DNA from: Gammaproteobacteria bacterium
GTDB lineage: Bacteria; Pseudomonadota; Gammaproteobacteria; Pseudomonadales; Azotimanducaceae
Assembly (NCBI GenBank): GCA_021773565.1
Contig: JAJFJZ010000012.1
Location: 62,001 to 126,000, forward strand
Direction of reading: 5' to 3'
Length of the DNA: 64,000 bases
Shown: piece by piece, positions 1 to 64,000 of the stretch
Position numbering within the stretch: the stretch's first letter is position 1
Layout: every line of letters starts with the position of its first letter
Program-made: the position numbers and the translations under genes
Notes under the pieces: model-generated
Told to the model about the DNA's origin: nothing
The model's database searches: none
Seen by the model: only the letters and a program-made list of their open reading frames with translations

Positions 1-1
1 C

Positions 2-955
2 GGGCCGGTTAAGGACAGTAAGCTAAAACCAAGAATTACCGAAACAGCAAAAGCGCTCTGGTATATTTATCTTACCTTGACCATCTCGTGTGCAGCAGCA
101 TACTGGTTTGCAGGCATGTCGGTATTTGATGCTATTTGTCATAGTTTTTCTACCGTCGCCATTGGTGGTTTTTCCACACACGACGCAAGCATGGGTTATT
201 TTGACAGCGTATGGGTAGAATCGGTGGCAATTGTATTCATGATAATCTCCGGAATTAATTTTGGACTGCACTTTGTCGTCTGGAACCGCCGCAGCCTTTT
301 TCCATACTTTAGAGACCTGGAAGTACGTCTTTACTTGCTGGCTCTGGTAGGACTCTGTTTTATAGTTTGTCTGGTGCTGATTAATGAAGCGGGCACCACA
401 ACGGATCACCCGGTGCGTGAGGGTATATTCCAGGTGGTGTCAATCGCGACTACCACCGGCTTTACTACAACAAACTTTAGTGTGTGGCCTTCTCTACTAC
501 CGATACTCCTCCTCCTCGCGGCATTTGCCGGAGGGTGCGCTGGTTCAACTGCGGGCGGGATTAAAATGGTGCGGGTATTATTGCTCTACTTACAGGGCGT
601 GAGAGAGTTACGTCGCCTGATTCACCCTAACGGTATTTTTCCACTAAAGCTGGGAAAACAGGTAGTGCCCAACAAGGTTGTTGAGTCTGTCTGGTCATTT
701 TTTTCCGCCTACGTAATAATTTTCCTGCTACTGGTATGCATTCTTATGGGCATTTCAAGCATGGATTTTACTACCGCTTTTTCTGCTGTGGGCGCAAGCC
801 TGAATAACCTGGGCCCCGGTCTGGGAGACGTGGCACTAAATTATGCCTCGCTCACCGAGCCAACCCAATGGCTGCTAATGTTGGCAATGGTGCTCGGCAG
901 ATTGGAGATTTTTACTCTGCTGGTTGTGCTTACTCCCGCATTCTGGCGTCACTAG
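2..955 (+). CDS. trkH: Trk potassium uptake channel subunit TrkH (C-terminal part)
   Basis: The frame is open from the window edge, so the true start lies upstream; 317 residues of a protein usually near 480 are present. TrkH is the inner-membrane channel of the Trk K+ uptake system and works with the cytoplasmic NAD-binding regulator TrkA. Three of the four pore repeats are visible: HSFSTVAIGGFSTHDASMG near residue 40, TTTGFTTTNF followed by GGCAGSTAGGIK near 150-180, and NNLGPGLGDV near 265. The protein ends in the typical LLVVLTPAFWRH. It runs towards lpxL with only 6 bp between the two stops. Family assignment is firm; only the partner gene is unseen. Confidence 0.95.
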   Translation, partial: GPVKDSKLKPRITETAKALWYIYLTLTISCAAAYWFAGMSVFDAICHSFSTVAIGGFSTHDASMGYFDSVWVESVAIVFMIISGINFGLHFVVWNRRSLFPYFRDLEVRLYLLALVGLCFIVCLVLINEAGTTTDHPVREGIFQVVSIATTTGFTTTNFSVWPSLLPILLLLAAFAGGCAGSTAGGIKMVRVLLLYLQGVRELRRLIHPNGIFPLKLGKQVVPNKVVESVWSFFSAYVIIFLLLVCILMGISSMDFTTAFSAVGASLNNLGPGLGDVALNYASLTEPTQWLLMLAMVLGRLEIFTLLVVLTPAFWRH

Positions 956-961
956 CTTGCT

Positions 962-1870
962 CTAACGATACCGGTCGGTATCCTTGTCTGGTGCCTGTTT
1001 AAATCGCTTGTATTCCCATTGGTACTGGTCTGGCTGCTGAGACACTATTTCTTCGATACGTGAATTGATTGCCAGCAAACACTGAGCCTCATCAGCTGTA
1101 TAAAGCCCATCGTGTGCTTCGGTAAAACGTATCTGGAATCCTCGATACTCCGGCAAACGCAGAGAATGCCCAAACACCACGCGCGCCCCGGTTCTTTGAA
1201 TCAAACGGTAGGCAAGTGTCATGGTTAACGCCGGCACCCCAAAAAAAGGTACGTATAAGCCAGACTTTCTTTTTGGAACCTGGTCCGGTAGCAAGCCGAC
1301 AACCCTTCCCTGTTTTAGCGCCTGATATAATTTTCTCAAGCCCCAGGTGTTGGCGGGAAAAAGTTCGATCCCGCTTTTGTTTCTCAATTTTTGTAATGCT
1401 GTATCCAGGCCCTTTATCTTTGCAGGTTCATACATCACCACAGGGTTATGACGCGCACTGACATAATTGTTTATCAGTTCCCAGTTACCATAGTGGGGAA
1501 TAAGTAACAGTACGCCAACCCCATCATGTATATCCAGCAGAGCAGCACCTTTCACCGATTCGATATAGCGGTTTGCTCGCCTGCCGCCTTTGCCAAAAAC
1601 CACACCAGCTTCCATCACGAGTTGCCCCGTGGACCGTAAACTGGAAAGCGCCAGATTATTCCTTTCCGAATTACTGAGCGCTGGAAAGCACAATTTCAGG
1701 TTTACCAGCGTAACCTGTTTCATCCGCGTATTAAGGTAATAGAAGAGATCTCCAAGCCGTTTACCGCTCCATTGCAATGCAGGCAATGGTATGAAGCTGA
1801 GAAACCACACAGTAAATTCCAGCGCGCCGCCCAATATCCCCGCCTGCAGCTTTGCCCATATTTTTTTCAT
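962..1870 (-). CDS. lpxL: Lipid A biosynthesis acyltransferase (LpxL/HtrB family)
   Basis: A 302-residue inner-membrane acyltransferase that adds a secondary acyl chain (lauroyl or similar) from acyl-ACP to Kdo-lipid A or its precursor. An N-terminal hydrophobic anchor spans about residues 15-32. The catalytic H-x4-E motif is HYGNWE at residues 126-131, and the later LLPDQVP and VPFFG segments are typical of the family. The start codon overlaps the end of tag by 4 bp (ATGA), so the two genes are probably cotranscribed and translationally coupled. Sequence alone does not tell LpxL from LpxM or LpxP, so the exact acyl chain and order of addition are open. Confidence 0.9.
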   Translation of the reverse strand: MKKIWAKLQAGILGGALEFTVWFLSFIPLPALQWSGKRLGDLFYYLNTRMKQVTLVNLKLCFPALSNSERNNLALSSLRSTGQLVMEAGVVFGKGGRRANRYIESVKGAALLDIHDGVGVLLLIPHYGNWELINNYVSARHNPVVMYEPAKIKGLDTALQKLRNKSGIELFPANTWGLRKLYQALKQGRVVGLLPDQVPKRKSGLYVPFFGVPALTMTLAYRLIQRTGARVVFGHSLRLPEYRGFQIRFTEAHDGLYTADEAQCLLAINSRIEEIVSQQPDQYQWEYKRFKQAPDKDTDRYR

Positions 1871-2466
1871 TCTTCAACCAGCCTTCTTGCCACATTTCCT
1901 GACGCGCAGGCAGTATGCCGAAAGCAACCGAAAACATGGTCATTAACCATGCCTGCGCTTTGCATGAATGCGTAACAGATGGTGGGACCAACAAACTTAA
2001 ATCCTGCCTGTTTAAGGGCCTTGGACATAGATACAGATTCCTGCGTATACGCAGGAACCTCGCTTCCGGTTACCCAGCGATTTTGCTGGGGTATTCCGCC
2101 CGTGAACGACCATAAATACTCAACAACATCCTGATCGCCTGCAAGCGCTTTATACAGGCGAGCATTATGGATACAGGCTTCCAGTTTCCCGCGGTGCCGG
2201 ATGATACTACTTTCCTTGAGCAAGCCATCGATGTACGCGGCGTCGGTTCTTGCAAGCTCTGCGGGATTCAGATTAAACATTAATTCCCTGAAGCGTTTTC
2301 TCTTTCGCAAAACCGTTATCCAGCTCAGGCCTGCTTGCATGCCTTCCATAACCAACAGCTCAAATAACCCGTCCGCATCCATCAGTGGCACTCCCCACTC
2401 TTCATCATGATACCGGGTATAAAGTGAGTCGCTTCCACACCAGGTGCAACGTTGCTTTTTGACCAT
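1867..2466 (-). CDS. tag: DNA-3-methyladenine glycosylase I
   Basis: A 199-residue base-excision repair enzyme that removes 3-methyladenine from alkylated DNA. The family signatures YHDEEWGVP (residues 19-27) and EGMQAGLSWITVLRKR are present. The zinc ligands can be placed: Cys7 and His20 near the N-terminus and the His and Cys of NDHVFGCFRH near the C-terminus. I chose the ATG at 2466, giving MVKKQRCTWCG, because the E. coli protein starts just before the zinc Cys; a TTG at 2484 would add six residues. It is followed by lpxL with a 4-bp overlap and is divergent from gmhB. Confidence 0.93.
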   Translation of the reverse strand: MVKKQRCTWCGSDSLYTRYHDEEWGVPLMDADGLFELLVMEGMQAGLSWITVLRKRKRFRELMFNLNPAELARTDAAYIDGLLKESSIIRHRGKLEACIHNARLYKALAGDQDVVEYLWSFTGGIPQQNRWVTGSEVPAYTQESVSMSKALKQAGFKFVGPTICYAFMQSAGMVNDHVFGCFRHTACASGNVARRLVEE

Positions 2467-2530
2467 AAGCCGGAATTGTTCCAAACTGCAAACTCATAGT
2501 GTAACCAAAGTTTAAGGAAGATAAGACTCA

Positions 2531-3073
2531 ATGACACTGGTACTTCTGGATCGGGATGGCGTTATCAATTTCGATTCAGACAACTACATATGTTCTCCAG
2601 CACAATTTGATCCGATACCAGGCAGCATCGAAGCAATTGCACGGCTCGTTACGGCCGGGTTTCAAGTTGCCGTGTGCAGCAATCAATCTGGTCTGGCCCG
2701 CGGCCTTTTTACCGAGAGCGTACTCTCGGAAATTCACGCAAAGATGGACTATTTGTTAAGACAGCACAGCGTCGCGTTGAGCGCCATCTACTACTGCCCT
2801 CATCTACCAACGGATAATTGCGAGTGTCGCAAACCGGCACCGGGAATGCTTTTGCGGGCGCTCACTGATTTTTCCAGTCCTGCAGATAAAACCTGGTTCA
2901 TCGGAGATTCTGTCCGGGATATGCAAGCTGCCCTGGTAGCCGGTTGCAAGCCGATACTGGTACGCACTGGTAATGGCACCGCCCACGAGGAAGCGGTAAA
3001 AAGGCTAGGTGTTAATAATATCCACAACAATCTGAATGATGCTGTATTCACCCTGATGGGCCAGGCCGACTAA
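2531..3073 (+). CDS. gmhB: D-glycero-beta-D-manno-heptose 1,7-bisphosphate 7-phosphatase
   Basis: A 180-residue HAD phosphatase that removes the C7 phosphate of heptose bisphosphate in the ADP-heptose branch of LPS inner-core synthesis. The nucleophile and acid/base are Asp7 and Asp9 of LLDRDGVIN, the second motif is CSNQSG (49-54), and the metal-binding GDS with Asp130 lies near 125-130. The GmhB-specific zinc site is clear: Cys89 and His91, then Cys97 and Cys99. In Pseudomonas-type genomes the gene also lies beside gyrB. It converges on gyrB with a 17-bp gap. glyQS, often found between tag and gmhB in relatives, is absent here. Confidence 0.93.
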   Translation: MTLVLLDRDGVINFDSDNYICSPAQFDPIPGSIEAIARLVTAGFQVAVCSNQSGLARGLFTESVLSEIHAKMDYLLRQHSVALSAIYYCPHLPTDNCECRKPAPGMLLRALTDFSSPADKTWFIGDSVRDMQAALVAGCKPILVRTGNGTAHEEAVKRLGVNNIHNNLNDAVFTLMGQAD

Positions 3074-3090
3074 CCATAAAAAGCCTTGTA

Positions 3091-5505
<2,415 letters not shown>

Positions 5506-5527
5506 TCACTATTTCCTAATTTCAATT

Positions 5528-6628
5528 TTAGGCATCGGTTTCACAACAAGTGCCTTGTTCCACGTGGAACGATTTTTGCCGTTCTCCGGAAAATGCGCCT
5601 AATAATGCGGGTTCAAGTGTTGACGTAGCGATCACCTGGCAGTTCAGCCCGGACAACAGTGAGAAAAATCTTTCACTATGTTGTGTATCCAGCTCTGCAC
5701 CTACATCATCAATAAGGAACAGGCTCCTGCGGCCCACCGAGCTCTCCGTAAGTTTTGCCTGAGCCAAACTCATTGCGTGCGCCACCGTTTTCGCCTGACC
5801 TCTTGAAAGTTCAGACGCGGCCTCTACCCCCCGCCCGGTAGTAACCCCAATATCCGCTCTATGGGGGCCACACTGTGTCGCGCCATGCGCCAAATCTCTT
5901 TCAGTGGATTCCTTAATGGCATCCGCAAAGCTCAATCCGCTCCGCCAACCCGTAGTATACCCTAGATGCAGCTCTAACTCTGCATCCAGAGCCTTTAAAG
6001 CCACGTTAAATGGCTCTTTCAAAGTCCCCATATAGACTTCTCTCAGGTTGGTAACCTGATCGGCCAACAAAACCAGCCGGGAGGTCCATGTTTCGAGCTC
6101 TTCCCGCGCATTATTTCCGTTCATTTGCCTCAAGAGGGCATTTCGTTGCTTCAATACCTTCTGGTAATCCCTGAGTGTGGGCAAGTATGAAGGTTTCACG
6201 TGAAACGCGCCCCAGTCCAAAAATTGCCGCCGCACGCCAGGTCCGGAAAAAAGCAGGTCTGCCGCATTGGGCAATAGAAGCTGAATAGGGAGCAAACCGG
6301 CAACTTCCGACAAGCGCTTCTCGGGCTCACCATTAATCTTGAGCTCCGTTCGGTTGTTGGAATGCTTGGATATGGCGGCTGATAGCCGCCCACGATGCTC
6401 ATCCTGCAAAACCCCGCGAACAACCAGAGCGTCGTTGTCGTGCTTAATCACAGAGGCCGTGCTTCGGGTACGAAAGGAGCGCCCCCTGGAAAGCACATGA
6501 ACGGCCTCAAGCAGCGCTGTTTTGCCGCTACCATTTGGCCCTACTAACATGTTTAAACCCGCGCTGAGCTCAATCTGGACGCTGGTGAGGTTTCTAAAGC
6601 TGGAAACCTCGAGACGTTCGAGGTACAT
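5528..6628 (-). CDS. recF: DNA replication and repair protein RecF
   Basis: A 366-residue SMC-like ATPase that with RecO and RecR loads RecA at single-strand gaps. Walker A is GPNGSGKT (30-37); the ABC-type signature region ELSRGQAKTV and Walker B FLIDDVGAELD follow in the C-terminal third. The start at 6628 lies 6 bp after the dnaN stop, in the standard dnaA-dnaN-recF-gyrB order. Oddly, its coding sequence holds two near-consensus parS palindromes, one within the last 15 codons and one in the middle, so the gene doubles as part of the centromere-like region. Confidence 0.97.
   Translation of the reverse strand: MYLERLEVSSFRNLTSVQIELSAGLNMLVGPNGSGKTALLEAVHVLSRGRSFRTRSTASVIKHDNDALVVRGVLQDEHRGRLSAAISKHSNNRTELKINGEPEKRLSEVAGLLPIQLLLPNAADLLFSGPGVRRQFLDWGAFHVKPSYLPTLRDYQKVLKQRNALLRQMNGNNAREELETWTSRLVLLADQVTNLREVYMGTLKEPFNVALKALDAELELHLGYTTGWRSGLSFADAIKESTERDLAHGATQCGPHRADIGVTTGRGVEAASELSRGQAKTVAHAMSLAQAKLTESSVGRRSLFLIDDVGAELDTQHSERFFSLLSGLNCQVIATSTLEPALLGAFSGERQKSFHVEQGTCCETDA
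5556..5571. other. parS-like ParB binding site inside the 3' end of recF
   Basis: The 16-mer TGTTCCACGTGGAACG matches the Pseudomonas-type parS palindrome TGTTNCACGTGNAACA at all positions but the last. It sits inside recF. parA and parB lie about 11 kb away on the other side of oriC, the distance expected for a chromosomal parABS system. Binding is inferred from sequence only. Confidence 0.8.
6192..6207. other. parS-like ParB binding site inside recF
   Basis: The 16-mer GGTTTCACGTGAAACG contains the perfect 14-bp palindrome GTTTCACGTGAAAC; only the two outermost bases deviate from the consensus. It encodes part of FHVKPS in RecF. It is the second of two such sites 636 bp apart in the same gene. 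Confidence 0.78.
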
Positions 6629-6634
6629 ATCGAC

Positions 6635-7738
6635 CTATAAACGCATGGGCATGACAACAAAAATGGAGTCTTCCGAGCCCGGCGCTTCAATCAGGGCGCT
6701 ACTATTGGCATCAGAAACGCTGATTTTAACGGTGTCCGAACCAAGCACTGAGAGCACATCCTGTAAATAACCCACATTAAATCCTATCTCGATCTCCGGG
6801 CCCGAGTATTCAACTGTAAGCACCACCTCTGCCTCGTCCTGCTCGGGATTATTGGCCTGTATTGTTAGTTGGTCATGGGCGAGCAACAAGCGCACGCCAC
6901 GATATTTCTCGTTAGACAAAATGGCGGCGCGACTAAAAGCATCCTTTAAGGCTACCCGATCGCCCGAGAGCGGCTCTCCGGCGTCCCTGGGGATTACTTT
7001 TTCATAATCTGGGAACTTCCCGTCAACCAATTTGCTTGTTAGTGTGTACTCACTATTGCTGACACGTATATGGTTTCTGCTAATGGAAAGGCTAACCTTG
7101 CCGTTGTCCTCCGAAATCATTCGCCCTAACTCAAGCACACCTTTTCTGGGCACAATGGCCTGTATTCCTGAACCGCCCGATCCCTTGTTTAGCGTACACA
7201 TCGCCAGGCGATGCCCATCTGTCGCGACGGCCCGGACAAAATCCGGACTTATTTCTAATAACATGCCGTTTAGAAAGTAACGAACGTCCTGTTGGGCCAT
7301 CGCAAATGAAGTCTGGTCTATCAGGCGCCTGAAATCAGCCGCCTCTACGTCAAGCTCTACATCCCCTGCAGTGCCTTCTACTCCGGGAAACTCTCCGGCT
7401 GGCAACATAGCAAGGGAAAACCGGCTGCGGCCGGACCGAACGATCGCTCTATCGGCGTCTGTTGTTATGCTAACTTCCGCATTTTCCGGTAAAGAGCGCC
7501 AGATATCAGCCAGTTTTCTCGCCGGGATGGTCGCTTCTCCTGGTGCCTCTACAACCACACCCTCTGCTACCCTGGCCACCAGCTCCACTTCAAGATCTGT
7601 TCCGGTAAGAGAAACGCCGCTCTCGTTTGCTATGACCAGCAAATTTGAAAGTATAGGTAGCGTCTGGCGTCTTTCTACTACTCCCGTTACTAGTTGAAGC
7701 GGCCTTAACAATACCTCTCTGGTTGTTTTAAATTGCAT
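6635..7738 (-). CDS. dnaN: DNA polymerase III beta subunit (sliding clamp)
   Basis: A 367-residue protein that dimerises into the ring holding DNA polymerase III on DNA. It begins MQFKTTREVLLRPL and ends in the classic VVMPMRL tail. The family phrases LPILSNLLV and FLNGMLLEI are present. The frame stays open to 7777, but the ATG at 7738 matches the usual N-terminus and the length of E. coli DnaN (366), so I chose it. It lies between dnaA and recF. The 65-bp gap to dnaA may hold a promoter, but I saw no convincing boxes. Confidence 0.97.
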   Translation of the reverse strand: MQFKTTREVLLRPLQLVTGVVERRQTLPILSNLLVIANESGVSLTGTDLEVELVARVAEGVVVEAPGEATIPARKLADIWRSLPENAEVSITTDADRAIVRSGRSRFSLAMLPAGEFPGVEGTAGDVELDVEAADFRRLIDQTSFAMAQQDVRYFLNGMLLEISPDFVRAVATDGHRLAMCTLNKGSGGSGIQAIVPRKGVLELGRMISEDNGKVSLSISRNHIRVSNSEYTLTSKLVDGKFPDYEKVIPRDAGEPLSGDRVALKDAFSRAAILSNEKYRGVRLLLAHDQLTIQANNPEQDEAEVVLTVEYSGPEIEIGFNVGYLQDVLSVLGSDTVKISVSDANSSALIEAPGSEDSIFVVMPMRL

Positions 7739-7803
7739 TGCTTGCCCTGACGTACCTTGTTGTAAATAGTTGCCCAAACCCTGGACTGGTTTTCCTGTAA
7801 GTT

Positions 7804-9243
7804 TTAAAGCGTTAGCAGTCGATTGAGGTTTCGATAATCTTCCGCAATATCCGGGCTGGTGTCACGCAGTTCCAGAATTTTTCTACAAGCGTGAAGCACG
7901 GTTGTGTGGTCGCGCCCACCAAAGGCATCCCCTATCTCTGGCAGTGAGTGGTTAGTCATTTCCTTGGCTATGCTCATAGCCATCTGCCGGGGGCGTGCTA
8001 TTGACCTGTTTCTTCTTTTTGACAACAAATCGGCGATCTTGATCTTATAGTACTCAGCCACGACGCGCTGTATGTTATCAATGCTTATTTGCCGGTTTTG
8101 TACAGCAAAGAGGTCTCTCAATGAAAGCTTTACCTGTTCAATGGTAATGCGTCTGCCAGAAAACCGGGCATTAGCCATAACTCTCTTTAAAGCGCCTTCC
8201 AACTCACGAACATTGGATTTGATTCGCTCAGCTATAAAAAACGCTACATCAGAGTCAAGGTCGACATTTTCCAGCTCCGCTTTTTTCATCAAAATGGCAA
8301 CACGGGTTTCAAGCTCGGGAGGCTCAACACCTACAGTTAAGCCCCATACAAAACGTGATTTAAGTCGCTCTTCCAGACCGTCAATTTCCCTGGGATATCG
8401 ATCACAGGTGAGCACCATTTGGTGGCCCCGTTCGAGCAGCGCATTAAACACGTGAAAAAATTCTTCCTGCGAGCGAAGCTTGTTTGCGAAGAACTGGATA
8501 TCATCAATTAGCAGTGCATCTACATTGCGGTAGTACTTCATGAAATCCTGCATGGTCCCATTTTGAAGCGCCTTAACCATGTCTTGCACAAAGCGTTGCG
8601 AATGCAAATAAACCACTTTGGCGTTTGGGTTTTTTGCAAGAATCTCCATGCCAACCGCTTGCATCAAGTGTGTCTTGCCCAGACCAACGCCACCATACAA
8701 CAACAAGGGGTTATAGGACTGCCCAAGGTTTTCGGAAACCTGCATCGCCGCCGCCCTGGCTATCTCGTTAGATTTGCCTTCAACAAAAGAGCCAAAGGTA
8801 AAAGCCTTGTTCAGGCCGGTGCCCTCACCACTACCTGCCGAGCCCTGGTGCCCGCTGCGCTTGGGCTGTGGGCTGGTTTCAGGGCTTAAGCTGCCAACGC
8901 TCAAAATAACCTCCAGCTGTGGGCCGGAGCCGGCCTCAGCTGTTATCAACGCTTTTATTCTGTCCAGGTAAAGAGACTTTACACGAACCATTACATATTG
9001 GTTTGGCGCCATAAGGTGCAATTGCTGGTCATCTTCAGAGGCCTGTAAAGGACGAATCCAGGTGTTGTATTGCTGATAAGACATCTCCTTCTGCAACAGA
9101 AGAACACACTTATTCCACACCCCTGCAGACTGTTTGAAGCTGCTACTTAAAACGCCGCCTTTTGCATGGCGCTCGCTCGACCCGTTTTTACCTAGACTCC
9201 CTGAATCAGACGCACCAATAGAACTACTTCGTTTCAGTGTCAC
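7804..9243 (-). CDS. dnaA: Chromosomal replication initiator DnaA
   Basis: A 479-residue AAA+ initiator that binds DnaA boxes and opens oriC. Domain I, around [20 protein letters not shown], begins at residue 43; Walker A is GGVGLGKT (184-191); Walker B is LLIDDIQFF near 248; the C-terminal DNA-binding signature [14 protein letters not shown] is near 445. The start is a GTG at 9243 preceded by GGGAG about ten bases upstream. This start gives roughly 37 serine- and glycine-rich residues before the normal N-terminus of domain I, longer than in E. coli. A nearer GTG at residue 42 has no better ribosome site, so the extension is probable but not proven. Confidence 0.97.
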
Positions 9244-9309
9244 TGACTAAAATCTCCCACCCAGATTATTCTTATACTTATTCTGCAAGACATTCTACTG
9301 ACTAAAATC
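9242..9309. repeat. 13-bp direct repeat at the dnaA start
   Basis: ACTGACTAAAATC occurs at 9242-9254 and again at 9297-9309, 55 bp apart. The first copy overlaps the dnaA GTG start codon. It may be a small duplication of the translation-initiation region or a paired protein-binding site; nothing else distinguishes these options. Confidence 0.6.
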
Positions 9310-9749
9310 CAAGCTTGCCATGAAGACAAACAATTGTTTTTTATGGTCCGCCCACGACAAAGATACAACATTATTCAATTCAAGCGTTTAGCTAATAAAA
9401 AGATGGTTTTGGACAAAATATAAAATTGCCACACCGCAAGGCAAAGTGCACAGAACTTGGTATAAATTGTGGATAACTTCCAAATAAGCACTTCAAAAAA
9501 TGTATAGCCTTTTTTGTGATAACTACTTCCCGTCTTTATACAGGTTAACCCAAGCTTATTAACAGGTCTGGTTTTCCCTAAATCCCTTGCCTGATGAGCG
9601 CCTTATCAATCTATACAAAATTCAGGCTTGCTCAACAAGCAACAACAACAATTTTATATATATAAAACTATTACTATTAAAGGCATTAGTGGTTTAGCTT
9701 TATCAACGCTCACTATGTGAGCGGTAAATATTTAACTCCTTTTAATGCG
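9244..9749. other. oriC: Probable chromosomal replication origin oriC
   Basis: This is the longest gene-free stretch of the window (569 bp from dnaA to rpmH), and gene orientation diverges around it. In Pseudomonas-type chromosomes oriC lies exactly between dnaA and rpmH. It holds one perfect DnaA box (TGTGGATAA, 9468-9476) and weaker matches at 9371 (TTATTCAAT), 9537 (TTATACAGG), 9556 (TTATTAACA) and 9700 (TTATCAACG). An AT-rich run from about 9648 to 9680, with TTTTATATATATAAAA, is a good candidate for the unwinding element. Assignment rests on position plus motifs. Confidence 0.8.
9468..9476 (-). promoter_or_regulatory. Perfect DnaA box in oriC
   Basis: TGTGGATAA is the exact complement of the consensus TTATCCACA. 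It is the only perfect copy in the dnaA-rpmH gap. Confidence 0.85.
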
Positions 9750-9778
9750 TTGACATAACAGGGGGAGGTACTTACAAT
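9750..9778 (+). promoter_or_regulatory. Sigma-70 promoter of rpmH-rnpA
   Basis: TTGACA (9750-9755), a 17-bp spacer and TACAAT (9773-9778) form a near-ideal housekeeping promoter. Transcription would start near 9785, about 29 bases before the rpmH start codon. Confidence 0.88.
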
Positions 9779-9813
9779 CGCGCTCCCTATTTTTTCGATA
9801 CTGGAAACTCATC

Positions 9814-9948
9814 GTGAAACGCACATTTCAGCCCAGCGTAATCAAACGCAAGCGCACTCATGGTTTTCGATCACGTATGGCTACCAAAAATGGCCGCAAG
9901 ATTATTAATGCCCGGCGGGCGAAGGGTCGAAAGCGCATTTGCGTTTAA
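9814..9948 (+). CDS. rpmH: 50S ribosomal protein L34
   Basis: A 44-residue basic ribosomal protein: [18 protein letters not shown] at the start, [12 protein letters not shown] at the end. The start codon is GTG at 9814. It is the first gene right of oriC, driven by the strong promoter 36 bp upstream, and rnpA follows after 15 bp. This arrangement is conserved across bacteria. Length and composition are normal for L34. Confidence 0.97.
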
Positions 9949-9963
9949 AGTGCTCGATGCTTT

Positions 9964-10350
9964 GTGGACGAGCAATCACGCCTGAATTTTCCGAAGAGCA
10001 AACGCCTCACAGACAAACACCAGTTTGAAGCAGTATTCAAAAACCCTACATTTCGAACGAGCCGCGGTTCGGTAAGAGCGAAGGTTTCTGTTAATAATTT
10101 GGATTATCCCCGTTTAGGAATTATCGTAGCCAAACGTCAGTTTCCGCGCGCGGTGGCACGTAATGCCATTAAGAGGGAAATTAGAGAGAGCTTTAGGCTC
10201 CGCAGTGAATTACTTCCCAGCGTAGATATAGTTGTGCAGGTCTTTTCCTTTAAAATTAGAGACCATTTTTCACAATCGCTAGACGGTATTTGGAAGGATA
10301 TAATACTTGAGAAGAACCTCCGGCGAACCGCAACGGGAAAAATGGATTGA
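9964..10350 (+). CDS. rnpA: Ribonuclease P protein component
   Basis: A 128-residue basic protein that binds the RNase P RNA and helps process tRNA 5' ends. The signature RNR-type motif is ARNAIKREIRESFR near residue 60. The start is GTG at 9964, giving MDEQSRLNFPKSKRL, then the typical LTDKHQFEAVFK. It follows rpmH by 15 bp; its stop is one base before the yidD start, so rpmH-rnpA-yidD-yidC is very likely one operon. Confidence 0.95.
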   Translation: MDEQSRLNFPKSKRLTDKHQFEAVFKNPTFRTSRGSVRAKVSVNNLDYPRLGIIVAKRQFPRAVARNAIKREIRESFRLRSELLPSVDIVVQVFSFKIRDHFSQSLDGIWKDIILEKNLRRTATGKMD

Positions 10351-10351
10351 A

Positions 10352-10651
10352 ATGTTCAAGTTAGTTAGGAAAATATCCACTATTTGTGTGTTAGGCCTGA
10401 TTGGGTTTTACCGATATATTATAAGCCCGGTCACCGGTTCAAATTGTCGTTACTATCCCAGCTGTTCCAGTTACGCTGAACTGGCAATTCGCAAATACGG
10501 CCCGTTTGTTGGCAGCAAAATGGCGGTATTGAGAATTATGCGTTGTCGCCCAGGGATGGAGGGTGGTTTTGATCCTGTTCCTGGCAGTAGTATTGAAGAC
10601 AGGCCAGACAAAAATGATTTGGCCAAAGCCCATATAATTTCAAACCCCTAA
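10352..10651 (+). CDS. yidD: Membrane protein insertion efficiency factor YidD
   Basis: A 99-residue membrane-associated protein that assists YidC-dependent insertion. The family core GFYRYIISPVTGSNCRYYPSCSSYAELAI has the conserved cysteines of CRYYPSCS, and the later MRCRPG is also conserved. I chose the ATG at 10352, one base after the rnpA stop; a TTG at 10307 inside rnpA would add 15 residues with no family match. It is located between rnpA and yidC, as in most Gram-negative genomes. Confidence 0.93.
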   Translation: MFKLVRKISTICVLGLIGFYRYIISPVTGSNCRYYPSCSSYAELAIRKYGPFVGSKMAVLRIMRCRPGMEGGFDPVPGSSIEDRPDKNDLAKAHIISNP

Positions 10652-10676
10652 TCAGCTCGATAGGAGACTGTAGTAA

Positions 10677-12452
10677 ATGCTTCCTGCAGAAGTTCAACGT
10701 ATTTTATTGCTGATAGGATTGGCAGCTACCGCATATCTTATGATGCTGGCCTGGACTGAAGATTATGGCCAATCAGAAGTTTCCGAAACGTATAATCAGG
10801 CACCGGTAGTTGGTACAAATGATAATGGTGGTTTATCGGTGGGCGGTTCGTTTGATGGGTCACCGGATGAAACGGCAAGTATTCTGGCTATCGAGAGCGA
10901 TTTGCCTGACGACAGTTTAATAGCCCCGGCAAATAACATTGTTCAGGATAGTGTTAATCAGACAGCATTAAATGCGAGCACCGCCTCACCGGTTGATCGA
11001 CTGGTGCACATAAAAACTGATGTACTTGATTTGTGGATAGATAGACTTGGGGGAGACATCGTTCGAATACAGCTTCCAAAATATCCGATAAATCTTGAAA
11101 ACCCTGATCTACCCTATGTGTTACTGGATAACGGAAATGGCTTTACCTACGTTGCGCAAAGTGGATTATTTGGGCGGGATGGCACCGATCGCACAAGCGC
11201 AACGCGACCACTCTATGATGTAAGTGCTAACGAATATTCATTGGGCGGCGCAGAGAAACTGGTGGTAGAGCTTAGCACTCAACATAAGGGTGTAGGAGTA
11301 AGGAAAATTTTCGAGTTTGTTCGTGATTCGTATGTAGTTGATCTTAAATACAAAATTTCCAATTCTTCTAATCAGTCTTTTAGGGCAAGCTTGTTTGCGC
11401 AAATTAAGCGCGATAGTAGTGAACCCAACAGCGGAACATCTTCTTTCGCCCTGGGCCCTAAACCCTATCTTGGACCGGCATATACTACGGCAGAGTCAAG
11501 ATACGAAAAACTCCCATTTGACGACATTGATGACCTTGTAGAAGAAGGCCAAAAATTTCAGGAGGACGTCCAGGGCGGCTGGATAGCTATGCTTGAGCAT
11601 TATTTTTTGAGCGCCTGGGTTGGTGACGTAAACGAAACCAACCGGTATTTTGCAAAAAAGGCATCTTCCCAGCGAGGCCCCCTGTACATAGTTGGTTATT
11701 CAGGCCCCTTGAAAGAAATTGCCCCTGGCCAGGAAGGTGAATTTTCAGCGCGTTTTTACAGTGGTCCAAAAATTCAGTCGCGCCTAAGTGCAATTTCTGA
11801 AAATCTGAACCTGACAGTTGATTATGGTTTTCTCTGGTGGATAGCCGTTCCACTATTTGAAATGCTGGACTGGTTTGAAAGACAACTGGGTAATTGGGGT
11901 TTGGCGATTATAGCTTTAACCGTTCTGGTAAAAGCGATTCTGTATCCTTTGTCCGCGGCTGGGTTTCGATCGATGGGCAAGTTAAGAAAGGTCGCGCCAA
12001 AAATGAAGAAAATCCAGGAAAGATATAAGGATGACCGACAAAAACTTTCCCAGGAAATGATGTCCTTTTATAAAAAGGAAGGCGTTAATCCTATGGGTGG
12101 GTGTTTGCCTATGTTGTTACCCATGCCTATCTTTCTAGCACTTTACTGGGTGTTGTTCGAAAGTGTGGAACTGCGACAGGCGCCGTTTTTTCTGTGGATA
12201 GATGATCTGGCTATTATGGACCCGTATTTTATTCTACCTCTGTTAATGGGTGCATCCATGTGGTTTATGCAGACGCTGAATCCACCACCCGCAGATCCTA
12301 TGCAGGCAAAAATGATGAAGATTATGCCCGTCATGTTTACTGTGATGTTTTTGTTTTTTCCTGCCGGGCTGGTGCTTTACTGGCTCGTCAACAATATTCT
12401 CGGTATTGCACAACAGTGGTATATAAACCACCAGATCGATAATGCCGCCTGA
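10677..12452 (+). CDS. yidC: Membrane protein insertase YidC
   Basis: A 591-residue inner-membrane insertase acting alone or with SecYEG. It has an N-terminal membrane segment (about residues 7-25), a large periplasmic domain (about 60-370) and a C-terminal bundle of five membrane segments from about 385 onwards. The cytoplasmic hairpin (KMKKIQERYKDDRQKL) and the conserved GVNPMGGCLPMLLPMPIF segment are present; the last helix is LVLYWLVNNILGIAQQWYI. The length is typical of Gram-negative YidC (about 550-590). Its end overlaps the mnmE start by 11 bp. Confidence 0.97.
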   Translation: MLPAEVQRILLLIGLAATAYLMMLAWTEDYGQSEVSETYNQAPVVGTNDNGGLSVGGSFDGSPDETASILAIESDLPDDSLIAPANNIVQDSVNQTALNASTASPVDRLVHIKTDVLDLWIDRLGGDIVRIQLPKYPINLENPDLPYVLLDNGNGFTYVAQSGLFGRDGTDRTSATRPLYDVSANEYSLGGAEKLVVELSTQHKGVGVRKIFEFVRDSYVVDLKYKISNSSNQSFRASLFAQIKRDSSEPNSGTSSFALGPKPYLGPAYTTAESRYEKLPFDDIDDLVEEGQKFQEDVQGGWIAMLEHYFLSAWVGDVNETNRYFAKKASSQRGPLYIVGYSGPLKEIAPGQEGEFSARFYSGPKIQSRLSAISENLNLTVDYGFLWWIAVPLFEMLDWFERQLGNWGLAIIALTVLVKAILYPLSAAGFRSMGKLRKVAPKMKKIQERYKDDRQKLSQEMMSFYKKEGVNPMGGCLPMLLPMPIFLALYWVLFESVELRQAPFFLWIDDLAIMDPYFILPLLMGASMWFMQTLNPPPADPMQAKMMKIMPVMFTVMFLFFPAGLVLYWLVNNILGIAQQWYINHQIDNAA

Positions 12453-13884
12453 CACCTGGACAGCCGAGGGTAGCCTAAACGGCCCCGGCGGACTTGAGTC
12501 AGATACCATCGCTGCGATAGCCACACCTGCCGGTAAAGGCGGAGTAGGTATTGTCCGACTTTCGGGACCGGATTCAGAGAGAATTTTACGCAGGCTTTGT
12601 GGAAAAAGAGTCAGCGCCCGAATGGCGACTTTAAGCGCCTTTACCGACTCTGCTGGAGAAAAGCTGGATACCGGACTAGCACTTTTTTTCCCGGGCCCAA
12701 ACTCCTTTACAGGCGAAGATGTTGTTGAGCTGCAGGGCCATGGTGGGCCAGTAGTGATGGATATGCTGCTAGCGGCGTGTCTGGATGCGGGCGCACGCCT
12801 GGCAAATCCGGGTGAGTTTTCAGAGCGCGCCTTTCTTAACAACAAATTGGATCTGGTGCAGGCCGAAGCGGTTTCTGATCTGATAAACAGCGCTTCGGAA
12901 AATGCTGTTCGTGCGGCGGTTAAATCTCTATCCGGTGAATTTTCTACCCGCATATCTGCGCTGGCTGAGAAAATTACCAGCCTAAGAATTTATGTGGAGG
13001 CAAGCATTGATTTTCCGGACGAAGAAGTAGACTTTTTAAGCCAGGGACAGGTAAGCCTGAAAGCGGAAGTAATACTGGAAGAGCTGGAAGAATTGTTAGC
13101 TTCCGGAAGACAGGGCGTATTGCTGGGGGAAGGCATAAGGGTCGTAATTGCAGGCCAGCCAAACGTTGGAAAATCCAGCTTGCTGAACCGCTTGCTGGGA
13201 TACGACCGTGCAATAGTAACAGCTTTGGCAGGCACCACCAGAGACGCGCTTTCAGAACAGGTTACCTTGAAGGGGTTGCCGGCAACGTTTGTGGATACGG
13301 CTGGTTTGCGTGCCACCCGGGATATTGTGGAACTTGAGGGGATCAGCAGGACTCACAAAGAGCTTGAGCAAGCTGACTGGATTTTACTGGTGCGGGATAT
13401 TTCTGGCCCAGCCCTTGCGCTGGATACGGAACTTGCAATGCTTGGTCTGCCCGAATCTTCCCTGAGCAAGCAACAGCCATCGGGTGGTCCGGTCTTTGGG
13501 AACAACATGGTTATTGTTGAGAACAAGCTGGACCTTGTAGTAGACAAGAGCCCGTGCAGGGACGATACAGATCATCAAAATACGGTAGCAATATCCGCAC
13601 TTACCGGCGAAGGTATAAACGAACTGGTGGAACTCTTGATTCGTCTTGTCGGATATAAGGACCAGGCAAGCGGGTTTATCGCGCGTCGCCGGCACCTTGA
13701 GTCGCTGAATAGTGTGCGGGCAGCGCTGCTGGACGGCCTTGAACAATTAAACACCCACGCAGCGGGAGAGTTGTTTGCAGAGGATTTGAGGCAGGCACAT
13801 AAACATTGTGGCGATATACTTGGGCACATGAGCCCGGATGATTTGCTTGGTGAAATTTTTGCGAGCTTCTGCATAGGCAAGTAA
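12442..13884 (+). CDS. mnmE: tRNA uridine-5-carboxymethylaminomethyl(34) synthesis GTPase MnmE
   Basis: A 480-residue GTPase that, with MnmG, makes the 5-carboxymethylaminomethyl modification of wobble uridine in tRNA. The formyl-THF-binding domain begins with DTIAAIATPAGKGGVGIVRLSG near residue 21. The G domain has GQPNVGKSS (238-245), GTTRD, DTAGLR and NKLD. The C-terminal CIGK supplies the family cysteine. There are about 20 extra residues before the usual N-terminus, and no alternative in-frame start codon between them, so the ATG at 12442 overlapping yidC stands. Its partner mnmG follows after 69 bp. Confidence 0.97.
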   Translation: MPPDTWTAEGSLNGPGGLESDTIAAIATPAGKGGVGIVRLSGPDSERILRRLCGKRVSARMATLSAFTDSAGEKLDTGLALFFPGPNSFTGEDVVELQGHGGPVVMDMLLAACLDAGARLANPGEFSERAFLNNKLDLVQAEAVSDLINSASENAVRAAVKSLSGEFSTRISALAEKITSLRIYVEASIDFPDEEVDFLSQGQVSLKAEVILEELEELLASGRQGVLLGEGIRVVIAGQPNVGKSSLLNRLLGYDRAIVTALAGTTRDALSEQVTLKGLPATFVDTAGLRATRDIVELEGISRTHKELEQADWILLVRDISGPALALDTELAMLGLPESSLSKQQPSGGPVFGNNMVIVENKLDLVVDKSPCRDDTDHQNTVAISALTGEGINELVELLIRLVGYKDQASGFIARRRHLESLNSVRAALLDGLEQLNTHAAGELFAEDLRQAHKHCGDILGHMSPDDLLGEIFASFCIGK

Positions 13885-13889
13885 TCCCC

Positions 13890-13919
13890 TTGGAAATATA
13901 GTTGCGGGATACGTATACT
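13890..13919 (+). promoter_or_regulatory. Possible sigma-70 promoter of mnmG
   Basis: TTGGAA (13890-13895), an 18-bp spacer and TATACT (13914-13919) lie in the mnmE-mnmG gap. It would allow mnmG-rsmG-parA-parB to be transcribed independently of yidC-mnmE. Confidence 0.45.
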
Positions 13920-13953
13920 CTCGCACCCCCGGTTAATCAGGCGGCGCGGGCCG

Positions 13954-15822
13954 ATGAGTAAACAACAATATGACGTGATTGTGGTAGGTGGCGGTCATGC
14001 TGGCACCGAAGCAGCGCTGGCCGCTGCCCGCATGGGGGCGTCCACGTGCCTGATTACGCAGAACATCGAAACAATAGGACAAATGTCCTGTAATCCGGCT
14101 ATCGGCGGAATAGGCAAAAGTCATCTGGTCAAGGAAATTGACGCCCTGGATGGCGTTATGGCAAAAGCTGCCGATCTGGCAGGCATACATTTCAGGGTGC
14201 TTAATGCTAGAAAGGGTCCGGCGGTACGTGCCACAAGGGTTCAGGCAGATCGAGGCCTGTACAAACAGGCGATTCGGAAATTTGTAGAGAACCAGGAGCA
14301 CCTGGAGGTTTTCCAACAGTCGGTAGAAGACCTTATTGTTGAGGGTGGCCGAGCAGTCGGCGTAAAGACGCAGCTGGGTGTTGATTTTCGAGCATCAGCC
14401 GTGGTGCTCACCACGGGCACATTTCTGGGCGGGATAATCCATATTGGCCTTGAAAGCCACTCAGGCGGTAGGGCGGGCGACCCACCCTCCAACCGTTTGG
14501 CAGAGCGCCTGCGCGCCTTGCCGTTCAGGGTCGACAGACTAAAAACCGGCACGCCACCCAGAATAGATTGCCGCAGTGTCGATTATTCCGCTCTGGAGGA
14601 ACAACCTGGAGATGAACCTCGACCGGTTATGTCTTTTTTGGGGAGCCGCGCCCAACACCCTGACCAAAGGCTGTGCCATATAGCCTACACAAATCCGACC
14701 ACGCATGAACTGATCAGACAGAGCCTGGACAGGTCGCCACTGTACAGTGGAAAAATTGATGGCACCGGACCGCGATATTGTCCTTCAATAGAAGACAAGG
14801 TGGTCCGTTTTGCGGATAAGTCACAACACCAGATTTTTATAGAGCCCGAAGGTCTGCACACAAACGAGCTATACCCAAACGGTATTTCCACGAGCCTGCC
14901 ATATGATGTCCAGTTGCAATTTGTCAGGTCAATCAAGGGTTTTGAAAAAGCACACATCACCCGGCCAGGTTATGCAATAGAGTATGATTACTTCGACCCA
15001 CGAGACCTTGAACGCTCGCTGGAAACTCGCCTGATGGAGGGCCTGTTTTTTGCCGGACAGATTAATGGGACAACGGGATATGAGGAAGCGGCAGCACAAG
15101 GCTTGTTGGCAGGTACCAACGCGGCACTAAAAGTTGCCGGCCAGAGCCCCTGGTGTCCTCGACGTGATGAAGCTTATCTCGGTGTGCTGGTAGATGACCT
15201 GATAAACCAGGGCACAAACGAGCCCTACAGAATGTTCACCAGCAGGGCAGAGTTCAGGCTCATTCTAAGACAGGATAATGCCGATGTGCGACTGAGCAAA
15301 AAGGGTCGTGATCTTGGACTTGTTAAAGATGAACGATGGGGCGTGTTTACCACTCGGGCTCGGCAGTTAAAGACACTGGGTGAATTATTGTTAAAGACCA
15401 GAGTAAGCGTTGGGAGCGATACCGCCCTGCAACTGGAAACCCTGGCAGGTATAAAGATCAGCAAAGACTCTGACCTGCATAATTTGTTAAAACGGCCCGA
15501 GGTGCATGCAAGTGACGTATTACGGGTGGTTAATCGACCGGAGCTGAATGACGTTGGAGAACAGCTGGAAATCGAACTTAAGTATGCCGGTTACATTAAG
15601 CGCCAGCAGGTAGAAATAGAGCGCATGGATAGACACGATCGATTTGAGTTGCCCTCGTCGCTGGACTATCTTGGAATGGAAGGCCTGTCTAATGAGCTAA
15701 AGGAAAAACTTGAATTCGCCAAACCGGGAACGCTGGCGCAGGCGGGCCGGATACAGGGGATAACGCCCGCAGCGCTCTCTCTTTTGTTGATCCACGCCAA
15801 AAAAGCCCGTGAAATTGCGTGA
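13954..15822 (+). CDS. mnmG: tRNA uridine-5-carboxymethylaminomethyl(34) synthesis enzyme MnmG
   Basis: A 622-residue FAD enzyme, partner of MnmE in wobble-uridine modification. The dinucleotide-binding motif is [18 protein letters not shown] (11-28); [16 protein letters not shown] follows, containing a conserved active-site Cys. [17 protein letters not shown] and the C-terminal helical domain are typical. Length matches E. coli MnmG (629). The rsmG start overlaps its last 14 bp, indicating translational coupling. The gene marks the right side of the origin region in many proteobacteria. Confidence 0.98.
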
Positions 15823-16489
15823 TCGAAACGCAACTATTAGCGACGCGCAACTATTAACAGCCGGGTTAAACGGCCTGGAAATAGATCTAACAAGGGACGA
15901 TGAGCACAAGTTGCTGGCGTATAAGGACCTGCTCCAGCGCTGGAACAAATCCTATAACCTGATTTCACGAAACGACCATCACCGTATACTGGATAGACAC
16001 GTGCTCGACAGTTTGTCTGTGCTGCGATACATAGAAGGTGAGAGCGTGGCTGACATCGGGTGTGGTGCCGGGCTGCCCGGCATACCTTTGTCGATAGCAC
16101 TTGGAGAGAAAGGTTTTACACTTGTGGACAGGTCTGTGCGCAAAATTCGTTTTTTGCGACACGTAATACTGGATCTGGAGCTGGAGAATGTAACGCTTGA
16201 AAGTTGGGATCTGAACGGGTCCCCGATGGATGCTGCTTTGGATGCGAACCCGGGCCGTGTTATAAATTTTGATACGGTGGTTGCCCGTGCCATGAGCGAT
16301 CCACACAGCGTGTGGAAGATGGCTCAACCGCTTATCGTTTCAGGTGGGCGGCTGGTTATACAATGTGGGCTAAACACCGAGGTGAGCAAGGAATTTTCTG
16401 GAGCAACCCTGGTGCAAGACACGACGGTTACGGTTTCTGATAACAATCAGCAGCACAGGGCGCTGGTATTAAAAAAACACGAAGGGTGA
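15809..16489 (+). CDS. rsmG: 16S rRNA (guanine(527)-N7)-methyltransferase
   Basis: A 226-residue S-adenosylmethionine methyltransferase that modifies G527 of 16S rRNA. Motif I is [18 protein letters not shown] near residue 75; WNKSYNLIS and LDRHVLDSL precede it as usual in GidB proteins. The start GTG at 15809 lies inside the end of mnmG. Its stop falls between two candidate starts of parA, so mnmG-rsmG-parA-parB forms a tight operon. A slightly later start cannot be excluded. Confidence 0.95.
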
Positions 16490-16494
16490 CGATA

Positions 16495-17265
16495 GTGGCA
16501 CGAGTCATAGCGGTAGCAAACCAGAAGGGCGGTGTTGGTAAAACCACAACCAGCGTTAACCTGGCGGCTTCGCTGGCAGAGTCGGATAACAAGGTGCTGT
16601 TGATAGACCTTGATCCTCAGGGCAATGCAACCATGGGTCTGGGGGTAGAAAAGAATGCCGTTGAGCGCGGCCTTTACGACTGGCTAACAAACAGGGCCAC
16701 TTTTAACGAGGTGCTACAGACCACAGATTGCGGTGTGGACCTCGTTCCAGGTAACGGGGAATTAACCGCTGCAGAAATAGAACTGATGCAGATGGATACC
16801 AGAAACACGCAGTTGCGAATCCTGTTGTCTGGTGTGTCTGCAGACTATGACCTGGTAATAGTTGATTGTCCGCCCACGCTTAATATATTAACGGTGAACG
16901 CGCTTATCGCAGCGAACAGTCTGCTAATACCCGTACAATGTGAGTACTATGCTCTGGAGGGTTTGACTGCCTTGCTTCAAACCATTGAACAGATTCGTGA
17001 GCGAGGGAACCCCGACCTGAAAATAGAGGGTATATTGAGAACCATGTATGATCCGCGCAATGGCCTGACCCGGGATGTTTCCCGGCAATTGCTAAAATTT
17101 TTTGGTGACCAGGTTTTCAGGACGGTTATTCCGCGAAATGTGCGGCTGGCGGAAGCGCCCAGCCATGGCATGCCGGCGTTGTTATATGACCGAGCGTCAA
17201 GAGGGGCGGTTGCCTATCTTGCCCTCGCGGCAGAGCTAAAGAGCCGGAGAAATGACCAAACGTGA
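16495..17265 (+). CDS. parA: Chromosome partitioning ATPase ParA (Soj)
   Basis: A 256-residue ATPase that segregates origins with ParB and parS. The deviant Walker A motif KGGVGKTT lies at residues 11-18, and VDCPPTLNILTVNAL is the Walker B region. The family pattern MARVIAVANQKGG supports the GTG at 16495, which has AAGGG about 8 bases upstream; a GTG at 16486 would overlap rsmG and add three residues. It is followed by parB after 16 bp. Two parS sites lie about 10 kb away in recF. Confidence 0.95.
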   Translation: MARVIAVANQKGGVGKTTTSVNLAASLAESDNKVLLIDLDPQGNATMGLGVEKNAVERGLYDWLTNRATFNEVLQTTDCGVDLVPGNGELTAAEIELMQMDTRNTQLRILLSGVSADYDLVIVDCPPTLNILTVNALIAANSLLIPVQCEYYALEGLTALLQTIEQIRERGNPDLKIEGILRTMYDPRNGLTRDVSRQLLKFFGDQVFRTVIPRNVRLAEAPSHGMPALLYDRASRGAVAYLALAAELKSRRNDQT

Positions 17266-17281
17266 GCCAAAACGGTGATGC

Positions 17282-18166
17282 ATGACTAAAAAGAGAGGTC
17301 TTGGAAGGGGCCTGGACGCTCTGCTGGGAAGCGATACGTCCGCTGCGGGCGATTTGGGAGCACGCTCCAGTACCGGTGACCACAAAACAGATCGCTCAAC
17401 ACACATGCGAGAAATTCCCGTTGATCAGGTGTATGCCGGAAAGTACCAGCCTCGAAAAAACATAAAACAGGAATCGCTCGAAGAGCTTGCAGCCTCCATC
17501 AGGGTACAAGGAGTGATTCAACCTATCGTGCTGCGGGGCAAAAAAAGCGGCGGATACGAAATCATTGCAGGAGAACGCCGGTGGAGGGCAACATTGCTCG
17601 CGGGCCTTGAAACTATTCCCGCTGTCATCACCGACGTTAGTGATGAGCGGGCTATTGCCATGGCGCTCATTGAGAATATCCAGCGCGAAGACCTTAACCC
17701 GCTTGAAGAATCATTAGCGCTGCGACGCCTGCAGGAGGAATTTGAACTAACCCAGCAGCAAGTGGCCGATGCTGTGGGTAAATCCCGCGTGACGGTAACC
17801 AACTTGCTAAGGTTGCTGAACCTGTGCAGCAATGTTCGGGAAATGCTTGCGGACGGCCTGCTGGAGATGGGACATGCCAGAGCCCTATTGTCGCTTGATG
17901 CGTATGAACAGGAAAAGCTCGCCAGAAAAGTCATTTCGGGGGGCTTGTCAGTGCGCCAGACAGAGGCCTTGGTGAGATCTCGCGCTGCAGGAGACTTAAA
18001 GCCCGCTCCAAGGATTTCCGACCCGGATACGCAGCGACTGGAAACGGAGCTGTCGGAAAAGATAGGGGCGCCGGTAAGCGTGGTAGATAAAAAGGGTAAG
18101 GGGCAGGTAATAATTAGGTATTCAAGTCTTGAGGAGCTGGATGGGATTCTCGAACACTTACGTTAA
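17282..18166 (+). CDS. parB: Chromosome partitioning protein ParB
   Basis: A 294-residue CTP-dependent DNA clamp that loads at parS and spreads. The N-terminal RGLGRGLDALLG is the ParA-contacting box. YQPRKNIKQESLEELAASI and the GERRWRA arginine patch (CTP/spreading motif) lie in the N-terminal domain; TQQQVADAVGKSRVTVTNLLRL is the helix-turn-helix that reads parS; the last 50 residues are the dimerisation domain. It is the last gene of the mnmG operon. The 119 bp that follow hold the atp promoter. Confidence 0.97.
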   Translation: MTKKRGLGRGLDALLGSDTSAAGDLGARSSTGDHKTDRSTHMREIPVDQVYAGKYQPRKNIKQESLEELAASIRVQGVIQPIVLRGKKSGGYEIIAGERRWRATLLAGLETIPAVITDVSDERAIAMALIENIQREDLNPLEESLALRRLQEEFELTQQQVADAVGKSRVTVTNLLRLLNLCSNVREMLADGLLEMGHARALLSLDAYEQEKLARKVISGGLSVRQTEALVRSRAAGDLKPAPRISDPDTQRLETELSEKIGAPVSVVDKKGKGQVIIRYSSLEELDGILEHLR

Positions 18167-18234
18167 TACCGGTCCGCGTCGTTATAACTGTTTTATGCTC
18201 GCCACCTTTCTTTGAAATATCAGCCTCTATCCAA

Positions 18235-18263
18235 TTGAACCATTGGAGCAGGGTCTTTATAAT
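18235..18263 (+). promoter_or_regulatory. Sigma-70 promoter of the atp operon
   Basis: TTGAAC (18235-18240), a 17-bp spacer and a perfect TATAAT (18258-18263). The predicted start site near 18270 leaves a leader of only about 16 bases before the atpI ATG at 18286. Confidence 0.8.
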
Positions 18264-18285
18264 ACGCGCGCCTGAAGTTGTCCCT

Positions 18286-18729
18286 ATGAAGACACAAACC
18301 TTGCCATTACCGTATAGAGTGTGGGTTGTTCAGTTATTGATTGCACTGCTCGTTGTTTGTAGCATGATTGTGCTTGGGGGCAGTGCTGCGGAAAAACAGG
18401 CGTGGTCAGCGTTGGTCGCGAGTCTTGCGCTTTTAATTCCAAACGCGGTGTTTGTATGGTTTGCAAGCGATGGCAGACGGGGTGCAGATTTGTCTGCCAA
18501 ACTGGCTTCCAGGATTCCTGGAAAAGTTTTCCGAGGCAACCGTCAGGAGGTTGAGGCGCAAGGGCAGGCAAGAAAAATATTGTTGCAGCAATATATAAAG
18601 ATGTTGCTAACCGCGATATTACTTGTTCTGGCTATTACTTTGTATGGCCCGGAACCGCTGGGCTTTTTTTGTGCTCTGGTGGCGGTGCAAACGGGTTATC
18701 TTGCCGCACCATTTGTTGGTGGAAAGTGA
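18286..18729 (+). CDS. atpI: ATP synthase assembly protein I
   Basis: A 147-residue membrane protein encoded at the head of the atp operon; members of the family help assemble the c-ring or take up Mg2+. Four hydrophobic segments are visible (about 12-32, 39-60, 100-117 and 122-142). The ATG at 18286 is preferred because a start at 18235 would fall on the -35 box and add residues unlike the family. Sequence conservation in AtpI is low, so the call rests on size, membrane pattern and position. Confidence 0.85.
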   Translation: MKTQTLPLPYRVWVVQLLIALLVVCSMIVLGGSAAEKQAWSALVASLALLIPNAVFVWFASDGRRGADLSAKLASRIPGKVFRGNRQEVEAQGQARKILLQQYIKMLLTAILLVLAITLYGPEPLGFFCALVAVQTGYLAAPFVGGK

Positions 18730-18787
18730 GTCTCTGACAGCGAAAGAGATTTTAGTAGGAAAGGCAGCGTTTAATGAAAGACGCGGC

Positions 18788-18823
18788 AAACAGATGAAGA
18801 AACAGATGAAGAAACAGATGAAA
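18788..18823 (+). repeat. Three tandem 12-bp repeats before atpB
   Basis: AAACAGATGAAG is repeated at 18788, 18800 and 18812 (the last ends in AAA). The array ends just before the AAAGG ribosome site of atpB. It also encodes a 13-residue reading frame, [13 protein letters not shown] (18794-18835), whose TAG overlaps the atpB GTG as TAGTG; translation of this mini-frame is not shown. Confidence 0.85.
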
Positions 18824-18828
18824 GGTAA

Positions 18829-19680
<852 letters not shown>

Positions 19681-19718
19681 TGACTGGGCTGTCAATTAAC
19701 AAAGTGAAACATTAATAA

Positions 19719-19970
<252 letters not shown>

Positions 19971-20001
19971 GTCAGCTCAAAGTTAAAGGAGCCGATTCGC
20001 T

Positions 20002-20472
20002 GTGAATATCAATATTACCTTGATTGCCCAGATGGTCACTTTTGCGGTGTTCATCTGGTTTTGCTGGAAATATATCTGGCCGCCCATTACAGAGGCGATG
20101 TCGGAAAGACAAAAAGCCATAGCCGAAGGGTTGGCAGCCGCTGAGCGTGCAGAGAAGGATCTGGAACTTGCCCAAAGCAAGGCGACGGATCAAATGCGCG
20201 AAGCAAAAGTTGAGGCCCAACAACATATAGATGAGGCACGCGAGCGCGCCAAGCAGATGGTTGAGGCAGCAAAAGACGATGCTCGTCAGGAAGGAGAGCG
20301 TTTGTTAGAGGCTGCTCGCGCAGAAATCGACCAGGAAATGAACCGTGCCAAGGAAACATTGCGGATAGAGGTTGCGGAGCTGGCTTTGAGCGGCGCCGAA
20401 AAGGTGCTTGGTTCCTCTATAGACCGCTCCAAGCATGGTGTTCTGCTCGACGAATTAGCGGCTGAACTCTAG
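20002..20472 (+). CDS. atpF: ATP synthase F0 subunit b
   Basis: A 156-residue peripheral-stalk protein: one N-terminal membrane helix (about 5-27) and then a long charged coiled coil rich in Ala, Glu, Arg and Lys. Its length equals that of E. coli subunit b (156). The start is GTG at 20002 with AAAGGAG upstream. Its stop and the GTG of atpH overlap by one base (TAGTG), which implies coupled translation. Confidence 0.97.
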   Translation: MNINITLIAQMVTFAVFIWFCWKYIWPPITEAMSERQKAIAEGLAAAERAEKDLELAQSKATDQMREAKVEAQQHIDEARERAKQMVEAAKDDARQEGERLLEAARAEIDQEMNRAKETLRIEVAELALSGAEKVLGSSIDRSKHGVLLDELAAEL

Positions 20473-21011
20473 TGGCGGATTTAGCCACATTGGCGCGCCC
20501 CTATGCAAATGCAGCTTTTGGTGTAGCGCGAGATAGTGCGCAACTCCTTGACTGGGCCCGGTCTTTGGGCCTAATGGCGTCAGCCGCTTCGGACCCAAAG
20601 GTGCAAACAGTAATCGCTTCTCCCTCGGTTAACGCAAGGCGCAAGGCAGAAATTATTTCTGGCATGTGTGGAGATGACATCACGGATGTATTGCAACGAT
20701 TTGTACGGGTGCTGGCAGAAAATAAGCGGCTGGCACTGTTGCCGGGCATTTTTATTCAATTCGAAACCTTGCGCGCCCAGGAGGAGAAGTCTCTTGATGT
20801 GGAAGTTGTCTCGGCATTTGAGATGAGTGATGAGGAAGTACAGAGCATTACACGAGCGTTGAAGGAAAGGTTTGATCGGGATATCAGGCTGGAAAGCGCC
20901 GTAGACGCTTCCTTGTTAGGTGGCGCGATTATCAGAGCTGGCGACACAGTAATCGATGGCTCGGTACGCGGAAGAATGCAAAAAATGAAAGAAACGTTAC
21001 AGCGGGTCTGA
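20472..21011 (+). CDS. atpH: ATP synthase F1 subunit delta
   Basis: A 179-residue protein that links the b stalk to the top of the alpha3-beta3 head. The family pattern includes ARPYANAAFGVA at the N-terminus and the C-terminal LLGGAIIRAGDTVIDGSVRGRM. The start is GTG at 20472, overlapping the atpF stop by one base. atpA follows after 61 bp. Confidence 0.96.
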   Translation: MADLATLARPYANAAFGVARDSAQLLDWARSLGLMASAASDPKVQTVIASPSVNARRKAEIISGMCGDDITDVLQRFVRVLAENKRLALLPGIFIQFETLRAQEEKSLDVEVVSAFEMSDEEVQSITRALKERFDRDIRLESAVDASLLGGAIIRAGDTVIDGSVRGRMQKMKETLQRV

Positions 21012-21072
21012 GAGTTTTCAGATGAAGACCAGTTACAGATAAGGCCAGGAATTAGAGTGTGAGGAACACAAG

Positions 21073-22623
21073 ATGCAACAGTTAAACCCTTCAGAAATCA
21101 GCGATATAATTCGCCAGCGCATTGAAGGTCTCGACGTACAGTCCGAGGCTCAAAATGAGGGCACTATCGTTGGGGTTTCAGACGGTATTGTAAGAATTCA
21201 CGGACTCGCAGAAGCCCAGTATGGCGAAATGATAGAGTTCGACGGGGGCCTGTATGGTATGGCGCTCAACCTTGAAAGAGATTCTGTTGGCGTTGTAGTG
21301 ATGGGCGCGTATGAGGGCCTGTCTGAAGGGATGACGGCGCGCTGTACGGGTAAAATTTTGGAAGTACCGGTGGGGCGAGAGTTGCTGGGTCGTGTTGTAG
21401 ATGCGCTGGGCAACCCCATTGATGGAAAGGGTCCTCTCGGTACCAGCCTGACAGCCCCGGTAGAAAAAGTAGCGCCAGGGGTGATTGACAGAAAGTCGGT
21501 CGACCAGCCCGTGCAACTGGGCTTGAAATCGATTGACGCCATGGTGCCAATTGGTCGCGGCCAACGAGAGTTGATTATTGGTGATCGCCAGATTGGTAAA
21601 ACAGCGATTGCCATTGATGCAATTATTAATCAGAAAGATACGGGTATTAAGTGTATCTATGTGGCTATAGGCCAGAAGATGTCAACCGTTGCCAACATTG
21701 TTCGCACGCTTGAAGAACACGGCGCAATGGAAAACACCATTGTCGTAGTAGCAGGCGCTGCTGACCCGGCTCCCATGCAGTTCATTTCACCCTATTCAGG
21801 CTGTTCCATGGGTGAGTATTTCAGGGATATAGGGGAAGATGCGCTCATTATTTATGATGACCTGACGAAGCAGGCATGGGCATATCGCCAGATTTCCCTG
21901 TTGCTAAAGAGGCCGCCTGGTCGAGAAGCATACCCCGGGGATGTTTTTTACCTGCACTCAAGACTGCTGGAGCGAGCCGCCCGGGTAAACGCTGAATACA
22001 TTGAAGCGCAAACCAACGGCAAGGTTAAGGGCAAAACGGGATCGCTTACGGCGCTTCCGATTGTGGAAACCCAGGCCGGGGATATTTCTGCATTTGTACC
22101 CACTAATGTTATCTCAATTACCGATGGCCAGATTTTTCTCGAGGTAGATACCTTTAACTCTGGCATCAGGCCGGCGATGAGTCCTGGTATTTCTGTATCT
22201 CGAGTGGGCGGTTCCGCGCAGGTTCCGTTTATGCGCAAAATTAGTGGCGGTATCAAATTGGCACTTGCGCAGTATCGAGAACTGGCGGCCTTTTCCCAGT
22301 TTGCCTCCGACCTGGACGATGCAACTCGGCGTCAGCTTGAACATGGTGAACGCGTAACGGAGCTCATGAAACAAAAACAATACTCTCCGATGTCAGTGGC
22401 GGAGATGGGAATATCCCTGTTTGCTGTGAGCGAAGGCTACATGGCGGATGTACCGGTTGATCAGGTTCTGGAGTTTGAAGAAGAACTGTTGGCGTACATG
22501 ACATCCGAACACTCGGACTTTATTAAAAAAATTAACGAAACCGGTGCCCATGATAAGGATATTGTTGCTCAGCTAACTGCTGCGGTAGACGCCTTTAAAG
22601 CTGGCAGCAGATTCGCGAGTTAA
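21073..22623 (+). CDS. atpA: ATP synthase F1 subunit alpha
   Basis: A 516-residue non-catalytic nucleotide-binding subunit. Walker A is GDRQIGKT (170-177); the arginine finger is in [26 protein letters not shown] is Walker B and flank. It begins [17 protein letters not shown] as usual. Length matches E. coli (513). It is followed by atpG after 3 bp. Confidence 0.98.
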
Positions 22624-22626
22624 ACC

Positions 22627-23487
22627 ATGGCAGCCGCAAGAGAAATAAAGGACAAGATAGGCGGAATTCAAAATACGCAGAAGATCACGAGCGCCATGGA
22701 AATGGTTGCTGCAAGTAAAATGCGCAAAACCCAGGACCGTATGCGGGAAGGCAGGCCATATGCGACTCGTATTCGTGCTGTGATTGGGCATTTGGCCAAT
22801 GCCGCGCCGGAATACCGCCACGCTTTTATGGAAGATCGTGCGGTAAAGAAAGTGGGTTATATCGTAATTTCAACCGATAAGGGCTTGTGTGGGGGGTTGA
22901 ACGTAAACCTCTTTCGAACCCTGGTTAAGGATATGTCGGAGTGGAAATCCAAAGGTATAGATTCTCAATTTGGACTGGTGGGAAATAAAGCCATATCCTT
23001 TTTTAATTCCTTTGGTGGTGAAGTCACTGCCACCGTCAACCACCTTGGTGAAGCACCATCAATGAACGACCTGATTGGCGGCGTGAAAGTCATGATTGAT
23101 GCCTTTGAAGATGGTGAAATTGATCGCTTGTATATCGCCTGCAACAAATTTGAAAGTGCAATGACACAAACTCCGGAGATCAATCAACTTTTGCCCTTGC
23201 TTGCCGAGGACGATGAGGAAATTAAACATCGTTGGGACTATTTGTACGAGCCCGAAGCCAGAGAGCTAATCGAAGGGTTAATCGAAAGGTATATAGAATC
23301 GCAGGTTTATCAGGCGGTAGTGGAAAATAGCGCGTGCGAGCAGGCCGCAAAGATGATGGCGATGAAAAATGCTACCGATAATGCCGGTAGCCTGATTGAC
23401 GAACTTACGCTTCTATACAACAACGTTCGCCAGGCAGCCATTACCCAGGAAATAGCAGAAATCGTGGGTGGCGCCGCTGCTGTGTAG
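22627..23487 (+). CDS. atpG: ATP synthase F1 subunit gamma
   Basis: A 286-residue central rotor shaft. The N-terminal helix [20 protein letters not shown] and the C-terminal helix ([35 protein letters not shown]) are the conserved coiled-coil arms. Its stop codon lies inside the first copy of an 18-bp tandem repeat, and the gap to atpD is 122 bp, longer than usual within an atp operon. Confidence 0.97.
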
Positions 23488-23520
23488 AGAGAAGCGGCTG
23501 TGTAGAGAGAAGCGGCTGTA
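23479..23520 (+). repeat. 18-bp tandem duplication covering the atpG stop codon
   Basis: GCTGTGTAGAGAGAAGCG is present at 23479-23496 and 23497-23514, and a third copy begins at 23515 (GCTGTA). The atpG TAG stop is in copy 1; copy 2 repeats the same stop outside the gene. Confidence 0.85.
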
Positions 23521-23560
23521 TGTGAGAAACAACAAGAATTTGGTAACAATTTTTAATTTG

Positions 23561-23584
23561 TGGTCCTGTGTTGATGCAGGGCCA
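23561..23584 (+). other. Intercistronic hairpin between atpG and atpD
   Basis: TGGTCCTG pairs with CAGGGCCA (eight pairs, one of them G-T) across an 8-base loop. No U-run follows, so it is not a typical terminator; it may protect or modulate the atpD message. Confidence 0.45.
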
Positions 23585-23600
23585 AACAGACAATAGATGA

Positions 23601-24983
<1,383 letters not shown>

Positions 24984-25010
24984 GTTGCGGGATACCAGGA
25001 GAACAATCGA

Positions 25011-25433
25011 ATGGCTATGACTATGCATTGTAATATTGTCAGCGCGGAAAAAGAGATATTTTCCGGGCGCGTTACCATGCTGGTAGCTACCGGTTCGCTG
25101 GGAGAGCTTGGAATTATGCCCGGGCATGCCCCGCTTCTTACTGGTTTGCGACCCGGCCCGGTCCGACTGCTCATGGATAATGGCGAAGAAGAAGTGTTTT
25201 TTGCTTCGGGTGGGTTTTTGGAAGTACAGCCGGGCATAACTACAGTACTTGCAGATACGGCATTGCGAGCTGACGATCTGGATGAAGCTGCAGCGATTGA
25301 AGCCAGGGATGCTGCAGAAAAAGGGGTTGCTGACCAGGGCGCGGAATTTAACTTTTCAGTCGCAGCGGCACAATTGGCAGAAGCCAGCGCCAGATTGCGT
25401 ACACTGGATGAGCTCAGAAAGCGTAAAAGATAG
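25011..25433 (+). CDS. atpC: ATP synthase F1 subunit epsilon
   Basis: A 140-residue rotor subunit and inhibitor of ATP hydrolysis. The beta-sandwich carries [14 protein letters not shown] and [16 protein letters not shown]; a C-terminal helical pair follows. Two further in-frame Met codons lie within the first five residues, so the exact start may shift slightly. It is the last gene of the nine-gene atp operon, and a strong terminator lies 22 bp downstream. Confidence 0.96.
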
Positions 25434-25455
25434 GCAATCCTTACAAAATCAGTTC

Positions 25456-25486
25456 AAAAGGGGTGATTCTAATCACCCCTTTTTTA
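25456..25486 (+). terminator. Rho-independent terminator of the atp operon
   Basis: AAAAGGGGTGA pairs perfectly with TCACCCCTTTT (11 bp, 6-base loop), followed by a T-rich tail. It separates atpC from glmU. Confidence 0.92.
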
Positions 25487-25533
25487 TCTGGGGGTCCTAT
25501 AATTCCTCATTCCACTGTAAGGATGCGGGGATT

Positions 25534-27045
25534 ATGTCGAAGGAAAAGCCCTTAGCCAAAGAGAAGCCCTTAGCCAAAGAGAAGCCCTTAGCCAAAGAGA
25601 AGCCTTTAGCCAAAGAGAAGCCTTTAGCCAAAGAGAAGCCCTTAGCCAAACTAAAGCCCTTAGCTCTCGAAATCATTGTATTGGCTGCCGGGCGCGGTAC
25701 GCGCATGCAATCGCAGCTACCCAAAGTTTTACACCTGTTGGCAGGCAAACCCATCCTGGCGCACGTACTAGATACAGCACGGGCTCTTAATCCACACCGG
25801 ATACACGTTGTGAGTGGTTATGGAAGTGAGCAAATACGCGCGCATTTCGCTGACGCAGAAGATATCAACTGGGTATTTCAGCAAGAACAGAATGGAACTG
25901 GACATGCTGTTCAACAGGCACTGCCCTATGTCGGTAAAAATGCAAACATACTCGTTCTGTATGCAGATGTGCCACTAGCCGGGCTGGACGTCCTTAAATC
26001 CTGTACGTCTTCAACTGACAATTCCCCGCCGCTTATGCGTTTGGTTACGACCATACTTAAAAATCCAGGTGGCCTGGGGCGGATAGTGCGCGATGAAAAG
26101 GACAATATAAGCAAAATTGTAGAGGACAAGGACGCTAGTCCCCAGCAAAAAAGTATCTGTGAAATCAACACGGGAATATTGTTTGCGCCGCAGGAAAACC
26201 TTCAAAACTATCTGTCCAAACTGACCCCGGACAACCAGCAGGGAGAGTTATACCTGACCGATGTAGTTTCCATGGCGGTTCAGGAAGGCGTACAAGTTGA
26301 ATGTATAGTCGCCGACAGAGCTGAAGAGTTTGTGGGAGTAAATGATCGGCGCCAGCTCGCGCAGATGGAACGGTATTTTCAATATAAAAATGCCTTTCAA
26401 TTACTTGAAGCGGGTGTGGCGCTGGCAGATCCTGCAAGAATTGATGTGCGCGGCAACCTGGAATTTGGGCAGGATTGCTTCATAGATTGCAATGTAGTTT
26501 TTGAGGGTGAAGTGGTGTTGGGTGACCGGGTAAGCATTGAGCCGGGCGTTGTGATAAGAAATACCCAAATAGGCAATGATGTAAGCATCAGGGCCAACAC
26601 TGTTATTGAGGGCGCAATAATTGCAAATGGATGTGATATTGGCCCCTTTGCCAGAATTCGGCCTGGCACGGAGTTAGCTGACAAGGTAAAAGTTGGAAAC
26701 TTTGTTGAAACCAAAAATGTCCGATTAGGAAAACACACCAAAGCCTCACATCTTTCCTATCTGGGGGATGCAGAAGTAGGCGCAGATTCCAATATCGGCG
26801 CGGGAACTATTTTCTGTAATTATGATGGGGTCGCCAAGCACCGGACAAAAATTGGCAAGGGCGTATTTGTGGGCTCTAATTCAACCCTCGTTGCTCCCAT
26901 CACAATCAAGGATGATGCTTTTATCGCCGCCGGTTCCACCCTGAACAGGGACGTCGATAGCAACGAGCTAGCTGTGGGGCGCGGAAAACAACGAAACATA
27001 AAGGGCTGGACTTCACCGGCCCACAAGAAAAACAGGGAGAAGTAA
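25534..27045 (+). CDS. glmU: Bifunctional N-acetylglucosamine-1-phosphate uridyltransferase / glucosamine-1-phosphate acetyltransferase with repeat N-terminus
   Basis: A 503-residue enzyme making UDP-GlcNAc for peptidoglycan and LPS. Residues 3-44 are seven tandem copies of the hexapeptide KEKPLA (first and last imperfect); then the normal enzyme begins at LEIIVLAAGRGTRM (45-58) with LPKVLH. The left-handed beta-helix acetyltransferase domain has many hexapeptide turns and the GNFVETKNV and SYLGDAEVG motifs. The usual length is about 456. The ATG at 25534 has AAGGA and GGGG upstream and no canonical start follows before the Rossmann strand, so the repeat is probably translated. A TATAAT at 25498 may be a promoter, but lacks a good -35. 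Confidence 0.96.
   Translation: MSKEKPLAKEKPLAKEKPLAKEKPLAKEKPLAKEKPLAKLKPLALEIIVLAAGRGTRMQSQLPKVLHLLAGKPILAHVLDTARALNPHRIHVVSGYGSEQIRAHFADAEDINWVFQQEQNGTGHAVQQALPYVGKNANILVLYADVPLAGLDVLKSCTSSTDNSPPLMRLVTTILKNPGGLGRIVRDEKDNISKIVEDKDASPQQKSICEINTGILFAPQENLQNYLSKLTPDNQQGELYLTDVVSMAVQEGVQVECIVADRAEEFVGVNDRRQLAQMERYFQYKNAFQLLEAGVALADPARIDVRGNLEFGQDCFIDCNVVFEGEVVLGDRVSIEPGVVIRNTQIGNDVSIRANTVIEGAIIANGCDIGPFARIRPGTELADKVKVGNFVETKNVRLGKHTKASHLSYLGDAEVGADSNIGAGTIFCNYDGVAKHRTKIGKGVFVGSNSTLVAPITIKDDAFIAAGSTLNRDVDSNELAVGRGKQRNIKGWTSPAHKKNREK
25540..25665 (+). repeat. Seven in-frame 18-bp repeats at the start of glmU
   Basis: GAGAAGCCCTTAGCCAAA and close variants repeat with an exact 18-bp period from 25540. 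Units 4 and 5 share the synonymous change CCC to CCT; unit 7 has CTA in place of GAG. The unit encodes K-E-K-P-L-A. Confidence 0.95.
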
Positions 27046-27047
27046 CA

Positions 27048-28877
27048 GTGTGTGGCATCGTGGGCGCGGTTGCGCACAGACAGATCCCCAACATTTTATT
27101 GGAGGGTTTACAAAGGCTCGAATACAGGGGGTATGACTCTGCCGGGATCTCGGTAATTCAGGATGGAAAGTTAGCCCGAGCGCGCTCGCTTGGTAAAGTG
27201 CAGGCATTGGTTGAAAAAGCGCACGCACAGGATCTTAAAGGAAATGTGGGAATCGGTCATACCCGATGGGCAACCCACGGTGAGCCCAGCGAAAAGAATG
27301 CACACCCACATAACTCTGGCAACAGGATAAGCATAGTCCACAACGGGATTCTTGAAAATTACCAGGAGCTAAAACAGGAGCTGATCGGGAAAGGTTATCA
27401 ATTTGAATCTGAAACTGACACCGAAGTAATTGCGCATCTCATTGATGCCAGCTTGTCCGGTGCTGGCTCGTTGCTTGCTGCCGTAAAAAGCGTAGTAAAA
27501 AGACTGGTAGGAGCTTATGCGCTGGGTGTGATTTCCAGCGAGTCCCCGGATCGAATTGTAGCGTGTCGTGCGGGCAGCCCTCTGGTTGTTGGCATTGGTA
27601 TTGGTGAAAATTTTATTGCCTCTGACGTTCTTGCATTACGCCCGGTTACCGACCGCTTTATTTTTCTGGAAGAAGGCGATCTTGTGGAGCTTACCGCGGA
27701 AAGCGTGACGATCTGGAACATGCATGACGAGTCGGTAGTGCGCTCAACAGTGCGTATCGAAGCAGATCACGATGGCCATGATAAAGGCAATTACCGACAT
27801 TTCATGCAGAAAGAAATTCATCAACAACCCGAAGCAGTTGCCAGTACTCTGCAGGGGCGCATCGGTGGTGGAAAGGTTCTGGAAGCCGCTTTTGGTGTAA
27901 ATGCCGGCGACATTTTTGATTCCGTTAAAGCGGTAACCCTTGTAGCCTGTGGCAGCAGTTATCTGGCGGCTTCCGTTGCCAAATACTGGATTGAAGACCT
28001 GGCGGGAATTACCTGTCAGGTAGAGATAGCCAGTGAGTTTCGTTACCGAAAAGTTGCAGTGTTGCCAGATAGTCTGTTCGTTGCTATTTCGCAGTCCGGA
28101 GAAACCCTGGATACCCTGGCAGCCCTTCGCATGGCTAAGAAAATTGGCTTTGCCCACACGCTTGCAATTTGCAATGTACCAACGAGCTCCATGGTAAGGG
28201 AAACAGACCTTACGCTGTTGCTGGAAGCAGGTACCGAGGTGGGTGTTGCGTCTACGAAAGCCTTTGTTGTGCAATTGGTAGATTTGTTATTGCTTAGTAT
28301 TTTGCTTGCCCGTCGACACGGACTGACACCGGAAACGGAGGCTTCACTGGTTCATGCCTTGTCGGGATTGCCAGACATTCTGGAACAAACGCTGGGCCTT
28401 GACCAAACTATTTGCAAGCTGGCAGAGCAATTTGTTGATAAGCCACACGCACTCTTCCTGGGTCGTGGGCAACAATTTCCAATCGCTATGGAAGGCGCGC
28501 TTAAGCTAAAGGAAATATCGTATATCCATGCGGAAGGCTACCCGGCAGGCGAGCTCAAGCATGGGCCGCTGGCTCTGGTAGATGAAGATATGCCGGTAGT
28601 GGCGGTAGCACCAAACAACGAACTACTTGAAAAACTGCAAGCCAACCTTGAAGTAGTCAGATCAAGAGGCGGCGAACTTTTTGTATTTGCCGACAAGGAA
28701 GCAAGCTTTAAGAAAGAGCCAGGTATCACTGTGATTACGGTACCTGGTATTCACAATATTCTCGCGCCAGTGGTGTATACCCTGCCGCTACAACTCCTGG
28801 CTTACCATGTTGCAGTACTTAAGGGTACTGATGTGGATCAACCGCGCAATCTGGCGAAATCTGTCACTGTAGAGTAG
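27048..28877 (+). CDS. glmS: Glutamine-fructose-6-phosphate aminotransferase (isomerizing)
   Basis: A 609-residue enzyme making glucosamine-6-phosphate from fructose-6-phosphate and glutamine, the first step towards UDP-GlcNAc. The N-terminal nucleophile Cys2 is in MCGIVGAV; the glutaminase domain has GHTRWATHGEPSEKNAHPH. Two SIS sugar-isomerase domains follow (CGSSYLAASVAKYW and SQSGETLDT in the first). The C-terminus ends DQPRNLAKSVTVE. The start is GTG at 27048, 2 bp after the glmU stop, so glmU-glmS are coupled. No glmS ribozyme or intervening glmR is present. Confidence 0.98.
   Translation: MCGIVGAVAHRQIPNILLEGLQRLEYRGYDSAGISVIQDGKLARARSLGKVQALVEKAHAQDLKGNVGIGHTRWATHGEPSEKNAHPHNSGNRISIVHNGILENYQELKQELIGKGYQFESETDTEVIAHLIDASLSGAGSLLAAVKSVVKRLVGAYALGVISSESPDRIVACRAGSPLVVGIGIGENFIASDVLALRPVTDRFIFLEEGDLVELTAESVTIWNMHDESVVRSTVRIEADHDGHDKGNYRHFMQKEIHQQPEAVASTLQGRIGGGKVLEAAFGVNAGDIFDSVKAVTLVACGSSYLAASVAKYWIEDLAGITCQVEIASEFRYRKVAVLPDSLFVAISQSGETLDTLAALRMAKKIGFAHTLAICNVPTSSMVRETDLTLLLEAGTEVGVASTKAFVVQLVDLLLLSILLARRHGLTPETEASLVHALSGLPDILEQTLGLDQTICKLAEQFVDKPHALFLGRGQQFPIAMEGALKLKEISYIHAEGYPAGELKHGPLALVDEDMPVVAVAPNNELLEKLQANLEVVRSRGGELFVFADKEASFKKEPGITVITVPGIHNILAPVVYTLPLQLLAYHVAVLKGTDVDQPRNLAKSVTVE
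28829..28877 (+). other. attTn7-type target sequence (3' end of glmS)
   Basis: The codons for DQPRNLAKSVTVE at the end of glmS correspond to the site recognised by TnsD-type targeting proteins in E. coli. No Tn7 ends were found. The call is by homology only. Confidence 0.35.
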
Positions 28878-29408
28878 TTGACAAAAGTGAATGAAAGCAA
28901 AAATGGGATGGGTTTAATCTTCAAAGCAACAGTTATTGCGGAAAAGGTTCACGCAAACCAGGTGGATAAAAAAAATTATCCCTATATGGCACATGTTCAG
29001 GATGTTGCTTCCAGGGTTTCCCATTTTGGGGAAGCGTTTGAAATAGTAGCTTTGTTGCATGATGCAATTGAGGATGCTGAACCAAAAGAATTCCAGGAAA
29101 AAATCCTTGATGAAATAGAAATCTGTTTTGACGATTCAATAGTCCAGGCAATAATCGCTATGACTAAAAATTCCGGGGAGAATTATTACGAAGATTATCT
29201 ACCCAGACTCAAAGAGAACAAAATTGCCACTCAGGTAAAGATAGCAGATTCGTCACATAACTTATCTAAAGCACACTTGATAGACGATGCTCAGTTGCAA
29301 ACAAAACTCAGGACAAAGTATGTAAATGTTCTTAATCAACTAGGTGTAGATGGAAAACGCAGCGAGAAACCTATCATCTTTAAGGATGGCTGCTGGATTG
29401 AAAAATAA
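28878..29408 (+). CDS. HD-domain protein resembling small alarmone hydrolases
   Basis: A 176-residue protein with the metal-dependent HD pattern of the RelA/SpoT hydrolase domain: His39 in YMAHVQDV, LLHDAIEDAE with His61-Asp62 and Glu65-Asp66, and VKIADSSHNLS with Asp124 and Asn128. This is the arrangement of MESH1-like (p)ppGpp hydrolases, but the substrate is unproven. No synthetase, TGS or ACT domain follows. The start is uncertain: TTG at 28878 directly after the glmS stop, GTG at 28887 or ATG at 28908. The gene is visibly richer in A+T than its neighbours and sits at the usual Tn7 insertion position, which suggests acquisition. Confidence 0.75.
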   Translation: MTKVNESKNGMGLIFKATVIAEKVHANQVDKKNYPYMAHVQDVASRVSHFGEAFEIVALLHDAIEDAEPKEFQEKILDEIEICFDDSIVQAIIAMTKNSGENYYEDYLPRLKENKIATQVKIADSSHNLSKAHLIDDAQLQTKLRTKYVNVLNQLGVDGKRSEKPIIFKDGCWIEK

Positions 29409-29438
29409 CCGAGCGCTGTCTGATCGCCGGGATGCCCG

Positions 29439-30476
29439 CTACCCAGGATCGCCTAGGTACGTGTGAACTTGTCGAATAAGCTCTTCGCTTTCCTTCCAGC
29501 CAAGACATTCGTCGGTTATGCTCTGTCCATACTCGAGCGGGCGCGTTTTATCATTTTGTCTACCCCCCATCAGGTTGCTTTCCAGCATCAATGCAAATAC
29601 GGACGGATTATTCTGTCGCAGTATATTCATGGCGATCTCTATCTGTTTTTTCGCACATTTACCGCTGTTGGCGTGACTACAGTCCAGCATTATCCTGGGA
29701 GGTAATTCCGCAGCTTCCAGAAGGGCAGTACTTTTTGCCAGGGACTCAGCGTCGTAATTGCTGCCGCTCTCACTACCTCCGCGCAAGACCAGATGGGCGT
29801 ATGGATTTCCAGAGGTTTCCAGTATGGAAACTACGCCCTGTTTGGTCAATGAGGGAAACAGATGCTTTTCGCGACTTGCCTGGCAAGCCTCTACAGCAAC
29901 CTGAACGTTACCATCTGTACGATTTTTGATGCCAACAGGCATGGATAACCCGGATGCAAGCTCCCTGTGCACCTGACTTTCAGCAGTACGGGCCCCAATA
30001 GCGCCCCAGGTGATAAGATCAGCGTAATATTGGCCCAGGATTGTATCCAGAAATTCCGTGCCGGTGGGTAAACCGATGGAATTAATGTCTATGAGCAGTT
30101 TTCTGGCAATGCTCAATCCTTCGTTTATTTTACAGGAACCATCCAGATGTGGGTCGTTGATGAGTCCCTTCCAGCCAACAACCGTTCTGGGTTTTTCAAA
30201 ATATACCCGCATGATGATAAATAATTTGTCAGAAACAGTTTGGGATAAGCGGTATAATTTTCCCGCATAGTCCAGGGCAGCTTTGGGATCGTGAATGGAA
30301 CAGGGGCCCATGATAATTGCCAGCCTCTGGTCCTCGCCATCCATGATTGCTTCCAGAGACTTACGATGTACCGCAATGCTTTGTAAAACGCTTGCTGTAA
30401 GTGGGCTCTGCTGTGCTAATTGAGCGGGACTGATCAGCGCATGGGCTTTGGTGATTCTAAGGTTGTCTATTCTCAT
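29439..30476 (-). CDS. 3-deoxy-7-phosphoheptulonate synthase (class I)
   Basis: A 345-residue AroF/AroG/AroH-type enzyme condensing phosphoenolpyruvate and erythrose-4-phosphate at the head of the shikimate pathway. Signature segments are IIMGPCSIHDP, RVYFEKPRTVVGWKGLINDP, GARTAESQVHRELASG, LRGGSESGSNYD and DCSHANSGK. Length matches E. coli AroG (350). The ATG at 30476 (MRIDNLRITKAHALISP) is chosen because residues upstream in the open frame are unlike the family. Which aromatic amino acid inhibits it cannot be read. It is divergent from the UvrD helicase gene. Confidence 0.93.
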   Translation of the reverse strand: MRIDNLRITKAHALISPAQLAQQSPLTASVLQSIAVHRKSLEAIMDGEDQRLAIIMGPCSIHDPKAALDYAGKLYRLSQTVSDKLFIIMRVYFEKPRTVVGWKGLINDPHLDGSCKINEGLSIARKLLIDINSIGLPTGTEFLDTILGQYYADLITWGAIGARTAESQVHRELASGLSMPVGIKNRTDGNVQVAVEACQASREKHLFPSLTKQGVVSILETSGNPYAHLVLRGGSESGSNYDAESLAKSTALLEAAELPPRIMLDCSHANSGKCAKKQIEIAMNILRQNNPSVFALMLESNLMGGRQNDKTRPLEYGQSITDECLGWKESEELIRQVHTYLGDPG

Positions 30477-30547
30477 CAATGGGAATATTACAGATCTTGA
30501 GTGACGAAGTGATTCTTTATTTGGAGCAATATTGCAAGCAGGTTTCC

Positions 30548-30577
30548 TTGCTGCAAAGTTGCGCAGAACTCTATTAT
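30548..30577 (+). promoter_or_regulatory. Possible sigma-70 promoter of the UvrD-like helicase gene
   Basis: TTGCTG (30548-30553), an 18-bp spacer and TATTAT (30572-30577) lie in the 132-bp divergent gap, about 31 bp before the chosen GTG start. I saw no LexA box there. Confidence 0.4.
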
Positions 30578-30608
30578 GAACGGACCTTGAAGGTTGATTA
30601 AACATACA

Positions 30609-32882
30609 GTGGACCCCTCGCTAATTATTGATGGCCTGAACGACAGACAACGTGAAGTCGTGACCGCGCCGATAGGTAATGCGCTGGTGATTGCGGGCGC
30701 GGGATCGGGCAAAACGCGAGTGCTTGTCACGCGTCTGGCCTGGCTGGTAACAGTAGAACACGTATCTCCCGCTGGTATCCTGGCCGTAACCTTTACCAAT
30801 AAGGCAGCTTCTGAAATGCGTGCAAGAGTGGAGGAGTTGCTGGATATCCCGGGGCGCTCGCTCTGGGTAGGCACTTTTCATGGTATCGGACACCGCCTGT
30901 TACGCACGCATTGGAAAGAAGCCGGACTGCCCCAGAATTTTGAAATTCTGGATTCAGATGATCAGTTGCGTCTTATTAAGCGTGTAATGAAGAGCCTGGG
31001 CATAGACGAACAGAAATGGGCGCCCCGACAAGCCCAGTGGTTTATCAACGCGCAGAAAGACGAGGGCAAGCGCGCCCGGGAAATTACGCCGGGAGACGAC
31101 CTGTACCTGATTACCCACAAAAAAATATACGAAGCGTACGAATCCCTGTGCAAGGCCAGTGGTCTTGTCGATTTTGCTGAAATACTACTGCGCAGTCACG
31201 AGCTATGGCTGGAAAATCGGGAGCTGCTTCAACATTATCAAAATCGCTTCAAACATATTCTGGTTGATGAATTTCAGGACACAAACACTATTCAGTATGC
31301 CTGGTTGAGGGTGCTCACAGGTAAACAGTCACATATTATGGCGGTAGGGGATGATGACCAGTCCATATACGGTTGGCGCGGCGCCCGAATAGAAAATATT
31401 CAGCGGTTTCAGAGTGATTTCAAATCGGTTTCAACGGTAAGGCTCGAACAGAATTACCGTTCAACGGGCACCATCCTCAAAGCGGCCAATGCACTTATAA
31501 AAAACAACAGCGACCGGCTCGGGAAGGAGCTTTGGACTTCTGGTGGCGTAGGTGAACCCATTCTTACCTATTCAGGCTATAACGAGGTAGATGAAGCCCG
31601 CTTTGTGGTCGAACGCATTCGTACCTGGATAGATCAGGGCGGAAGCCCGGATAACAGTGCTATTTTATATCGCTCTAATGCACAGTCGCGGGTTTTGGAA
31701 GAGGCCTTGTTGCGCGCGCAAATTCCCTATCGAATTTATGGCGGCCAACGATTTTTTGAACGTCTTGAAATAAAGAATGCGCTCGCATACATGCGTCTGG
31801 TGTTAAGCAGGGATTCCGATCCCGCATTTGAACGGGCTATAAATACGCCCACCAGGGGAATAGGCGAAAAAAGTGTCCAGACACTTAGGGAGTTGGCTCG
31901 CAAACACAGCCTTTCCATGTGGAAAGCGGCCCACCTTGCGGTTAAAGAAGGATTATTAAGGGGGCGAAGCCAAAATGCCGTAGCCGGCTTTATTACTCTG
32001 ATAGAAGAGTTGGCACAGGGTAGCGAAGCACTCACGTTGGGAGAGATTGCAGAGCTTTGTATCGACGCTTCGGGTTTGATGGAGTTTCATAGCAAGGAAG
32101 CAGGGGAGCGAGGTCTGGCACGTAAGGAAAATCTGGAGGAGCTGGTAATCGCATGTCGACAGTTTACCGGCGAACTCTTACTTCCTCTGGCACCCCGGCA
32201 GGACAACACTGAGAACGAGCCTTCAATGCTTGAACAGTTTATGGATCAGGCTGCGCTGGAAAGCGGCGAAAGGCAATCTGAGGCCAGCGAAAAATGCGTC
32301 CAGCTTATGACGCTGCATTCTGCGAAAGGTCTGGAGTTTCCACTGGTCTTTTTGTGCGGTATGGAAGAGGGCCTGTTTCCTCATCGAATGTCCATGGAAG
32401 ATCCTGCACGCCTGGAGGAAGAACGCCGCCTGTGTTATGTAGGAATTACGCGTGCTGAAAAACAGTTGTACATAACGCATGCTGAAGTCAGACGCCTGTT
32501 TGGTAGCGAATCGTATAACAGACCATCCAGGTTTCTGACAGAAATACCCTCCGAGTTACTACAGGAAGTGCGTTCAGGAGGCGCCAGGGCTATGGGCACC
32601 ACCGGTATCAGCGGGTCGCGGGACAGTAAGTTTCGGTATTCCGGCTCCAATACTACAGCCCCTAACAAACGCACGGGAATCGGTCCGCAACCCACCGATC
32701 CAAAGTCGGACAGTGGCGAACTGAAGATGGGTCAGCGCGTAATACATCATAAATTTGGTGAAGGCGTCGTCCTGCAGTGTGAGGGGAAAGGGGAGCGCTC
32801 GAGAGTCGAGATTAATTTTTCCTCGGCCGGGTCTAAATGGTTAATGCTGGGTTTTGCAAAGTTGGAGTTACTGGATGGCTAG
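30609..32882 (+). CDS. uvrD: DNA helicase II (UvrD/Rep family)
   Basis: A 757-residue superfamily 1A 3'-5' helicase. Walker A is GAGSGKT (30-36); motif II is DEFQDTN, motif III DDDQSIYGWRGA, motif V LMTLHSAKGLEFPLVFLCGMEEGLFPH and motif VI EERRLCYVGITRA. The C-terminal Tudor-like tail (GQRVIHHKFGEGVVLQCEG) is the part of UvrD that binds RNA polymerase. GTG at 30609 gives MDPSLIIDGLNDRQREVV, which aligns with the E. coli start; a TTG at 30594 would add five residues. It acts in nucleotide-excision and mismatch repair. Its stop overlaps the start of dctP. Confidence 0.95.
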   Translation: MDPSLIIDGLNDRQREVVTAPIGNALVIAGAGSGKTRVLVTRLAWLVTVEHVSPAGILAVTFTNKAASEMRARVEELLDIPGRSLWVGTFHGIGHRLLRTHWKEAGLPQNFEILDSDDQLRLIKRVMKSLGIDEQKWAPRQAQWFINAQKDEGKRAREITPGDDLYLITHKKIYEAYESLCKASGLVDFAEILLRSHELWLENRELLQHYQNRFKHILVDEFQDTNTIQYAWLRVLTGKQSHIMAVGDDDQSIYGWRGARIENIQRFQSDFKSVSTVRLEQNYRSTGTILKAANALIKNNSDRLGKELWTSGGVGEPILTYSGYNEVDEARFVVERIRTWIDQGGSPDNSAILYRSNAQSRVLEEALLRAQIPYRIYGGQRFFERLEIKNALAYMRLVLSRDSDPAFERAINTPTRGIGEKSVQTLRELARKHSLSMWKAAHLAVKEGLLRGRSQNAVAGFITLIEELAQGSEALTLGEIAELCIDASGLMEFHSKEAGERGLARKENLEELVIACRQFTGELLLPLAPRQDNTENEPSMLEQFMDQAALESGERQSEASEKCVQLMTLHSAKGLEFPLVFLCGMEEGLFPHRMSMEDPARLEEERRLCYVGITRAEKQLYITHAEVRRLFGSESYNRPSRFLTEIPSELLQEVRSGGARAMGTTGISGSRDSKFRYSGSNTTAPNKRTGIGPQPTDPKSDSGELKMGQRVIHHKFGEGVVLQCEGKGERSRVEINFSSAGSKWLMLGFAKLELLDG

Positions 32883-34002
32883 TAAAAAATTTGCATGCAG
32901 CTCCATTCGAGTTGAATCTTTTCTGCTGATTCTGTTCTGTTCTGTGCTTGTAGCTTGTGGTTCCCGGTCCGATGATACCAGCGCAGATCAGAAGCACGCA
33001 GGCGGGGTAGATCAAATAACCTACACCTGGAAACTGGTGACCACCTGGCCAAAAAACCTTCCCGCATTAGGTACCGCCCCGGTTCGTTTTGCAGATCGGG
33101 TAAGAGTTATGAGTGGCGGGCGTCTGAATATTAAGGTGTACGCAGCTGGTGAACTCGTTCCGGCGTTTGGTGTGTTTGATGCTGTGTCCCAGGGTAATGC
33201 CCAAATGGGGCATGGGGCAGCATACTACTGGCGCGGGAAAATTCCGGTTGCAGCAATGTTTGCAACAGTACCCTTCGGGTTTTTGCCTCAGGAAATGAAC
33301 GCATGGCTGCATTTCGGCGGTGGCCTCGACCTGTGGCGCGAAGCTTATGCCCCATTCAATTTGCGTCCGATGACGGGAGGCAACAGCGGCATGCAAATGG
33401 CCGGGTGGTTTAATAGGGAAATTAATTCTCTGGCGGATATTCAGGGCTTAAAAATGCGCATTCCCGGTCTCGGTGGAGAAGTCTTTCAACGCGCTGGCGG
33501 TATTGCGGTTGCGACGCCGGGAAGTGAAGTTTTTACGGCTTTGCAAACAGGGGTTATCGATGCTACCGAATGGGTTGGCCCATACAACGATATGGCGCTT
33601 GGATTACATACTATTGGCAAATATTACTATTATCCCGGCTGGCACGAACCGGGGTCAGCGCTGGAAGCCATCGTAAATATCGACGCCTGGGAATCCCTGC
33701 CGGAAGATCTACAAGTGATACTTGAAGTTGCCAACCAGGCGATGAATCAGGAAATGCTGGATGAATTTACCGCGCGAAACGCGTCAGCACTGCATTCGCT
33801 GGTAGAGGAGCATAACGTAGAGTTGAGAAAACTTCCTGATGATGTGTTGCAGGAGTTTCGAGCTATTGCTGAAGATGTAGTGCGCGAAAATGCGCAGGGG
33901 GATGAATTATCCCGGCGTATTTACCAGTCCTATATTGATTTTCGGAAAAGCACCTTAAGGTGGTACGACATTTCGGACAAGGCGTATGCGGAAGTGCGGT
34001 GA
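32875..34002 (+). CDS. TRAP transporter substrate-binding lipoprotein (DctP/TakP family)
   Basis: A 375-residue extracytoplasmic solute receptor. Its N-terminus is a lipoprotein signal: basic residues, a hydrophobic run and the lipobox LVAC, so it is probably anchored by an acylated Cys. The receptor fold shows TTWPKNLPALG, GGRLNIKVYAAGELVP, GLKMRIPGLGGEVF and GVIDATEWVGPYNDMALG; the last resembles the 2-oxo-acid receptor TakP, so a carboxylate ligand is likely. The ATG at 32875 overlaps the helicase stop by 8 bp. The matching permease genes lie in the opposite orientation beyond one intervening gene. Confidence 0.88.
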   Translation: MASKKFACSSIRVESFLLILFCSVLVACGSRSDDTSADQKHAGGVDQITYTWKLVTTWPKNLPALGTAPVRFADRVRVMSGGRLNIKVYAAGELVPAFGVFDAVSQGNAQMGHGAAYYWRGKIPVAAMFATVPFGFLPQEMNAWLHFGGGLDLWREAYAPFNLRPMTGGNSGMQMAGWFNREINSLADIQGLKMRIPGLGGEVFQRAGGIAVATPGSEVFTALQTGVIDATEWVGPYNDMALGLHTIGKYYYYPGWHEPGSALEAIVNIDAWESLPEDLQVILEVANQAMNQEMLDEFTARNASALHSLVEEHNVELRKLPDDVLQEFRAIAEDVVRENAQGDELSRRIYQSYIDFRKSTLRWYDISDKAYAEVR

Positions 34003-34010
34003 GCAGAGTG

Positions 34011-34868
34011 ATGAACGGTGCGATAGAAATTGAACTGAAAGCTACCCGTTATGAAGTGAGTGCGGACATTGCGACCATTAGCCTGAACAGGCCGCACAGA
34101 ATGAATGCATGGACCGGCAGAATGCACACCGAGTACCGCCACTGTCTGGAAGCCGCAAACAATGATAACCAGGTGCGCGCGATAGTAATTACTGGTATCG
34201 GCAGGGGTTTTTGTGTTGGTGGGGATTCGAAAGCGCTCGACGGGCATGTAAAAAGGGGTGCTTATGACCCGGGAACTCCGGATGAATTACCCACGCCCGG
34301 TTTTGGAATAGCGCCCGAGTTTGATGAGAATTTCGCCTACCATTTTGGCCTGCAAAAACCAATCGTCGCCGCCATTAATGGTCCGGCAGCGGGCGTTGGT
34401 TTGGCATTGGCCTGTTTTGCCGATATTCGCTTTGCAGCAAGTGGAATAAAAATGACCACAGCGCACGGTAAACTGAACTTGCCTGCCGAGTACGGATTGT
34501 CCTGGTTATTGCCCCGAATGATTGGATTATCCCAGGCGAATGATTTATTACTCACCAGCCGGGTTTTTCTTTCCGAGGAGGCTCTGAAGATGGGGTTGCT
34601 CAACAGGGTGTTTCCAGCAGATTCGCTCATGAGTGAAACCTATGCCTTTGTTTCCAATATGATTACCACAGTGTCACCGGATTCCTTGCGACAAACCCGG
34701 TGGCAAATATACCGGGACCTGCATAGAGATGTTGCAGCTTCTGTTTCTGATTCAGAAATATTAATTCGTGAAATGATGAAAGCTGACAACTACGCTGAGG
34801 GTGTCAAAGCATTTATGGATAAACGCCTGCCAGCCTGGTCACCTCTTAAGGCAAAACCCGAACAGTAA
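34011..34868 (+). CDS. Enoyl-CoA hydratase/isomerase family protein
   Basis: A 285-residue crotonase-fold protein. The CoA-binding and oxyanion-hole segments are RGFCVGGDSKAL and INGPAAGVGLALACFADIRFA. LPAEYGLSWLLPRMIGLSQANDLLLTSRVF is the catalytic stretch; the first Glu of classic crotonase is not obvious at its usual place, while the nearby Glu of PAEYG could serve, so the exact reaction (hydratase, isomerase or other) is open. ATG at 34011 is used; it lies 8 bp after the dctP stop, which suggests one operon and a link between solute uptake and CoA-ester catabolism. Confidence 0.85.
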   Translation: MNGAIEIELKATRYEVSADIATISLNRPHRMNAWTGRMHTEYRHCLEAANNDNQVRAIVITGIGRGFCVGGDSKALDGHVKRGAYDPGTPDELPTPGFGIAPEFDENFAYHFGLQKPIVAAINGPAAGVGLALACFADIRFAASGIKMTTAHGKLNLPAEYGLSWLLPRMIGLSQANDLLLTSRVFLSEEALKMGLLNRVFPADSLMSETYAFVSNMITTVSPDSLRQTRWQIYRDLHRDVAASVSDSEILIREMMKADNYAEGVKAFMDKRLPAWSPLKAKPEQ

Positions 34869-34879
34869 TTCGCTCAACC

Positions 34880-36262
34880 TCAGCCTTTCATTTTATTTGG
34901 TAACCAGCTCACCAGTTCCGGCCATATAACCAGTATTAACATCAACAACATTTGCAGGCCTATAAAGGGCACCACACCTCTGTATATTGCTACTGTAGAA
35001 ATAGCGGCCGGGGCAACGCTACGCAAATAAAACAGGGCGAAGCCAAAAGGTGGTGTCAGAAATGATGTTTGCAGATTTACCGCAAGCATTATGCCAAGCC
35101 AGACGGGGTCGATGCCCATGCTGAGTAATACCGGGCCGACGATGGGCACTACAACAAAAGTGATTTCTATAAAATCGAGGATAAAGCCCAACAAAAAAAT
35201 GATGGTCATCACAACCAGCATCGCTCCCCACTTGCCACCAGGCATATCTGAAAACAGGCCCTGAATAAGCTCGTCACCCCCGTAAGCCCTGAAAACGAGA
35301 GAAAAAACAGAAGCACCAATCAGAATAAAGAACACCATCGAGGTGGTTTTGAGTGTGGAAAGCGAAATCTCGGACAATGTGCTTCGGTTAAATTTTCCCT
35401 GGAGCAAACCCAGTATGCTGGCACCTATAGCACCAATTCCAGACGCCTCAGTCGGGGTAGCGATGCCGGCCAATATTGAACCGAGAACGCCAATAATCAA
35501 AAACAGCGGCGAAAGCAAACCAGTAAACAGTTGTTTGATAACCTGAATTCTGTCCTGACTATTTTGTTCTGGTGCAAGCACACCCGGCATTTCGTGCGGG
35601 AAGATATGTGCACGACCAATAACATACATAGAATAGAGCACGACCAGTATCAGCCCGGGTATCAAAGCTCCCGCAAACAGGTCTCCCACCGATACAGTTT
35701 GCGGACTAAAAATATTCATACTCAGCTGGGCTTGTTGATAGGCATTGGATAACACATCACCCAGCAAAACCAGTGCGATGGAGGGGGGAATAATCTGGCC
35801 CAATGTACCCGTAGCACAGATGGTTCCGGTCGCAATGGAGGGATCATAACCTTGCTTGAGCATGGTTGGCAGAGACATCAAACCCATGGTCACTACGGTG
35901 GCACCGACAATTCCGGTGCTGGCTGCCATCAATGTACCAACCAGAATTACTGCTACAGCCAAACCGCCTTTCAGGCTTCGTAAAAGCAAGGACATATTGC
36001 TGAGCAACAAATCTGCTATGCGCGTTTTTTGGAGCGTCACGCCCATGAAGATAAACAGGGGAATGGCTATTAGTGTTTGATTGCCCAGAATTCCGAATAA
36101 TCGACCCGGCAAAAAACCCAAATCGTTCAGCGCAAATATACCTGCAATCTCCCCCCCGAAGGCGAATAATAACGCGGTACCGGACAGGGTTAGTGCCACC
36201 GGATAACCGGCAGTTAACGCCACAAAAACGACTGCGAACATAAAAAGTGGAATATATTCCAC
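34880..36262 (-). CDS. dctM: TRAP transporter large permease subunit (DctM)
   Basis: A 460-residue membrane protein with about 12-13 hydrophobic segments that forms the Na+-coupled translocation path of a TRAP transporter. Typical segments include IPLFIFMGVTL, GTICATGTLGQIIPPSIALVLLG, ATPTEASGIGAIGA and TSFLTPPFGFALFYLRSVAP. It directly follows dctQ: the dctQ stop is followed by TTG GTG, and I use the GTG at 36262. It converges on the enoyl-CoA hydratase gene with 11 bp between stops. The receptor gene lies on the opposite strand. Confidence 0.93.
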   Translation of the reverse strand: MEYIPLFMFAVVFVALTAGYPVALTLSGTALLFAFGGEIAGIFALNDLGFLPGRLFGILGNQTLIAIPLFIFMGVTLQKTRIADLLLSNMSLLLRSLKGGLAVAVILVGTLMAASTGIVGATVVTMGLMSLPTMLKQGYDPSIATGTICATGTLGQIIPPSIALVLLGDVLSNAYQQAQLSMNIFSPQTVSVGDLFAGALIPGLILVVLYSMYVIGRAHIFPHEMPGVLAPEQNSQDRIQVIKQLFTGLLSPLFLIIGVLGSILAGIATPTEASGIGAIGASILGLLQGKFNRSTLSEISLSTLKTTSMVFFILIGASVFSLVFRAYGGDELIQGLFSDMPGGKWGAMLVVMTIIFLLGFILDFIEITFVVVPIVGPVLLSMGIDPVWLGIMLAVNLQTSFLTPPFGFALFYLRSVAPAAISTVAIYRGVVPFIGLQMLLMLILVIWPELVSWLPNKMKG

Positions 36263-36265
36263 CAA

Positions 36266-36778
36266 CTACCCGGCCTCTATTGCGGCGCCCCTTTTCAGGG
36301 ATTGCATACACTTTGAAATTTCAGATAAGCCCTGAATGAATAATAAAATGGCATTTAACGGGATCAGGGACTTTAATAAATACACGGCGGGAACTCCGCC
36401 TACTTCCGAAGAACCTTCCAGAATGTGCCAGCTATTCAGTGTGTACTGCCAGCTAAATACCAGAATCGTCAAACAAAGCGGCATGAGAAAAAGCAGGTGC
36501 CCACACAGGTTAACCCGATTACGCCAGATGTTTGAAAATCGGGAATAAAATATGTCAACGCGCACATGCTCGTCCACCCTCATGGTGTAAGGAATGCCCA
36601 ACATAAACACCATGGCGTGAAGATACGTGACAGATTCCTGCAAAAAGACGGACCCGCTGTCAAAGGCGTATCGCAGCAACACAACCAGTCCCGTAATTAG
36701 CATCATGGCCGGTAAAATATAACTGGTAAGTCTGGCAAGTTTGCCAAGCGTTGTATCGATGGTGCGGCTAAAATTCAT
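36266..36778 (-). CDS. dctQ: TRAP transporter small permease subunit (DctQ)
   Basis: A 170-residue membrane protein with four predicted helices, the small subunit that pairs with DctM. Helices lie near residues 18-38, 48-65, 86-110 and 130-155. YAFDSGSVFLQESVTYLHAMVFMLGIPYTMR with the following VRVDIF is the usual DctQ pattern. It starts 20 bp after ubiA ends in the opposite reading sense of the gap and is coupled to dctM. Sequence is weakly conserved; position supports it. Confidence 0.88.
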   Translation of the reverse strand: MNFSRTIDTTLGKLARLTSYILPAMMLITGLVVLLRYAFDSGSVFLQESVTYLHAMVFMLGIPYTMRVDEHVRVDIFYSRFSNIWRNRVNLCGHLLFLMPLCLTILVFSWQYTLNSWHILEGSSEVGGVPAVYLLKSLIPLNAILLFIQGLSEISKCMQSLKRGAAIEAG

Positions 36779-36798
36779 TTACAAGAGCCAGGCTAGCA

Positions 36799-37680
36799 TC
36801 AGGCAAGAAAGGGCAGTAGTGTTTCTTCCATCACTACACCTGCTAAAAGGGTAAAACCTACCCAGATATTGTTCCTGAATGCCGCAAAGTAGGCTGGTGT
36901 TTTAACCCGACGAATCAGTTTTTGTTGATACATAAAAAACGCTGCAATGATCAACAGGGCGAAATAGAAACTTACACCATAAGCCAGATTTTGTGCCAGT
37001 AGAGCAAGCAAACCCAGAGTTGCAATTTGCAAGGCTGCAACAGCCCATGGAACAGCTTCGCCAAACAATATAGCAGTAGATTTTATGCCAATTTTAATAT
37101 CGTCTTCCCGGTCTACCATTGCATACAAGGTATCATAGGCAATGATCCAGAGTAGACTGGCGGTGAACATTAACCATGCAACCGGGGGCACCTCGTTGCG
37201 CACTGCTGCGAAAGTCATTGGTATTCCCCAGCTGAACGCCGCGCCCAATACGGCCTGGGGCATGTAGGTCCAGCGCTTCATAAAAGGGTAAACAACGGCG
37301 ATAAGCAAGCCACCGATAGAAAAATAGAGTGTAAACCGGTTGAGCAGGCTGACCAGTATTAATGCAACAGTACACAGCACCGCAAAGATTGCCAGAGCTT
37401 CAAATTCGCTCATAGCACCGCTAGTGAGCGGACGGAGTTGAGTTCGCTTTACATGCTTGTCAAGGTTTCGGTCGGCGAAGTCGTTGATCACACATCCGGC
37501 AGCTCGCATGGCGATGGTACCAAATATAAACACCAGCAAAATATCCAGAGCGGGTACGCCCTTGCTGGCAATCCACAGCGCTGCAATAGTTGGCCACAAC
37601 AACAGGAGTGTGCCTACTGGCCGGTCAAAACGCATAAGCCGGGCATACAGTTTAAGTTTGGATTCATCTGGTACGGCCAA
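36799..37680 (-). CDS. ubiA: 4-hydroxybenzoate polyprenyltransferase
   Basis: A 293-residue membrane enzyme that attaches the polyprenyl tail to 4-hydroxybenzoate in ubiquinone synthesis. The first Asp-rich motif is NDFADRNLD (66-74), the second is DTLYAMVDREDD near 185. Eight or nine membrane helices follow the usual spacing. The start is TTG at 37680, preceded by AAGGGAG at good distance. The chorismate lyase gene ubiC, often adjacent, is absent. It is divergent from rubredoxin, as in Pseudomonas. Confidence 0.95.
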   Translation of the reverse strand: MAVPDESKLKLYARLMRFDRPVGTLLLLWPTIAALWIASKGVPALDILLVFIFGTIAMRAAGCVINDFADRNLDKHVKRTQLRPLTSGAMSEFEALAIFAVLCTVALILVSLLNRFTLYFSIGGLLIAVVYPFMKRWTYMPQAVLGAAFSWGIPMTFAAVRNEVPPVAWLMFTASLLWIIAYDTLYAMVDREDDIKIGIKSTAILFGEAVPWAVAALQIATLGLLALLAQNLAYGVSFYFALLIIAAFFMYQQKLIRRVKTPAYFAAFRNNIWVGFTLLAGVVMEETLLPFLA

Positions 37681-37788
37681 GAATCAAGGCTCCCTTACAT
37701 TATCTGGTGTACGATTGATTTTTATGCGCTTGGCAAGTAGTTTACCCCGCTGGTGTATATGCCGTATTGGAAAGGAGAAGGCAAGCGA

Positions 37789-37956
37789 ATGCGTAAGTGG
37801 CAGTGTATTGTGTGCGGATGGATTTATGATGAAGCCGAAGGACATCCGGAGGATGGCATTGAACCTGGAACCCGCTGGGAAGACATTCCTGAAGATTTTG
37901 TGTGTCCGGAATGCGGTGTAAGCAAAGAAGACTTCGAGATGATAGAAGTCACCTGA
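37789..37956 (+). CDS. rubA: Rubredoxin
   Basis: A 55-residue one-iron electron carrier. Iron ligands are the four cysteines of CIVCG (6-10) and CPECG (39-43). [18 protein letters not shown] is the standard core. The ATG at 37789 has AAAGGAGAAGG upstream; an earlier ATG at 37753 would add 12 residues without a ribosome site. It often supplies electrons to alkane hydroxylases or protects against oxygen; no partner reductase is nearby, so its role is unknown. The symporter gene begins 13 bp downstream. Confidence 0.95.
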
Positions 37957-37969
37957 TAAGAGCAACCGA

Positions 37970-39238
37970 ATGACACTAACAATACGAATACTGATAGGAA
38001 TGATTGCCGGCATTGTTGTTGGCATTGTCATACAGGCTTTAGATGTATCCGAAGGCCACTGGCTTTCACTTTACGTGGTAAATGGCGCGATTGATGTAGG
38101 CGGACAATTGTTTATCCGTTCCCTGCAATTGTTGGTTGTTCCGTTGGTCTTTGTTTCTTTGGTGTGTGGCTCCAGTAGTTTGGGGGCAGATTCCGGAATG
38201 GGCCGAATGGGCGTTAAAACCATTTCCTTGTATCTGGTCACAACCGCGCTCGCAGTAAGTATAGCGCTTGCCTGCGCTTTGGTGATTTCACCCGGTGAAG
38301 GTGTAGACAAACCCGTAGATTCTTTCGTCCCGCCGCCTTCACCCGGGTTTAAACAGGTAGTACTGAATATTTTTCCAACAAATCCTGTTGCCGCGATGGC
38401 GGAAGGAAAAATGTTGCAGGTGATTGTCTTTGCGCTGTTATTGGGACTTGGGCTTGCGCATTCCGGAACCTCGGGTGCGCGGGTCAGATCGCTTTTTGAA
38501 GACCTTAATCAGGTGATGATGAAGTTGATCACCATGCTGGTTCAATTGGCGCCTTATGGTGTTTTTTGTTTGCTGGTGGTGTTATTTACTCAAATTGGTT
38601 GGGACAGAATAGTAAAAATACTGGCTTATTTTCTAACGGTTGTTGCTGCTTTGTTACTGCATCTGTGTATTGTTTATTCTTCCATACTCAGCCTGATTGC
38701 GCGGGTTAATCCAGTGCAATTCTTTCTAAAAGTGCGTGAACCCATGATGCTGGCTTTCAGTACTGCCTCGAGTGGCGCCACTATGCCGGTAACCTTGCGC
38801 ACAGTAGAAGAAAAAATAGGCGTGGATAATCGTGTGGCTGCTTTTGCTGTACCTTTAGGGACGACGATAAACATGGATGGTACAGCCATCATGCAAGGCG
38901 TTGCCACGGTCTTTATCGCACAGATATGGGGGATTGACTTGTCAGTTTCCCAGTACCTGATGGTAATACTTACTGCCACCATGGCATCAATTGGCACTGC
39001 TGCGGTACCCGGAGTGGGTCTGATTATGCTTACCATGGTACTGGCGCAGGTTGGATTGCCAGTAGAGGGAATTGCCCTGATTATTGGTGTGGACAGGCTG
39101 CTGGATATGTTGCGCACGGCGGTAAATGTAGCGGGAGATGCCATGGTAGCTACCACCGTCGCCGCGACCGAAGGCATGCTGGACCGTAGTGTTCTGGCCG
39201 ACCCGGACGCCGGGCGTATTTATCCGAAAGCCGGGTGA
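37970..39238 (+). CDS. Dicarboxylate/amino acid:cation symporter (DAACS family)
   Basis: A 422-residue GltP/DctA-type secondary transporter for glutamate, aspartate or C4-dicarboxylates coupled to Na+ or H+. The re-entrant hairpin 1 is STASSGATMPVTL, the cation site in helix 7 is NMDGTA, and hairpin 2 is ASIGTAAVPGVG. Eight membrane helices are apparent. The substrate cannot be fixed from these motifs. It follows rubA by 13 bp and converges on recG with 15 bp between. Confidence 0.93.
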   Translation: MTLTIRILIGMIAGIVVGIVIQALDVSEGHWLSLYVVNGAIDVGGQLFIRSLQLLVVPLVFVSLVCGSSSLGADSGMGRMGVKTISLYLVTTALAVSIALACALVISPGEGVDKPVDSFVPPPSPGFKQVVLNIFPTNPVAAMAEGKMLQVIVFALLLGLGLAHSGTSGARVRSLFEDLNQVMMKLITMLVQLAPYGVFCLLVVLFTQIGWDRIVKILAYFLTVVAALLLHLCIVYSSILSLIARVNPVQFFLKVREPMMLAFSTASSGATMPVTLRTVEEKIGVDNRVAAFAVPLGTTINMDGTAIMQGVATVFIAQIWGIDLSVSQYLMVILTATMASIGTAAVPGVGLIMLTMVLAQVGLPVEGIALIIGVDRLLDMLRTAVNVAGDAMVATTVAATEGMLDRSVLADPDAGRIYPKAG

Positions 39239-39253
39239 GCCCTTATAGTTTTA

Positions 39254-41362
39254 TTACACATTCGCCAACTCACTTTGCTTGTCGGACCAAAACGAGACAA
39301 TTGTTTTACTGAGCTCCGGGTTTTCAACAATCAGGGTATCTGCCGTTTGCATGCTCTCCTGCATTAGGTGTGCGTGTTCAAAAATATCAGCAATGCGAAA
39401 TAATTTGTCACCGGTTTGTCGAGTACCCTGAAGGTCTCCGGGCCCCCGCAGTTTCAAATCCTCTTCCGCGATTTTGAATCCGTCGTTGGTTGAGCGCATT
39501 ACCTTTAAGCGTTCTTTTGCTGTTGCACCCAGCGGCTCGCTGTAAAGTAGAATGCAGTGACTTTGGGAATCGCCTCGGCCGACACGACCACGTAACTGAT
39601 GTAGTTGGGAAAGACCAAGGCGTTCCGTATTTTCTATAACAATTAGCGAGGCATTTGGCGCATCAACTCCCACTTCGACGACGGTTGTCGCTACCAGCAC
39701 ATCAATATCACCGGCCTTGAATTTTTGCATTTCGGTGTTTTTGTCCTGAGTCGAAAAACGCCCATGTACCAAGCCGATGCGTAAGGAAGGCAGGAGTGCA
39801 CTCAGTTCATTGGCGGCAGTTTCCGCAGCTGTACTATCCAGCTGGTCTGATTCTTCTATCAGGGTACACACCCAATAAATCTGTCTTCCGCTTTCTGCTA
39901 TTTTGGGCAGGCTGTCGATCACTTCGGTTTTACGCGTTTCACTAAGCACCCGGGTTTTAATTGGCAGGCGATTTTTGGGCAACTCATCGATTATGGATAC
40001 ATCCATATCCGCATAGAGCGTCATTGTTAGTGTGCGGGGAATAGGTGTTGCTGTCATGACCAGTTGATGAGGTACTATTTCTCCTCCGGTACTTTTTTCA
40101 CTGGCTATACGCGAGACACTTTCGGAGCCAGAAGATTTGTTGCGCAATAACAGACGTTGTTCAACTCCAAAGCGGTGTTGTTCGTCAACAATAGTAAGCG
40201 CAAGGCTGCAAAAGTGTACAGCGCTCTGAAACAGGGCATGGGTTCCGATTACAACTTTTGCTTTGCCCGATGAGATTGCTTCAAGAGTTTTCTTTCTTTG
40301 TGCGGCCCCAAGCTTTCCACTAAGTAATACCACCTCTATCTTGAGTGGCTCCAGCCATTGTTTAAAATTGCCCAGGTGCTGTTCCGCCAGTATTTCGGTT
40401 GGTACGAGTATCGCCGTCTGGTAGTTGTTTTCCGCAGCGCGAATTGCCGCGAAAGCGGCGACGACAGTTTTACCGGAACCAACATCGCCTTGTAGCAGGC
40501 GTAACATGGGTGTGTCTGATTCAAGCTCCAGTAATATTTCAGTGATTACACGACCTTGTGCTACTGTCAGCGCGAAACCCAGTTGCTGTTGCAATATCCT
40601 TCCCAGGCTTAGTCCGCGCGGCAGGGCAAATGCTACCTGTCGGCGAGCATTCTGTTTTTGCTGTTTTCTGCCTAAAAAATAGGCAACAAATTCTTCACGA
40701 GCTATGCGCTCTCTGGCCAGGGAGAGTTTTTCAGCTGAATCATCCGGGTTGGGTCGGTGCAGGCGCTTAATGGCTGTTTTTAGCTTCGGCGAAATGCTGG
40801 ATGCGTCGGATAGTTCCAGATCCAGTGAAGGAATGTTGAGCGGTTTTTCCAACACCTGTTTACATAAAGCCCGAATCTTGTTCTGGGAGAGGCCTTCAGT
40901 GGTGTGGTAAACCGGCGTGAGCTCGGCTTCCGGCTCCGGCGGTTTCTCCTCGAACACGGTGTATTCGGGGTGCACCATCTCCAGGCCTCTCTGGCTGAAT
41001 CGGACAGAACCAAAACACCTTACGAACAAACCGGGTTTAAGTTGTTGCTGTTGGTACCGACTGTAGTGGAACAGACGCATGTTAACGAAACCTGTATCGT
41101 CCCCGAGGGAAACCAGCAGTGACCTGCGCCGACCAAAAGACGGAGTAACATCAAGTATTTCTGCAGTAACCAGTTGTTCTTCATTGATACGCAGCCTGTT
41201 GAGTGCAACCGAGCGGGTGCGATCCTGATATCTAAAGGGCAAATGCAGGAGAAGATCTTCCATTGTGTATATTTTCAAACGACCCAATTTTTCTTTCGTA
41301 GAGGGCCCTACGCCAACCAGTTGAGTGAGATCCTGGTTATCCTGGGGTGAAGAGTTCTTCAT
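39254..41362 (-). CDS. recG: ATP-dependent DNA helicase RecG
   Basis: A 702-residue branch-migrating helicase that reverses stalled forks and processes R- and D-loops. The wedge/OB domain lies in residues 60-130. Walker A is GDVGSGKT (292-299), then VDEQHRFG, TATPIPRTL and the C-terminal QLRGRVGRGDSQSHC. RecG homology and length (E. coli 693) are clear. It is the last gene of the leftward yicC-gmk-rpoZ-spoT-ridA-recG cluster; in E. coli too, recG lies near spoT. Confidence 0.97.
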   Translation of the reverse strand: MKNSSPQDNQDLTQLVGVGPSTKEKLGRLKIYTMEDLLLHLPFRYQDRTRSVALNRLRINEEQLVTAEILDVTPSFGRRRSLLVSLGDDTGFVNMRLFHYSRYQQQQLKPGLFVRCFGSVRFSQRGLEMVHPEYTVFEEKPPEPEAELTPVYHTTEGLSQNKIRALCKQVLEKPLNIPSLDLELSDASSISPKLKTAIKRLHRPNPDDSAEKLSLARERIAREEFVAYFLGRKQQKQNARRQVAFALPRGLSLGRILQQQLGFALTVAQGRVITEILLELESDTPMLRLLQGDVGSGKTVVAAFAAIRAAENNYQTAILVPTEILAEQHLGNFKQWLEPLKIEVVLLSGKLGAAQRKKTLEAISSGKAKVVIGTHALFQSAVHFCSLALTIVDEQHRFGVEQRLLLRNKSSGSESVSRIASEKSTGGEIVPHQLVMTATPIPRTLTMTLYADMDVSIIDELPKNRLPIKTRVLSETRKTEVIDSLPKIAESGRQIYWVCTLIEESDQLDSTAAETAANELSALLPSLRIGLVHGRFSTQDKNTEMQKFKAGDIDVLVATTVVEVGVDAPNASLIVIENTERLGLSQLHQLRGRVGRGDSQSHCILLYSEPLGATAKERLKVMRSTNDGFKIAEEDLKLRGPGDLQGTRQTGDKLFRIADIFEHAHLMQESMQTADTLIVENPELSKTIVSFWSDKQSELANV

Positions 41363-41394
41363 AAATTAGCGTTCAGGCTTGTATGAGACGCTCC

Positions 41395-41784
41395 CTAATC
41401 TGGCAGGACCATGATTGCATCAATTTCTACTTCTACGCCTTTTGGGAGCGCTGAAACCTCTACTGCCGCTCGTGCAGGATAGGGAGTAGAAAAATATGTA
41501 CTCATCACAGAGTTTATCGCTGCAAAGTTTCCAAGATCTGTCAGGTACACGGTAACTTTTGCACAATCATCCAGTGTACCACCGGCAGTTTCGGCTATCG
41601 CCGCCAGATTTTGAAATACCCTGTGAATCTGGTTCTCTATTGGTCCGTCTACCTGTTGCATTGTGACCGGGTCGAGCGGTATCTGCCCGGAAATATAGAC
41701 CTGATTGTCGATGCGCACGGCCTGGGAATAGGTTCCAATGGCCTCAGGCGCCCTGGAAGTGGATATTACTTCTCGATTAGACAT
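41395..41784 (-). CDS. ridA: RidA family enamine/imine deaminase
   Basis: A 129-residue member of the RidA/YjgF family, which hydrolyses reactive enamine and imine intermediates such as 2-aminoacrylate to 2-oxo acids and ammonia. YSQAVRIDNQVYISGQIPLDP and the C-terminal PARAAVEVSALPKGVEVEIDAIM with the substrate-binding Arg are conserved. Length is normal. It lies between spoT and recG with 23 and 32 bp gaps. Confidence 0.95.
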   Translation of the reverse strand: MSNREVISTSRAPEAIGTYSQAVRIDNQVYISGQIPLDPVTMQQVDGPIENQIHRVFQNLAAIAETAGGTLDDCAKVTVYLTDLGNFAAINSVMSTYFSTPYPARAAVEVSALPKGVEVEIDAIMVLPD

Positions 41785-41807
41785 GTATGGCGGATCCTTG
41801 TGTGTTT

Positions 41808-44003
41808 TTATGTAATGTAACGTGTCAGCTTGTGTACCTGGGGAATATTTCTCAGCTCGCGCATGACCCGCGCAAGGTGGGTTCGGTTGTGTACTAAAAG
41901 CTCTATGGTCACAGAGGAAAGCTTTGCGTCGCGTTCATCGACCTTGATGTTTTCTATGCCTGCGTCTGCTGAATTTAGCCTGGAAGCCAGCTCAGCAATA
42001 ATGCCTTTTACCCTGTCCACATCAAGCTTGAGGGCTGTCAAATATTCTCCTTCAGGAGTTGCAGACCAGCGGCACGGAATAATTTCATTGGGTGTTCTGC
42101 GTCGTATCTCTGCAGCATTGTTGCAGGAATCTATATGTATCACAAAGCCCTTGCCGGGCGACATGTGGCCGACAATGGGGTCACCATGTACTGGATAACA
42201 ACACTTGCTGTAACTAACCACCAGACCCTCACCGCCACGAATGGCAACCGGGCCACCCTTGTCTACTATCAGTGATTGATAATCGGGATTATCAGCAGAT
42301 AATAAATGTTGTGCAACGACGTAAGCCATGAGGTTGCCGATGCCTATTTCTTCCAGCAGTTGATCAAGCTTTCTGACGCCAAAGCGAATAAATACTTTGC
42401 GCAGCCTTCTAAAATCAAGGTTTTTGATACTGGTTTTGCCATTCGCCAGTGATCGATTCAGTAATCTTCGACCAAGGGCAATGGATTGCACCGTTTGTTG
42501 ATTTTTTAAAGCCTGTCTGATTCCAGCCCTGGCTTTTCCTGTAACAGCAAATGACAACCAGTCCGGACTGGGGGTGGCGGCTTTTGAAGTTATGATTTCC
42601 ACGGTCTGGCCGCTGCGGAGTTGTACGCTAAGTGGTTCCAGGCGGCGATCGATGCGACAGGATACGCAGGTATCTCCAACGGCTGTGTGTACTGCGTAAG
42701 CGAAATCAATAGGACATGCGCCCTTTGAGAGTTCGAATATTTCACCCTTGGGTGAAAATACGTAGACTTCATCCGGGAACAGGTCAATTTTGACGTTTTC
42801 CACAAATTCGATGGAATTTCCGGCTCGCTGCTGTAATTCCAGGAGGTCCGATATCCATTGCCTGGCGCGCATCTGACTTCCATCAAAAGGGGCGTCATCA
42901 GCTTTATATAACCAATGCCCGGCAATTCCATTATTGGCAATGGTCTCCATTTGTTCGGTTCGTATTTGCACTTCAATTGGAATGCCGTGCATCCCGAAAA
43001 GCGTTGTATGCAAGGACTGGTAGCCGTTAAGTTTTGGGATCGCGATATAGTCTTTAAACCTTCCCGCCAGCGGTTTGTAGAGCGCGTGTGAAACACCAAG
43101 CACCCGGTAACAGGTATCTGCTGATTTGACGACAATGCGCAGACCAAATACATCCATAATGTCAGTGAAGGATTTGTGCTGGCTCTTCATTTTCATGTAA
43201 ATAGAGTAAAGATGCTTCTCTCTCGCGGTTACCGTTGCTTCGATACCTTCCTGTGCTAATGCATTTTCGAGAGACTTTTTGGTTTCTTCCATCAAGGCTT
43301 TGCGATTACCGGCCGTACTTTTGACTGCTCGGCGAATCCTGTCTGCCCGCATGGGGTATAACGCAGAAAAGGCGAGATCTTCATATTCTATTTTTAGCTG
43401 ATGCATACCAAAGCGATTTGCGATCGGGGCATAAAAATCAAGCGTTTCCTGCGCAATGCGGGTTCGTTTTTCCTTGGACATCACGCCCAATGTACGCATG
43501 TTGTGCAGCCGGTCTGCAAGCTTAACCAAAATGACCCTCAGGTCTTTTGACATGGCGATGGCCATTTTTTGAAAGTTTTCCGCCTGTGCTTCGGCGCGTG
43601 AGCGAAATATGGTTTTCAGTTTGCTGACACCGTCGACAATATCTGCGACCGCCGGAGTGAACATTTCACCCAGGGTGTGCTTTAGTACGGTGGTATCTTC
43701 CAGAACATCATGAAGCAAAGCCGCCATGAGCGTTTCATGGTCAAGGCGCATATCCGCCAGAATTTGGGCTACCGCCAGAGGGTGGGTGATATAAGCATGG
43801 CCAGTGCGTCGACTCTGGCCCTTATGCGCAAGCTCAGCATATTCATAAGCCCGCACAACAAGATCAACCTGTTTCGGGCTTAGGTAGTCCCTTACTGAAT
43901 CAGCCAGAGACTGGATTGTTGTGGGAGCAGCAACCTCGTCTTTGCAGGCAGCGCTTGCTAGCTGCGACTGATAATGGGACTCATATGTTGGGTCTTCCTT
44001 CAT
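41808..44003 (-). CDS. spoT: Bifunctional (p)ppGpp synthetase/hydrolase SpoT
   Basis: A 731-residue stringent-response enzyme. The HD hydrolase domain has HP at 74-75 and LLHDVLEDT (96-104) and later [12 protein letters not shown]; the synthetase domain has [30 protein letters not shown]; the TGS domain is [32 protein letters not shown]; the ACT domain ends the protein. Intact HD residues indicate active hydrolase. The start at 44003 overlaps the end of rpoZ by 23 bp. The cluster gmk-rpoZ-spoT is conserved in gammaproteobacteria. Confidence 0.97.
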
Positions 44004-44256
44004 CTGAAATTCCGAACGGCATATCTACCTCGTTTTGATACTGCGAGGCTGCGTCCTGCGCGTCAAGAAATTCAGGACTTATTAGTCCGGCCGCAATTTC
44101 ACGCAAGGCGATAACCGTGGCTTTATCGTTCTCTGCCGGAACAAGTGGCTCGGCGCCAAAGCTGTGAATCTGACGGGCGCGACGGGTCGCTATCCGCACC
44201 AGTTCAAAACGGTTTGCAACGTTTTCAAGACAATCTTCAACGGTAATTCGAGCCAT
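43981..44256 (-). CDS. rpoZ: RNA polymerase omega subunit
   Basis: A 91-residue subunit that helps assemble RNA polymerase and in E. coli forms part of a ppGpp site. It begins [30 protein letters not shown] and carries [17 protein letters not shown] as expected. Its 3' end overlaps the start of spoT by 23 bp, so the two are probably coupled. Length equals that of E. coli omega (91). Confidence 0.96.
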
Positions 44257-44300
44257 AGTTATTCACCAGCGATAGAGCCGCGGGAGTTTACTCGATATGT

Positions 44301-44945
44301 TTACCGGCTTTCAAGTGCTGTGCCTAATAAATCCGCTATCAAGCCCTGATTTTGCGCTGTTTTAAAGGTCAGGCGCGACCTCAGGGCCTGTACTATGCAG
44401 CGCATTTCGGCCAGCGCCTGATCAAAATCATCGTTTATCACCAGATAATCGAACTCGACATGGTGGGACATCTCTGAAACCGCGTTATCCATTCGCCTGT
44501 CTATAACATCTGCGTCGTCCTGCCCTCTTGCTTTAAGTCGCTCGCGCAGCGCTGATCGGGAAGGTGGGAGAATGAAAATACTAATGCTGTTGTCGAAAGT
44601 TTCACGTATCTGTTTAGCGCCCTGCCAGTCAATCTCCAGTATCACGTCCTGACCAGCGTCCAGCTTCCGGGTTACCGTGTTCCGAGAGGTCGCATAGTGA
44701 TTGCCGAATACTACCGCGTGCTCCAAAAACTGGTCCGCATCCCGCATCTGGTTAAATGAATTCTGGGATATAAAGTGGTAATTCTGCCCGTCCACTTCCT
44801 GTGGTCGCCTGGTGCGCGTGGTATGGGAAATAGAAAGGCAGAGATTATCTGTGTGTTCAACAAGTGCCGCTACAAGTGAAGTTTTTCCAGCACCTGATGG
44901 CGCCGACACCAATATCAATGCGCCTGATTTGCTTGCCGAGCTCAT
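44301..44945 (-). CDS. gmk: Guanylate kinase
   Basis: A 214-residue enzyme phosphorylating GMP to GDP. The P-loop APSGAGKT is at residues 15-22; SISHTTRTRRPQEVDGQNYHFIS is the GMP-binding region; EIDWQGAKQIRE and LPPSRSALRERLKARGQD are conserved. The ATG overlaps the yicC stop by 4 bp. It is followed by rpoZ after 44 bp. Confidence 0.97.
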   Translation of the reverse strand: MSSASKSGALILVSAPSGAGKTSLVAALVEHTDNLCLSISHTTRTRRPQEVDGQNYHFISQNSFNQMRDADQFLEHAVVFGNHYATSRNTVTRKLDAGQDVILEIDWQGAKQIRETFDNSISIFILPPSRSALRERLKARGQDDADVIDRRMDNAVSEMSHHVEFDYLVINDDFDQALAEMRCIVQALRSRLTFKTAQNQGLIADLLGTALESR

Positions 44946-45802
44946 TCTATGTTCTGCACCTGTTCGCGAATTTGTTCAATGATGACTTTCAGGTCCACTG
45001 ATATCTGGGTGGTTTTTGGTAGCACCGATTTGGAGCCTAACGTGTTAGCCTCACGATTGAGTTCCTGCATTAAAAAATCCAGCCTGCGTCCATGTGGCCC
45101 GGAATTGTGCAGAGCAGAGCGGGTTTCGCTTACCTGTATTTCCAGTCTATCCATTTCTTCCATTACATCTGCGCGTTGAACCAGCATAACTACTTCCTGT
45201 TCCAGTCGCTCTGGGTTGGCGTTCAGGTCAAGCGCATCGATTTTCTTTAACAACGCTGCATGGCGAGCCTCACCTACGCCTTCCATCACGTTGCGCACTT
45301 CGGCAACCAGCACAGACACTTCGTCCAGTTTGTTCAGTAAAATAATTTTCAGCTTTTCGCCTTCGCGATTTCTATGTTCAGCGAGCTGTTCAAGTGCGGC
45401 TTGAAATGTAGCTTTTATCGCAGCTCGAAGCTCCTCGCCCGGCTTGTTACTTGCCGAAACAACACCTGGCCAACGCAGAATATCAAGTGCACTGGGCTTG
45501 GCGATATGCGGCGAGGATTTCCGAATGCGCTTGATCGAGTGTAATAACAGGTCCAGTTCCGACTGATTAATTTCTCCTGGCCGGGTTTCTGCGGTATCCA
45601 GTTTTAACGCGCAATCTACCTTGCCACGGCTCAGGCTGCAGCGAATCAGCCCTTTTAGATCAGACTCCATATCACGCAGGGCTTCAGGGAGCCTGATCTG
45701 TGGCTCCAAAAAGCGGTGATTAACGGATTTAATTTCCCATTGAATGCTTGCCTGGCTGGTGGTTTTTTCCACGCGGGCAAATGCAGTCATGCTGTAAATC
45801 AT
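44942..45802 (-). CDS. yicC: YicC family endoribonuclease
   Basis: A 286-residue cytoplasmic protein of the YicC family, reported in E. coli to be an RNase acting on small RNA. It starts [12 protein letters not shown] at 45802, matching the family; the frame is open further upstream into rph but without homology. The C-terminal [23 protein letters not shown] is the strongest signature. It is coupled to gmk through a 4-bp overlap. It is divergent from rph with a 72-bp gap. Confidence 0.92.
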
Positions 45803-45874
45803 AGTGTGTTTCCCGGTGCCGAATATTCTTGTTCTACGGGTATAATAACTTTTTTTTGTGACATCGGAGAAGTA

Positions 45875-46600
45875 ATGCCAGAACCCAGACCAAGTGGACG
45901 AAAGCCTGACCAACTACGCAAACTTTCAGTGGAGAAGAATTTCACCAAACACTCTGCAGGTTCCATACTTATATCGTGCGGCGATACGCGGGTGATCTGT
46001 ACGGCTTCGGTGGAACGCAAGGTGCCACCATTTTTGCGGGGAAGTGGGCAAGGCTGGGTTACGGCGGAATACGGCATGTTACCCGGTGCAACTCATACCC
46101 GAGTTGACCGCGAAGCAGCGCGAGGCAAGCAAACAGGAAGGACGGTGGAAATTCAAAGGCTCATTGGCCGATCGCTGCGCGCAGCGGTTGATCTGAGGCA
46201 CATAGGTGAGCGTACCATTCGCCTGGATTGTGATGTTATTCAGGCTGACGGAGGAACACGCACAGCATCGATAACCGGTGCATGTATTGCGCTGGGTCTG
46301 GCGCTTCAATCCATGCAGGGGGACGGTATCGACCTGGAGAAGGCCTTTCCCCATCTGGTGGCAGCGATTTCGGTTGGTGTATGGAACAATCAGGCGGTTC
46401 TGGACCTGGACTATATGGAGGATTCGAGCGCAGGGACAGATATGAATGTAGTTATGACCAGCGAAGGGGGATTTATTGAACTTCAGGGTACAGCGGAAGA
46501 TGGCGCTTTCAGTGAATCCGAGTTGGCGCGTATGCTGGTTTTGGCGCGTACAGGAACGGACGCGCTTTTTGCACTTCAAAAGGAGGTGCTTGGCCTATGA
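45875..46600 (+). CDS. rph: Ribonuclease PH
   Basis: A 241-residue phosphorolytic 3'-5' exoribonuclease trimming tRNA and rRNA ends. Signatures: [44 protein letters not shown] and [19 protein letters not shown]. The ATG at 45875 has GGAGAAG directly upstream. A TATAAT at 45841-45846 may be its -10 element, but no clear -35 accompanies it. It overlaps pyrE by 4 bp, the conserved rph-pyrE operon. Confidence 0.97.
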
Positions 46601-47235
46601 GCCACTCGGGTCGCGATTTTGTACGCTTCATGATTGAAGCTGGTGTATTGCAATTTGGTGACTTTACGCTTAAGTCGGGTCGCACTAGCCCGTACTTTTT
46701 TAACCTAGGAAAAATGGATAGTGCGCGCGCAATAACAGCGCTTGGGAAGGCATATGCCAACAATATTGTTGAGAGTGGCATAGAATTCGATATTTTGTTT
46801 GGCCCGGCCTATAAGGGCATTCCCATTGCGGTTGCCACAGCAATTGCCCTGTTCGAAGACCACGGCAAGGATGCGGGTGTTACTTTTAACAGAAAAGAAA
46901 TAAAGCAGCATGGCGAAGGCGGAAACCTGATTGGCCATGACTTGTGCGGTAAAGTACTTATTCTGGACGATGTAATTACAGCAGGAACGGCAATCAGGGA
47001 ATCCCTGGGGCTTATAGCAGCATCCGGTGCGCATTTGAGTGGCATTATTGTGGCTATGGATAGGCAGGAATTGATGACAAATGGCAGGACAGCACTGGCT
47101 AGCATGGCACTGGAACAAGGTATACCTGTGCACAGTATCTCAAATCTTGAACATGTTATTGCATACCTTGGGGAAAATGGACAGGATGGGGATATGCTTG
47201 ACAAACTTATGGCACATAGAGCGGCCTATTGTTGA
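46597..47235 (+). CDS. pyrE: Orotate phosphoribosyltransferase
   Basis: A 212-residue enzyme converting orotate and PRPP to orotidine monophosphate in pyrimidine synthesis. The PRPP loop is [13 protein letters not shown]; the catalytic loop with [10 protein letters not shown] is normal. [16 protein letters not shown] is the orotate-binding N-terminus. It starts inside the end of rph (4 bp). In E. coli the rph-pyrE junction has an attenuator; here overlap leaves no room for it. Confidence 0.97.
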
Positions 47236-47897
47236 GACATAACTTGTAAATGGACTTCTTGTGACATGAATAAACTCTATTTTCAACAAGCTACTTCTAA
47301 AACAGGCATGCAATTGCGGCGTCTGGTTGCAGGGTTCTGTTTGCTCGCAATGCCGGTTGAACAGCTTTCAGGCATTGAGCTGTATAAGTATCGTAATGCC
47401 GATGGAAATTTTGAAGTGTCCAACGCAGTTCCCTCTAGTCTGGTGTCTAAGGGATATACCGTGGTGAATGCTCAGGGGCAGGTATTGCGTGTTATAGCGC
47501 CACAAATGACCGCTGCTGAGTTGGAGGAAAAAGCGGCTCAGGATAAATTGGACGCGGAAAAACTTGCTCTAATAAAGTGGGAAGATGAACTGATGCTGCG
47601 CTATTCCTCTCCTGCAGATGTTGAATACGCCAGAGATCAGAAATCAAAAGCCATTGACGCCATGATCGAGTCAACACTGCTTAATATCGATCGATTGAAA
47701 GTTCACAAACAACAACTGGAGCATCAGGCAGCAAATATGGAGCGTGCTGCTCAGCCGCTCTCACCACAATTATTGCGTAATCTGGATATCGTTGAAGAGC
47801 AGATTCAGGGCCGTTTGGAAGAGGTAGCGGCACGTAAGGCGGAACAGGTTGATACACTTGAAGAGTTTGAACGCATCATCGTAAAAATCCGTGAGCT

Positions 47898-52083
<4,186 letters not shown>

Positions 52084-52098
52084 TCCGTTTCAGTACTC

Positions 52099-52160
52099 GC
52101 AGGCTCTTTACAAATCTGCTGAAGGCTCTATAAAGCCGCTGAAGGCTCTACCCCGCTCAG
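52099..52160 (+). repeat. Short tandem repeat between algC and coaBC
   Basis: GCTGAAGGCTCTA occurs at 52118 and 52138 (20-bp step) and a shorter relative, GCAGGCTCTTTAC, at 52099. The coaBC stop codon (TAG on the minus strand, 52128-52130) lies inside the repeat, so the last six residues EPSAAL come from it. It belongs to the same family as the arrays at 54557 and 57562. Confidence 0.8.
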
Positions 52161-53354
52161 GGATTGAGCAATGCTACTGATGATGGACTGGGAAATCAGC
52201 TCCTTTGACGCCTTCTTCAGTACCTGTTCACCAGTCTCCCAGATCAATGTGACTTCATTTTCCTCACTATCAAAACCAATTCGTGCGTCCGAGACATCGT
52301 TGACTATAATCAGGTCCAGGTTTTTTCTGCGCTTTTTGGCTCTTGCATTGGCAATAACAGATTCCGTTTCGGCAGCAAATCCGACTGTATAGGGAGGATT
52401 TTTATGTTGTGTTACTGCCAGTATTATGTCCGGGTTTTCAACCAGTTTTAGCGACGAGTTTCTGGTTTCTGCACTTTTTTTAATCTTTTGTGACCTAACT
52501 TCCTCTGGTTTATAGTCTGCAACTGCCGCTACACCAATAAATATGTCACAACGCCCAAGCTGTGCCATTACTGCGTCAAACATCTCCTGGGCGGTTACCA
52601 CATCTATTCGTTCAACCAGAAGAGGGGTTTGGGCATTAACAGGTCCGGATATAAGGCACACCTCAGCTCCAGCCTGCTGGGCTGCTGTAGCCAGAGCAAA
52701 GCCCTGTTTTCCGGAACTGTGATTGCTAATAAACCGGACAGGATCGATAGCTTCCCGGGTTGGCCCTGCTGTAATCACAACACGCTTGCCGGCCAGCAAG
52801 GTGGTTGCTGAAAAATGATTGTTAAGTGCTTCTACTATTTCTTCCGGCTGAAGCATCCTGCCCATACCGGACTCACCACAAGCCTGGTCTCCCGATGCAG
52901 GGCCAAGAACTATGGCGCCATCGGTTTTCAGCTGATGAATATTGCGAACAGTAGCCGGTTTGTCCCACATCTTCAGGTTCATGGCGGGGGCCACAAACAC
53001 CGGTGCTTCTGTTGCAAGTGCAAGAGTAGTTAGTAAGTCGGGTGTCGCGCCGGACGCGAGACTGGAAATCAGGTTGGCAGTAGCCGGCGCCATTAAAAGG
53101 CAGTCAGCCCAACGCGCAAGTTCGATATGGCTCATGGCTGATTCAGCAGATTTATCCCATAGAGAGTTGCGAACAGGGTTTCCTGAAACAGCTTGCAGCG
53201 AGGTCTCCGAGACAAAATTTTCCGCTGAGCGGGTAAGCACCACTTGCACGTTTGCGCCATGAGCACGCAATTGTCGCACGAGTTCAGGGGCTTTATACGC
53301 AGCTATTCCACCGCTTACGCAAAGTAGTATGTTTTTTTTGTTTAGCGCGGACAT
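52128..53354 (-). CDS. coaBC: Bifunctional phosphopantothenoylcysteine decarboxylase / phosphopantothenate-cysteine ligase
   Basis: A 408-residue enzyme performing two steps of coenzyme A synthesis. The FMN-dependent decarboxylase half has SGGIAAYKAPELVRQLR, the catalytic His76, APAMN and the active Cys159 in ACGESGMGRM. The CTP-dependent ligase half begins near 190 with ITAGPTREAIDPVRFISNHSSGKQG. The last six residues are encoded by a tandem repeat. In Pseudomonas dut follows; here only 44 bp separate it from algC and dut is absent. It is divergent from radC. Confidence 0.96.
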   Translation of the reverse strand: MSALNKKNILLCVSGGIAAYKAPELVRQLRAHGANVQVVLTRSAENFVSETSLQAVSGNPVRNSLWDKSAESAMSHIELARWADCLLMAPATANLISSLASGATPDLLTTLALATEAPVFVAPAMNLKMWDKPATVRNIHQLKTDGAIVLGPASGDQACGESGMGRMLQPEEIVEALNNHFSATTLLAGKRVVITAGPTREAIDPVRFISNHSSGKQGFALATAAQQAGAEVCLISGPVNAQTPLLVERIDVVTAQEMFDAVMAQLGRCDIFIGVAAVADYKPEEVRSQKIKKSAETRNSSLKLVENPDIILAVTQHKNPPYTVGFAAETESVIANARAKKRRKNLDLIIVNDVSDARIGFDSEENEVTLIWETGEQVLKKASKELISQSIISSIAQSLSGVEPSAAL

Positions 53355-53425
53355 GCCTTTCGGGTCATCAATTGTAAGCGCATAAGATAGCAGCAGCCTG
53401 AGAACAGTGCCAATCGGAAGTAGGT

Positions 53426-54097
53426 ATGGAGTATACAGAACAAAAAGCGTTGTTTCCGCGCGAGCGGATCATTCAACGCGGCACAGATGCTCTATCAGAT
53501 GCCGAATTACTCGCAGTACTGTTGCGAACAGGTAATGGAAGCCTCGGGGTAGTAGCGTTTGCAGAGCAGCTGTTACAGCAACGGGGAGGTTTGCGTGCAT
53601 TGCTGGACGCCGCAGAAAAAACCTTGTTGGGTGTGTCGGGGCTGGGCCCGGCAAAAGTAGCGGCGATCAAGGCTACTCGTGCACTTAGTGATCGCTATCT
53701 TTGGGCGGTTTGTGAACGCGAGCAGGTATTTAACAGTTCCGCTACTGTGCGGCCGTATATACAGAACCAACTTTGTGCCAGAAGGCAGGAGATTTTTGCA
53801 GTGCTTCTGCTCGACAGTCAAAATAGACTAATTGCCTACCATGAGCTATTTTTTGGAACCATAGACTGCGCCAGCGTTCATCCTCGCGAAGTCTTGCGTT
53901 GCGCCATAGAACAAAACGCGGCGGCGATCATATTTGCACATAACCATCCCTCAGGAGTGGCCGAGCCTAGTCAGGATGACATTCGGGTAACCAAAAAACT
54001 GAAAAACCTGTTGCGCGAAATAGGGGTGCGGGTTCTCGACCATCTGGTTGTCGGATCTGGCGAAATAACATCTTTTGCCGATCGCGGCTTGCTGTAG
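53426..54097 (+). CDS. radC: RadC family JAB/MPN domain protein
   Basis: A 223-residue protein of the RadC (YeeS/JAMM) family. Residues 1-90 carry a helix-hairpin-helix region (LLGVSGLGPAKVAAIKATRAL); the C-terminal MPN domain has the metal motif HNHPSGVAEPSQDD with the upstream Glu missing from simple view. Earlier repair roles for RadC were withdrawn, so its function is uncertain. It precedes rpmB-rpmG and diverges from coaBC, as in most gammaproteobacteria. Confidence 0.93.
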   Translation: MEYTEQKALFPRERIIQRGTDALSDAELLAVLLRTGNGSLGVVAFAEQLLQQRGGLRALLDAAEKTLLGVSGLGPAKVAAIKATRALSDRYLWAVCEREQVFNSSATVRPYIQNQLCARRQEIFAVLLLDSQNRLIAYHELFFGTIDCASVHPREVLRCAIEQNAAAIIFAHNHPSGVAEPSQDDIRVTKKLKNLLREIGVRVLDHLVVGSGEITSFADRGLL

Positions 54098-54117
54098 AGG
54101 CTAGGCTCTGGTATAAA
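54089..54117 (+). promoter_or_regulatory. Sigma-70 promoter of rpmB-rpmG
   Basis: TTGCTG (54089-54094), a 17-bp spacer and TATAAA (54112-54117) with an extended TG one base before it. It overlaps the end of radC and lies 34 bp before the rpmB ATG. Confidence 0.7.
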
Positions 54118-54151
54118 ACGCGCCTCATTTTTTAAGGTTAGAGGCCAGAAC

Positions 54152-54388
54152 ATGTCGCAGGTATGCCAGGTGACCGGAAAGCGTCCCATGTCGGGCAACA
54201 ATGTGTCCCACGCAAAAAACAGAACGCGCCGTCGATTTTCCCCCAACTTGCATTATCACCGGTTTTGGGTGGCTGCTGATAAGCGTTACGTAAAGCTTCG
54301 CGTATCTGCCAGTGGTATGCGACTAATCGATAAGCTCGGAATTGAGGCAGTATTGGCCGATATGAAGAGCCGCGGCATTAAGGTTTAA
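54152..54388 (+). CDS. rpmB: 50S ribosomal protein L28
   Basis: A 78-residue ribosomal protein beginning [29 protein letters not shown]. The length is the same as in E. coli (78). It has its own promoter at the end of radC and is followed by rpmG after 14 bp, the usual pair. Confidence 0.97.
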
Positions 54389-54402
54389 GGGAATATTTTA
54401 CT

Positions 54403-54558
54403 ATGAGAGACAAAATTAAACTGGTATCTAGCGCAGGCACCGGCCATTACTACACAACAGACAAAAACAAACGAACGATGCCCGGGAAACTGGAAATGAG
54501 AAAGTTCGATCCGGTTATTCGAAAGCACGTTATTTACAAAGAAGCCAAAATTAAGTGA
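54403..54558 (+). CDS. rpmG: 50S ribosomal protein L33
   Basis: A 51-residue ribosomal protein: [23 protein letters not shown] at the N-terminus and [10 protein letters not shown] at the C-terminus. It lacks the four-cysteine zinc ribbon found in some L33 forms, as in E. coli. TAAGGGAA lies upstream of the ATG at 54403. Its TGA stop overlaps the first copy of a 23-bp tandem hairpin repeat that probably acts as its terminator. Confidence 0.96.
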
Positions 54559-54660
54559 GCCCTCAGCGGCTTTTGTAAAGAGCCCTCAGCGGCTTTTGTA
54601 AAGAGCCCTCAGCGGTTTTTGTAAAGAGCCCTCAGCGGCTCTTATAACGAGCCCTCAGTA
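54557..54660 (+). repeat. 23-bp tandem hairpin repeat after rpmG (4.5 copies)
   Basis: Copies begin at 54557, 54580, 54603 and 54626, and a partial fifth at 54649. Each begins GAGCCCTCAGCGG and, on the plus strand, can fold AAAGAGCC against GGCTTTT over a CTCAGC loop. It lies between the convergent rpmG and hyuA. On the minus strand it reads GCTGAGGGCTCTTTAC, matching the array at 57562. Confidence 0.93.
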
Positions 54661-54664
54661 GAAC

Positions 54665-56677
54665 CTAAACGCTTAAGTGTAAATGACCCCACTGGTCCAC
54701 TTTACATTGCCATCCGGCGGCAATATAGCTTGTAGCTACCTGCTCAGTAATAAGTGCCGCTCCTGAAAGCCGGTCACCCGACAAAAACCGGGTCCGGTCA
54801 TAAACCGCCAGATTGTTGAGCTGCCTATCCGGCGTTAGTGGACGATTCGTCTCACTCAGCGAAGCCAGGCTCAATTTTTTGCGCTGCGCTTCAACCTGGA
54901 CGCGAATATTTACCAGTTCTACAGGCAGGTCAAAGTTATGACCGTAGCGCTTTTGATGCGCTGCGTGAAACTCACGGATGACCTGATCGCTGTTTTGCCA
55001 TGGAAGGCTCAGGGTATAACTTTGGCCCTGGTAGCGGAGCGCTGCATACTTTTGGACGCGAAAGGCGGCGGGGTCGTGTCCCTCGGCGAGCAGCTCCGAT
55101 TGTCCGCTCAACGTCAACTGGTCAAATGCCTCTGCAATTTCATCGCCGAGCGAATTATCCGAAGCTAATCCAACATTACCGAACGTTTGTTTTGTTGGTA
55201 GCATAGTTTCCGACGACAGAAGCGCGTTTATTGTTTTGGCCATTTGTCGACCGGGTTTTGCTGTCAACATACCAAATGCGGATAAAACGCCGCCGTGCAG
55301 CGGCAGAATCACATGCGAGACACCCAGTTGTTCTGCCAGAGAACAAACGTGGAGCCCGCCAGCTCCCCCAAAACACATCAATGTGAAATCCTTTGGATCG
55401 AAGCCTCGTTCAATTGAAATGACCTGAAGGGCGCGCACCATATGTTGTTCCGCTAGCTCGATTATGCCGCTGGCAGTGTCGATTACGCTCAATCCCAGTT
55501 GCGTTGCCAGAGGCTGAATTGAGATTTTCGCTTGCTCCAGGTTCAGTTTTATTCCGCCGGATAACTCCAGACCCGCGGGGAGGCGGCCGAGGACCAGATT
55601 TGCATCCGTCACGGTTGCGTTTTGCGCGCCCAGGCCGTAGCAGGCGGGTCCAGGGTTTGCTCCGGCAGAGGCAGGACCCACATTTAACGATCCGCCAATA
55701 TCAATGGATGCAATTGAGCCACCGCCGGCTCCTATTGTATGAATATCGATCATGGGAATTGCAACCGGGTACGGCCCAAGGCTACCGGAACTGGTCAGTA
55801 TCGGCTGGTCTACAAAAAGCGAAACATCAGTAGAGGTACCCCCCATGTCAAAAGTAATAATGTTTCGCTTTTTTGTGAGCGAACCGATGTAGCTTGTTGC
55901 GCTCAACCCACCCGCGGGCCCGGAAAGCAGGAGGTTAACTGCTCTGGTGCCAGCCTGGGACGCTGCTATTGTTTCACCAGAGGATTGCATCACCGCAAGG
56001 GGCGCGGGCATTACAGATTTCTGTAGTTTGTGCAGGTAGTCCTGTACAAGTGGCCCTAACCAGGCATTTAACCAGGTTGCTATACCGCGTTCGTACTCAC
56101 CCGATTCCGGCAAAACGTAAGAGGATCTGGAAACGAAGGCCAGGTCTTTTACTGCATCCTCAATGCGTTTTTCCTCACCGTCATCCAGATAACTAAATAA
56201 CAGGTTTATGGCGATAGCCTCGGGGTTTAAGTTCTGTAACTGCTTTCTTAGTTTGCTCAATTGGGCATCGGTGAGCGGCTCTATCAGCTCGCCTTGCGCA
56301 TTTAGCCGCCCACCGGTTCCAATACATAAGTCTGCCGGAATGGGGTTTGGCCTGTGCTCTGGCATCAATTGGTATAATTCGGAACGGGCCTGCCGGCCAA
56401 TTCTTAGTGTGTCTGTGAAGCCCGTATTGGTAATGTAGGCTGTTCTGACACCCTTGTTTTCAAGGGCTGCGTTGGTCGCTACGGTACTGCCGTGGATGAA
56501 TTGAACTTCACCTGCATGGATGGCAGGAAACAGATTCATCTCCTTTATGCCCTTGAGAATTGCTTTCGATGGATCCTCGGGTGTAGAAAGCACCTTGTGA
56601 ATTTTTAGCTTGCCATCACGCAATAGAACAAAATCAGTAAAGGTGCCGCCGGTATCTACGCCGAGCAAAAGGGACAT
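54665..56677 (-). CDS. Hydantoinase/oxoprolinase A family protein
   Basis: A 670-residue ATP-dependent enzyme of the HyuA/oxoprolinase family, which opens hydantoin or 5-oxoproline rings. The N-terminal ASKHA nucleotide site is LLGVDTGGTFTDFVLL; HGSTVATNAALE and NIITFDMGGTSTDVSLF are further phosphate motifs, and the C-terminal domain ends near the stop. A HyuB subunit gene is not adjacent, so the substrate and partner are unknown. It lies alone between rpmG and mutM, which are neighbours in many relatives; its 3' end faces the 23-bp repeat array. Confidence 0.9.
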   Translation of the reverse strand: MSLLLGVDTGGTFTDFVLLRDGKLKIHKVLSTPEDPSKAILKGIKEMNLFPAIHAGEVQFIHGSTVATNAALENKGVRTAYITNTGFTDTLRIGRQARSELYQLMPEHRPNPIPADLCIGTGGRLNAQGELIEPLTDAQLSKLRKQLQNLNPEAIAINLLFSYLDDGEEKRIEDAVKDLAFVSRSSYVLPESGEYERGIATWLNAWLGPLVQDYLHKLQKSVMPAPLAVMQSSGETIAASQAGTRAVNLLLSGPAGGLSATSYIGSLTKKRNIITFDMGGTSTDVSLFVDQPILTSSGSLGPYPVAIPMIDIHTIGAGGGSIASIDIGGSLNVGPASAGANPGPACYGLGAQNATVTDANLVLGRLPAGLELSGGIKLNLEQAKISIQPLATQLGLSVIDTASGIIELAEQHMVRALQVISIERGFDPKDFTLMCFGGAGGLHVCSLAEQLGVSHVILPLHGGVLSAFGMLTAKPGRQMAKTINALLSSETMLPTKQTFGNVGLASDNSLGDEIAEAFDQLTLSGQSELLAEGHDPAAFRVQKYAALRYQGQSYTLSLPWQNSDQVIREFHAAHQKRYGHNFDLPVELVNIRVQVEAQRKKLSLASLSETNRPLTPDRQLNNLAVYDRTRFLSGDRLSGAALITEQVATSYIAAGWQCKVDQWGHLHLSV

Positions 56678-56718
56678 CGAAACGTTATCCTGAGTAATCG
56701 AAGAAACATTGTAAGACT

Positions 56719-57528
56719 ATGCCTGAGCTACCTGAAGTTGAAACCACCCGAAGGGGAATTTTACCCCACATAATAAATAGCAGGTTGTGCCGGTGGGAAA
56801 TACGGACGTCGAAATTAAGGTGGCCAGTAGAGCTTCCAGCGGAGTTAAAAAATCAAACGGTGCGGGAAGTAGATCGGCGTGCGAAATATCTGGTTATCCA
56901 TCTTGAGACAGGCGCGCTGATATTACATCTGGGTATGTCCGGTAGTTTGAGCATTGTAAAACTGGGCTCAAACGCTGGAAAACACGATCACATTGATCTT
57001 GAGTTCGAAAACCGTAATGTTCTCAGATTGAACGACCCAAGAAAATTCGGCAGCCTGCATTTTCAAAAGTTCCCTGTGGAATCACACTGGTTGCTTAAAC
57101 ACCTGGGTCCTGAACCGCTTTCCCCCGATTTTTCCGGTGACTACCTGTTTAAAATTAGACGTAAACGCAAGCTTGCGATTAAAAATCTGATTATGGATGG
57201 AAAAGTAGTAGTCGGTGTTGGCAATATTTACGCAAGTGAGGCGCTTTTCAGAGCCGGAATCCGACCTAACAGGGCAGCGGGTCAGATCTCCCGGAGGGCT
57301 TGTGGTGCTTTGGCAGAGGCTATTCAGTCCACTCTTGGCGAGGCAATACGTGCCGGTGGAACAACATTGCGAGACTTTACCAACAGTGATGGCAAACCCG
57401 GGTATTTTGGGCAACAGTTGAACGTATATGGGCGTGCAGGTGAGGTGTGTTATCGCTGTAAGACACCGATAAAGGCGGTTAAGACAGGCCAGCGTTCCAG
57501 CTTTTATTGCCCGAAATGCCAGAAGTAA
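56719..57528 (+). CDS. mutM: Formamidopyrimidine-DNA glycosylase
   Basis: A 269-residue enzyme removing 8-oxoguanine and formamidopyrimidines. The catalytic Pro2 and Glu3 are in MPELPEVETTRRGI. NLIMDGKVVVGVGNIYASEALF is the helix-two-turn-helix region, and the C-terminal zinc finger is CYRCKTPI and FYCPKCQK. Length matches E. coli (269). It is followed by a 23-bp repeat array and converges on coaD. Confidence 0.97.
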   Translation: MPELPEVETTRRGILPHIINSRLCRWEIRTSKLRWPVELPAELKNQTVREVDRRAKYLVIHLETGALILHLGMSGSLSIVKLGSNAGKHDHIDLEFENRNVLRLNDPRKFGSLHFQKFPVESHWLLKHLGPEPLSPDFSGDYLFKIRRKRKLAIKNLIMDGKVVVGVGNIYASEALFRAGIRPNRAAGQISRRACGALAEAIQSTLGEAIRAGGTTLRDFTNSDGKPGYFGQQLNVYGRAGEVCYRCKTPIKAVKTGQRSSFYCPKCQK

Positions 57529-57561
57529 AAGTGTTAATGTTCAAGGCTGTTCAATCGAGCA

Positions 57562-57722
57562 GCTGAAGGCTCTTTACTCAAGCAGCTGAAGGCTCCTTAC
57601 AAAATCGGCTGAAGGCTCTTTATTCGAGAAGCTGAAGGCTCTTTACTCAAGCAGCTGAAGGCTCTTTACTCAAGCAGCTGAAGGCTCTTTACTCAAGCAG
57701 CTGAAGGCTCTTCACAACGGCG
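57562..57722 (+). repeat. 23-bp tandem repeat between mutM and coaD (7 copies)
   Basis: GCTGAAGGCTC begins at 57562, 57585, 57608, 57631, 57654, 57677 and 57700, an exact 23-bp period. The fullest unit reads GCTGAAGGCTCTTTACTCAA plus three bases. The coaD stop (57689-57691, minus strand) lies inside the array, and its last seven residues KSLQLLE are encoded by it. The rest of the 57529-57561 gap shows nothing else. Confidence 0.95.
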
Positions 57723-58165
57723 GGGTGAACAAATTTGTCGATGTTTCCGCCAAGTGCTGCAATTTCGCGAACCAGAGTGGAGGATACGAATGAACATTCC
57801 TGGGATGTTGGTAAAAACACATATTCAATCTCCGGGTCCAACGCGTGATTCATTGCGGCCATTTCAAATTCGTATTCAAAATCTGTAACGGTGCGCAAGC
57901 CCCTTAGTATAAACGTAGTATTTTTACTACGAGCATAATCAACCAGCAAAGTATTAAAACCTTCCACTTCTACCCGGTCGCCATATTCTGCCAGCACTTC
58001 CTGGCAAAGGGCGATGCGCCCGGCAAGGTCGGTCTTTGGGTTTTTTTGCCTGGAGGTGCCAATCGCCAGAATAACCTTGTCGAATAAATTCAGGGCGCGG
58101 GATACCAGGTCGGTGTGACCATTGGTAATGGGATTGAAGTGTCCCGGGTAGACAACGGTGGTCAT
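57689..58165 (-). CDS. coaD: Phosphopantetheine adenylyltransferase
   Basis: A 158-residue nucleotidyltransferase, the penultimate step of coenzyme A synthesis. The HxGH-type motif is HFNPITNGH (9-17), and RGLRTVTDFEYEFEMAAMN is typical. FLPTSQECSFVSSTLVREIA is the C-terminal signature ISSTLVRE region. The final KSLQLLE is encoded by the tandem repeat. rsmD lies 90 bp upstream, a pairing seen in many gammaproteobacteria; the gap has no clear boxes. Confidence 0.97.
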   Translation of the reverse strand: MTTVVYPGHFNPITNGHTDLVSRALNLFDKVILAIGTSRQKNPKTDLAGRIALCQEVLAEYGDRVEVEGFNTLLVDYARSKNTTFILRGLRTVTDFEYEFEMAAMNHALDPEIEYVFLPTSQECSFVSSTLVREIAALGGNIDKFVHPAVVKSLQLLE

Positions 58166-58255
58166 CGCTATTCCTTTTAGGATTAGAGGCTATGGAGAAG
58201 GATTTGGCTAGTGGTAGGTTTTGATGTTAGCCAATCTGAATATTGCATACAAACG

Positions 58256-58834
58256 CTATTTTAGGGCGATCAGGTTTAGGTGCGTGCTGCCGACTTTACT
58301 ATTTTTTATCAGGTTCCAACCCCGCGCCGTTTCCAGTGGCTGTGGAGTTTCAAGATAGATTAGAGCGTCCGTAGTTGTGTAATAACCCGTCCGCAAAATA
58401 TCCAGGGTTTGGTTCATCAGAGGTCCGGTAAAAGGCGGGTCGACAAAAATTATGTCCCAGTGCTCATCCTGTGTGTGCAGCCAGTCGGGCGCTGTGGATT
58501 GGATTATGGTGCAGGACTCAATAAGGTACTGCTCGTCCGTGGGGTTAGAGCCCAACATATTTCTGCTTGCGTGCAATGCACGAATAATGGCGGGATTTTG
58601 ATCAACGAGTGTGGCATGGTCTGCTCCGCGAGACAGAGCTTCAAAACCCAGCGCGCCAGACCCTGAGAACAGGTCCAGACACCTGGCGTGGTGGATGTGG
58701 GGTTCAAGCCAATTGAACAGTGTTTCGCGAGCACGATCCATCGTGGGCCTTAAACCCGGGGAGTCTGGAAACTTGAGCTTTCTACGTTTCCATTTTCCTC
58801 CGATAATACGCACAGTATTTGTTGATGAGGCCAT
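58256..58834 (-). CDS. rsmD: 16S rRNA (guanine(966)-N2)-methyltransferase
   Basis: A 192-residue S-adenosylmethionine methyltransferase modifying G966 of 16S rRNA. RIIGGKWKRRKLKF, LRPTMDRARETLFNWL, DLFSGSGALGFEALSRGA and the catalytic DPPF (in IIFVDPPFTGPLM) are all present. It is divergent from ftsY with a 41-bp gap, the standard rsmD/ftsY arrangement. Confidence 0.96.
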   Translation of the reverse strand: MASSTNTVRIIGGKWKRRKLKFPDSPGLRPTMDRARETLFNWLEPHIHHARCLDLFSGSGALGFEALSRGADHATLVDQNPAIIRALHASRNMLGSNPTDEQYLIESCTIIQSTAPDWLHTQDEHWDIIFVDPPFTGPLMNQTLDILRTGYYTTTDALIYLETPQPLETARGWNLIKNSKVGSTHLNLIALK

Positions 58835-58875
58835 AGCGGTATTTTAAACAAGAAGTAGCATGAAGGAAGTTTAGC

Positions 58876-59829
58876 TTGAGTGATTCAGAGGAGAAAGGTA
58901 ATACCGGGTTCTGGCGCGGCCTGAAAACAGGGCTGGGGAAGACCCGGGGGCGACTTGCGGAGGGCGTAGGTAATTTATTGCTAGGCGAAAAGGTTGTTAA
59001 TGACGCCGTAATGGAAGATTTGGAGACCGCGCTGCTCTTGACCGATGTTGGGGTTGAGGCGACAGGAGTAATTATGGAGGCTCTGGCGGGTAGAGTCGGT
59101 CGACGCGAATTAAATAATACCCGTGCCCTGCACGCAGCTTTAAAAACAGAACTTAAGTCGATGCTTGCACCGCTTACCGTGCCATTGGAAATAGATCGGA
59201 ATCAAAAACCCACGGTATTGCTTTTTGTTGGTGTTAATGGTGTTGGCAAGACCACCACGATCGGAAAACTGGCAAAGTATTTTCAGCAACAGGGGCTAAG
59301 CGTTATGTTAGCTGCAGGAGATACCTTCAGAGCCGCAGCGGTCGAGCAGTTGCAAAGCTGGGGTGCTGCAAACGATGTTCCGGTGGTTGCTCAACATAAG
59401 GGTGCAGACAGTGCTTCGGTAGTATTTGATGCCCTGAATTCAGCAAAGGCACGTAACATGGACGTGCTTATTGCAGATACTGCTGGCCGACTGCAGGCTA
59501 AAACTCACCTCATGGATGAATTGGTGAAAATAAAAAGAGTAATGTCGAAAATTGATGCAAGTGCACCACACGAAACTCTGCTGGTGCTGGATGCCGGAGT
59601 AGGACAGAACGCATTAAGCCAGGTAAAAGAGTTTCATGATGCGATCGGCTTAACAGGCCTGGTGCTGACCAAGCTGGACGGTAGCGCGAAGGCAGGCATT
59701 ATTTTTGCTATTAGTCAAAAATTTGATATTCCCGTGTATTTCGTCGGCGTAGGGGAGCAGCTGGAAGATTTACAGGTATTTGAAGGCGAACCCTTTGTAG
59801 AAGCATTGCTTGCTGAGGAATTGGTTTAA
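58876..59829 (+). CDS. ftsY: Signal recognition particle receptor FtsY
   Basis: A 317-residue SRP-receptor GTPase that delivers ribosomes to the membrane. G1 is GVNGVGKTT, then DTFRAAA, DTAGRL, TKLDGSAKAG and GVGEQLEDL. Only the NG domain plus a short basic N-terminus is present; the long acidic A domain of E. coli FtsY (497 residues) is missing, as in many bacteria. The start is TTG at 58876 preceded by GAAGGAAG. It heads ftsY-ftsE-ftsX-rpoH. Confidence 0.96.
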   Translation: MSDSEEKGNTGFWRGLKTGLGKTRGRLAEGVGNLLLGEKVVNDAVMEDLETALLLTDVGVEATGVIMEALAGRVGRRELNNTRALHAALKTELKSMLAPLTVPLEIDRNQKPTVLLFVGVNGVGKTTTIGKLAKYFQQQGLSVMLAAGDTFRAAAVEQLQSWGAANDVPVVAQHKGADSASVVFDALNSAKARNMDVLIADTAGRLQAKTHLMDELVKIKRVMSKIDASAPHETLLVLDAGVGQNALSQVKEFHDAIGLTGLVLTKLDGSAKAGIIFAISQKFDIPVYFVGVGEQLEDLQVFEGEPFVEALLAEELV

Positions 59830-59876
59830 TTGTTCTAATTGGTATTCCCTGTTTCTGAAACTATTTATCGAGATGT

Positions 59877-60545
59877 ATGGCTGAAATTGAGCTACATAAT
59901 GTAACCCGCAAATTTGGAAATGGGGCCGAAGCGCTTGGGAATGTGTCGGTCGCATTTGAATCTGGTTCCATGACTTTTTTAACAGGTCATTCAGGTGCTG
60001 GAAAATCTACACTATTAAAATTGCTGTTGCGGCTGGACGTACCAACACGTGGACAGGTGCTCGTTGGTGGAGTGGATATCAGCCAATTGGCGGAAAAATA
60101 CATTCCAGTGTTTCGACAAAATATCGGGGTGGTTTTTCAGGACCACCACCTGCTGGATGAACGCACTGTTTTTGAAAATGTCGCCGTTCCATTGCGTGTT
60201 ATGGGAATGGCAGACCGTGATATTGAGCGTCGTGTTCGAGCGGCACTTTCAGCGGTCAGTCTTCTGGAAAAGGAAAAACTCTATCCCCCGCTCCTTTCTA
60301 CCGGAGAACAACAAAGGGTAGGCATTGCCCGCGCTGTGGTTAATCGGCCCAAACTGTTACTTGCAGATGAGCCTACAGGAAATCTTGATCCTGATTTGTC
60401 TCGCGACATAATGGAGCTGTTTGAGCAGTTCAAGCTGGTGGGTACCACAGTAATTATTGCCAGTCATGATAGAGAACTCATTAACTCCATGGGCAAGCGG
60501 ATAATTGAACTGGATCATGGGCGATTAATGGGAGCAAACTATTGA
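59877..60545 (+). CDS. ftsE: Cell division ATP-binding protein FtsE
   Basis: A 222-residue ABC ATPase that with FtsX controls septal peptidoglycan hydrolases. Walker A is GHSGAGKS (37-44); the signature is LSTGEQQRVGIARAVV; Walker B is LLLADEPTGNLD. LSTGE replaces the usual LSGGE in one residue. It starts 47 bp after ftsY, and ftsX begins inside its last codons. Confidence 0.97.
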   Translation: MAEIELHNVTRKFGNGAEALGNVSVAFESGSMTFLTGHSGAGKSTLLKLLLRLDVPTRGQVLVGGVDISQLAEKYIPVFRQNIGVVFQDHHLLDERTVFENVAVPLRVMGMADRDIERRVRAALSAVSLLEKEKLYPPLLSTGEQQRVGIARAVVNRPKLLLADEPTGNLDPDLSRDIMELFEQFKLVGTTVIIASHDRELINSMGKRIIELDHGRLMGANY

Positions 60546-61534
60546 ACGCGCCAGTCCGGCCTGGCAAAGGGCGCAACAAGGCGCCTAAAAAGGGACCGTG
60601 GTCTTCACCGGTTTCTGCGGGTATTGCGGGCTTCTTTAGAGCACATTCACGCGTGGCAAAGGAAAGTTTTGCTTTTGTTAGCGCGAGATTGGGTACCAGC
60701 TTGCTGGTATGGTTGCTTATTGGAATAGCACTGGGTCTTCCGGCTGGACTATATTTGCTTGAGCGCAATTTGGGTGCGATGAGCGAAGACTGGCAGGGCA
60801 AGCCTGGCATAAGTTTGTACTTCGAGCCCGGAACAAGTGCCGAGATGATCTCTAATGTGCGGGAACAATTAGGGAGGGATGCCCGAATCGGCGATGTTGC
60901 GCTGGTGAGTTCTGAATTGGCACTCGAAGAATTTAAGGCGTATTCAGGCCTGTCGGATGCCCTTGCGGTTATTGAACACAACCCGCTGCCGGATTCCATG
61001 CGCGCTGTTTTGGCAGACAATGTTGAACCATTCCAGATAAAACTTATTTCGGGGTCACTGGCACAATTTCCCGGCGTAAAAGAGGTTGTGGTGGAGCTCA
61101 CCTGGCTGGAAAGAATCACTGCAATTATGCAGTTGGTGTCCCGTCTGGGGATTATTCTTGCTGTCCTGTTCGGGGTAGCGGCAATATTGATTACTGCAAC
61201 TTCTGTGCGACTGGCCATTGAGAGTCGCCTGGAAGAATTAAAGGTGCTCAAACTGGTAGGTGCCACCAATGCCTACATTCGCCGCCCTTTCCTGTATTTT
61301 GGTCTTATCTACGGTATGGGAGGCGGGGTTATCGGAGCCATGCTGGTTAGCCTTAGTATCCAGGTTATCGAGGGGCCTCTGGCTCGATTTATTGGCAGTT
61401 ATGGTGGTGTTTTGGGAATTGTTGGGCTGGATAGCGCCTTTGTGGTCGGAATGCTGGGTGTTGGTGGGCTATTGGGCATTGCTGGAGCCCTGTTATCATC
61501 CAGACAACGCCTTGCAGACTTGCAGGTGGGCTAA
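60542..61534 (+). CDS. ftsX: Cell division membrane protein FtsX
   Basis: A 330-residue four-helix membrane protein, partner of FtsE. A basic N-terminal tail (1-45) precedes the first helix (about 50-73); a periplasmic loop spans about 75-190; three helices follow near 205-225, 250-275 and 295-318. The family motif LEELKVLKLVGATNAYIRRPF is present. The start is TTG at 60542, overlapping the ftsE stop by 4 bp. rpoH follows after 152 bp, which hold a CIRCE operator. Confidence 0.95.
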   Translation: MNAPVRPGKGRNKAPKKGPWSSPVSAGIAGFFRAHSRVAKESFAFVSARLGTSLLVWLLIGIALGLPAGLYLLERNLGAMSEDWQGKPGISLYFEPGTSAEMISNVREQLGRDARIGDVALVSSELALEEFKAYSGLSDALAVIEHNPLPDSMRAVLADNVEPFQIKLISGSLAQFPGVKEVVVELTWLERITAIMQLVSRLGIILAVLFGVAAILITATSVRLAIESRLEELKVLKLVGATNAYIRRPFLYFGLIYGMGGGVIGAMLVSLSIQVIEGPLARFIGSYGGVLGIVGLDSAFVVGMLGVGGLLGIAGALLSSRQRLADLQVG

Positions 61535-61627
61535 TTTATTCGTTTCAGAAGATATTTGTGTCTTTTTAGCGTCAACCAGGCCACTTATCGCCTTTACAGG
61601 CCGCATATCCGGGAACCTTTGCATTTA

Positions 61628-61654
61628 TTAGCACTCTTATCCACAGAGTGCTAA
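61628..61654. promoter_or_regulatory. CIRCE operator (HrcA site) with an embedded DnaA box upstream of rpoH
   Basis: TTAGCACTC (61628-61636) and GAGTGCTAA (61646-61654) are exact inverted repeats and match the CIRCE consensus with its standard 9-bp spacer. The spacer, 61637-61645, reads TTATCCACA, the exact DnaA-box consensus. It lies 32 bp before the rpoH start codon and would sit in the promoter or leader. HrcA itself is not in this window. Confidence 0.92.
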
Positions 61655-61686
61655 TATAGCGATTAATGTTACCGGAGGTATCAATT

Positions 61687-62544
61687 ATGACAACAAGTGT
61701 AATGTCATTAGACAGCCTGGCACCTGGAAAGGACCTGGATGCGTATATTCAGAATGTTCGCAGCTTCCCTATTCTAAGTGCGGAGGAAGAAAAGGTACTT
61801 GCTGAGCGTCTATATTACCATGATGACGTTGATGCAGCGCGCACGCTGGTGTTATCACACCTGCGCTTTGTGGTTCATTTGGCTCGTTCCTATTCCGGTT
61901 ATGGTTTACCACAGGCAGACCTGATTCAGGAAGGTAATGTAGGTCTGATGAAGGCTGTTAAACGCTTTAATCCTGAGGTTGGTGTGCGACTTACCTCGTT
62001 TGCGGTACATTGGATCAAAGCTGAAATGCACGAGTTTATATTACGCAACTGGCGCATCGTCAAAATTGCGACCACCAAGGCACAGCGCAAATTGTTCTTT
62101 AACCTGCGTGGTTCAAAGAAGCGGCTGGGCTGGATGACGCCTGATGAAGTAAGTGCGATGGCTGAAGATCTGGGCGTAGAAGAGAAAACGGTGCTTCAGA
62201 TGGAAGGGCGCCTGGCGTCTCCGGATATGGCTTTTGATGGTTATCAGAGTGATGACGAACTAATTTCAGCACCGGTCCAGTTTTTGGATGACGAAGCTGC
62301 AAACCCTGCTGGTCTTGTAGCGGACCAGGAAACACACGATCAATCTATTGCACATCTGGGAGAGGCGCTAAAAACTCTGGATGACCGAAGCAGGGATATT
62401 TTGTCACAACGCTGGTTGAGCGACTCAAAGAGCACCTTGCACGAACTGGCTGATACTTATCAGGTGTCTGCAGAGCGCATTAGACAACTGGAAAAAAACG
62501 CCATGAAAAAAGTTCGGGCGGTAATTGAAAGCCGGGCAGCGTAA
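61687..62544 (+). CDS. rpoH: RNA polymerase sigma-32 factor
   Basis: A 285-residue heat-shock sigma factor. Region 2 has [42 protein letters not shown]; the diagnostic RpoH box is QRKLFFNLR; region 4 ends with [29 protein letters not shown]. Length matches E. coli sigma-32 (284). ATG at 61687 has GGAGGT seven bases upstream. It has its own regulatory region with a CIRCE/DnaA-box element, so it may be under HrcA and DnaA control in addition to any ftsYEX read-through. Confidence 0.98.
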
Positions 62545-62564
62545 GTAGTTTTCTGAATCGCACT

Positions 62565-62951
62565 GTGCTGGCGAACGTATATCTGGCTATTGGAGCGATC
62601 TGCTCCGGCCTCGCGGTGGTATTAGGTGCCTTTGGTGCGCATGCACTGAAAAGCAGGATAAGCCCCTCTGACCTTGAAGTGTTTCAGACGGGTGTCCACT
62701 ATCAGTTGATACACGGGCTGGCCATCTGTTTGTTGGCGATCTGGTATAAGAGCGCCAATCTTCAGTTTGGTGCCCTGGATGCCTTTGGTATAAATCTGTT
62801 GATGTTTTTGTTTGGTATCGTCTTTTTCTCAGGCAGTTTGTATGCGCTAAGCCTCGGTGGCCCGCGCTGGTTTGGGCCAATTACGCCAATAGGCGGGCTT
62901 TTATTCATCCTCGCGTGGGGGCTGTTGGCCTATAACGCTTTTCGTGTCTGA
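62565..62951 (+). CDS. DUF423 family inner-membrane protein
   Basis: A 128-residue protein with four predicted membrane helices, of the YgdD/DUF423 family, whose function is not known. The conserved start AIGAICSGLAVVLGAFGAHALKSR and GVHYQLIHGLAI are present, and FSGSLYALSLGGPRWFGPITPIGGLLFILAWG is the other signature. The start is GTG at 62565, 20 bp after rpoH. It overlaps trmB by 8 bp. Confidence 0.92.
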   Translation: MLANVYLAIGAICSGLAVVLGAFGAHALKSRISPSDLEVFQTGVHYQLIHGLAICLLAIWYKSANLQFGALDAFGINLLMFLFGIVFFSGSLYALSLGGPRWFGPITPIGGLLFILAWGLLAYNAFRV

Positions 62952-63624
62952 CAATAACATGCTCAGTCCCAATATCTATGTTCGGCAGCGTGGCCGGTTA
63001 ACACACTCACAAGCACGTGCGCTTGACCATTACGCAGCTGAATATTTGCTGGATCCTGGTGACCAGAAAATCGATCTGTCAAAAACGTTTGGCAATGATG
63101 TGCCGCCTGTACTTGAGATCGGTTTTGGGAGTGGCCAGGCTCTCCTGGAGATGGCGTCAAAAAATCCTGAACGAAACTACCTTGGCATCGAAGTCTATTT
63201 GCCAGGGATCGGCGGGCTATTACATTGTTGCCATGAGCAGGGTATTCACAATGTGCGCGTCATTCGGGGAGATGCCGGTTATGTAATGGAAAATAACTGT
63301 GTCGAAGAAAGTATTTCCCAGATCAATATTTTTTTTCCGGACCCGTGGCCCAAGCGTAAACATCACAAGCGCAGGCTAGTTCAAAACCCGGTGATAGAAC
63401 TCATAAGAGAACGTCTGGTGCCTGGGGGGAAGGTTTGTCTGGCAACAGACTGGAAGGAATATGCACAATGGATGCTGAAGCTTTTTTCGGAAACACCGGG
63501 GCTGACAAATTTATCCCTGAATGGAACCTATACCCAACGACTGGAAAGTCGTCCAATGACTCGGTTTGAAGCGCGCGGTATTCGACTGGGGCACGAAGTT
63601 TGGGATTTGTGTTTCCAAAAGTAA
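62944..63624 (+). CDS. trmB: tRNA (guanine-N7-)-methyltransferase
   Basis: A 226-residue enzyme that makes m7G46 in tRNA. RQRGRLTHSQARAL near the N-terminus, motif I LEIGFGSGQALLEMA, the FFPDPWPKRKHHKRRLVQ substrate motif and ATDWKEYAQWM are all conserved. GTG at 62944 lies inside the preceding gene. It converges on hemW with 28 bp between. Confidence 0.97.
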   Translation: MSDNNMLSPNIYVRQRGRLTHSQARALDHYAAEYLLDPGDQKIDLSKTFGNDVPPVLEIGFGSGQALLEMASKNPERNYLGIEVYLPGIGGLLHCCHEQGIHNVRVIRGDAGYVMENNCVEESISQINIFFPDPWPKRKHHKRRLVQNPVIELIRERLVPGGKVCLATDWKEYAQWMLKLFSETPGLTNLSLNGTYTQRLESRPMTRFEARGIRLGHEVWDLCFQK

Positions 63625-63652
63625 AATCAAGGCAAGACACTGGGCCGCCGCG

Positions 63653-64000
63653 CTATACAAAATACTCAAGCACTGAATCAAGATAGCGCAAACCCTCGGC
63701 GCTTAGGCCTATTTTGCCTTGGTGCCAGATTCCCAGATTCTCAAAATGATCTATGCCGGGCTGAATACTTTCAAATTCCATGCCGGTAAAGTTTTCAAAG
63801 CATTCACGCTCCACTCCATTGGTTAAGCGTAGTACATTCATTAGAAATTCACTGATGCGTTCTGTCTCAGACACCGGCCGTGTATCCAGGGACTGAACGG
63901 CCTCCGGTTTCAGATAGAGCCGCGGCTGTCTGGGTCTTGAAGAGCGAAATATTGAGTTATCACCGGGCAGGCTTAATTTTCCGTGTGCGCCCGCACCAAT
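63653..64000 (-). CDS. hemW: Radical SAM heme chaperone HemW (C-terminal part)
   Basis: The frame is open to the window edge; 115 residues of the C-terminus of a protein of about 380 are seen. It begins with IGAGAHGKLS, the HemW/HemN-like phrase that follows the radical SAM barrel, and ends with the typical winged-helix pattern (SEFLMNVLRL ... FENFTGMEFE ... KIGLSAEGLRYLDSVLEYF). The iron-sulfur cluster part lies outside. In Pseudomonas it also lies beyond trmB. Confidence 0.88.
   Translation of the reverse strand: MGAGAHGKLSLPGDNSIFRSSRPRQPRLYLKPEAVQSLDTRPVSETERISEFLMNVLRLTNGVERECFENFTGMEFESIQPGIDHFENLGIWHQGKIGLSAEGLRYLDSVLEYFV

Follow-up and report, generated by a model that had tools for sequence, protein, structure and literature searches.

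The repressor HrcA and the activator sigma-32 are as a rule described as two heat-shock systems working side by side. The nearest known counterpart of the locus described below is in Geobacter sulfurreducens, for which CIRCE, the HrcA operator, was predicted at rpoH, the gene for sigma-32 (Rodionov et al., 2004; PMC545781). Its arms are perfect, it lies before rpoH (position -51), and groESL belongs to the same HrcA regulon; the case is that of one studied species, and the accessible portions of that paper mention no sigma-E promoter there. Control of rpoH by sigma-E-type factors is known from other bacteria: rpoHP3 serves as a sigma-E reporter in E. coli (PMC2731931), an organism without hrcA (PMC545781), and AlgU regulates rpoH in Pseudomonas aeruginosa (PMC4031085). 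No CIRCE at rpoH is described in the accessible parts of five further papers (PMC10696704, PMC3224663, PMC3989490, PMC3557214 and PMC6032397). A composite of CIRCE and a sigma-E promoter at rpoH was not met in the open-licence literature searched. Permina and Gelfand (2003) may have named CIRCE at rpoH for certain Gammaproteobacteria.

The locus considered here lies in a stretch of 64 kb (the window) from a genome of 4.23 Mb (32 contigs, 98% complete). Like G. sulfurreducens, this organism has perfect CIRCE arms before rpoH and a predicted HrcA regulon that takes in groES. It differs in being a Gammaproteobacterium, in that the rpoH CIRCE lies over a sigma-E-type promoter and is a regular feature of hrcA-positive members of the class sample, and in having no CIRCE (at up to three mismatches) at its hrcA–grpE locus. 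The promoter resembles rpoH P3 of E. coli, which reads GAACTT-N16-TCTGA where the source genome has GGAACCT-N16-TCTTA, with the same N16 and before the same gene, but the rpoH strand of 301 upstream bases of E. coli contains no CIRCE (the best candidate has seven mismatches), and E. coli gave no match in the control search for HrcA. We consider that the 27-bp element is an HrcA operator of rpoH built onto a sigma-E-type promoter, such that HrcA would gate rpoH transcription, and we put the probability of this reading at about 0.78.

The element and its surroundings

It had been claimed for this DNA that a perfect CIRCE at 61628–61654, with TTATCCACA as its spacer, lies 32 bp before rpoH, and the sequence agrees exactly: TTAGCACTC-TTATCCACA-GAGTGCTAA matches the arm pattern TTAGCACTC-N9-GAGTGCTAA with no mismatch, the arms occupying 61628–61636 and 61646–61654 and the spacer 61637–61645 of the + strand. 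It is the only CIRCE-like site with up to three mismatches in the window (shuffle mean 0.04). The gene that follows on the same strand, at 61687–62544, encodes a sigma-32 of 285 aa (TIGR02392 profile match at 400 bits, cut-off 323); its likely start is the ATG at 61687, 3' of a Shine–Dalgarno sequence GGAGG at 61674–61678 and 32 bp past the end of CIRCE. The gene order is ftsE (59877–60545, FtsE profile TIGR02673 above cut-off), ftsX (60542–61534, TIGR00439 at 252.3 bits, just below the cut-off of 255) and then rpoH, all on the + strand. A search for an RNA element at 61400–62000 gave no Rfam match, and that candidate was rejected. The source genome has one RpoH match at E <= 1e-60, unlike many members of its family, in which a closer RpoH is accompanied by a second RpoH-like protein, 54–62% identical to that of the window where listed (as in G024, G025, G034, G046, G051 and G071).

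The original prediction had proposed looking elsewhere in the genome for hrcA and for further CIRCE copies, and both were found. A single hrcA is present, adjoining grpE (PF01628, E 6e-64; 215.5 bits). Genome-wide, CIRCE sites with up to three mismatches number two, one before groES and one before rpoH; the groES site has the same arms and likewise a 9-bp spacer, though with a different sequence, TAGTGCCTA or its complement. An rpoE is also present (equivalog TIGR02939, 312 bits over a cut-off of 236), followed by genes with RseA_N and MucB_RseB domains.

Distribution of CIRCE before rpoH

How widespread is an operator in this position? For the family, 142 genomes had an RpoH match and 130 of these were used (30 loci and 100 more, own genome included), the other 12 having only low-ranking or unlisted RpoH matches; G105, with 31 bases upstream, was dropped, leaving 129. 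For the class, one genome per family was taken, giving 130 with a match and, once the own genome had been set aside, again 129 (the second rpoH copy of G179 was left out). The third set comprised 80 named records, the closest ones by RpoH sequence, and shares at least two records with the family set (apparently G016 = L063 and G114 = L071, from their matching upstream letters).

CIRCE with up to four mismatches precedes rpoH in 106 of the 129 family genomes, own genome included, and in 32 of 36 genera, 39 of the 106 sites being perfect; base-shuffled regions at the same threshold gave 2 in 2,580. In the class sample the count is 93 of 129 (shuffles 3 in 2,580). Among the named records 13 of 80 have an rpoH CIRCE, including Halioglobus, Haliea, Parahaliea and Ketobacter, and none of those within the 80 that are labelled Pseudomonas, Marinobacter or Halomonas has one. 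Alignment of 93 distinct family sites gave 1.59 and 1.74 bits per position for the two arms against 0.10 for the spacer, as befits CIRCE: the arms are conserved in relatives and the spacer is free, with the exception of its third base, to which we return below.

Across the class sample, the site goes with the repressor, being found in 88 of 97 hrcA-positive and five of 32 hrcA-negative genomes (Fisher 2.5e-15; 15 of 35 hrcA-negatives were counted negative by their absence from the positives). Exceptions thus run both ways, nine hrcA-positive genomes having no rpoH CIRCE. In the five genomes of the opposite kind (G230, G214, G260, G163 and G267, with no PF01628 match), hrcA has diverged, has been lost, or is simply not in the assembly. 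Within the family there is no such tracking: hrcA (PF01628) was found in 102 of the 106 genomes with an rpoH CIRCE, the remaining four giving no match, and in 21 of the 23 without. Since the repressor gene has been kept in those 21, the losses in the family concern, on this evidence, the site rather than hrcA. In two genera, g22 and g33, the rpoH CIRCE is absent from six of eight and seven of nine members examined, with hrcA present, which looks like loss of the site in particular lineages. In the rpoH upstream region of G157 (L330), an extra CIRCE-like arm, GAGTGCTAA, stands just before CIRCE, and the arrangement looks like two tandem operators.

Judged by its sequence, the rpoH CIRCE is a genuine HrcA operator and a widespread one. 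The half of the original prediction that concerned HrcA has good support in the sequence data, in the presence of hrcA and in arms conserved in both family and class.

A predicted sigma-E-type promoter overlapping the operator

The larger finding is that operator and sigma-E-type promoter overlap, a feature that the original prediction overlooked. Sigma-E promoters have a GGAACTT-like -35 and, about 16 bp on, a TCNNA-like -10. This description fits GGAACCT-N16-TCTTA at 61612–61639 of the + strand: the -35 (61612–61618) starts 16 bp before CIRCE, and the -10 (61635–61639) straddles the junction of arm 1, which gives it two bases, and the spacer, which gives it three. In the only relative of the same genus that was compared (G019, whose RpoH is 86% identical), GGAACTT and TCTGA stand at the same places.

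In the family, GGAAC at -16 of CIRCE (26 of 106 sites, 13 genera) has the highest positional count of all pentamers between -60 and -6. With a strict motif, GGAAC-N17..19-TCNNA, matches were found in 41 of the 129 upstream regions, where 100 dinucleotide shuffles gave a mean of 0.99 and a maximum of four and the opposite strand gave none. These matches are concentrated where there is an operator, in 40 of 106 regions with CIRCE and in one of 23 without; they overlap CIRCE in 39 regions from 15 genera, and 24 of the motifs start exactly at -16. Corresponding figures are 52 of 93 with CIRCE and two of 36 without for the class, with the motif at -17 to -14 in 43 of the 93, and seven of 13 and 23 of 67 for the named records. 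At the groES CIRCE sites of the source genome and its relatives, GGAAC at -16 was not found in any of the 16 examined (from 30 loci, with eight sites coming from one genus, g33).

Because the -10 reaches three bases into the spacer, a sigma-E-type promoter in this register predicts A as the third base of the otherwise free spacer. This holds: the base is A in 33 of the 34 family sites where GAAC begins at -16 or -15 and in 17 of the 72 others, and in 55 of 60 and 15 of 33 class sites respectively. As the genomes of the family are kin, its Fisher value overstates their independence; the class sample, with a single genome from each family, is the safer of the two. A different layout, apparently arrived at independently, is seen in genus g37, where eight of ten genomes place GGAAC in the CIRCE spacer itself, with TCNAA further downstream. 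Promoter and operator thus overlap there in another register, an argument that holding the promoter where HrcA can reach it serves a function. Among the 23 named records with the motif and no CIRCE, the -35 lies 72–77 nt before the matched RpoH start in 16 (several from the same genera), as compared with 75 in the source genome; this similarity of distance suggests that promoter and operator can be gained or lost independently of each other.

Might the element nevertheless be a plain CIRCE, situated downstream of an ordinary promoter and accompanied by an accidental sigma-E-type match? As many as 66 of the 106 family sites are without the strict motif, and many relatives have no recognisable one; at the eight groES sites of g33, moreover, a sequence resembling TATGATA or TATTATA precedes CIRCE, and HrcA there seems to repress from downstream of an ordinary promoter. 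The motif is also loose when taken alone: the + strand of the window has three matches and the - strand none. The source genome's own rpoE, used as a positive control, gave no strict match in a 3.6-kb locus, which counts against the sensitivity of the motif. An accident would not, however, be expected to produce a peak of GGAAC at a single position in 13 genera, a spacer base tied to it, and the same promoter letters at the same places in the relative of the same genus, and we regard this explanation as rather unlikely.

A second promoter may overlap the operator as well. A predicted sigma-70-type -10, TAATAT (61652–61657, + strand), overlaps the end of arm 2, with whose last three bases it shares TAA. 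AAT after arm 2 completes a TANNNT, found at 102 of the 106 family rpoH sites against five of the 16 groES sites (at +24), and at the same place in 81 of 93 class rpoH sites. A sigma-70 consensus scan of the + strand at 61450–61750 found nothing, TAATAT not being listed. A sigma-70-type promoter at TAATAT is probable, on evidence weaker than that for the sigma-E-type one.

The DnaA-box match in the spacer

The original prediction took a different view of the spacer. As 61637–61645 is a perfect TTATCCACA, the consensus for a DnaA box, HrcA and DnaA were supposed to contest the element, with rpoH responding to heat shock as well as to the state of replication. DnaA reportedly acts at the boxes of E. 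coli rpoH. E. coli K-12 has two of them, TTATTCACA and TTATCCACA, at its sigma-E-type promoter, so that TTATCCACA is found upstream of rpoH in both organisms; in P3 it is reversed and lies between -35 and -10, whereas in the source genome it starts in the -10. Similarly, in Microbulbifer guangxiensis (L138), 189 nt before the rpoH match, TGTGGATAA (the reverse of TTATCCACA) lies between a sigma-E-type -35 and -10 with no CIRCE, an arrangement like that of E. coli P3. Perfect copies of TTATCCACA number two in the window and 56 in the genome, compared with 22 for a reversed control pattern. In the window, DnaA boxes with up to one mismatch are commoner than in shuffled sequence (22 against a mean of 13.6).

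Among the genomes compared, however, a perfect box as CIRCE spacer is peculiar to this one. The relative of the same genus has perfect arms and the spacer TGACTATTA, and a spacer that varies between arms that are kept is most of what the original prediction had itself set as its refutation. Among the 106 family CIRCE sites, only that of the source genome has a spacer within two mismatches of TTATCCACA, the next three being at three; among the 93 class sites, the closest is a single one with two mismatches. The 21-base core was matched with up to two mismatches in none of the 205 other family genomes among 206 (11 of the 206 match with up to three), and no exact copy was found in genome_contigs (84,980 species, the source genome possibly left out). 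Upstream regions of rpoH show no enrichment of DnaA boxes: TTWTNCACA occurred in one of 130 family, one of 129 class and one of 80 named regions, the shuffle means being 2.07, 3.33 and 1.77. Nor is there a second box at the promoter, the nearest other one in the window with up to one mismatch being no closer than about 1.3 kb, so that a single box stands in place of E. coli's pair.

A chance of one in 262,000 had been given for such a spacer. These odds are too long, because spacer positions 1–3 favour T-N-A: column frequencies from 198 further spacers of CIRCE at rpoH, drawn from the family and class sets with G000 left out, give about one in 28,000, and those from the 93 of the 198 in which GAAC begins at -16 or -15 about one in 16,000. 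Furthermore, the site was picked for its match, and rpoH-CIRCE sites are estimated to run into thousands across sequenced genomes. The first three bases of the supposed DnaA box, TTA, double as the end of the sigma-E-type -10; for the remaining bases, coincidence in a single species is the best account of the match. DnaA could well bind to so perfect a box, but the comparisons show no selection for it. In the joint reading, then, the HrcA operator has support, from hrcA and the conserved arms, and the DnaA part has none, the box being neither kept nor enriched. A contest between HrcA and DnaA is very unlikely, and it is hardly to be expected even that the source species recruits DnaA to its rpoH operator as an addition. 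The coincidence is a caution, in that a 9-mer in a 'free' spacer seemed improbable until promoter bias and the sheer number of sites had been taken into account.

A proposed circuit

The elements of an HrcA operator built onto a sigma-E-type promoter can be read from sequence: a conserved operator, hrcA, the promoter motif together with the spacer base linked to it, and rpoE with genes of the rseA and rseB types. HrcA binding, occlusion, start sites and signal logic are what we infer from them. With the sigma-E-type -10 inside the operator, transcription would be expected to start near 61645–61647, around the start of arm 2. HrcA on CIRCE would then cover that -10 and the start, as well as part of the sigma-70-type -10, and as these elements lie in the operator, the bound repressor would exclude RNA polymerase at both promoters; the gate is thus probably also set over sigma-70-driven rpoH transcription. 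A titration model of HrcA activity by GroE is named in the accessible part of PMC6032397. On such a model, unfolded protein would draw GroE away from HrcA, and rpoH would be released with both promoters open, while envelope stress would raise sigma-E output through the same HrcA gate.

That the inverted repeat acts mainly as a hairpin in the 5' leader of the mRNA (an RNA thermometer or stability element) rather than as an operator is scarcely credible: a perfect 9-bp inverted repeat would fold in transcripts starting upstream, but the arms keep the letters of CIRCE at the information content given above, CIRCE goes with hrcA across the class sample, no Rfam match was obtained, and sigma-E-driven transcription is predicted to start inside the element.

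If the HrcA-gated promoter is real, HrcA would sit above sigma-32, and sigma-E would feed into the same operator. For the class at large we lean, with some reserve, towards the view that rpoH is an HrcA target in most hrcA-positive Gammaproteobacteria, and that the operator is a composite in roughly half of them, with a sigma-E promoter running through it that uses the spacer for its -10 or (in another genus) its -35. A stretch of 43 bp would thereby combine information on cytoplasmic misfolding (through HrcA and GroE) and on envelope stress (through sigma-E). E. coli, without hrcA, would on that view have a reduced version of the circuit. For CIRCE itself, it appears that the spacer can carry promoter letters.

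As groES and rpoH alone have CIRCE at up to three mismatches in the source genome, HrcA would reach other heat-shock genes, including the grpE of its own locus, by way of sigma-32. Sigma-32-like promoters with one mismatch are found on the gene strand at two loci, ahead of CIRCE at groES and in the interval from hrcA to grpE (2% of shuffled loci had at least one match, for each locus), and these fit a cascade from HrcA through rpoH to the chaperones.
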